DNA of 33,698 nucleotides from assembly GCA_025358765.1 (NCBI GenBank), contig JANYIG010000313.1, positions 1-33,698 on the forward strand. Reading direction: 5' to 3'. Below, piece by piece: positions 1 through 33,698 of this stretch. Position 1 is the first letter of the stretch. The number at the start of each line of letters is the position of its first letter. The notes beneath the pieces were generated by a model that had not been told where the DNA came from, made no database searches, and saw only the letters and a list, made by a program, of their open reading frames with translations. Source of the stretch: Candidatus Kapaibacterium sp. GTDB taxonomy: Bacteria > Bacteroidota > Ignavibacteria > Kapaibacteriales > UBA4661. The position numbers and the translations under genes are program-made.

Positions 1-302
1 TCTCGAACGCCATTAAATATTCTCCGGATGGCGCTGAGGTTAATGTGACGGTTTCCGCTTTACCCTCTGCGGTTTCAATTGCTGTACAGGATAAAGGTGC
101 TGGCATTGCGTCGGAAGAGCAAAGCCTCCTCTTTACAAAGTTTGTTCGCCTTAGCACAAAGCCCACAGGCGGCGAGTCGTCAACGGGGTTAGGACTTTCC
201 ATCGTCAAACGTCTGACCGAAGCCATGGATGGCACAGTTCGCTGCGAAAGCACCGTCGGCAAAGGCTCGATCTTTACTATTGAATTTCCATCAAACCAAT
301 AA
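1..302 (+). CDS. Sensor histidine kinase, C-terminal fragment (ATPase domain)
   Basis: The gene enters from the left edge, so only about the last 100 residues are visible, in the frame of codons starting at base 3. What remains is the second half of a HATPase_c domain: an N-box remnant SNAIKYSPDG, the G1 box QDKGAGI, an F-box region LLFTKFVRL, and the G2 box STGLGLSIVKRL, followed by the usual closing strand GKGSIFTIEFP. This module binds ATP and phosphorylates the conserved His of the missing dimerisation domain. The stop is at 300-302, and the next gene starts 50 nt later on the same strand. Neither the sensor domain nor a partner regulator is in the window, so the stimulus is unknown. The family assignment is secure. 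Confidence 0.9.
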   Translation, partial: SNAIKYSPDGAEVNVTVSALPSAVSIAVQDKGAGIASEEQSLLFTKFVRLSTKPTGGESSTGLGLSIVKRLTEAMDGTVRCESTVGKGSIFTIEFPSNQ

Positions 303-351
303 ACCCTTTCATACCTCATTTGTTCACTCCAGACAAAAGGATTTTTGCACA

Positions 352-1704
352 ATGGCAACGATACAACGCCTCAGCAGAGCATTGATACTTACTTGGATGC
401 TATTTCTCGCAGCTACTGTTTTTGCTCAAGATGAAGATAAACTTCTACAATCTGGTCCAATGCTGGGCTTCTCGGACATGAAAGAAGTACATCTGTGGGT
501 GCAAACAAAGACTGCGGCACGGGTAAAAATAGCATATTACGAAACAACAAATGCCAGCATCCGCTACGAAACGAACGAGGTACTCACCTCCGCAGAGTTT
601 GGTTTTTCGGCGCTGCTCGTGGCGGACAACGTTGATCATAGCAAAAATTATACATATGAACTCTTCATCAACGGCAAAAACGTCAAACGACCATATCCGT
701 TGACATTCCAGACGCAAAAGCTCTGGGTGTGGCGCACGGATCCGCCTAATTTTAAATTTGCGGTGGGAAGTTGTGCCTACATCAACGAACCCAAAGATGA
801 CCGACCTGGCAGAGCATATGGTGGAGATACATATAAAGTGTTCACGAGCATCTACGAAAAGAAGCCTGATGGAATGCTCTGGCTTGGCGATAACATCTAT
901 TTGCGCGAACCTGACTGGAACACGCGCACGGGCATTTTTCACCGTTACACACATACACGGTCGGTGCCAGAGATGCAACCACTTTTGGCTTCCACGCATC
1001 ATTACGCTACATGGGACGACCACGATTTTGGTCCAAACGATGCTGACCGAGGGTTTTGGAACAAAGAAATGACGCTGGAGGCTTTCAAAATATTCTGGGC
1101 AAACCCCAGTTACGGCGTGAACGGACATCCGGGCGTGACGACCATGTTTGAATGGGGTGATGCAGCATTCTTCTTGTTAGATAACCGTTACAACCGTTCA
1201 CCGAACAACCGCAAAACGGGCGACCGCGTGATGCTGGGCGAGGATCAGATTCAATGGTTGATTGATGCGCTCGTAAGCAGTCATGCCACGTTCAAATTGG
1301 TCTGTATTGGTGGTCAGGTTTTGAATCCAGCAACAGTGTATGAAAATTATTCTACCTATCCCGAAGAGCGTCAGAGATTATTCGATTTGATTCAAAAGGA
1401 AGGCATTAAAGGAGTGATATTTGTTGATGGCGATCGCCATCACACGGAACTTACAAAAATGGAACGCAAAGGCACATATCCGCTTTACGACTTTACTATT
1501 TCATCCCTCACGGCAGGCTCGGACGGCAAAGCAATCACAGAACCAAACACGATGCGCGTTCCCGGTACGTTCGTCAATGAGCGAAATTTCGCTATTTTTG
1601 AATTCTCTGGATCCCGCAAAGAGCGCGAACTCAAATGTACCGTGTACGACACGAACGGCAAAGAACAGTGGACGCAGAGTATAAAAGCGAAAGATTTACA
1701 ATGA
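352..1704 (+). CDS. Secreted PhoD-like metallophosphatase
   Basis: A 450-residue protein of the PhoD-like alkaline phosphatase/phosphodiesterase superfamily, predicted to be exported and to cleave phosphate esters. The ATG at 352 is chosen because it gives a clean signal peptide of about 26 residues (RALILTWMLFLAATVFAQ); the open frame extends to 229 but that part overlaps the kinase. Metal-site motifs appear in family order: GSCAY near residue 140, LWLGDNIYLREPDW near 176, ATWDDHDFGPND near 221, LLDNRYNRS, and VDGDRHHTEL near 360. An N-terminal beta-sandwich (about 35-125) precedes the catalytic domain, as in PhoD. It lies 50 nt after the histidine kinase and could be co-transcribed. The exact substrate (monoester, diester or phospholipid) cannot be told from sequence. 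Confidence 0.88.
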   Translation: MATIQRLSRALILTWMLFLAATVFAQDEDKLLQSGPMLGFSDMKEVHLWVQTKTAARVKIAYYETTNASIRYETNEVLTSAEFGFSALLVADNVDHSKNYTYELFINGKNVKRPYPLTFQTQKLWVWRTDPPNFKFAVGSCAYINEPKDDRPGRAYGGDTYKVFTSIYEKKPDGMLWLGDNIYLREPDWNTRTGIFHRYTHTRSVPEMQPLLASTHHYATWDDHDFGPNDADRGFWNKEMTLEAFKIFWANPSYGVNGHPGVTTMFEWGDAAFFLLDNRYNRSPNNRKTGDRVMLGEDQIQWLIDALVSSHATFKLVCIGGQVLNPATVYENYSTYPEERQRLFDLIQKEGIKGVIFVDGDRHHTELTKMERKGTYPLYDFTISSLTAGSDGKAITEPNTMRVPGTFVNERNFAIFEFSGSRKERELKCTVYDTNGKEQWTQSIKAKDLQ

Positions 1705-1738
1705 GGTTGATATTCCTGGTACTGCGAACCATTACTCC

Positions 1739-3100
1739 TTACACAATTAAGCTGTGAATTGCTCGTACCGCCTCATTTGACGCAGTTTCTGGCAGCACAA
1801 TCAAAAGCGCCATCGAGTTGGCAGATTGTTGTACACTGTAGGCACCAAAAGGCTGGATGGCTGCGGCAATTTGTGGGAGCAAGGTTTTATCGGGTGTATA
1901 GGCATGAACGACCAGATTTGCTCCAGCAGCACAGACGATAGACACTTGTGTGTGTGAACACTCTGCAACGCTCTGAATATCGGCAATGACGGCGCTTAGC
2001 ACGGACGATTGGGCGACAACGATGCTATAATGCCGTTCGGCACCTTCCGATGAAAATACTTGAATCGCATATTTGAAAAGCGTTACGTAAATACGTTCGA
2101 GTGCCGCCATTTTCTCTACCATCGGTTTGAAACGGAAGCGCAAAAGTACACAACCCTTCTTCATTGTTACAGAGCGAATGCCAAGACTCGTTTGGTCAAC
2201 GTTCGGTGTAAGAAGTGTCCCAATATTCTCTGGCTTGAACGTATTCAATACACGCACGGGAATACATTTTTCGACTGCCGGACGCACTGTATCTGGATGT
2301 AGCACTTTTGCACCAAAATATGCCAATTCACCGGCTTCCTCGAACGACATTTCCGGTACGGTGCGAGCATCAGGGGCAACGCGCGGATCGGCAGTGAATA
2401 CACCACTCACATCCGTCCAAATCTGGATTTCTTCCGCATGGAGCGCCGCGCCGAAGATTGCTGCCGATAAATCCGAGCCACCACGCCCCAAAACTGTTGT
2501 TTGCCCTTTGCTGTTCGAGCCAATAAATCCTTGTGTACAAACAATATTCCCAACACGAAGGTGGGGTAAAAAATATTGCTCTGCAAGGCTTGTCACATCT
2601 CGCATCTGTGCCGTTGCTTGTTCAAATATTGAATCGGTACGAAGAACAGAACGTGCATCTACTAACACCGCATTATGCCCCGCGGAGATGAATCCTGCCG
2701 ATAAAATCTCATTCGAGAGCCTTTCACCAAACGAGAGTAGAATCGCTCGCGAACGCGGTGTACATTCTTTGAGCAACGTAATTCCTTCGCAGAGACGCTC
2801 AAGTTCGTCGCAAAGCTCATCAATATTGGAATGAACTGATGTTTGTTGTTCTTGTTGCGAAATCAAATCCTTGCAAATGTCGTGATGTCGTACTCTGAGC
2901 GCGGCGATGGACGAAGCAATGTCCTTCCGACGCTGCGTGAGAGCAAGCTCTTCGAGTTCTACAAGTTGGTTCGTCACACCCGCGCAAGCAGAAGCCACGA
3001 CAAGTGGTGTTCGCCCTTTCCGTTCGGCTACGATGGCAATAACTTGTTGCATGGCATCAGCATTTTGAACCGATGTACCACCAAATTTCATTACAATCAT
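1739..3100 (-). CDS. lysC: Aspartate kinase, monofunctional LysC type
   Basis: Phosphorylates aspartate, the first step toward lysine, threonine and methionine (and diaminopimelate for the wall). The 453-residue protein opens with MKFGGTS, has SFGERLS near 125, the catalytic GRGGSDLSAA, the nucleotide-site WTDVSGVFTADPR, and EEAGELAYFGAKVLHP. About 150 C-terminal residues form the two ACT regulatory domains, which in this family bind end-product amino acids. Length and motifs fit the E. coli LysC (AKIII) group rather than fused ThrA or MetL. The ATG at 3100 overlaps the stop of the upstream RDD gene as ATGA (3097-3100), so the two are likely translationally coupled. The gene converges on the PhoD-like gene with 34 nt between stops and no clear terminator there. 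Confidence 0.95.
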   Translation of the reverse strand: MIVMKFGGTSVQNADAMQQVIAIVAERKGRTPLVVASACAGVTNQLVELEELALTQRRKDIASSIAALRVRHHDICKDLISQQEQQTSVHSNIDELCDELERLCEGITLLKECTPRSRAILLSFGERLSNEILSAGFISAGHNAVLVDARSVLRTDSIFEQATAQMRDVTSLAEQYFLPHLRVGNIVCTQGFIGSNSKGQTTVLGRGGSDLSAAIFGAALHAEEIQIWTDVSGVFTADPRVAPDARTVPEMSFEEAGELAYFGAKVLHPDTVRPAVEKCIPVRVLNTFKPENIGTLLTPNVDQTSLGIRSVTMKKGCVLLRFRFKPMVEKMAALERIYVTLFKYAIQVFSSEGAERHYSIVVAQSSVLSAVIADIQSVAECSHTQVSIVCAAGANLVVHAYTPDKTLLPQIAAAIQPFGAYSVQQSANSMALLIVLPETASNEAVRAIHSLIV

Positions 3101-3756
3101 ACTCTCATCTCTCCTGCTTCAGTGAGAATATCATTCCGATGAAATATCGCCGAACGCACAATCATATCGTGCAAAGCCTGTTTTGTGCTGGATAAGGCAC
3201 CGAAACATCCCACCAAAAATAAGAAACTCCACATCGAACCAACCACAGCTAACCCAGTAATCGGAATCACGGTCAGTGCATATGCGCCATTTTTTAGCGC
3301 CCAGCGCGTACTAAAAAGCATAAAATCTCCTTTGCGACCATCGCTATAAGCAATGGCAATACCCAGAAGGCGCTTCCCAGGCGAAGCACCCGTTACGCCC
3401 TCTAACAAACTGTAGAGCAAAATAGCAATGCTATTCAAACCCGTCAGAATATTGATGGTCGTAGAAGAAAGCCCCAAAGTTTCACTCAATTGCCCTTCGT
3501 AACTTGTGTCATCGTCATCACCATTCGCAACCGACATATTCGCCTCGGTCGTGTCCCTATCCAGCGCTGCAACAAAATGCAGGTTCTTTTCTCCAACGGC
3601 AAAAAATACGATTGCCACAAGAACAGTAATCATCATATTGTCCAAAATCCAAGCTCCCAAACGCTTCCCAAACCCAACGCGAATCATTGGCAATAAATGC
3701 TCTGGGTACGGTGAGTCTTGCGAAAACTGTTTTTCCTCTGATGAAAATGTGTTCAT
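3097..3756 (-). CDS. RDD family membrane protein
   Basis: A 219-residue integral membrane protein. The hallmark RDD-type helix start is visible as RVGFGKRLGAWILDNMMITVLVAIVFF; further hydrophobic segments follow around INILTGLNSIAILLYSLLEG and the C-terminal VIPITGLAVVGSMWSFLFLVGCFGALS, with the typical TGASPGKRLLGI loop between them. The start at 3756 is preferred over the longer frame to 3897 because an AAGGGCG ribosome site lies just upstream and the extra N-terminal part is not hydrophobic in a family-like way. RDD proteins have no single established function; some are linked to Na+/H+ exchange. It shares a 4-nt ATGA overlap with lysC. Confidence 0.82.
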   Translation of the reverse strand: MNTFSSEEKQFSQDSPYPEHLLPMIRVGFGKRLGAWILDNMMITVLVAIVFFAVGEKNLHFVAALDRDTTEANMSVANGDDDDTSYEGQLSETLGLSSTTINILTGLNSIAILLYSLLEGVTGASPGKRLLGIAIAYSDGRKGDFMLFSTRWALKNGAYALTVIPITGLAVVGSMWSFLFLVGCFGALSSTKQALHDMIVRSAIFHRNDILTEAGEMRV

Positions 3757-3936
3757 TATATCGCCCTTATTGTAACAACATGCAATAATTAGAAATTCTT
3801 GAGTATAACGATGATGCCTACAATCACCGTTCCGCAACAAAATTACATCAAAATGCTCATTCATCGTAGTAATTTGCATGATGTACGATGTTTTCATTCT
3901 CTTTTCTTTTGAACACTTCTGTCGCTCTAAGATGTT

Positions 3937-4524
3937 ATGATGCCCTTGTATGAATCACTCTATCAGTCAGACCTCTGGCTTTTTCGGCATTGCAACGGTA
4001 GCTGGACAAGCATTGTGGCTGATGCCGCCTTTCCTTTTATCACGAACAACACTAATATTCTCCCTGTGTACGTATTGCTCTTAGTGCTTGCGGTGTGGAA
4101 AGGCGGGCGAGAAGGGCGCTTAATGGTGGGGATACTTATTCTTACTATTATTTTGCTTGACCAATCCATTATTCTCCTCAAAGAATATGTTGGGCGGTTG
4201 CGACCATGTCAGACGTTGGTAGGTGTACGATTATTAGTGTCATGCGGTACGGGACAGTCTTTTCCATCGGCTCACGCAGCAAATAATTTTGCCGCTGCTA
4301 TTGTCGCAATCTTATTCTATCCTGCGATGCGATGGTGGTTTATGCTATGGGCATTCTTAGTAGCATATTCGCGGGTATATTGCGGCGTTCATTATCCCTC
4401 CGACATTCTTGGCGGCTCCCTACTTGGTATCATAGTTGGATACAGTATCCTCGTACTCTGGCACGTGATGTTTTCAAAACATCCCCACGTGCGCTTGCCT
4501 TCGCCGCCATTGGGCTGGGCATAG
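3937..4524 (+). CDS. PAP2 superfamily membrane phosphatase
   Basis: A 195-residue multi-span membrane protein with all three PAP2 signature motifs: KEYVGRLRP (K-x6-RP), PSAHAANN (the PSGH motif with Ala in place of Gly), and SRVYCGVHYPSD (SR-x5-H-x3-D). The catalytic residues are therefore intact. Family members remove phosphate from lipid pyrophosphates or phosphatidates; undecaprenyl-pyrophosphate recycling or lipid A dephosphorylation are likely roles, but the sequence does not separate them. The two adjacent ATGs at 3937 and 3940 are both possible; no strong ribosome site is seen. It is divergent from the RDD gene (180 nt apart) and convergent with trpB, with a 202-nt spacer (4525-4726) in which only a weak 5-bp hairpin was noticed. 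Confidence 0.88.
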   Translation: MMPLYESLYQSDLWLFRHCNGSWTSIVADAAFPFITNNTNILPVYVLLLVLAVWKGGREGRLMVGILILTIILLDQSIILLKEYVGRLRPCQTLVGVRLLVSCGTGQSFPSAHAANNFAAAIVAILFYPAMRWWFMLWAFLVAYSRVYCGVHYPSDILGGSLLGIIVGYSILVLWHVMFSKHPHVRLPSPPLGWA

Positions 4525-4726
4525 TATTTGAGTGTATCTTACCAATTTGTGTAAATGTCCTCCCACTTTCCCAAAAGGAGAATAGGTTAAAACAAACAAG
4601 AACAACGCCTTGGAAAGCCCTCGCCCTACGGACATGCCAACATAAAAAGGAGAGAATTATTTTCTCATAGCTCGTGGAAAGAATTGGAGAAAGAGAGAGC
4701 GAATTGGGAGGTTAATGAAGCGGAAA

Positions 4727-5938
4727 TTAATGATGTGGACGTTCCTGAGCGCCTTCGATATACGTTTGCAAGTCTTTATCACCACGACCGGAAAGATTTA
4801 CAACAACGATTTCATGCTGTTTTGCGCCTAACTTTTCGAGATATGCCAAGGCATGAGCAGTTTCGAGCGCAGGAATAATGCCTTCGGTGCGGGACAGAAA
4901 TTTTCCAGCAATCATCGCTTCATCGTCCGTGATAGACTCAAATCGCGCCCTGCCACTTGCGAATAGGTGCGCGTGAATCGGTCCAATACCCGGATAATCT
5001 AAGCCTGCCGAAATCGAAAATGGCTCTACAACTTGCCCATCTTGTGTTTGCATCAAATACGTCATACTTCCATGAAGCACACCCGGTTTGCCAAGCGCTG
5101 TCGTTGCAGCAGAAAAACCTGTATTCACGCCCTTTCCACCCGCTTCTACTGCAATAAGCTGCACATCGTTATTATCCAAAAAGTGATAAAATGCTCCGGC
5201 AGCATTCGAGCCACCACCCACACAGGCAAGCACATAATCTGGTGCTTCGCACCCTTCCTTCTCGCGGAGTTGAGCAATAATTTCCTCACTGATAACCGAC
5301 TGAAACCGCGTAACCATGTCAGGATATGGATGAGGACCAACCACCGAACCTATGATATAATGCGTGTCAGTCGGATTCGTAATCCAATCACGCATTGCCT
5401 CGTTTGTGGCATCTTTCAGCGTTTGCGAGCCGCTCATGGCAGGCACAACCTTCGCACCCAGCATTTGCATCCGCTCTACATTCGGCTTCTGGCGTTCAAT
5501 GTCCACCGCACCCATATAAACGACGCATTCCAAACCCATCAACGCACAGGCGGTTGCCGTTGCCACACCATGCTGACCGGCTCCGGTTTCAGCAATAATG
5601 CGGGTTTTGCCGAGGCGTTTGGCGAGCAAAATCTGCCCAATCGTGTTGTTGATTTTGTGTGCGCCTGTGTGATTCAGGTCTTCGCGTTTAAGGTAAATCT
5701 TTGTTTTGTAGAAATCTGAAAGACGTTTCGCGTAATAAAGCGGCGTTGGACGACCAACATAATCTCGCAACAACGAATAAAATTCCTCCTGAAACGATGG
5801 CTCCGCAATAATATCGAGATACACCGAGCGCAAATGCTCCACGTTCGGATATAACATTTCAGGAATGTATGCGCCGCCAAACTGACCGTAGTAGCCGAGG
5901 TCGCTAACATTAAAATTCTGAGATGTGGCGGTAATCAT
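4727..5938 (-). CDS. trpB: Tryptophan synthase beta subunit
   Basis: Condenses indole with serine to give tryptophan, using pyridoxal phosphate. The 403-residue protein carries the PLP-lysine motif [11 protein letters not shown], the TrpB1 signature [14 protein letters not shown], the phosphate-binding [10 protein letters not shown], and [11 protein letters not shown]. These make it the standard TrpB1 type that works in a complex with TrpA, not the stand-alone TrpB2 type. The ATG at 5938 is chosen because the protein then begins like other TrpB chains ([14 protein letters not shown]); an in-frame extension to 6175 runs into the methyltransferase gene. It is the last gene of the trp cluster, 34 nt after the methyltransferase. 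No trpA follows: the next gene is the PAP2 gene on the other strand. Confidence 0.97.
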
Positions 5939-5972
5939 AGTGTTTGGGATTCTGTGGGTTGGAACGTACTCG

Positions 5973-6896
5973 TTATAGTTTTTGTATCCAAATACTGCCG
6001 CCTCGATTTTTGAGGCAAAGAGGCATTGCCTCAGCGAACCACGATTCATACCGACTTTCCATAAACGTATTGAACATAACAATCTCAAAGCGGGTATTGT
6101 ACGACAAAAACGCTCGCAGAATATACGCTTCGTTGTATGCAACACCGTCAGCAAGAAGCTCGCGTGGATACTCAAACGGATAGTGAATGTCGTGGAAATG
6201 AATCATTACGCCGCTTTGCAGCATGGGTAACACATTAAAAAAAATGTAGTTCAAATCACTTCCTACCTTCGCAACGTGAGAACTATCTACAAAGAGGATA
6301 TCGCCCGCCGAAAGTTCCTGAAAGACCGCCGAATCTACCGTTTGAATTTCTTGCTCCAAAATCCTTGTGCTACGGCTATCGGCATCACGGAGAAGGCTTT
6401 TTAGGCGTTCGGGATTGGGTTCGATAAATGTAAACTCCGTTGCACCATCCAAAAAACGGTCATTAGTGTCTAACATCAGCGCTGACGAAAACCCGGATCC
6501 AACCTCTACAACACGCTTCGGACGCAGATGGCGCATCATACAATAGAGCATCAAGCCGTCGGAGTAAGAATAAAATGGATTCTCGAAAAAATAGCGAAAC
6601 CCGCTTGCTGGATGTATCGGAAAAGGCATTTCGTTGTAGAATGACTTGAAATCTTGCAAAAGTTCGTATTGCGATTGTTCATTCAAATTCAGCGCTTCTT
6701 CGTGGATAATGCTGCTCGCCTGCATCACGCGCTCCCACGAGCGTTCAACATTGGCAAAGGCAGGCAACGCTGAATAAAAATGTCCGGGTTGGACATACTC
6801 TTTATGCGCGACATATGCGGGAAAATGTCGTAGAACTCTCATCCAGCGTGTAGCCGCAGGAAAACGTTTTACAAATGATTTGATGTGCTGTATCAT
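5973..6896 (-). CDS. Class I SAM-dependent methyltransferase (Methyltransf_24-like)
   Basis: A 307-residue protein with a Rossmann methyltransferase fold. The SAM-binding motif [14 protein letters not shown] is at about residues 129-142, followed by an acidic end to strand 2 ([11 protein letters not shown]) and the family-typical [18 protein letters not shown] near 203. It resembles methyltransferases found in surface-sugar and natural-product clusters that act on small molecules or sugars; the substrate is not readable. The ATG at 6896 lies 7 nt after the trpF stop; the open frame upstream is inside trpF. Position between trpF and trpB with tiny gaps implies co-transcription with the trp genes, although no step of tryptophan synthesis needs a methyltransferase. 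Confidence 0.8.
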
Positions 6897-6903
6897 TAGT
6901 CGG

Positions 6904-7554
6904 TTAAGGCATAGTGATGTTGTGGGTAAATGCCTGTATCTGCCGTACATCCTTGAGCGCAGGCGCAATCTCGAAGCGGCTATTGATATCAAGCGCGAAA
7001 AGCTGTGGATGATGAAAGTGCCTGATTCTATCAGCAGTATCAAGTCCAATCCCACCGCTCAGGAAAAATGGTATAGTTACGGAATAGCTCTGCAATATAT
7101 TCCAATCAAAGCACTTGCCGCTGCCGCCATACTGAGCAGTTTTTGTGTCAAAAAGCGCAAAATCTATCATATCGGAATAATCTCCAACAGCCGATATATC
7201 TTGCTCTGAGGCGATGCTGAATGCCTTGATGATAAACACATCGGTTTTTGCGCGTAATCGGCGACAATATTCCGGCGTTTCTACGCCATGAAGTTGAATG
7301 CCTGCAAAATCATATTGCTCAATTATCGGCACAATCTCATCAATACTCGCGTTCACAAACACGCCAACAGTCTGAATTGCCGGACGCAACGACCGCACGA
7401 GAGCTTGGTTCAACGCATCACCAACAAAACGTTGGGAGTTAGGGTAAAAGATAAAGCCCATGAAATCGGGCTTGAGCGCAGCAACGGCACGAATATTGGC
7501 TTGGTCGCGCATTCCGCAGACCTTGATGTGATGCCTTGCATCTGGATTCATCAT
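6904..7554 (-). CDS. trpF: Phosphoribosylanthranilate isomerase
   Basis: Converts N-(5'-phosphoribosyl)anthranilate to CdRP, step three of tryptophan synthesis. The roughly 216-residue (beta/alpha)8 barrel shows the catalytic Cys in IKVCGMRDQAN, the catalytic Asp in FALFDTKTAQYGGSGKCFDW, and the phosphate-binding FFLSGGIGLDTAD and LDINSRFEIAPALKD. Start choice is ambiguous: ATG at 7554 is used here, but a TTG at 7569 overlaps the upstream stop (TTGA) and has a GAGG seven bases before it. Either adds only five residues outside the barrel. It sits 11 nt after the acidic-protein gene and 7 nt before the methyltransferase gene. Confidence 0.95.
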   Translation of the reverse strand: MMNPDARHHIKVCGMRDQANIRAVAALKPDFMGFIFYPNSQRFVGDALNQALVRSLRPAIQTVGVFVNASIDEIVPIIEQYDFAGIQLHGVETPEYCRRLRAKTDVFIIKAFSIASEQDISAVGDYSDMIDFALFDTKTAQYGGSGKCFDWNILQSYSVTIPFFLSGGIGLDTADRIRHFHHPQLFALDINSRFEIAPALKDVRQIQAFTHNITMP

Positions 7555-7565
7555 TTTAGAATTTA

Positions 7566-7877
7566 TCAATCATCATCCTCGTCATAAAGCGCTTTGCTAA
7601 CGTCTTCGTCGAACTCGTCGGGTTCTTCAACATCGTTATCTTCATCGTCCGTTGCCTCACTAAATTCATTGCCAAGTTCGTCATCAATAAACTCGGTGTC
7701 TTCCTCTGCCTCAAACATTTCAACTGCTTCATCCACGCCACCAAAAGCAAATTCTGCAAGCTCTTCGATTGTTGCCTGTGCGAGAGCGTGTCGTGCGGAA
7801 TCACGGACAAATTCAACAAATTCGGCATCGTCAAGATAGCCTTGGTACTCGTTTTGTTCTTGGGATGAAATCGCCAT
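7566..7877 (-). CDS. Highly acidic small protein of unknown function in the trp cluster
   Basis: A 103-residue protein not recognised as any family. By hand count it has 40 Asp/Glu against three Lys/Arg, with acidity concentrated in the C-terminal half, which ends YDEDDD. The N-terminal half (about residues 15-60) alternates hydrophobic and acidic residues and could form helices (VEFVRDSARHALAQATIEEL). No signal peptide or membrane segment is seen. The ATG at 7877 has one of the strongest ribosome sites in the window, AAGGAGGT three bases upstream, which argues that it is really translated. It lies 42 nt after trpC and 11 nt before trpF. Possible roles (adaptor, inhibitor, DNA or RNA mimic) are guesses. 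Confidence 0.72.
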   Translation of the reverse strand: MAISSQEQNEYQGYLDDAEFVEFVRDSARHALAQATIEELAEFAFGGVDEAVEMFEAEEDTEFIDDELGNEFSEATDDEDNDVEEPDEFDEDVSKALYDEDDD

Positions 7878-7919
7878 AGTACCTCCTTGCAAAGACGCAA
7901 TGCGTCAGAGCGTAAAAAG

Positions 7920-8717
7920 TTAGGGTTTGAAAATATTGATGTCTCGAATAAACTCTGCACACGCCAGTTCGGGGCGACTGTGCCGCATAAACGTCTCGCC
8001 AATCAAAAAGCCATTGAAGCCCGCTTTCTTCAACGTGTACACGTCTTTTGCAGATGTAATACCGCTTTCAGACACTTTTGGCACATCCGACGGAATCAGG
8101 CTTGCGAGTGCAAGCGATGTTTCAAGCGACACCGAAAACGTCTTCAAATCACGATTGTTCACCCCCACAACCGTGATATATTCATTCATGCTTGCGGCGA
8201 GTTCCTCAGCGTTATGTACTTCGAGCAAAATCTCAAGCCCTAACGAGACCGCACATTGCGCTAATTGCCGTAATTTTACAGGCTCCAGAGCCGCAGCAAT
8301 CAATAAAATCGCATCCGCGCCGATGGATTTTGCCTCTACGATTTGATATTCGTCCACCACAAAATCTTTTCGCAGAATCGGGCAATAATTAAATTTCCGG
8401 GCGGCTTTCAAGTCGTTGTTCGTGCCGTGAAAAAACTTTTCATCGGTCAGCACCGACAATGCTGAGGCTCCCGCTTGCATGTAGCCAATGGAAGTGCGTT
8501 CAACCGAAGCATACTGATTGATAACACCCTTGGAAGGCGATGCCCGCTTGAACTCTGCAATAATACCCGATTTGTCAGGTCGCAAAAGATATTTTTTCAA
8601 CGAGACAACAGGCGATGCAAAATACGTGCTTTTTTCGAGCAGAGCAACGGGATAAAGTGCTTTGCGTTCGGCAACCTCTGTGTGTTTGTGAGCAATGATT
8701 TCGTCGAGGATGTTCAT
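7920..8717 (-). CDS. trpC: Indole-3-glycerol phosphate synthase
   Basis: Closes the indole ring, converting CdRP to indole-3-glycerol phosphate. The 265-residue barrel has all hallmark segments in order: IIAEFKRASPSKG near residue 55, TDEKFFHGTNNDL, the catalytic Lys in PILRKDFVVDEYQI, GADAILLIAA, LEVHNAEEL, GVNNRDLKTF and VSESGIT. Length is normal for a stand-alone TrpC, so it is not fused to TrpF as in E. coli. The ATG at 8717 is the natural start (MNILDEIIAHKHTEV), although no good ribosome site precedes it. It lies 41 nt after the lipoprotein gene and 42 nt before the acidic-protein gene. Confidence 0.97.
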   Translation of the reverse strand: MNILDEIIAHKHTEVAERKALYPVALLEKSTYFASPVVSLKKYLLRPDKSGIIAEFKRASPSKGVINQYASVERTSIGYMQAGASALSVLTDEKFFHGTNNDLKAARKFNYCPILRKDFVVDEYQIVEAKSIGADAILLIAAALEPVKLRQLAQCAVSLGLEILLEVHNAEELAASMNEYITVVGVNNRDLKTFSVSLETSLALASLIPSDVPKVSESGITSAKDVYTLKKAGFNGFLIGETFMRHSRPELACAEFIRDINIFKP

Positions 8718-8758
8718 GATTATGTGAAATCAAGATAAAAAAAATTCGTTACCATAGA

Positions 8759-9802
8759 TTACCATGAGCGGTCGGAAATGCGAATATCATCCACAAACAT
8801 ATCCACAGCAACGCTTGTGGCTGTGATACCTATTTCCACGTTTGTTTGAATGGAATTGGAGGTTGGCAGCGTCGTGCCAGTGGCGTTAATGATGCGTATT
8901 CCGTCTTGCCATACTTCCACTACACCAGCATTTGCATCATCGTATTTGATGTGGACTTTTATAGTCACCCATTGCCCCGTAGGCAGTTTTATTGCATTAC
9001 TGCTCGGTTGTTTGTACAAAGTCTTAATGCCAAACTTATTTTCAACAGCGATTCGATTATCAATAATAACCACGCGCGGACCAGGTGACGAACTAAACCA
9101 TTTATTTTCAAAATCCACTAAACTGTATGGCATCTGGCTTGCAGTGCCGACGATGAAGTATTTACCTTCAAACCAAACGTCATCGCGTTTGCGAAAAAAC
9201 GTGAGGGTGGATTCCATCGAAGCCTTCGAGGTAATCATAGCGGGGCTGGGTGCTACGGCGTGAAATTTCATCACTTGGTTTGCTGGATTAACAGGGTCCT
9301 TGGCTAATTCGATGCGATTATCCAAAAACGTACACGTGCTGTTGAAAATACACTTTCGCAAATTCACATAGTCCGAAATTGTTGGTGCAAGGGGGCTTTG
9401 CAGCGTTATATCCGTCCAGAACTTCTGCGTCTCTTCCGGACGCAGGATAAAAACGCTATTGAGTGACGAATGCGCCTCGAAATTTTCGACAAACCGATTT
9501 TTTGTGGGAAAGAGGATAGTTCCCGATTTGGCGTACATTGTCGTATCGGTCAGGAGGTAATTATCTTGCAAAAATCGTGGGTCGTAATACTGCTCGACAA
9601 ACTCGCAGCTACCGTCTTTTTCACGGTATGCCTTGCCGTCGTTATAGAGCGTGTAGTGGGTTCCATCAACATCAACAAACTCACTAATAATTTGCTGTTT
9701 GTCTCCGCACGGAACGACAGCCGCACTGTTTTTGCAGGAAATAAGGATAAGGCTACTTGCTACTACCAGCAGCACGAAGAGGATGGAAAATATCTTTTTC
9801 AT
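8759..9802 (-). CDS. Lipoprotein with a concanavalin-like (polysaccharide-lyase-like) C-terminal domain
   Basis: A 347-residue protein with a lipoprotein signal: charged MKK, a hydrophobic stretch, and a lipobox LISC with the lipidated Cys at residue 23. Residues 24-120 carry short repeats of a DG/YYD type with no family recognised. From about residue 165 on, the pattern (VMKFHAVAP, DVWFEGKYFIV, PTGQWVTIKVHIKYDD, VEVWQDGIRI, MFVDDIRIS) resembles the jelly-roll fold of heparin-lyase-like and LamG proteins; no catalytic site can be identified. AAGGAG eight bases before the ATG is a strong ribosome site. It is 14 nt after trpD and 41 nt before trpC, so it is likely co-transcribed with them, an odd setting for a surface protein. 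Confidence 0.72.
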   Translation of the reverse strand: MKKIFSILFVLLVVASSLILISCKNSAAVVPCGDKQQIISEFVDVDGTHYTLYNDGKAYREKDGSCEFVEQYYDPRFLQDNYLLTDTTMYAKSGTILFPTKNRFVENFEAHSSLNSVFILRPEETQKFWTDITLQSPLAPTISDYVNLRKCIFNSTCTFLDNRIELAKDPVNPANQVMKFHAVAPSPAMITSKASMESTLTFFRKRDDVWFEGKYFIVGTASQMPYSLVDFENKWFSSSPGPRVVIIDNRIAVENKFGIKTLYKQPSSNAIKLPTGQWVTIKVHIKYDDANAGVVEVWQDGIRIINATGTTLPTSNSIQTNVEIGITATSVAVDMFVDDIRISDRSW

Positions 9803-9816
9803 TGATTCTCTCCTTC

Positions 9817-10809
9817 TCAGTCTGGGTGAATGAATTGGTGAAACGAGCGCAATGCTTTTTTAGATTCAAGAGCTTCGCGGGCAGTTGCAACCGCATCGGG
9901 CAGGGAAATTTGCGGGTGAACGCAGTGAATCGCAATCGCCGCATTCGCACACACAACAGCATTTTGCGCCGCCGTGCCATCGCCTTCAAGAATACTCATA
10001 AAAATCTTTGCATTGTCCTCCGGCGTAATCCCCCCCGCAATTGCTTCCGGCGACAGGCGTTCCAATCCAAGTGCGGACGGCTCACAGAGCAATTCTTTGT
10101 CGTTGCTGATAAGTTTAAACTGCCCCGTGAGTGAGATTTCATCGTATCCGTCGAGCGAACGAAGAATGATATATTGTTTTTCGGTGTTTTGGTAGATATA
10201 GGAATAAAGCCGAGCAAGCTCCATACTGAATACTCCTACAATCTGGTTCAGTGGGAAAGCAGGGTTGACCATCGGTCCGAGCATATTAAAAAACGTCCGC
10301 ATTCCAAGCGCAGCGCGAATGGGACCAACAGCCTTCATCGCCGGATGGAACAAGGGTGCGTGCATAAAACAAACACCGGAGCGCTCCATACTGTGGCGGA
10401 GTTTACTCTCGTCGTTCGTGAACTCATGCCCTAACACTTGTAGCACGTTCGACGAACCACACGCAGAAGAAACGCCGTAATTACCGTGTTTGGCAATCTT
10501 CAGCCCTGCGCCCGCCGCCACGAACATTGCTGTAGTAGAAATATTGAATGTGTTTTTGCCGTCCCCACCCGTACCGCACATATCAATCGTGTTAAATTCC
10601 GCCAAATCCACGCGCCGGCAAAGCTCTAACAACGCCTCGCGGAATCCGTCTAATTCATCCACCGTGATGCTTCGCATCATGTAAACGGTCAGAAACGACG
10701 TAATATGCGCCTCGCTGACCTGCCCGGCGGCAATCGTTTTGAGCGTGTCCTTCGCTTGCTCTTTTGTGAGCGTTTTTGCGGCAAAAAGGTCTTGAAGAAT
10801 ATGTTTCAT
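9817..10809 (-). CDS. trpD: Anthranilate phosphoribosyltransferase
   Basis: Transfers the phosphoribosyl group from PRPP to anthranilate, step two of the pathway. The 330-residue protein has the PRPP-binding MCGTGGDGKNTFNIST, the anthranilate-binding KHGNYGVSSACGSSNVLQVLG, the segment FMHAPLFHPAMKAVGPIRAALGMRTFFNMLGPMVNP, and the metal-site region SLDGYDEISLTG. In the second motif NYGVSS replaces the common NRSVSS. The protein is a stand-alone TrpD, not a TrpGD fusion. Its ATG at 10809 overlaps the stop of the HAD gene as ATGA, so translational coupling is likely. Confidence 0.97.
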   Translation of the reverse strand: MKHILQDLFAAKTLTKEQAKDTLKTIAAGQVSEAHITSFLTVYMMRSITVDELDGFREALLELCRRVDLAEFNTIDMCGTGGDGKNTFNISTTAMFVAAGAGLKIAKHGNYGVSSACGSSNVLQVLGHEFTNDESKLRHSMERSGVCFMHAPLFHPAMKAVGPIRAALGMRTFFNMLGPMVNPAFPLNQIVGVFSMELARLYSYIYQNTEKQYIILRSLDGYDEISLTGQFKLISNDKELLCEPSALGLERLSPEAIAGGITPEDNAKIFMSILEGDGTAAQNAVVCANAAIAIHCVHPQISLPDAVATAREALESKKALRSFHQFIHPD

Positions 10810-11660
10810 TGAGGGTCGAGATTGTCGTTATTTAAATGTAATACGAACCGCTCCATTGATTGCGCCCAGCCATCTTCGAGGTTGGAAGCCGTAGTAAACA
10901 TTGCTTCAGATTTTACCGCCTCAGATGCGTGTCCCATAGCCACACTCACGCCTGCTGTGCGAAACATCTCCACATCGTTCTCGCCATCACCTATAGCGCA
11001 GATTTGCTCACGTGTGATACCCAAATGCTCTGCAAGATGTGTAATCGCTGTGCCTTTGTGAACATTTGGTGCGGTAATGTCGAGAAATCGAGGATTTGCT
11101 GGACTTGAAGCGGAAACTTTTCCTGTAAAATCAGCGTCAATACGGCGTTTCGCTTCTTGAACACGCTCCGGCTCACCCAAGATCGTAATTTTATTGATAG
11201 GTTTCGGTGAACGTAAGCGTTTATCCAAATCTTGCCAGTGTGGTTCAAATCGCAACGAATGGGCTTCTTTTTTTACGAGTTCGTCGTAGCCGGAACTCCA
11301 CCATTCGCATTCATCAAGCAGCATCACGTTGAATCCCTCCGCCGAAATAAGGTCAAACATCGCTTCATACAATGCCCGCACGGTTTTGTGTTCAATCGTT
11401 TTGCTCAGAAGCGTTGCACCATCTGCGGTGGAAATCATTGCTCCGTTCATGGAAATTACGGGGCTGTTAAGTGCAAGCATCCCTGCGGCTTCCAGAAAAT
11501 GCTGCATCCCGCGCAACGGGCGTGAACTCGCCAGCACAACCATCACGCCATATTCTCGCAGGGTTTTCAAGGCATTGTGCGTGGCGGGCGTTATTTCACG
11601 CGCTTTTGTAATAAATGTGCCGTCAACATCAGAAACAACAAGGGAGATTTTTTGATTCAC
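10806..11660 (-). CDS. Cof-type HAD-IIB sugar-phosphate phosphatase
   Basis: A 284-residue haloacid-dehalogenase phosphatase of the Cof/YidA group. Motif I is VVSDVDGTFI (nucleophile Asp about residue 10), motif II VVLASSRPLRG, motif III the Lys in INKITILGEPE, and motif IV AIGDGENDVEMFRTAGVSVAMG. The central 90 residues form the C2-type cap that sets substrate; the family is broad, acting on sugar phosphates and cofactors such as PLP or FMN precursors. The start codon is GTG at 11660; no ATG lies near it. It is 18 nt after the PIN toxin gene and overlaps trpD by 4 nt. A role in tryptophan metabolism is not established. Confidence 0.88.
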   Translation of the reverse strand: MNQKISLVVSDVDGTFITKAREITPATHNALKTLREYGVMVVLASSRPLRGMQHFLEAAGMLALNSPVISMNGAMISTADGATLLSKTIEHKTVRALYEAMFDLISAEGFNVMLLDECEWWSSGYDELVKKEAHSLRFEPHWQDLDKRLRSPKPINKITILGEPERVQEAKRRIDADFTGKVSASSPANPRFLDITAPNVHKGTAITHLAEHLGITREQICAIGDGENDVEMFRTAGVSVAMGHASEAVKSEAMFTTASNLEDGWAQSMERFVLHLNNDNLDPQ

Positions 11661-11678
11661 GATACAAAATGCAAATAA

Positions 11679-12077
11679 TTACCAAATAGTTGAAAGCGCC
11701 GAAGAAGCGCGTAAATTTTCATCAGCCGTCACAAGAGGTGCATTTAATGTAAGTGAGGTTGCAGCAATAATGCGATCTGCGGGGTCTTTATTGATGCTTG
11801 CTGGCAAACGGACGGAGATATCGGCAATCTCCGTATTCAAACGAGCCAGCGAAAAGTTATACGCACTCAAGAGATGATTGAGAAACGAACGAGTATTAAT
11901 TGTCGGGTCGAAGCGTTTTTTGTGGATCAACATCGCAATTTCCCACAACGAGATGTCCGCTAAAAACAGCGTTGCGTACTTATCTGCCTCAGCGAAGGCA
12001 GTGACAGCTTTGGGGCTAAGTTTTTCCGGTGAGAGAACCGACCAAATGGCGATGTGCGTATCCACTATTACCTTCAT
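11679..12077 (-). CDS. vapC: PIN-domain toxin, VapC-like ribonuclease
   Basis: A 132-residue PIN-domain protein, the toxin of a type II toxin-antitoxin pair. The four acidic residues of the metal-dependent RNase site are visible: Asp in IVDTHIAIW, Glu in ISLWEIAML, Asp in DPADRIIAAT, and Asp in VTADENL. VapC toxins usually cut tRNA or rRNA. The ATG at 12077 overlaps the antitoxin stop (ATGA), the standard toxin-antitoxin arrangement; five upstream in-frame codons are therefore left out. The gene is intact and followed 18 nt later by the HAD gene inside the trp cluster. Confidence 0.9.
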   Translation of the reverse strand: MKVIVDTHIAIWSVLSPEKLSPKAVTAFAEADKYATLFLADISLWEIAMLIHKKRFDPTINTRSFLNHLLSAYNFSLARLNTEIADISVRLPASINKDPADRIIAATSLTLNAPLVTADENLRASSALSTIW

Positions 12078-12304
12078 TGTACGGCATCCCACTCTTCACT
12101 AATCGGGGAAATAACATCGCCAATCCACGCCGTTTTGCGGAGGTTTGCTAATTCGCCGCGTGCCTCTGCTTGGGTTTTCGACGGAGGTATCACACGAGCA
12201 ATTTCTTTGCCGCGCGAGGTCAGTCTAAGCGTTTCGCCAGCTTCTACTTTTTCCAAAAACGTAGGCATATTAGAGCGAAATTCGCTGATAGCAACGGTTT
12301 CCAT
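12074..12304 (-). CDS. Phd/YefM-type antitoxin
   Basis: A 76-residue antitoxin. The N-terminal part (ISEFRSNMPTFLEKVEAGETLRLT, then RGKEIARVIPP) is the classic Phd/YefM DNA-binding fold; the C-terminal 30 residues are the likely toxin-binding tail. It neutralises the PIN toxin encoded directly downstream and, by family precedent, represses its own promoter. Two TGTACA-centred repeats lie 16-38 nt upstream of the ATG and are the expected operator. It starts 89 nt after the trpG stop, one of the wider gaps in the cluster, leaving room for its own promoter. Confidence 0.9.
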   Translation of the reverse strand: METVAISEFRSNMPTFLEKVEAGETLRLTSRGKEIARVIPPSKTQAEARGELANLRKTAWIGDVISPISEEWDAVQ

Positions 12305-12319
12305 AGCATTGCATTAAAA

Positions 12320-12342
12320 AACTGTACAAATGAACTGTACAA
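12320..12342. promoter_or_regulatory. Paired TGTACA operator candidate for the Phd/YefM-PIN module
   Basis: Two exact copies of AACTGTACAA (12320-12329 and 12333-12342) sit 13 bp apart, centre to centre, just upstream of the antitoxin start. Each has the palindromic core TGTACA (12323-12328 and 12336-12341). The E. coli yefM-yoeB operator is also built from two neighbouring palindromes with a TGTACA core, so this is probably the autoregulatory site. Binding is inferred, not shown. Confidence 0.7.
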
Positions 12343-12393
12343 CAAAACTCTTAAAAATTCTTCAGAATTACAAGACATTTACAAGAGCAATGA

Positions 12394-12969
12394 TCAACCG
12401 TCAAGCCAGTTTTGAAGCATTTGCACACCGTGTTCTGTCAATACGGATTCGGGATGGAATTGTACGCCACGCACATCATAGTGTTTGTGTCGCAACGCCA
12501 TAATTGCGCCCTCACCATCCACTGCCGTAATGAGTAAATCGTCCGGGAAACCTGCCGTATCTACAATCCACGAGTGATAGCGCCCGACCTTCAATTCATG
12601 CGGAATGCCCCCAAATAGGACATCCTCCTCACAAATACGCACCTTCGTGGCAACGCCGTGATAGACATTCGCCAGATTCGTCAAACGCCCACCAAACGCC
12701 TCGCCAATGGCTTGTTCACCCAAACACACGCCCAATATTGGCTTCTCTGACGCGAAACGTTTGATAAGTGTTGGCATAATGCCTGCCTCTTCGGGAATGC
12801 CCGGACCGGGCGAGAGGATAACACGGTCATATCGCGCCACATCATCGAGCATAATTTTGTCATTGCGAATCACGTCCAGTGTTATAGTCCGCGTAGCTCC
12901 CAATTCACGCACGATATGGGCGATGTTGTACGTGAAGGAATCGTAATTATCAAGAAGGAGGATGTTCAT
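12394..12969 (-). CDS. trpG: Anthranilate synthase glutamine amidotransferase subunit
   Basis: Supplies ammonia from glutamine to TrpE. The 191-residue class I amidotransferase shows LLLDNYDSFTYN, the oxyanion loop LSPGPGIPEEAG, the nucleophile Cys in ILGVCLGEQAIGEAFGG, YHSWIVD, and the His-Glu pair in VQFHPESVLTEHG. In the nucleophile loop Glu stands where His is common (CLGHQ); the catalytic triad itself is complete. It may also serve as PabA for folate, as TrpG does in many bacteria. It lies 46 nt after hicA and 89 nt before the next antitoxin gene, so a toxin-antitoxin pair separates it from its partner trpE. Confidence 0.96.
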   Translation of the reverse strand: MNILLLDNYDSFTYNIAHIVRELGATRTITLDVIRNDKIMLDDVARYDRVILSPGPGIPEEAGIMPTLIKRFASEKPILGVCLGEQAIGEAFGGRLTNLANVYHGVATKVRICEEDVLFGGIPHELKVGRYHSWIVDTAGFPDDLLITAVDGEGAIMALRHKHYDVRGVQFHPESVLTEHGVQMLQNWLDG

Positions 12970-13015
12970 AACGTATTCGTGAATGTTGTATATCAGCCTG
13001 AAATCAGTTCGCCAA

Positions 13016-13234
13016 TTATTTCTGCAAGCCGTCCATATCTTCTTGTGATATGCTCGCTTGTTTCATAATACTTTTGAACGTGCCAACGGGAATTTCGCGC
13101 TTGTTCATGGGGACAATAACGCTGCGTCCGTCTTGAGAACGAAATTTTCCATGTGACCCGCTTTGCGAAATAAATGAAAAGCCAAGCGCCACCAGAGTCC
13201 GCTCAATTTCTCGTGATGAATATCGTTTCGGCAT
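13016..13234 (-). CDS. hicA: HicA-type mRNA interferase toxin
   Basis: A 72-residue protein of the HicA/YcfA family, a double-stranded-RNA-binding-like fold that cuts mRNA. Key features: N-terminal SREIERTLVALGFSF, the active-site His region SQSGSHGKFRS, and VIVPMNKREIPVGTFKSIMKQASIS. The catalytic His is present, so the toxin looks intact. It starts 5 nt after the hicB stop, so the pair is hicB-hicA with antitoxin first. It lies between trpE and trpG on the trp coding strand. Confidence 0.92.
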   Translation of the reverse strand: MPKRYSSREIERTLVALGFSFISQSGSHGKFRSQDGRSVIVPMNKREIPVGTFKSIMKQASISQEDMDGLQK

Positions 13235-13239
13235 ATGCT

Positions 13240-13476
13240 TCAGGAAACAAGCGATTCATGACCAAAGGCAAACGCAGTGCGTTCACGAAAATGAGCGAGC
13301 TTTTCTTCTGTGGGGATGCCGTCATCATCCTGCAAATACAAGCGCACCGCATCTTTGAGGTTTCCAACGGCTTCGTCGCGGGTTTCGCCAAACGATGAAA
13401 TCTCAACATTCAGGCATTGTGCCACTACGTATTCACCTTCGTGCCAGAGCATGTAGTCAATTGCGAGTGTTTCCAT
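13240..13476 (-). CDS. hicB: HicB-type antitoxin
   Basis: A 78-residue protein matching the partial RNase-H-like fold of short HicB antitoxins: YMLWHEGEYVVAQCLNVEISSFGETRDEAVGNLKDAVRLYLQ. No C-terminal helix-turn-helix or ribbon-helix-helix extension is evident, as in the shorter HicB group. It should bind and inhibit the adjacent HicA. It begins 27 nt after the trpE stop; no promoter is obvious in that short gap, so transcription from the trp promoter or from within trpE is likely. Confidence 0.9.
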   Translation of the reverse strand: METLAIDYMLWHEGEYVVAQCLNVEISSFGETRDEAVGNLKDAVRLYLQDDDGIPTEEKLAHFRERTAFAFGHESLVS

Positions 13477-13503
13477 GATACTGCTTGAAAAAATGTACGA
13501 AAA

Positions 13504-14970
13504 TCACAGTGTTTGCGCCAGTTGCAGCGCTTTTTTGAGCGCCGCGAGCTTGTGTCCAACTTCCTGAAGCTCGCTGCGGAGGTCAGATGCCGCCACCAAT
13601 CCCAAACCCGCCTGATAGGTCAGTACATTGTTTTTGCTCATAAACGAACGAATCATAATTGCTTGATTCACATCACCACCAAAGTCAATAAAGCCCACAC
13701 ACCCTGCATAATAGCTGCGATTGCCGCGCTCGTAGCGGTCTATCAATTCCATCGCTCTGTACTTCGGAGCGCCGGAGAGCGTTCCTGCGGGAAACGTATC
13801 CGCAACGATAGCAAGCGACGTTTCGAGCGAGCTTCCGGGCAAATTTCCCGCGATATTGAGCTTGCCCGTCACCTTCGAGACGAGGTGAATCACGTGCGAA
13901 TAAAACTGAATCTCCCGATACACTTCCACGTTCACTCCTGTGCAGTGGCGACTGAGGTCGTTCCGTGCAAGGTCAACAAGCATAACGTGTTCAGCATTTT
14001 CTTTCGGGTCGTGCTTGAGTTCTTCGGCGCGGCGGCGGTCTGTTTCGTCGTCACCCGTGCGGCGGAACGTGCCGGCAATCGGGTGAATCTCCGCTTTGTC
14101 GCCTTTGATAACGATTTGCGCCTCTGGCGACGAGCCAAAGAGCCGCACCGAGCCGTAATCGAAGTAAAACAAATATGGCGACGGATTGACCGAACGCAGC
14201 GCTCTGTACAGGTTAAAATCGTCACCTTTAAAGCCTTGCTGGAAACGGCGCGACGGCACAATTTGGAACACATCGCCCCGAAAAATATGCTCCTTCACCT
14301 TTGCCAGCGTTGCAAGAAATTCGTCGTCCGTAAAATTTGACGTTTCCTCGCCCACCGTTTGAAAAGTGTATTGTGCGAAGGTTTTTTGATTGATGAGTGA
14401 TTCCACATATTCAATAGAATGCCCCGAACTATCGTCATCACTTGCCTCTATGGGTTTGTGTTCAATAATATGCAGTTCGTTCGTGAAATGATTCAGCGCA
14501 ATGATGAATTGATACAAATGATACTGCATTGCTGGAATGCTTCGCGAATCCTCGCGTTCAGCCGTGAGCGTGATGTCCTCGAAGTACTGCACAGCATCAT
14601 AGCTGCAATACCCAAACACGCCGCTGTGCAAAAACGGAATATTCAGGCGCTCGGTGGCAAAACTTTCCATAAAGCACTTCAATGCTTGTAATACGTCCGT
14701 GCGGCTCTGAATGGGCGTTTCAGAGCGTTCGCCGTTAGGGAAATATTGTCCGATACCAGCATTTTCCACCACAAAACCAGCAATCGGCTTACAGCAGATG
14801 TACGAAAAACTATCCTCGTTGCCATGATAATCAGAACTTTCGAGCAAAATGCTATTCGGGAAAATGTCGCGTAGTTGCAGATACATACTCACCGGCGTGA
14901 ACGTATCGGCAAGGAGTTTCTTGGAACGCACGTGTAGTGCGATGTTTGGTGATGGTTGAGGTTTCGACAT
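13504..14970 (-). CDS. trpE: Anthranilate synthase component I
   Basis: Converts chorismate and ammonia to anthranilate, the committed step. The 488-residue protein has the chorismate-binding fold: QIVPSRRFQQGF, LFGSSPEAQI, IHPIAGTFRRTGDDETD, AEHVMLVDLARNDLSRHC, SHVIHLVSKVTG, and DTFPAGTLSGAPKYRAMELID. An N-terminal LLESSDYHGNEDSFSYIC is the region where tryptophan feedback binding occurs in TrpE (the ESS motif is present), so allosteric inhibition is expected. It is a single-domain TrpE, not fused to TrpG. ATG at 14970 lies 35 nt after the T-tract of the attenuator; expression should be under that control. Confidence 0.97.
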   Translation of the reverse strand: MSKPQPSPNIALHVRSKKLLADTFTPVSMYLQLRDIFPNSILLESSDYHGNEDSFSYICCKPIAGFVVENAGIGQYFPNGERSETPIQSRTDVLQALKCFMESFATERLNIPFLHSGVFGYCSYDAVQYFEDITLTAEREDSRSIPAMQYHLYQFIIALNHFTNELHIIEHKPIEASDDDSSGHSIEYVESLINQKTFAQYTFQTVGEETSNFTDDEFLATLAKVKEHIFRGDVFQIVPSRRFQQGFKGDDFNLYRALRSVNPSPYLFYFDYGSVRLFGSSPEAQIVIKGDKAEIHPIAGTFRRTGDDETDRRRAEELKHDPKENAEHVMLVDLARNDLSRHCTGVNVEVYREIQFYSHVIHLVSKVTGKLNIAGNLPGSSLETSLAIVADTFPAGTLSGAPKYRAMELIDRYERGNRSYYAGCVGFIDFGGDVNQAIMIRSFMSKNNVLTYQAGLGLVAASDLRSELQEVGHKLAALKKALQLAQTL

Positions 14971-15005
14971 GATACTATGTGTTGTGAAAAATTCAAAATT
15001 TAGGC

Positions 15006-15037
15006 AAAAAAAAACCTACTGGAAGGCAGTAGGTTTT
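15006..15037 (-). terminator. Intrinsic terminator of the trp attenuator
   Basis: In the trpE direction an 11-bp perfect stem (AAAACCTACTG at 15037-15027 with CAGTAGGTTTT at 15021-15011), a 5-nt CCTTC loop, and an uninterrupted run of nine T (15014-15006). It lies between the leader peptide and trpE, so it can end transcription before the first structural gene. Confidence 0.93.
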
Positions 15038-15085
15038 ATTCGTCATTATTTGCTTGTGTTGGCACACGCACAAAGGCAACCTACT
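15028..15085 (-). promoter_or_regulatory. trp antiterminator pairing (regions 2 and 3)
   Basis: AGTAGGTT at 15085-15078 is perfectly complementary over 8 nt to AACCTACT at 15035-15028, which is the left arm of the terminator. Pairing would free the T-tract side and allow read-through. The first copy contains the leader-peptide TAG stop codon (15083-15081), so a ribosome finishing the leader would cover it and favour the terminator. A competing earlier pairing TCCTT (15105-15101) with AAGGA (15089-15085) gives the region 1-2 hairpin. Confidence 0.85.
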
Positions 15086-15143
15086 CCTTGCGAAGTTGTG
15101 AAGGAAGCCACCAGAGCCAGCTCTGTACGTTGCGTGTGTTCAT
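15081..15143 (-). CDS. trpL: trp operon leader peptide
   Basis: A 20-residue open frame upstream of the terminator. It contains three Trp codons at positions 9, 11 and 12 (SWLWWLP), by far denser than chance, and ends in TAG inside the antiterminator arm. When charged tRNA-Trp is scarce, a ribosome would stall at bases 15119-15108, cover region 1 (15105-15101) and leave the antiterminator free to form; when it is plentiful, the ribosome reaches the stop, blocks region 2 and the terminator forms. No clear Shine-Dalgarno precedes the ATG (upstream CTACGACGACA), which is common for this phylum. It is one of the clearest features in the window despite its size. Confidence 0.92.
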   Translation of the reverse strand: MNTRNVQSWLWWLPSQLRKE

Positions 15144-15172
15144 TGTCGTCGTAGTATTTATTGTTGGATACG

Positions 15173-15200
15173 ATTCCAATTTGCAAAAACGTTTTGTCAA
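15173..15200 (-). promoter_or_regulatory. Candidate trp operon promoter
   Basis: Reading toward trpL, TTGACA (15200-15195) is a perfect sigma70-type -35 element, followed after 16 nt by TGGAAT (15178-15173), a 4/6 match to TATAAT. Transcription would then start about 20-25 nt ahead of the leader ATG. The -10 match is weak and FCB-group promoters often differ from the E. coli consensus. Confidence 0.5.
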
Positions 15201-15222
15201 AAGCAAATGTTTGTCGTAATTA
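15194..15222 (+). promoter_or_regulatory. Candidate proC promoter
   Basis: TTGTCA (15194-15199), a 17-nt spacer and TAATTA (15217-15222) give a good sigma70-like promoter about 60 nt before the proC ATG. Its -35 element overlaps the opposite-strand -35 of the trp promoter. Confidence 0.5.
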
Positions 15223-15281
15223 CAAAAAAACGGGCGTTTCTAAAACGTTCCTCTTTATCCTTCTCACACTCACTCTGCATT

Positions 15282-16103
15282 ATGGCATTTTCCCATCGTA
15301 TCGCAATATTGGGCGGCGGCAATCTCGGCATTGCCATTGCTCAAGGCTTATTGGTTTCCAAATTATTGCCCGCAAAAGACATCACGGTAACGCGCCGCCG
15401 CGTTGATTTGCTCAAAGAACTCGGCAAAAAAGGCATCAACGTCACAAGTGACAATGCTGCCGCGCTCAAACAGGCCGATGTGATTATCCTCGCCGTGCAA
15501 CCGCAACAACTCAATGAAGTCATCAGCGAAATCAAAAAGGATATACACCCGAAAAAACACATTGTGATTTCGGTCGCCTCTGGCGCAACTATTGACCAAA
15601 TCTCCACGTCACTCGGCAAACCTGTTCCCGTCGTTCGCGCCATGCCAAACACAGCGATTGCCATCCGCGAATCCATGACGTGCCTTGCCGCAAACAAAGG
15701 ACATGAAGAGCCTCTGAAGCTCGCCGAGCAGATTTTTAACACCGTCGGCGAAACGGTCGTGATTCATGAAGAATTGATGACTTCTGCAACGGCGCTCTGT
15801 GCCTGCGGTGTGGCGTTTTTCTTGCGGGCGGTACGAGCAGCATCCCAAGGCGGTATCGAGATTGGCTTCCACGCGGACGAGGCAATTAAAATGGCGGCGC
15901 AAACGGCTCGTGGAGCAGCCTCATTGCTACTTTCGGGAATGCATCCCGAAGATGCAATTGATAAAGTAACCACGCCACGCGGCTGCACGATTGCCGGATT
16001 GAATGAAATGGAGCATCAAGGTTTTAGTTCAGCGATGATTCGCGGCATCACAACCGCCGCCGACAAAGCAGACCAACTCTACGTCACAAAACCTGCCAAA
16101 TAA
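15282..16103 (+). CDS. proC: Pyrroline-5-carboxylate reductase
   Basis: Catalyses the last step of proline synthesis, NAD(P)H reduction of pyrroline-5-carboxylate. The 273-residue protein has the Rossmann start RIAILGGGNLGIAIAQGLL, VILAVQPQQ, VISVASGATI, the VVRAMPNTAIAI motif, and the C-terminal dimer domain with SQGGIEIGFHADEAIKMAAQT cut by a typical TPRGCTIAGLNEME signature. ATG at 15282 is chosen since the nucleotide-binding strand begins right after; the frame extends to 15207 but that part overlaps the promoter region. It is divergent from trpE and followed 12 nt later by the DUF5103 gene, probably one transcript. Confidence 0.96.
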   Translation: MAFSHRIAILGGGNLGIAIAQGLLVSKLLPAKDITVTRRRVDLLKELGKKGINVTSDNAAALKQADVIILAVQPQQLNEVISEIKKDIHPKKHIVISVASGATIDQISTSLGKPVPVVRAMPNTAIAIRESMTCLAANKGHEEPLKLAEQIFNTVGETVVIHEELMTSATALCACGVAFFLRAVRAASQGGIEIGFHADEAIKMAAQTARGAASLLLSGMHPEDAIDKVTTPRGCTIAGLNEMEHQGFSSAMIRGITTAADKADQLYVTKPAK

Positions 16104-16115
16104 CAACGAACAACA

Positions 16116-17486
16116 ATGCGTTTGAATAAAAGTTTCGTCCTACAAAACTTCAGAATAGCATACCTTTGGGTGGTCTTGATGTTATGTCTTCTCCCAAGTA
16201 TTCTTGAAGCAGCACGACCAATCCAAATGCGATTTTTGCGGGCATTTGGTGGCAATGAAGCTTTGCCGCCGATTATCGTCAACGCACCGTCCGACCCGTT
16301 CGCAGGGCAATTCGCATCTCAAAATAGCGCGAATTCATCGTTTACCCTTGGAAGTGGCTTCGTAACCATTGAATTCGATATTCAAGCAGATATTTTGCCC
16401 AATCTCGTTGCACGTTTTGTTCATTGCGACCCATACTGGCGCGAGGATGATAACTCGTACATCAACGACCCGACCATGCTCCGTACAAGTGCTGTTGATT
16501 GGCAACAATCACCACCACTTGCTCGGTATTACTCGCATCGCGGGCGGTTGTCTGTTCCAAACCGCGATGTTTCTTTCAAATTCTCTGGCAATTGGAAAGC
16601 AAAAATCTACGACATGGACGACCCGCAAACACCACTTGGCGAGGCGCGTTTTTTTGTGGTGGATGCCGTTTCTGAGTGTTCGCTCAATATGGTGACTGAC
16701 CTCTATCGCCCAAAAGCGTCTGTGAGTCCTGCTGCCTACGTCATTGAGGCTTCCGTTACCGCTCCGGCGAACCTTATTGATGCTCAACTTAGTACAGCAG
16801 TGATTTACCGCAATAATCGTTGGTTTGAGCCATTTGTGATTACCCAAGATTTGAATCGGACACCGACGGAACAGCTGTATAATTACGCCATGAAAACCAC
16901 CGTATTTGGTTTTGCTGGTGCGGGCAAACGTTTTCGCGTGGCTGATGTGCCATGCCAGAACGAGTATCGGTTGTTGGATTTGAGTAATCGAGGATGGTTT
17001 CCAAACGTGGGTGGCTCCGTGCGAGCACCGTTTGCCGATTTGCGGCGCAATGGAACGTTTGTCCAAAAAGCAAGTGACGGAGCATTTTTGCCAGAAGCAT
17101 CTCCCGCAAACAGCGATGACTACGTGCAAATGGAATTTACATTCGATCCTGAAGCATTCCCATCACCATACGATTTGTTCATAGCTGGTTCGTTCAACAA
17201 TTGGCAAGTTAGCGCGGATTGGAAACTAACCTACGACCCTGACCAACGCCTGTACAGCCTTGTGCGCTGGGTGCGGCGCGGTTTGCATAATTACATGTAT
17301 GCCACAGGGCGCTTGGGTGCTGATGCACAGGCGCAGGATGTTATTAATTTCGAGGAATATGAAGGCAACGCAGTAAGTGCCGGAAACACCTTCATTGCGT
17401 TTTATTATTACCGTGAACAAGGCTTTGGCGGCTATGACCGTATTGTCGGCGTGGCGGCACGAAATCCCGCAAACAAGTTTCGATGA
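16116..17486 (+). CDS. DUF5103 / type IX secretion plug-like protein
   Basis: A 456-residue exported protein matching the DUF5103 family, now described as the plug protein that closes the SprA translocon of the type IX secretion system. An N-terminal signal sequence (residues 12-33, IAYLWVVLMLCLLPSILEAA) is followed by the family features ARFVHCDPYWRE (about 99-110), RLSVPNRDVSFKFSGNWKAKIYD, a late QNEYRLLDL, DYVQMEFTF, YDLFIAGSFNNW, RRGLHNYMYATGR and AFYYYREQGFGGYDRIVG. Taken together the order fits the whole family. It follows proC by 12 nt. The gene is a marker for the Bacteroidota/Chlorobiota branch; no other core T9SS gene is in the window. Confidence 0.82.
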   Translation: MRLNKSFVLQNFRIAYLWVVLMLCLLPSILEAARPIQMRFLRAFGGNEALPPIIVNAPSDPFAGQFASQNSANSSFTLGSGFVTIEFDIQADILPNLVARFVHCDPYWREDDNSYINDPTMLRTSAVDWQQSPPLARYYSHRGRLSVPNRDVSFKFSGNWKAKIYDMDDPQTPLGEARFFVVDAVSECSLNMVTDLYRPKASVSPAAYVIEASVTAPANLIDAQLSTAVIYRNNRWFEPFVITQDLNRTPTEQLYNYAMKTTVFGFAGAGKRFRVADVPCQNEYRLLDLSNRGWFPNVGGSVRAPFADLRRNGTFVQKASDGAFLPEASPANSDDYVQMEFTFDPEAFPSPYDLFIAGSFNNWQVSADWKLTYDPDQRLYSLVRWVRRGLHNYMYATGRLGADAQAQDVINFEEYEGNAVSAGNTFIAFYYYREQGFGGYDRIVGVAARNPANKFR

Positions 17487-17540
17487 CATTTTTTTGACAA
17501 TACTCACTCATCCGCTATGTTCCATTACCCGCTTGATGAA

Positions 17541-19703
17541 TCAGTTTTCGTCAATAATAAACTCCACACGGCGGTTTTTCTGCCGTCCATCTTCTGAATC
17601 ATTTTCAGCAACCGGATTTTCCATGCCGAACCCCTTGGCGGAAATCCGTGTAGCAGCGACACCATGCTTCAGGAGAAAATCTTCCACCGCCTGAGCACGT
17701 TTGAGCGAAAGCGTCAGATTGTTCTTTTTATTTCCAATATTGTCCGTGTACCCAGCAATGGTGATTTTTAACGATGGTTTTTTCTGTAAAAGTTCCGTAA
17801 TCCGCATAAGTTCTGGCGCTGACTCAGATTTCAGTTCCGATTTACCCGTTTCAAAAAAAAGGTTATTCATCGCCACCGACTGCCCTTTTTCCATATTCAC
17901 AAGCCGCAAGTCCCGCCTTTGCTCTTGATATTTCGTCAGATTTCGCAAATCAATATTTTCGCTCACAGAAATATACGAGTCTGCCTCAGCACGGAAGCCA
18001 TACAGCTCGCCAGCGGGCAGCGAAATCATATAGTTACCTGTGGAAGAATCACTCCGCGCCACGCCAATTTCTTTACCATTGGATAGAAGTTCGTAGCGGA
18101 TAATAGCACCGACGGGGCGTTTGTATTTTGCATCAAGCGTTTTGCCTGAAATCAGCACTACCGGACGCGGACGCAGTACTTCCGGCACGGGGATGCGGAA
18201 AATATCGCTGCCACCGAGCGAGTTTTTTTCAGATACGAAGTATGCAAATTCACCGGAAGCAGGCAATGAAAAATACGCATCCCAATCTGGCGTATTCACA
18301 AACGAGCCTAAATTCTGCGGCTCCGTCCAGCGCACCCACGTAGAGTCAAGGCGGCGAGCAATAAAAATGTCGTTACTACCGAAGCCGTTATGCCCATCGG
18401 ACGAGAAATAGAGCGTCATGCCGTCACTCGCCAGAAATACGGTGGACTCGTCGCCGGCAGTGTTAATGTCGCTGCCCAGATTGCGTGGCGGCGACCATTT
18501 GTCATCTGCTTGCAAAAAACTCACAAATAAATCCATACCGCCCAATGACGACAAGCGTTCCAGCGCCATCAAAAGCGTTTTCCCGTCCGATGCTAATGAG
18601 TAGTTCACGGTCGGCGAGTAGTTCACGGTCGGCTTTGTGGTTTGATATTCCAAAATCGTTTGTTTGACGGGCATACTCCATCCGGTTGCCGTACGGTACG
18701 ACATTGAAACACCAGCACCCATACGCCCTCCAGCCAAATACGTATTCCCTACAAGCATCGTATTCCCGTCGGGCAATATTGCACATACGAAGTTTGGCGA
18801 GGCGTTGTTAAGCGGTGCGCCGATGTTCTTCGCTACGCCCCATTGCGGGACTTCACCCTCGATTTGTTGCAATTCGGAGTACCAGATGTCCTCATATTTT
18901 TGTGCGCCAATGTTCTCAGGATGCCCCTTGCGACAAAAATAGAGCGTTCGCCCGTCGGGTGCAATAATCGGAAACACCTCTTCTGCTTCGGAATTGATGC
19001 CGCGTCCTAAGTTTTCAGGAATAATTGTTTCTGTGATGCCCTGCACGATATTAATTTCTGCACGAATGCTGTCGTTACTGGTTCCGAGCGCAATGGCATC
19101 AATTTCATTTTGCCCTGCTACCAAGCCCACATTTAACACAATTTCCACCTCATGCACCTTGAATTTCGGCGGAACAAACATCACATTGAGCATCCGCCAT
19201 TTTTCCTGCGTGGTTTGTGGTTGCGCTTGATACACGGTATCGCGCTCCTGTTTTTCTGCCCCGTGAACGATAATCGCCGAAATTGCACCCGGATTAAAAT
19301 TCTCCGCAACCGCTACTTGCCTTGCTGTGACGGGTACGGCAAAACCAACACGAATGTTATCGGTAATGCTGACGGGTGTTTTTACGATGTCTTTGCCGGA
19401 TGCCCACGAGCAAGGATTGGTACCGCCTGCACGGGAGAGGATATTGGGTTTACCAAGGAGTTGTTGCGCGGAATATGCGCCCAAAGGCTTGAGCTGCGAG
19501 CTTACGCGCACAACGCGCGATGCCCATTGGACTTTGGGTTCGGGTTGCATATCGTGGGTGGGTGCAGCGGATAGTTGCACGAAAGTAAGAAGAGTAATTC
19601 CCAGGAATACGAATGCTTTCCAATGGCGATGAAGACTTGCTACCACAGTGTTGTTCGATGATGAAACAATGATGAAACGGTGAATGCTTGATATGCGTAT
19701 CAT
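17541..19703 (-). CDS. OmpA-family envelope protein with PD40 repeats (PorE-like layout)
   Basis: A 720-residue protein. Domains in order: signal segment (about 29-47, KAFVFLGITLLTFVQLSAA); a discoidin-like region (80-215: LLGKPNILSRAGGTNPCSWASG, AVAENFNPGAISAIIVHG); four or five PD40/WD40-like beta-propeller blades (240-505, e.g. IAPDGRTLYFCRKG, LASDGMTLYFSSDGHNGFGSNDIFIA); a carboxypeptidase-regulatory-like domain (515-590, ISGKTLDAKYKRPVGA); and an OmpA peptidoglycan-binding domain (610-720) with FFETGKSEL, IAGYTDNIGNKKNN, LSLKRAQAVEDFL and NRRVEFI. Propeller plus CRD plus OmpA is the plan of PorE of the type IX system, but the TPR part is missing, so the name is not given. The ATG at 19703 gives a long N-region; a GTG near residue 20 is an alternative. 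It contains an 18-nt tandem duplication. Confidence 0.85.
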   Translation of the reverse strand: MIRISSIHRFIIVSSSNNTVVASLHRHWKAFVFLGITLLTFVQLSAAPTHDMQPEPKVQWASRVVRVSSQLKPLGAYSAQQLLGKPNILSRAGGTNPCSWASGKDIVKTPVSITDNIRVGFAVPVTARQVAVAENFNPGAISAIIVHGAEKQERDTVYQAQPQTTQEKWRMLNVMFVPPKFKVHEVEIVLNVGLVAGQNEIDAIALGTSNDSIRAEINIVQGITETIIPENLGRGINSEAEEVFPIIAPDGRTLYFCRKGHPENIGAQKYEDIWYSELQQIEGEVPQWGVAKNIGAPLNNASPNFVCAILPDGNTMLVGNTYLAGGRMGAGVSMSYRTATGWSMPVKQTILEYQTTKPTVNYSPTVNYSLASDGKTLLMALERLSSLGGMDLFVSFLQADDKWSPPRNLGSDINTAGDESTVFLASDGMTLYFSSDGHNGFGSNDIFIARRLDSTWVRWTEPQNLGSFVNTPDWDAYFSLPASGEFAYFVSEKNSLGGSDIFRIPVPEVLRPRPVVLISGKTLDAKYKRPVGAIIRYELLSNGKEIGVARSDSSTGNYMISLPAGELYGFRAEADSYISVSENIDLRNLTKYQEQRRDLRLVNMEKGQSVAMNNLFFETGKSELKSESAPELMRITELLQKKPSLKITIAGYTDNIGNKKNNLTLSLKRAQAVEDFLLKHGVAATRISAKGFGMENPVAENDSEDGRQKNRRVEFIIDEN
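18598..18633. repeat. Perfect 18-nt tandem duplication inside the OmpA/PD40 gene
   Basis: The unit GAGTAGTTCACGGTCGGC occurs twice in a row (18598-18615 and 18616-18633) with no mismatch. It keeps the frame and yields the doubled peptide PTVNYS-PTVNYS in a loop between propeller blades. Identity of the copies points to a recent slippage event. Confidence 0.95.
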
Positions 19704-19801
19704 TCAAAATCATGCAAATCTACGCATTTTGCCGATAGCAAGGAAGACGCGAGGAAGTGGCAAATGTTGGGAACGCTATAATTTCCTATGCTCCAAGGTA
19801 A

Positions 19802-20494
19802 TCATGATTTCACCGTACCAACATAAACGTATGCAACACCGAAGGTAAGTGGTATAGCAATACATTCTGAGAACACCTTGGCTTCGCGCATCAGGGACAA
19901 AAACTCATTGCCGGATGGAAAAACTGCCGCGGTGCGGTTCAAATAGTTGTACGCATCACGTTTGCCTGTAAGAATGCCACCCACAAACGGAATAACTATA
20001 TTGCTGTAAAAACGGTACAGCACACCAAACACGCCATGCGGCTGACCAAACTCCAGCACGACGACCTTGCCGCCAGCCCGCACCACTCGCGCCATTGAGC
20101 GCAGCGCTTGCACGGGCGCATCTACGTTGCGAATGCCAAAGGAGATGCTTGCAACGTCGAAGGAATCTGCTGCGTAAGGTAAATCCATTGCATCTGCCAC
20201 CTCGAAACGTATATCCAACCCTTCGGCACGAGATTTCGCAGGAGCCATTTCCATCATCTCCGCACAAAAATCTGTGCCAAGCACACTGCCGCTTGCTCCG
20301 ACAGCTTTTTTAAATGCAATTGCCAAATCGCCTGTCCCCGTAGCACAGTCCAGAACACTCATCCCCGCTTGTGCGTTGGAGAGTTTAATAACCTTCTTAC
20401 GCCAGAAATGATGGATACCGAACGACAGCACCGTATTTGCCACGTCGTATTTAGGTGCGATTTCCGCAAACATTGCCCGTACGTGTTCACTCAT
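19802..20494 (-). CDS. menG: Demethylmenaquinone methyltransferase
   Basis: Adds the ring methyl group in the last step of menaquinone synthesis (UbiE/MenG family). The 230-residue protein begins VRAMFAEIAPKYDVANTVLSFGIHHFWRKK, a UbiE signature, followed by the SAM motif VLDCATGTGDLAIAF, VLGTDFCAEMMEMA, and the second signature SFGIRNVDAPVQALRSMARVVRAGGKVVVLEFGQP. As ubiquinone genes are absent and men genes adjoin, menG is the better name. It starts 18 nt after the menE stop on the same strand and is the last gene of the run; 98 nt separate it from the OmpA/PD40 gene. Confidence 0.95.
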   Translation of the reverse strand: MSEHVRAMFAEIAPKYDVANTVLSFGIHHFWRKKVIKLSNAQAGMSVLDCATGTGDLAIAFKKAVGASGSVLGTDFCAEMMEMAPAKSRAEGLDIRFEVADAMDLPYAADSFDVASISFGIRNVDAPVQALRSMARVVRAGGKVVVLEFGQPHGVFGVLYRFYSNIVIPFVGGILTGKRDAYNYLNRTAAVFPSGNEFLSLMREAKVFSECIAIPLTFGVAYVYVGTVKS

Positions 20495-20512
20495 TTGTTC
20501 AGTGCTTAGTAT

Positions 20513-21637
20513 TCAGTGTTGTGTTGTTGTATAATGAGCTTCCGTCAACCTTTTGCGGAGTAATTGTCGGTCGAGTTTGCCGCTAGGAGTTTCAGGTAAT
20601 GTAGATAAAAAGACGAGTTGGCGCGGAAATTCGTTTCGTTCAAGTGTGCCTTGCGCCTCCAATGCCAAACGTATATCCGCAATCGAATATCCGTGATCAT
20701 CGCCTTCAATCACCGCCGTGACGCGCTCGCCAAACTCTTCATCCGGCAGACCTATCACCATTAGCCGTTGCCCTGCAAATACACTTCCGAAATATGATTC
20801 CAAAACCTCGGTGAGCGCATGTTCAACCTTTTCGACTTGAACTTTGTAACCACCAGAATTGATAATATTGTCCGCCCGTCCAAGAAATCGAAACGAGCCA
20901 TCGTTGTTGAGTTCCACGATGTCGTTTGTCTGTATCCATTGGTTTTGCGTCATTGGGGTACACGTTGATAAGCATTGACGCTCATCTAATACTATTTGCA
21001 CTCCCGGCAACGGCACAAAATATTCACTGGCTTGCTCGCCGTTCAAGCGCCGAAGGGCAATGTGGCTCACTGTTTCTGTCATTCCATACGTGTGATAAAC
21101 AGGCGCTTTCACACATTGCAATGCTGTGATGAGATCAGTGCTGACGGGAGCACCGCCCACGAGAATTGCTTTCATACCTCGTAACTTCTCCGATTGTTCT
21201 GATGCAATCACGGTTTGAAGTTGCAAAGGGACAAACGATACGAAATCAAAGGCTGTGGTTGGTGGAATATGTACAAATGGATTGCTCTTCGCCTCTACAA
21301 CGGTTAGATGCAAACCAAGCACCATGCCGCGCACGAGCATCATTATTCCGGCAATGTGTTGGGTGGAAAGGCACACCAACGCTCGGTCACCTGCCTGCAA
21401 ACCAATTGCCTGTGCGGTTCTCTGAGCGCTTGCGGTCATTTGCTCCCGCGTGAGGGTTATCATTTTAGGAACGCCAGTGGAACCAGACGTTTGAAGATGA
21501 AATTCCGCATCGCCGCGCTGCCAGCGTTGACAGAATGCTAATGCCGATGCGTGATACGGCGGGAGATTGGAATCTATCGCACACGCAGAAAGCTCATCGA
21601 AGCTATATTCTACTTCATCAATGCAAAGAGTAGCCAT
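20513..21637 (-). CDS. menE: o-Succinylbenzoate-CoA ligase
   Basis: Activates o-succinylbenzoate with ATP and CoA for menaquinone synthesis. The 374-residue protein is a short adenylate-forming enzyme: phosphate loop LQTSGSTGVPKMI (residues 49-60), VYHTYGMTETVSHIALR, the Asp motif FRFLGRADNIINSGGYKVQVEKVE, and the C-terminal catalytic Lys in PSGKLDRQLLRKRL. Length is below many acyl-CoA synthetases, as usual for MenE. ATG at 21637 has AAAGGG six bases upstream; a TTG at 21661 that overlaps the menB stop (TTGA) is an alternative adding eight residues. Between menB and menG. Confidence 0.93.
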   Translation of the reverse strand: MATLCIDEVEYSFDELSACAIDSNLPPYHASALAFCQRWQRGDAEFHLQTSGSTGVPKMITLTREQMTASAQRTAQAIGLQAGDRALVCLSTQHIAGIMMLVRGMVLGLHLTVVEAKSNPFVHIPPTTAFDFVSFVPLQLQTVIASEQSEKLRGMKAILVGGAPVSTDLITALQCVKAPVYHTYGMTETVSHIALRRLNGEQASEYFVPLPGVQIVLDERQCLSTCTPMTQNQWIQTNDIVELNNDGSFRFLGRADNIINSGGYKVQVEKVEHALTEVLESYFGSVFAGQRLMVIGLPDEEFGERVTAVIEGDDHGYSIADIRLALEAQGTLERNEFPRQLVFLSTLPETPSGKLDRQLLRKRLTEAHYTTTQH

Positions 21638-21657
21638 ACTGCCCTTTGAACCTGCCT

Positions 21658-22482
21658 TCAAGGAAAGCGCTGAAATTTGGAAAAATCAGGCTCGCGTTTT
21701 TCGATAAACGCATTTTTGCCTTCTTTTGCTTCTTCGCTGAGATAATACAACAGCGTTGCATTACCCGCTAACTCTTGGATGCCAGCCTGCCCATCAAGTT
21801 CCGCGTTGAACGCCGATTTCAGCAAACGTAACGCAAGTGGGCTTTTTTTCATAATTTTACGACACCACTCTATCGTCGTTGCTTCAAGGTCATCGAGCGG
21901 AACCACTTTATTCACCAAGCCCATTTGAAGCGCTTCCTGAGCGTCGTATTGGTCGCAGAGGAACCAAATTTCACGGGCTTTCTTTTGTCCAACAATCCGC
22001 GCCAAATAGGAAGCGCCAAAACCGCCATCGAAACTGCCCACCTTAGGTCCGGTCTGCCCGAACCGAGCATTTTCCGCAGCAATCGTTAAATCACAGACCA
22101 CGTGCAGTACATGCCCGCCGCCAATTGCCCAGCCTGCAACCATAGCAATGACAGGTTTCGGGCAAGAACGAATCTGCTTTTGCAAATCCAGCACATTCAG
22201 GCGCGGAACGTGGTCGTCACCCACGTAGCCACCAGTGCCGCGCACACGCTGGTCACCACCGCTACAAAACGCTTTACCGCCAACGCCAGCAAGTACAATC
22301 ACTTGCACGTCGGGATGCTGGCGCGAAAGCTCCATTGCTTCCGACATCTCCATTACTGTAAGTGGTGTGAAAGCGTTGTGTACCTCAGGACGGTTGATGC
22401 TAATCTTCGCAATGCCGTCGTAATATTCAAACAAAATTTCCTTAAACTCTTTAAGCGGCTTCCATTCAACATCGTTGTTCAT
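21658..22482 (-). CDS. menB: 1,4-Dihydroxy-2-naphthoyl-CoA synthase
   Basis: Ring-closing crotonase of menaquinone synthesis, converting o-succinylbenzoyl-CoA to dihydroxynaphthoyl-CoA. The 274-residue protein shows [20 protein letters not shown], the substrate loop [33 protein letters not shown] (oxyanion hole), [21 protein letters not shown] with the Asp-Gly-Gly segment specific to Men[16 protein letters not shown], and a C-terminal KREPDFSKF tail that crosses to the neighbouring subunit. It lies 42 nt after menA and abuts menE. Confidence 0.97.
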
Positions 22483-22524
22483 AGAGATAATCCTTCGTTC
22501 ATGGAAACTATAATTTTCAAAAAG

Positions 22525-23421
22525 CTAAACCACAAATATCTTCATTAATACCAACGCTATGGACATAAGAATGCTATGGATAATCAAAAGTTGCACTGTT
22601 TGAACGAGTACTCCGTTCAGTGCTGCACCTTCGGCATGAAGCACAGCCCGACATGCTCGCACGGCAAACGGCAGACTCAAAAGTGTAAGCAAAAGCCATA
22701 GAGAGCCACCTTGCAACCACAACCACAGTCCAATCGGTAATGACAGTGCGAAAAACGTCAAAAAGCAATACAACAATCGCGCTGCACGGCTCCCAATACG
22801 GACAGCAAGCGTACGTTTGTTTGCGGATGTATCCGTTGGTATATCGCGGATATTGTTCACAGCAAGAATATTAGCGGCAAACATACCTGGAATTGTTGAC
22901 ATCACCAGCACATCAGTAGGTAATGTGTGCGCCTGTACAAAGTACGTTCCGCAGACGGGAATGATGCCAAAAAACACGAACGCACACACCTCGCCAAGCC
23001 CTAAATACGCAAGCGGTAATGGTCCGCCAGTGTATGCCCAAGCTGCCACGAGCGACACCACGCCAATGGCAAAAATCTGCCACCCACCCACATAAACAAG
23101 ATATTGTCCCAAAATAAATGCCGTCAAAACTGCTATCCAAGCAGCACCTGAGACCTGACGTTCCGAAAGCAGCCCAGAAGCTACCGCGCGTGGCGGACCA
23201 AGTCGTTCGCGCGTGTCAGCCCCCTTGCGGAAGTCGTACAAGTCATTAATAAGATTACTGGAAATTTGCATCAGAAGCGCACAAAATAGCGCAACAACGG
23301 CAGGAAGCGGCTGAAACACACCATGAGTGAATGCCAATGCGGAACCCACTACAACGGGCATAGCACCTGCGGGAAGGGTTTTTGGTCGAATCGCTACGAG
23401 CCACGGAGAAGGAACAGCCAT
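22525..23421 (-). CDS. menA: 1,4-Dihydroxy-2-naphthoate polyprenyltransferase
   Basis: Integral membrane enzyme that attaches the isoprenoid tail and makes demethylmenaquinone. The 298-residue UbiA-type protein has WLVAIRPKTLPAGAMPVVVGSA, the first Asp-rich motif NLINDLYDFRKGADTRERLGPPRAV, and the second, NILAVNNIRDIPTDTSANKRTLAVRIG, with about eight hydrophobic spans between. ATG at 23421 is chosen (MAVPSPWLVAIRP); a TTG four codons earlier is possible. It starts 21 nt after phoH and feeds directly into menB, so the run phoH-menA-menB-menE-menG is probably one operon. menF, menD, menC and menH are not in the window. Confidence 0.94.
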   Translation of the reverse strand: MAVPSPWLVAIRPKTLPAGAMPVVVGSALAFTHGVFQPLPAVVALFCALLMQISSNLINDLYDFRKGADTRERLGPPRAVASGLLSERQVSGAAWIAVLTAFILGQYLVYVGGWQIFAIGVVSLVAAWAYTGGPLPLAYLGLGEVCAFVFFGIIPVCGTYFVQAHTLPTDVLVMSTIPGMFAANILAVNNIRDIPTDTSANKRTLAVRIGSRAARLLYCFLTFFALSLPIGLWLWLQGGSLWLLLTLLSLPFAVRACRAVLHAEGAALNGVLVQTVQLLIIHSILMSIALVLMKIFVV

Positions 23422-23442
23422 TAGTATTTTCAAAGATAAAAT

Positions 23443-24522
23443 TTATGATAATGAAGGCTGTTCTGTAACAGTTTGTGGGAGTACTTGTGGGATCGGCGGA
23501 CGTTTCTGTTCGCGTTTAGCTTCGAATTTCTCATATGCATCAATGATTTCCGCCACAAGCCGATGGCGCACCACATCGCCTTTATCGAAATACACAAACG
23601 AAATGCCTTGAATGTTTTGCAGCACATCTTGAATCTGCACCAAACCAGAATCACTACGGCGCGGAAGATCCGTCTGTGTCACATCGCCGGTAATGATGAG
23701 TTTGGAATTGCGCCCCATACGAGTCAAAAACATCTTCATCTGTGTAATCGTAGAGTTTTGCGCCTCGTCGAGGATAATGATAGCATTATTCAACGTCCTA
23801 CCCCGCATATATGCGAGCGGCACGATTTCCACAATGCGTTTTTCCATCATACTTTTCACTTTTTCGGCACCAACCATTTCCGTAAGCGCATCCAGAAGCG
23901 GGCGCAAATAGGGGTCAACTTTTTCCATAAAATCGCCGGGCAAAAAACCCAACGATTCGCCTGCCTCCACCGCTGGACGCGACAGAATCAAGCGCCCGAC
24001 TTCTCTATTCCGCAGGGCAGCCAGCGCCATTGCGACGGCAAGGTATGTTTTGCCTGTTCCCGCCGGACCAATCGCAAAAACAATATCATTTGTCCGAAAT
24101 TTCTCGAAGTAGATTTTTTGGGTGGGTGTTCGGGCTTTGATGATTTCGCTATGAGCAAGATAAATCACAGATTCTTGCGCTGCCGCCCCACCAGTGCTGC
24201 CACCTGTAGCCGTACCAACACTACCGTTAGGTGCATCGGAATTAGGCTTGGTGTCTTTCCCTGCCCCCACAAGGTCTATCACCGTTACCACGTCGTTCGA
24301 GGAAAGTTCTCCGGAGCGACGGATGATGTATTGAAGCTCGTTCAATACTTTCTCAATTGTGCGGACTTCATTTGCTTCGCCGCGCAGAACGACGGTGTTT
24401 CCACGAACAGTAATGGTCGAATCAAAGCGGTTTTCGAGGAGCTGCAAATTACTGTCGTTGTAGCCAAAAAGCGCGAGCGTATCAGTGTTGTCAAGGCGAA
24501 TTTTTTTTTCAACAAAATCCAT
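23443..24522 (-). CDS. phoH: PhoH family ATPase
   Basis: A 359-residue cytoplasmic P-loop protein, linked in other bacteria to RNA metabolism and phosphate stress. An N-terminal KH-like RNA-binding portion (residues 1-75, TITVRGNTVVLRGEANEVRTIEKVLNEL) leads into a Gly/Ser-rich linker (about 97-114) and the ATPase core: Walker A GPAGTGKTYLA at 152-162, SRPAVEAGESLGFLPGD, and Walker B AIIILDEAQN at 247-256, then KLIITGDVTQTDLP. The linker is longer and more glycine-rich than in typical PhoH. The ATG at 24522 is used; a TTG three codons earlier lacks support. In many genomes phoH neighbours ybeY, which is absent here. Confidence 0.94.
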   Translation of the reverse strand: MDFVEKKIRLDNTDTLALFGYNDSNLQLLENRFDSTITVRGNTVVLRGEANEVRTIEKVLNELQYIIRRSGELSSNDVVTVIDLVGAGKDTKPNSDAPNGSVGTATGGSTGGAAAQESVIYLAHSEIIKARTPTQKIYFEKFRTNDIVFAIGPAGTGKTYLAVAMALAALRNREVGRLILSRPAVEAGESLGFLPGDFMEKVDPYLRPLLDALTEMVGAEKVKSMMEKRIVEIVPLAYMRGRTLNNAIIILDEAQNSTITQMKMFLTRMGRNSKLIITGDVTQTDLPRRSDSGLVQIQDVLQNIQGISFVYFDKGDVVRHRLVAEIIDAYEKFEAKREQKRPPIPQVLPQTVTEQPSLS

Positions 24523-24643
24523 AGAATTCAAGTGTTGAATTGTGAGTTTTACGATTTGAATTTGGTGAACATCGCATAAAGTCTGGAGCCTGCACCTTAG
24601 AAACTACATCTAAAAAAACAACATCTTGAACGGTAAAATCTAT

Positions 24644-25561
24644 TTACGGATAAATATCTGCTAATGCCGCCTGCAATATAGGGAATCGGAATTGAAATCC
24701 CGCATCAAGTAATTTTTGAGGAACCGCCTGCTGCCCGCCCGTGAGCGATGTTGCCGCCTCGCCTAATGCTACATTCAGCGCAAACTCAGGCACTGAAAGG
24801 AAGCTCCACGAAGGGCGACGCAACGCAGCACCAAGTTCTGCACAAAAGCCATTCATTCGTATAGGTTCAGGAGCCGTTACATTATACGCACCCGAAAAGT
24901 CTTTGTTTTCAATCGGGTACGCAATGCCATGTGCTGCATCTGCGGCATGAATCCACGGAAGCCACTGTTTTCCAGAGCCAAGCGGCATCCCCACAAAGAG
25001 TTTAAAAGGAATCGCCATGCGTTCTAACGCGCCGCCATTACTCTCAAGTACAATGCCAATACGTGGATTTGCCACACGTACACCAAATGCTGCGGCTACT
25101 GACGATTCTTCTTCCCAACGAACGCAAATATCCGCCAGAAACCCTGTCCCTGCTGGAGTTGATTCGTTTACGATTTCGTTTTGCCGGTCGCCATAGTACC
25201 CTACCGCCGAAGCGTTTACTAATACGGAGGGTTTGCGTTCTGCGGATTTCATAGCGTTGACGAGCGCACGGGTAGTTCCAATACGGCTTTCCATTAGATG
25301 GTGCTTCACTGCTGGTGTCCACCGTTTATCGAACAGACCCTCTCCAGCAAGATTGATCACCGCATCAATAGTGGTCATTATCTGAGCAAGAACACTTGCG
25401 GCATTGCTGCTATGCGCTTCCCACTGCACATAGTGAATAGAAGGATTAGAGCTGGTTCTTACCTTGCGCGTAAGCAACGTTAAGGTGTGTCCACGCGTCG
25501 CAAGTAGCCCTGTAAGATAGTTGCCGATAAAGCCAGTTCCGCCAGAAATGAGGATGTTCAT
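24644..25561 (-). CDS. TIGR01777 family NAD(P)-binding epimerase-like protein
   Basis: A 305-residue extended short-chain dehydrogenase of the YfcH/SDR39U1 group. The nucleotide site is ILISGGTGFIGNYL; family marks follow: VINLAGEGLFDKRWTPAVKHHLMESRIGTTRALVNAM, SAVGYYGDRQNEIVNESTPAG, LPWIHAADAAHGI, and the C-terminal DUF1731 part PSWSFLSVPEFALNVALGEAATSLTGGQQAVPQKLLDAGFQF. The reaction catalysed by this group is not established; YfcH relatives act in cell division or chloroplast development contexts. The ATG at 25561 starts exactly at the Rossmann strand. It lies 106 nt after the next upstream gene. Confidence 0.9.
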   Translation of the reverse strand: MNILISGGTGFIGNYLTGLLATRGHTLTLLTRKVRTSSNPSIHYVQWEAHSSNAASVLAQIMTTIDAVINLAGEGLFDKRWTPAVKHHLMESRIGTTRALVNAMKSAERKPSVLVNASAVGYYGDRQNEIVNESTPAGTGFLADICVRWEEESSVAAAFGVRVANPRIGIVLESNGGALERMAIPFKLFVGMPLGSGKQWLPWIHAADAAHGIAYPIENKDFSGAYNVTAPEPIRMNGFCAELGAALRRPSWSFLSVPEFALNVALGEAATSLTGGQQAVPQKLLDAGFQFRFPILQAALADIYP

Positions 25562-25667
25562 TGCGATATTCGGATATTCTAGAAATATGGACAAAACTAT
25601 TTAGCTATAAGCCCTATAAAATCTCAATACTTAAAAAAACGCCCAAACTATGGGAAGATGAAAACCG

Positions 25668-26546
25668 TCAAAAGAAATAATATTCAAACGCTGCCATGAA
25701 CATCCAATGCGGTCGAGCATAGTAGTCATCAAAAATTTGAGTACGTGCTGAAACATCAATCTTTGCTCGTGAGCTGAAAATAACTTGCACCGCAGGTACA
25801 ATGTCAAGACGGTTATAGAGGTGGGTACTGCCGGCAAATGCTCCATGATGTAGGCTCAATCCGCCTTCAAATATCGGAAAATAGACATATCCTAACACCT
25901 CACAATAGAGATTTACATTAACATCGTCATAACTTGTGTAGCGCAGCGGCAACACAAGATGACCAAGCGATAATGAATAATTGACGATACTCCCGTCCAA
26001 CGTTTGCGCTTCACCAAGTTGGATGGGTTTGAAATAACTCATCATTGCCGAAAGCGCCGTTCGGTTCGCAAGAAACGTTCCGATAACACCTCCGCTCACG
26101 CCGTTTTTCACACCACCGATATACGAATCCAATGACACACTGTTGGGTGCGTAATCATACTCAGCAAATGCTGCAAACCGTAAGTGCTTATGATGCTCAT
26201 CGTCTGTATAAAAGCGGTATTTGCCATAAATGGTCGCGCTGCGAAAAAGTGGGTTCCGTTGACTGAAATCACCCGGAAAGTCGTCGGAAAGCCACGTACT
26301 CATATTCACTGTTGCCGACGCTTGCAAGGCATCTGTCAACGTGTACATCCCTTTGATACCTGTAATTGCCTCACCGTGATAGGGGTCAATCATCGTCATC
26401 AAGCGCAAACGTAACACATCTTTGGGGCTATTACTGGCAGCTTCAGAGTTTGGATAAAGTTCTTGCGACCAGCCTGGGACGGCAGCTATAACGAATAAAG
26501 CCATGGGAATCCACCAAATAAATCCAATAATGCGGAGCGTGGTCAT
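25668..26546 (-). CDS. Putative outer-membrane beta-barrel protein
   Basis: A 292-residue protein of no recognised family. An N-terminal signal peptide (IIGFIWWIPMALFVIAAVPGWSQ) ends near residue 28. The rest has alternating aromatic and polar strands (SATIYGKYRFYT, LRFAAFAEYDYAP, VNLYCEVLGYVYFPIF) and ends in aromatic EYYFF, the C-terminal Phe signature that the BAM complex uses for barrel insertion. ATG at 26546 is preferred since the longer frame runs into pgk. It lies 28 nt after the pgk stop on the same strand, so it is probably translated from the pgk transcript, an unusual partner for a glycolytic gene. Confidence 0.65.
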   Translation of the reverse strand: MTTLRIIGFIWWIPMALFVIAAVPGWSQELYPNSEAASNSPKDVLRLRLMTMIDPYHGEAITGIKGMYTLTDALQASATVNMSTWLSDDFPGDFSQRNPLFRSATIYGKYRFYTDDEHHKHLRFAAFAEYDYAPNSVSLDSYIGGVKNGVSGGVIGTFLANRTALSAMMSYFKPIQLGEAQTLDGSIVNYSLSLGHLVLPLRYTSYDDVNVNLYCEVLGYVYFPIFEGGLSLHHGAFAGSTHLYNRLDIVPAVQVIFSSRAKIDVSARTQIFDDYYARPHWMFMAAFEYYFF

Positions 26547-26574
26547 ACGTATATCCCAAACTGGAAAATTGTCA

Positions 26575-27765
26575 TTATATATCCAATGCCGCAACACCCG
26601 GAAGTGTCTTGCCTTCAAGAAATTCAAGCGATGCGCCGCCACCTGTAGAAACGTGACGTACAGACTTTTCTAAGCCAAATTGGGCAATCGCCGCCGCCGA
26701 ATCGCCGCCGCCCACAATCGTCACCGCACCATGCTTCGTAGCTTCGGCAAGCGCATCAGCAACGGCTTTCGTGCCATGAGCAAAATTGCTCATCTCGAAT
26801 ACGCCCATCGGACCATTCCACACAACGGTTTTCGACTTCACGATTTCGCTCACAAACATAGCAACGGATTCGGTGCCAATATCAAGCCCACGCCAGCCTT
26901 TTTCAATGGCATCAATGCTGACAGTCTTGCGAGTCGCTTCATTGCTAAATTTATCAGCTACAACGGCATCGGTAGGCAGCAATAGCCGCACGTTTGACTT
27001 CTTCGCAGCATCCAAAATTTGCCCTGCAAGCTCGATTTTATCCTCTTCCACGAGCGAATCACCGATTTCTTTGCCCATCGCTTTGTAGAACGTAAAAATC
27101 ATACCGCCACCGACCAAAATCGTATCGCATTTGCCGAGCAGGTTTTGAATCACATCTATTTTACCGGAAATTTTTGAACCTCCCAAAATCGCCGTAAATG
27201 GTCGCTGCGGGTTTGCAACAGCTTCGCCGAGATATTTTAATTCTTTGAGCATCAGGTAACCCGCAGCGCGGCTGTTGATGTACGCCGTCACTCCGTGTGT
27301 ACTGGCGTGCGCTCTGTGGGCGGTTCCAAAGGCATCATTGATATATACATCTCCTAAAGCAGCAAGTTTACGCGAAAACTCAGTATCATTGCCCTCTTCT
27401 TCGTTATAAAACCGAAGGTTTTCCAACAAGACGACATCGCCTACTTGCATCTGTCTGACGATGTTTTCTACGTCCACGCCGATGCAATCCGGCGCAACGG
27501 TAACGGGTTTTCCGAGTAACGTAGCAAGGCGTTCTCCAGCTGGCTTGAGAGAATATTTTGGGTTGATTGTACCCTTCGGACGACCAAGATGCGACATCAA
27601 AATCACCTTGCCGCCCGATCCAATAATCTTCTGAATCGTTGGCAAAGACTCACGAATGCGGATATCGTCGGTGATAGCTCCCGCATCGTCTTGCGGAACG
27701 TTAAAATCCACGCGTACCAAAACGCGCTTGCCGGAAAGCTGGAGGTCGTCAATCGAGTGAATCAT
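26575..27765 (-). CDS. pgk: Phosphoglycerate kinase
   Basis: Transfers phosphate between 1,3-bisphosphoglycerate and ADP in glycolysis, and the reverse in gluconeogenesis. The 396-residue protein has the signature GKRVLVRVDFNVPQDD, MSHLGRPKG, VVLLENLRFYNEEEGND, INDAFGTAHRAHASTHG, the hinge ILGGSKISGKIDVI, KTVVWNGPMGVFE, and the nucleotide loop TIVGGGDSAAAIAQFG, followed by HVSTGGGASLEFLEG. All active-site residues that can be checked are present and length is normal. A single-domain bacterial PGK without TIM fusion. The gene opens a two-gene unit with the barrel protein gene. Confidence 0.97.
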   Translation of the reverse strand: MIHSIDDLQLSGKRVLVRVDFNVPQDDAGAITDDIRIRESLPTIQKIIGSGGKVILMSHLGRPKGTINPKYSLKPAGERLATLLGKPVTVAPDCIGVDVENIVRQMQVGDVVLLENLRFYNEEEGNDTEFSRKLAALGDVYINDAFGTAHRAHASTHGVTAYINSRAAGYLMLKELKYLGEAVANPQRPFTAILGGSKISGKIDVIQNLLGKCDTILVGGGMIFTFYKAMGKEIGDSLVEEDKIELAGQILDAAKKSNVRLLLPTDAVVADKFSNEATRKTVSIDAIEKGWRGLDIGTESVAMFVSEIVKSKTVVWNGPMGVFEMSNFAHGTKAVADALAEATKHGAVTIVGGGDSAAAIAQFGLEKSVRHVSTGGGASLEFLEGKTLPGVAALDI

Positions 27766-27876
27766 GGGATTGAGGCTGTTTGTGAGGGGTAAAAATTATT
27801 GTTCGTTGCGTTCAGATGTGTTCAATTGAGTTTAATTGTATTCCAGAGCGTGAATATAGCGAAATTTTACCTTATT

Positions 27877-28593
27877 TCATTTCCGTGACGATTGTGCTTC
27901 TTGTGCTGACCACGACACAAGCAATTGCAACGTATAGAAGTACCGAAGCGAGCTATCGTGCCGCGCTTCGCCTTGCAACCGTTCAAGCGAGGCGGTATCA
28001 CGAATATCATACCATTCCGGCAAAACCTCTACAGTGCTGTATTGGCGCTGCATAGCGATAAGTACTCGCTCGAATACGCTATCATTATCATAATCCGCGC
28101 CGAAAAACAAGGATTCTTCGGCTTTTTGCAAGCCCATCAGATAAAAATCACCATCCTGTGTTTTGCCTATCACCGCTTGGGTCTGGTGTTCGAGTGCTTG
28201 CTCTGCTTGCGTAAACACTGCATCGGGAATGGTTGGACTATCTGTACGGACAATCAATGCTGGCATACAGCCTCGTTGTTGGGCGGTCTGGAAAGCATGA
28301 AACATTGCATCGCCAAGGTTTTGCCCCGTTTGTGGGAAAACGTGGATGTTTGGATAATCCAAACGCTTTGCGGGAAGCCAGACACGAAAGCGTTCTACAG
28401 CGTCGTTTGGTGTAACAAAAAGCAGCACATCGGCATTTGTGGCAGAGGTACGACTTTGAATGATTTCGAGTGTGTCGCGGAGCATTGCCTCATACAATTC
28501 AAGCGTTTGTTCATCGCCGAGCGTTGTAGTAAAGTGATTTTTGACGCAACCGCGTTCAGGGAATCGGGCAAAAACGATATAATGGCAAATCAT
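27877..28593 (-). CDS. DUF2064 / TIGR04282 family glycosyltransferase-like protein
   Basis: A 238-residue protein resembling the GT-A-like DUF2064 family. Family landmarks: an N-terminal VFARFPERGCVKNHFTTTLG where family members usually read GxVKTRL, LFVTPNDAVERFRVWL, a TGQNLGDAMFHAF segment, IVRTDSPTIPDAVF (usually GSDSPDLP), and VIGKTQDGDFYLMGLQK (usually GPAEDGGYYLIGL). The KTR-type residues that bind the nucleotide are altered (KNH), as is the Gly-Gly in the second motif, so activity is uncertain. The substrate of the family is not known; some members sit with sugar-transfer genes. It is alone, 111 nt upstream of pgk and divergent from yicC. Confidence 0.75.
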   Translation of the reverse strand: MICHYIVFARFPERGCVKNHFTTTLGDEQTLELYEAMLRDTLEIIQSRTSATNADVLLFVTPNDAVERFRVWLPAKRLDYPNIHVFPQTGQNLGDAMFHAFQTAQQRGCMPALIVRTDSPTIPDAVFTQAEQALEHQTQAVIGKTQDGDFYLMGLQKAEESLFFGADYDNDSVFERVLIAMQRQYSTVEVLPEWYDIRDTASLERLQGEARHDSSLRYFYTLQLLVSWSAQEAQSSRK

Positions 28594-28765
28594 AGTTCAA
28601 GTTTCAAGTGATGGGTTCCAAGTTTCACGTTCGTTAGAACCCAGAAGATTTGTATTTTCGTGCTTTAGTTTAGTCGTCATTGGTCGTTGGTTGGTGGTCA
28701 TTCGTGTAATTTCCACGCCAATCGTCCATTGTCTATTGTCCATTCTTCATTTAAGCATTGAACAA
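28594..28765. repeat. Divergent intergenic region with degenerate short repeats
   Basis: This 172-nt spacer between two divergent genes holds two blocks of imperfect about 7-nt repeats. Block one (28594-28632) repeats GTTTCAAG/TTCCAAG-like words. Block two (28671-28750) repeats GTCATTGG/GTCGTTGG, then CCATTGTC/CTATTGTC words on the opposite sense. Such heptamer-like intergenic repeats occur in several bacterial groups including cyanobacteria and FCB relatives. Promoters for both genes should lie here but none is clear. Confidence 0.55.
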
Positions 28766-29647
28766 ATGATTACAAGCATGACAGGCTTCGGCAAGGGCGA
28801 AGCAAGCAGTAATGGCATCGCAGTAAGCGTAGAAGCGCGAACGCTTAATAGCCGATTTTTAGAAATTTTCTCGAATCTACCGAAAAAGCTATACCAACGC
28901 GATTTTGAACTCCGTGAAATCGTTCGCAAGAAGGTTTCACGCGGTAAGATTAACATTTCGATTGCCATCGAATACGGCGCTGAAAGTGAAACCACGCTCG
29001 CAAAGGCGAATCTTCCTCTTGCGGCAGCATATTACCAAGAATTACAAGAAATCAAAAAACACCTCAAACTTAAAGATATCGTCAAACTTGAAGATGTAAT
29101 GCGTTTTTCGGACATCTTTAAAAATACCGAAACTTCTGAAAGCGACGAAAAAGAATGGAAACTCATTTCTGACGCGCTGACTAAAGCACTCGACCGCATG
29201 AACCAAATGCGTGACCAAGAAGGTAACGAGCTTGCCCGCGACCTCAATAATCGCATGAAGAATATCGAGAAAAATGTGGAAAAAATCGAAGGTATGGCAA
29301 TCGAACGCATTCCGCAGGAGCGCCAACGCTTGCGCGAACGCATTGCGAAACTTTTTGAGAGCGACGAGATTGATGAACAACGCCTTGAACTCGAAATCGT
29401 TCTTTTGGCAGATAAGCTGGATATTTCCGAAGAATGTGTACGTCTTCGCAGTCACATCAAATTTTTTCTTGAGGCGCTCAAAGGCAAAGAACAAGCGGGC
29501 AGAACGATTAACTTCCTGCTTCAAGAAATGCACCGTGAAGTAAACACCATCGGCTCGAAGGCAAACGATGCAACGATTGCACAAGTGGTGGTCGGCATAA
29601 AGGAAGATTTGGAGCGCATCCGCGAACAAGTACAGAATGTGGAGTAA
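28766..29647 (+). CDS. yicC: YicC family endoribonuclease
   Basis: A 293-residue protein of the YicC family. E. coli YicC is an endoribonuclease reported to act with RNA decay of small RNAs. The start MTSMTGFGKGEA is a family signature; here it reads MITSMTGFGKGEASSNG at 28766. Conserved stretches follow: ARTLNSRFLEIFSNLPKKLYQRDFELREIVRKKVSRGKI, RDQEGNELARDLNNRMKNIE, and the C-terminal DUF1732 region IEEDERLELEIVLLADKLDISEECVRLRSHI-like, ending TIGSKANDATIAQVVVGIKEDLERIREQVQNVE. In many genomes gmk follows; here it does not. An upstream 25-codon in-frame extension covers the repeat block and is rejected. Confidence 0.92.
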   Translation: MITSMTGFGKGEASSNGIAVSVEARTLNSRFLEIFSNLPKKLYQRDFELREIVRKKVSRGKINISIAIEYGAESETTLAKANLPLAAAYYQELQEIKKHLKLKDIVKLEDVMRFSDIFKNTETSESDEKEWKLISDALTKALDRMNQMRDQEGNELARDLNNRMKNIEKNVEKIEGMAIERIPQERQRLRERIAKLFESDEIDEQRLELEIVLLADKLDISEECVRLRSHIKFFLEALKGKEQAGRTINFLLQEMHREVNTIGSKANDATIAQVVVGIKEDLERIREQVQNVE

Positions 29648-29665
29648 ACCTTGCATAATGAAAAT

Positions 29666-29709
29666 GGATGAGGATATTGTAGCCAAAAAAACTGCGATCA
29701 TCCTCATCC
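29666..29709. repeat. Inverted repeat between convergent yicC and DUF3108 genes
   Basis: GGATGAGGAT (29666-29675) and ATCCTCATCC (29700-29709) are perfect 10-bp complements with a 24-nt loop containing AAAAAAA. Placed between two converging stop codons, it may be a two-way terminator or an mRNA end protector; there is no T-tract directly after either arm. Confidence 0.6.
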
Positions 29710-29733
29710 TGCCTTACAAAAACTCCATCACAG

Positions 29734-30519
29734 CTATTTGGCTTGCTCTACTTTTGCTGTAATCTGTCCGCGCAAACCTTTGTATCCTGTCAATACCGCA
29801 TCAACACTACCAATTACGATTTTTGTACTAACTTTAACGGGAATTTTTCGGTCGTCGTCTGTGAGCCAAATCACAATTCGCCCCTCGCTTTTGAATAATC
29901 CACCCTCGACCACAAGTGGCTCTATTCCTACACAGTTAAACGTTCCCACATCAGTTTGTACCGTCTGACGACCAAGTATCCGCACTTTTAGGTCATAAAC
30001 ATCTTTGTCTGCGAAGTTTTTCAGGTTCACCACGTCGCCACGCTTAGTGTTTTTTAGATTCAACGTCCGTACATAGAAGAATGCTGACACAACATCGTGT
30101 GTAAACGGCTCAATGGCAAATTCACCATCGCTTGTTTTGGCACTGTGTTTGCGCTGGTCGAGTTCTGCCCAAAAGTCACGGCGGTAGTTACCTTCGCGGT
30201 TATGCTGCTCGAAGAACCACGGAAAGACACCATCCACATCCACAAGTGTTCTGTACGTGTTCCGCAGCTTATAGACCCAATCAAGGCTTTTAAGAGATTG
30301 TACCTCGAATGTGATGTCGTAGCATGGAATACCATTACGCTCTACCAGCTTTGGGGCAATCTTGAACGCGCCTGTTCCTGCCGTAATAAACTTATAGCCA
30401 ACATTGTAATACAGCTCCTCGCCCAACCCAAAAGCCTCGTTGGGCAAAGAGCGTAGTGGCTGTGCCGTGGCGGAACATACATATGCGAGCATAAAAAGTA
30501 GAAGCAGAAGTGATTTCAT
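29734..30519 (-). CDS. DUF3108 family periplasmic protein
   Basis: A 261-residue protein with a short signal peptide (LLLLLFMLAYVCSATAQ, cut near residue 19). The remainder matches DUF3108: GEELYYNVGYKFITAGTGAFKI, ITFEVQSLKSLDWVYKLRNTYRTLVDVDGVFPWFFEQHNREGNY, then HDVVSAFFYVRTLNL and a C-terminal KIPVKVSTKIVIGSVDAVLTGY. The family is found in Gram-negative envelopes without a proven function. The gene is the last minus-strand gene before the coding strand switches to plus at the gene-free region 30520-31065. Confidence 0.85.
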   Translation of the reverse strand: MKSLLLLLFMLAYVCSATAQPLRSLPNEAFGLGEELYYNVGYKFITAGTGAFKIAPKLVERNGIPCYDITFEVQSLKSLDWVYKLRNTYRTLVDVDGVFPWFFEQHNREGNYRRDFWAELDQRKHSAKTSDGEFAIEPFTHDVVSAFFYVRTLNLKNTKRGDVVNLKNFADKDVYDLKVRILGRQTVQTDVGTFNCVGIEPLVVEGGLFKSEGRIVIWLTDDDRKIPVKVSTKIVIGSVDAVLTGYKGLRGQITAKVEQAK

Positions 30520-31065
30520 TTTTACAGTTGCGTTGGATGAACGAGTATCAAAAAAGATATGTGGTGACGGTGGTGTTCAAAAATACAAATGTTCGTTATA
30601 ACGTTTGATGGGTTTTTTATGTCTTCGGGTTTATACGTTCTGTTCTTTCTTATTCTGTTTAATTTTTTATTTATAACTCACAGAAAGAATGTGGGCAAAT
30701 GTGGATAATTATATTTAAAACCTACTGTACATAATGATTTTATGCACTTGTTCTGGTATTTTTTGCATCAAATCTTTGTGAATAATTATCGAACAACGTT
30801 GCCGCTTTGCACTGCATTGTGCATAACCTGTGCGTTAGAGAGTTGTTCACAAGAGTTGTCACCTGCTTCTCCCGTGTGTTTTAACAGATAAAATGTGGTA
30901 ATGTGTATTTAAATGGGGAAAAAGAATGCTACAAACAAAGTCAGAAAAATGTCAGAAAAAATTGTGGGGAGCAATTTGTTTTTGAAGGGTTTGTGCCGGA
31001 CTGTTTTGTATTTTACGATTCTACGAAAAACAACACCTTTTTTGAACATTTAAGGAACCGCCTCC
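30520..31065. other. Gene-free AT-rich region with DnaA boxes; replication origin candidate
   Basis: A 546-nt stretch with no convincing gene; a 62-codon frame at 30903-31091 overlaps the next gene start and looks random. Three exact DnaA boxes (TTATNCACA read on the minus strand) occur at 30700-30708 (TTATCCACA, perfect), 30777-30785 and 30818-30826. Near matches are TTATGCACT at 30740-30748 and TTGTTCACA at 30843-30851. An AT-rich block (30590-30730) adjoins the boxes, as expected for an unwinding element. Genes to the left mostly run leftward and genes to the right run rightward, as flanking an origin. dnaA itself is not seen. Confidence 0.55.
30940..30960. repeat. Short direct repeat GTCAGAAAAA x2
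   Basis: Two copies of GTCAGAAAAA (30940-30949 and 30951-30960), separated by one T, lie about 110 nt upstream of the M20 dipeptidase start. The 11-nt period is about one helical turn, which could suit a protein-binding site; no known regulator is matched. Confidence 0.5.
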
Positions 31066-32448
31066 ATGAGCGCAGTTTTGGAATATATTGAGCGTAATCA
31101 CGCGCAGTACCTCGAAGAACTCAAAGAATTTTTGAAAATTCCCAGTATTAGCACTGCTCCTGAGCATAAAAGTGATGTGGTGCGGTGTGCTGAATGGGTC
31201 TCCCAATCTATGAAATCTATTGGTTTGGAAAATATCCAGATTTTTCCAACGGCAGGACACCCTGTTGTTTATGGCGAGTTTCTTCATGCAGGCGTTGATA
31301 ATCCCAATGTACCGACTGTGCTATTTTATGGTCATTACGATGTACAACCCGTTGACCCGCTCCATCTTTGGACGAATCCGCCATTTGAGCCCGTGGTGCG
31401 CGATGGAAAAATTTTCGCCCGTGGTGCTGTGGACGACAAAGGACAAGTGTTTATGCAGTTTAAAAGCCTTGAAGCGCACTTAAAAACAAATGGCAAGCTA
31501 CCCGTAAACGTGAAGGTGTTGATTGAAGGCGAGGAAGAAATTGGCAGCGTGAATCTTGAATCATTTTTGAACACTCATAAAGAATTGCTTGCTTGCGATA
31601 CTGTGCTGATATCCGATACTTCGATGTTTGGCGAGGATTTGCCGTCGTTGTGTTATGCGTTACGAGGGCTAACATACATGGAAGTGACGGTCACAGGACC
31701 AAACCGCGACCTTCACTCTGGTGTATTTGGTGGTGCGGTGGAGAATCCGGCAAATGCACTTTGTACTATTATTGCCAAACTCAAGGATGAGTACGGGCGC
31801 ATAACGGTTCCGGGGTTTTACGACGACGTGAAGAACCTCACACCACAGGAACGCGATGAATATGCACGATTGCCGTTTGATGAAACAGCATACCGCAAAG
31901 AACTCAATATTGTAGCAACCGATGGTGAATTTGGCTATTCGACATTAGAACGAGCATCAGCACGTCCAACCTTAGATGTGAACGGCATTTGGAGTGGATT
32001 CACAGGCGAGGGCGCAAAAACGGTGCTTCCGTCGGAAGCCTCTGCGAAAGTGTCTATGCGGCTTGTGCCGAATCAAGATACAAATGACATTGCAAAGAAG
32101 TTCGAGGCATATATACGCCATATTGCGCCGCCAACGGTCACCGTCGAAGTCACGAATTTGCATGGTGGCAACCCAGCCATAACACCTATTGACAGCAAAG
32201 GCGTGAAAGCTGCTATGCATGCGCTTGAGCAAGCATATGGTAAAACGCCGTTTCTGACGCGCGAAGGTGGTTCGATTCCAATAGTGCTGCTTTTTGAGAA
32301 AATCTTGAATGCTTCGGTCGTCCTGATGGGCTTTGGTCTTAACACGGAAAATGCTCATTCACCGGATGAGCATTTTCATCTGAATAATTTCTACAAAGGT
32401 ATTGTGGCTTCTGCGTTGTTTTATGATGAAATTGCCTCCACAAAATAA
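31066..32448 (+). CDS. M20 family dipeptidase
   Basis: A 460-residue cytoplasmic zinc peptidase of the M20/ArgE/CPG2 group, closest in layout to M20 dipeptidases (carnosinase/PepV-like). Zinc ligands and catalytic residues are seen in FYGHYDVQPVDPLHLW, ARGAVDDKGQ, IEGEEEIGS, LISDTSMF and, near the C-terminus, NAHSPDEHF. The internal lid domain (about 200-370) has DLHSGVFGGAVENPANAL. All metal ligands are present, so it should be active on small peptides. AAGGA lies 14 nt before the ATG. It is the first plus-strand gene right of the origin-like region and overlaps the following reductase gene by about 26 nt. Confidence 0.93.
   Translation: MSAVLEYIERNHAQYLEELKEFLKIPSISTAPEHKSDVVRCAEWVSQSMKSIGLENIQIFPTAGHPVVYGEFLHAGVDNPNVPTVLFYGHYDVQPVDPLHLWTNPPFEPVVRDGKIFARGAVDDKGQVFMQFKSLEAHLKTNGKLPVNVKVLIEGEEEIGSVNLESFLNTHKELLACDTVLISDTSMFGEDLPSLCYALRGLTYMEVTVTGPNRDLHSGVFGGAVENPANALCTIIAKLKDEYGRITVPGFYDDVKNLTPQERDEYARLPFDETAYRKELNIVATDGEFGYSTLERASARPTLDVNGIWSGFTGEGAKTVLPSEASAKVSMRLVPNQDTNDIAKKFEAYIRHIAPPTVTVEVTNLHGGNPAITPIDSKGVKAAMHALEQAYGKTPFLTREGGSIPIVLLFEKILNASVVLMGFGLNTENAHSPDEHFHLNNFYKGIVASALFYDEIASTK
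32348..32376. repeat. Perfect 11-bp hairpin inside the M20 gene
   Basis: AAAATGCTCAT (32348-32358) and ATGAGCATTTT (32366-32376) pair fully around a 7-nt loop. It falls on codons for the conserved metal-site motif ENAHSPDEHFH, so part of the symmetry may be forced by the protein. A hairpin at the gene end could affect mRNA stability. Confidence 0.6.
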
Positions 32449-33400
32449 AACTATTCTCATCACCGGAGGCAGTGGTTTTTTCGGTATGAATGCTGCGCCC
32501 GCCTTCGAGCAACGCGGCTACAACGTTGTTCTCGCATCGTCGCAGCCGGAAAAGCATCAAGCGTACTCATCGGCATGGGCATTTGCGGCGATGAACATTC
32601 TCGACAAACGCTCTATAGTTGATTGTTTGGAGTTGCACAAGCCTGATATTGTCATCCACGCGGCGGCATACTCACAGCCGGTAATGTGCGAGCAAGCGCC
32701 AGAGATGGCGTATAAGCTTAATGTTGTGGGAACAAGAAATGTGGCGGAAGCGGTTTCTACACGAGATATTCTCTTTATCCACATTTCCACAGACCTTGTA
32801 TTTGATGGGGAAAAGGAGATGAAAAACGGTTTCTACACTGAAGTTGATATGCCGAATGCGAAGATTGTTTACGGAAAAACGAAGATTCAAGCAGAAGAGA
32901 TTTTTCACATAGTACACGATGATTTCCACAAAGAAGACACACAAAATGTGGAAAAGTGGAAAGAATGTGGAAAATGGATGATTATTCGTTCAGCGTTGAT
33001 GTTTGGGAATAGTGTCCCATGGACAAATGGTTTTCCACAATTTGCGATAGATTTGTTAAAAAGTGGAAAACAAACGACACTTTTCACTGACCAATATCGT
33101 ACACCTGTTTATATTCCTGACCTCGCTGGTGCAATTGAGCTTCTTGTGGAAAAACAGTGTTTTGGGGAAATCTTCCACGCTGGTGGTGCAGAACGTGTGA
33201 ATAGAGTAGAGTTTGTCAAACGCTTTTGTACCGTAGCTGGTGTAGATACTGCGAATATCCGAGCAGTAAGCATGGATGCGGTTCCTGAGTACACGACGAA
33301 GGTGCGTGATGTGGCGCTGAATTCCGACAAACTGCGTTGTTTGGGTTGGGAGCAAACACCACTGGAGACAGCATTTAGGGTAATGATTTCCACAGCATAA
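32423..33400 (+). CDS. RmlD-like NAD-dependent sugar-nucleotide reductase
   Basis: A 325-residue extended short-chain dehydrogenase related to dTDP-4-dehydrorhamnose reductase. Nucleotide site ILITGGSGFFGMNAAP near residue 13, IHAAAYSQPVMCEQAP, FIHISTDLVFDGEKE, and the catalytic Tyr-Lys in IVYGKTKIQAEE; the C-terminal half carries TPVYIPDLAGAIELLVEKQ and FHAGGAERVNRVEFVKRF, typical of RmlD. No other dTDP-rhamnose gene is nearby, so the substrate is not certain. The start lies inside the M20 gene: two ATGs at 32423 and 32426 with the M20 stop at 32446-32448, implying coupled translation. The gene is unusual in holding seven TTTCCACA-type octamers within its coding sequence. Confidence 0.85.
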   Translation: MMKLPPQNKTILITGGSGFFGMNAAPAFEQRGYNVVLASSQPEKHQAYSSAWAFAAMNILDKRSIVDCLELHKPDIVIHAAAYSQPVMCEQAPEMAYKLNVVGTRNVAEAVSTRDILFIHISTDLVFDGEKEMKNGFYTEVDMPNAKIVYGKTKIQAEEIFHIVHDDFHKEDTQNVEKWKECGKWMIIRSALMFGNSVPWTNGFPQFAIDLLKSGKQTTLFTDQYRTPVYIPDLAGAIELLVEKQCFGEIFHAGGAERVNRVEFVKRFCTVAGVDTANIRAVSMDAVPEYTTKVRDVALNSDKLRCLGWEQTPLETAFRVMISTA

Positions 33401-33498
33401 CGGGGGAAATAGCAGAAAATTTGTGGAAAAGAATAAAAATTTGTGGAAATAGTTGTTGAAAATCCTATGGAAAAACTTGTGGAAATGTGTGTGGAAAA
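32775..33498. repeat. Cluster of eleven TTTCCACA/TGTGGAAA octamers plus a perfect DnaA box
   Basis: Exact octamers start at 32784, 32923, 32947, 32966, 33032, 33145, 33387, 33422, 33442, 33478 and 33490, in both orientations. Seven lie in the reductase gene and four in the following spacer. TTATCCACA at 32775-32783 is a perfect DnaA box, TTTTTCACA at 32901-32909 also fits, and the octamers preceded by T give TTTTCCACA, which fits the wider DnaA consensus TTWTNCACA. Elsewhere in the window I noticed only one exact copy (23827). This is far beyond chance. Confidence 0.85.
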
Positions 33499-33645
33499 CG
33501 ATATCCAAATCCCCTACAAACCCGTAAGTGCAGTTGTATAATTTTTTTGCACAGTTGACGTTTCCAGCGTAATTTTCAGTCTCGTTATTCGTTTACAGTT
33601 GTAAACTCATCTCAATAGTTCAACGTCAACCATTTATTATGTATT

Positions 33646-33698
33646 ATGGCTGAATTCTCGATTGAAAGCAATGGTAGCCTTGAAAAAACGGCGATTTA
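33646..33698 (+). CDS. Start of an unidentified protein, cut by window edge
   Basis: An ATG at 33646 opens a frame of 17 full codons that runs off the window (MAEFSIESNGSLEKTAI). The piece is too short to identify. Codon use is ordinary and the frame follows the octamer-rich spacer (33401-33645), which contains no other gene. No strong ribosome site is seen before the ATG, though the region is AT-rich. Confidence 0.55.
   Translation, partial: MAEFSIESNGSLEKTAI

Follow-up and report, generated by a model that had tools for sequence, protein, structure and literature searches.

Amino-acid leader-peptide attenuators, the element class considered here, were reportedly predicted by comparative genomics by Vitreschak et al. 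in 2004 and Lopatovskaya et al. in 2010, and the abstract of the former is said to name Bacteroidetes/Chlorobi already. Leader-peptide systems were known to Naville and Gautheret (2010; PMC2965389), who cited Vitreschak et al. 2004, only in Proteobacteria and Actinobacteria. Weinberg et al. (2010; PMC2864571) listed the Bacteroid-trp motif (RF01692) among the probable cis-regulatory RNAs of Bacteroidetes. Matches to RF01692 coincided with the trpE leaders of four genomes of one family (f33), which carry a MKTILNNTWWWNNLRQSS-type leader and a terminator. The expectation of the initial annotation that an example from a Bacteroidota/Chlorobiota-like genome would extend the range of this mechanism has therefore been overtaken, since such leaders in one family already fall under RF01692 (2010). 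Two f25 genomes also have Bacteroid-trp matches just below the cut-off at sites other than trpE (L164, G390:C6:1520498-1520618; L165, G380:C22:235618-235735).

The window (the whole stretch of 33,698 nucleotides that was analysed) belongs to a draft genome of 4.86 Mb in 362 contigs, 98% complete. A ribosome-mediated attenuator like that of the E. coli trp operon very probably controls trpE and the genes co-transcribed with it in this genome, and it probably came with trpE from a Cytophagales-like donor. The elements preceding trpE are as follows.

15081-15143, minus strand: trp leader peptide ORF, read as MNTRNVQSWLWWLPSQLRKE followed by a stop; 20 codons, ATG at 15143-15141 and TAG at 15083-15081 (sequence and translation)
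15108-15119, minus strand: regulatory Trp codons 9, 11 and 12 (TGG CTC TGG TGG; sequence)
15080-15104, minus strand: predicted 1:2-type hairpin in the leader, pairing 15104-15102 with 15082-15080 and 15096-15092 with 15087-15083
15078-15085, minus strand: segment 2, the 5' arm of the predicted antiterminator, AGTAGGTT, including the leader stop codon TAG (pairing search and folding)
15028-15035, minus strand: segment 3, AACCTACT, common to antiterminator and terminator (pairing search and folding)
15011-15037, minus strand: intrinsic terminator stem-loop, 11/11 bp with a 5-nt loop (hairpin search)
15006-15014, minus strand: T9 tract of the terminator, into which the last bases of the 3' arm extend (sequence)
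15063-15138, minus strand: span of a long-range pairing of 15138-15131 with 15070-15063 (pairing search and minimum-energy fold)

The intrinsic terminator sits between the leader ORF and the first structural gene, trpE (start at 14970). The sequence and its translation bear out the 20-codon frame with Trp at positions 9, 11 and 12 that was noted in the initial annotation, together with the 11-bp terminator stem with nine T (15037-15011) and the 8-bp alternative pairing that contains the leader stop. In the latter, 15085-15078 pairs with 15035-15028 at 8/8 positions, AGTAGGTT being the exact complement of AACCTACT. The thermodynamic fold that had been proposed as a check gave a leader RNA structure stronger than those of dinucleotide shuffles (z = -2.65). 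The long-range pairing is predicted to enclose the untranslated leader, where it may play a part.

E. coli trpL and the window leader share a short leader with clustered Trp codons, a stop-proximal antiterminator arm and a U-tract terminator before trpE. Their sequences are unrelated; the stop codon of the window leader lies inside the antiterminator arm, whereas the arm of trpL begins downstream of the stop, and three Trp codons are arranged as W-x-W-W in the window as against two in tandem in trpL. Bacteroid-trp has the same position before trpE and the same combination of Trp leader and terminator, but its leader peptide and stem sequences differ from those of the window. No match to RF01692 (threshold 49 bits) was obtained in the window, in G000 or in the eight genomes of the window's family (f1) that were tried. 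The window element works like Bacteroid-trp, yet by covariance-model score it is not a member of RF01692. A search of NCBIfam with the leader peptides gave no match.

Switching was modelled by folding only the RNA left exposed by each ribosome position, with protection extending to 12 nt past the first base of the A-site codon and with the RNA ending at segment 3, i.e. before the second arm of the terminator has been made. When the A site held Trp9, Trp11 or Trp12, most pairs of the 2:3 antiterminator were predicted at P of about 0.95-1.0. With no ribosome the predicted P was about 0.02, segment 2 being hidden by the leader's own hairpin, and when the stop codon occupied the A site the ribosome was predicted to cover segment 2. 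The three-state folding of E. coli trpL was alike in the identical test, segment 3 being paired upstream at 0.62, 0 and 0 (stalled, stop and no ribosome, respectively). The predicted antiterminator is exclusive with the terminator and is exposed only upon stalling at the regulatory codons, and a hairpin predicted in the untranslated RNA conceals the antiterminator arm. Once the whole leader was transcribed, the terminator was the thermodynamic optimum in every ribosome state, stalled included, so antitermination would have to be kinetic; kinetic trapping is usually assumed.

The stalling, termination and response to tryptophan that we infer would proceed as follows. When charged tRNA-Trp is low, the ribosome translating the leader would stall at Trp codons 9-12 and disrupt the within-leader hairpin, and AGUAGGUU around the stop codon would be freed to pair with AACCUACU; the terminator would thus be blocked and transcription would proceed into trpE. 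When tryptophan is ample, the ribosome at the stop codon would cover AGUAGGUU, and the 11-bp terminator would form. In the absence of translation, AGUAGGUU would be hidden by the leader's own hairpin and transcription would terminate. The E. coli-type logic put forward in the initial annotation is supported by the state-dependent predicted folds, the trpL control and the conserved architecture of the leader.

Conservation was examined using a detector that recognised a short ORF with clustered Trp codons and a U-tailed hairpin within 140 nt. A Trp-rich frame and a U-tailed terminator were found before trpE in 115/133 upstream regions of the phylum versus 2/665 shuffles; some of the 115 matches are doubtful (e.g. 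G340, G373), and G007 was counted twice in the set. TGG clusters were present in every retained leader. The leader and terminator architecture was kept in six members of f1, and the Trp codons that had been singled out for comparison in related trpE leaders were retained in G003, G004, G005, G007 and G009, each leader having at least three close Trp codons and then a U-tailed hairpin. In G001 the contig stops within trpE, and no close TrpE was seen in G008 (86% complete). G002 and G006 (L007 and L006), sisters in the tree, have a TrpE with 65% identity but no leader in front of it; in these two genomes the leader was lost later. Absence of the element from relatives had been named as evidence against it; the outcome is mixed, the leader being absent from this pair and kept in the other assessable genomes of the family.

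The folding survey covered 114 distinct leaders under a single untuned set of settings (protected length, last Trp codon of the cluster as A site, lenient terminator rule). On average, segment 3 paired upstream with a probability of 0.61 when stalled, 0.15 at the stop and 0.34 with no ribosome; in stalled fragments whose interior (Trp codons to terminator) had been shuffled it was still 0.42. These averages indicate that the switch is a general property, with scatter. The predicted stalled folds of G004 and G005 were not a simple 2:3 helix, segment 3 being upstream-paired at 0.63 and 0.56, respectively. A stop codon inside the antiterminator arm was considered as a normal hallmark of such leaders and rejected, as it occurred in 18/115 leaders only.

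Paired changes were seen between the window (segment 3 AAAACC, segment 2 GGTT, segment 4 GGTTTT) and G003, G005 and G007 (segment 3 AAAGCC, segment 2 GCGCTTT, segment 4 GGCTTT). Segment 3 changes from A to G and segment 4 from U to C, while segment 2 shifts to oppose the change with a C, so that both helices are preserved. These three-way changes, identified by eye in few sequences, lend support to both alternative helices. A MAFFT alignment of the family leaders misplaced segment 2 around the stop codon.

Identity of f1 TrpE to the Bacteroidia sequences was 48-59%, with 55-59% for the nearest Cytophagales, whereas TrpE from other families of the same class as f1 shared only 34-39%. In the gene tree, which covers trpE only, f1 was placed beside four Cytophagales (97/93), nested in the Bacteroidia-type clade; an earlier trpE tree with distant outgroups gave the same placement, and a tree forcing f1 with its own class was rejected (p-AU 3.9e-104). 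The four Cytophagales neighbours also have a leader and terminator (L032, L037, L049, L050). TrpC was found in 8/10 f1 genomes. No intact trpC was found in 51 genomes of the nine other families of the order (f2-f10), where one fragment of 93 positions was detected (G058). The confinement of trpC to f1 within the order suggests widespread tryptophan auxotrophy elsewhere in the order. In G002 and G006, trpE and trpC are on separate contigs. The simplest explanation is joint acquisition of the attenuator and trpE, probably along with further trp genes, from a Cytophagales-like donor; the leaders of f1 and of the Cytophagales could not be convincingly aligned, and the proposed co-transfer therefore rests on parsimony.

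Two readings would deny the locus a leader-peptide switch. The hairpin could be a mere terminator that shields trpE against transcription from upstream, with the Trp-rich frame arising by chance. A terminator does exist, but Trp-rich frames precede it in the six family members and far more often in the phylum than in shuffled sequence, and the predicted pairing switches with ribosome position. In addition, the upstream gene (15207-16103) is on the opposite strand and points away from the leader, which leaves little same-strand upstream transcription to insulate against; insulation is a very improbable explanation. T-box, TRAP-type and riboswitch systems control trp genes in Firmicutes, and a T-box, a TRAP-type protein site or a riboswitch might sense tryptophan here. 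However, no Rfam family reached its gathering score anywhere in the window, a permissive scan of the leader (E up to 10) returned no T-box, no riboswitch and no Trp_leader (RF00513), and the cluster of Trp codons would have no role in such systems; a sensor of this kind is scarcely credible. The best leader matches in the permissive scan, Thr_leader (23 bits) and Phe_leader (19 bits), were rejected as far below their cut-offs of 55.

How far the attenuator reaches is a separate question. The cluster downstream comprises the following genes.

13504-14970, minus strand: trpE, first gene after the attenuator (Pfam PF04715 Anth_synt_I_N and PF00425 Chorismate_bind)
13016-13476, minus strand: HicA toxin gene (PF07927, 1e-15) and HicB-like partner (just under the DUF7387 cut-off), between trpE and trpG
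12394-12969, minus strand: trpG (PF00117; TrpG of relatives 60-71% identical)
11679-12304, minus strand: Phd-like small ORF (by eye) and PIN-domain gene (PF01850), between trpG and the HAD gene/trpD
9817-10809, minus strand: trpD (PF00591/PF02885)
7920-8717, minus strand: trpC (PF00218)
6904-7569, minus strand: trpF (PF00697)
4727-6175, minus strand: trpB, its true start probably within the ORF (PF00291; TrpB identity from context)

The two Pfam domains of the first gene establish it as the trpE that the initial annotation had placed downstream. The same-strand order is trpE, HicB-like, HicA, trpG, Phd-like, PIN, HAD hydrolase and trpD, and then an unrelated gene, trpC, trpF, a methyltransferase and trpB; trpA is located on another contig. 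The switch might be real and reach only trpE or the few next genes, the downstream trp genes having promoters of their own, a reading compatible with attenuation. The non-trp genes that break up the cluster (hicBA, Phd/PIN-like, HAD and others) and the separate trpA speak for it. Against it, trpE to trpB are all co-directional, and a scan of the coding strand from 11500 to 13600, for sigma-70 type promoters only, found no promoter-like and no terminator-like site. Such a limited reach is a serious possibility, though not the one we would favour. No convincing His leader before hisG or Trp leader before trpA was found in the stretch read in the same genome, which gives no sign of attenuation as a general device there.

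Counterparts of the inserted genes occupy the same places in G005, hicBA between trpE and trpG at 60-72% identity and the Phd-like/PIN pair at 44-63%; G003, G007 and G009 have neither insertion there, and trpG directly follows trpE. It is conceivable, but unlikely, that the attenuator also sets the expression of these two toxin-antitoxin-like modules (HicBA and Phd/PIN-like) in the window genome and G005. If it did, toxin-antitoxin levels would be tied to tryptophan starvation by a horizontally acquired attenuator.

What is new at this locus is a Kapabacterial branch of an attenuator type already known in Bacteroidota; the mechanism itself is not new. The window provides a concrete predicted Trp attenuator for a lineage of Kapabacteria undetected by Rfam. 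Leader-peptide attenuation before trpE appears to be near the rule in the sampled phylum and not a Proteobacterial speciality. At this locus, moreover, a biosynthetic gene seems to have travelled with its RNA switch from one lineage to a distant one, and two sister genomes later lost the switch.
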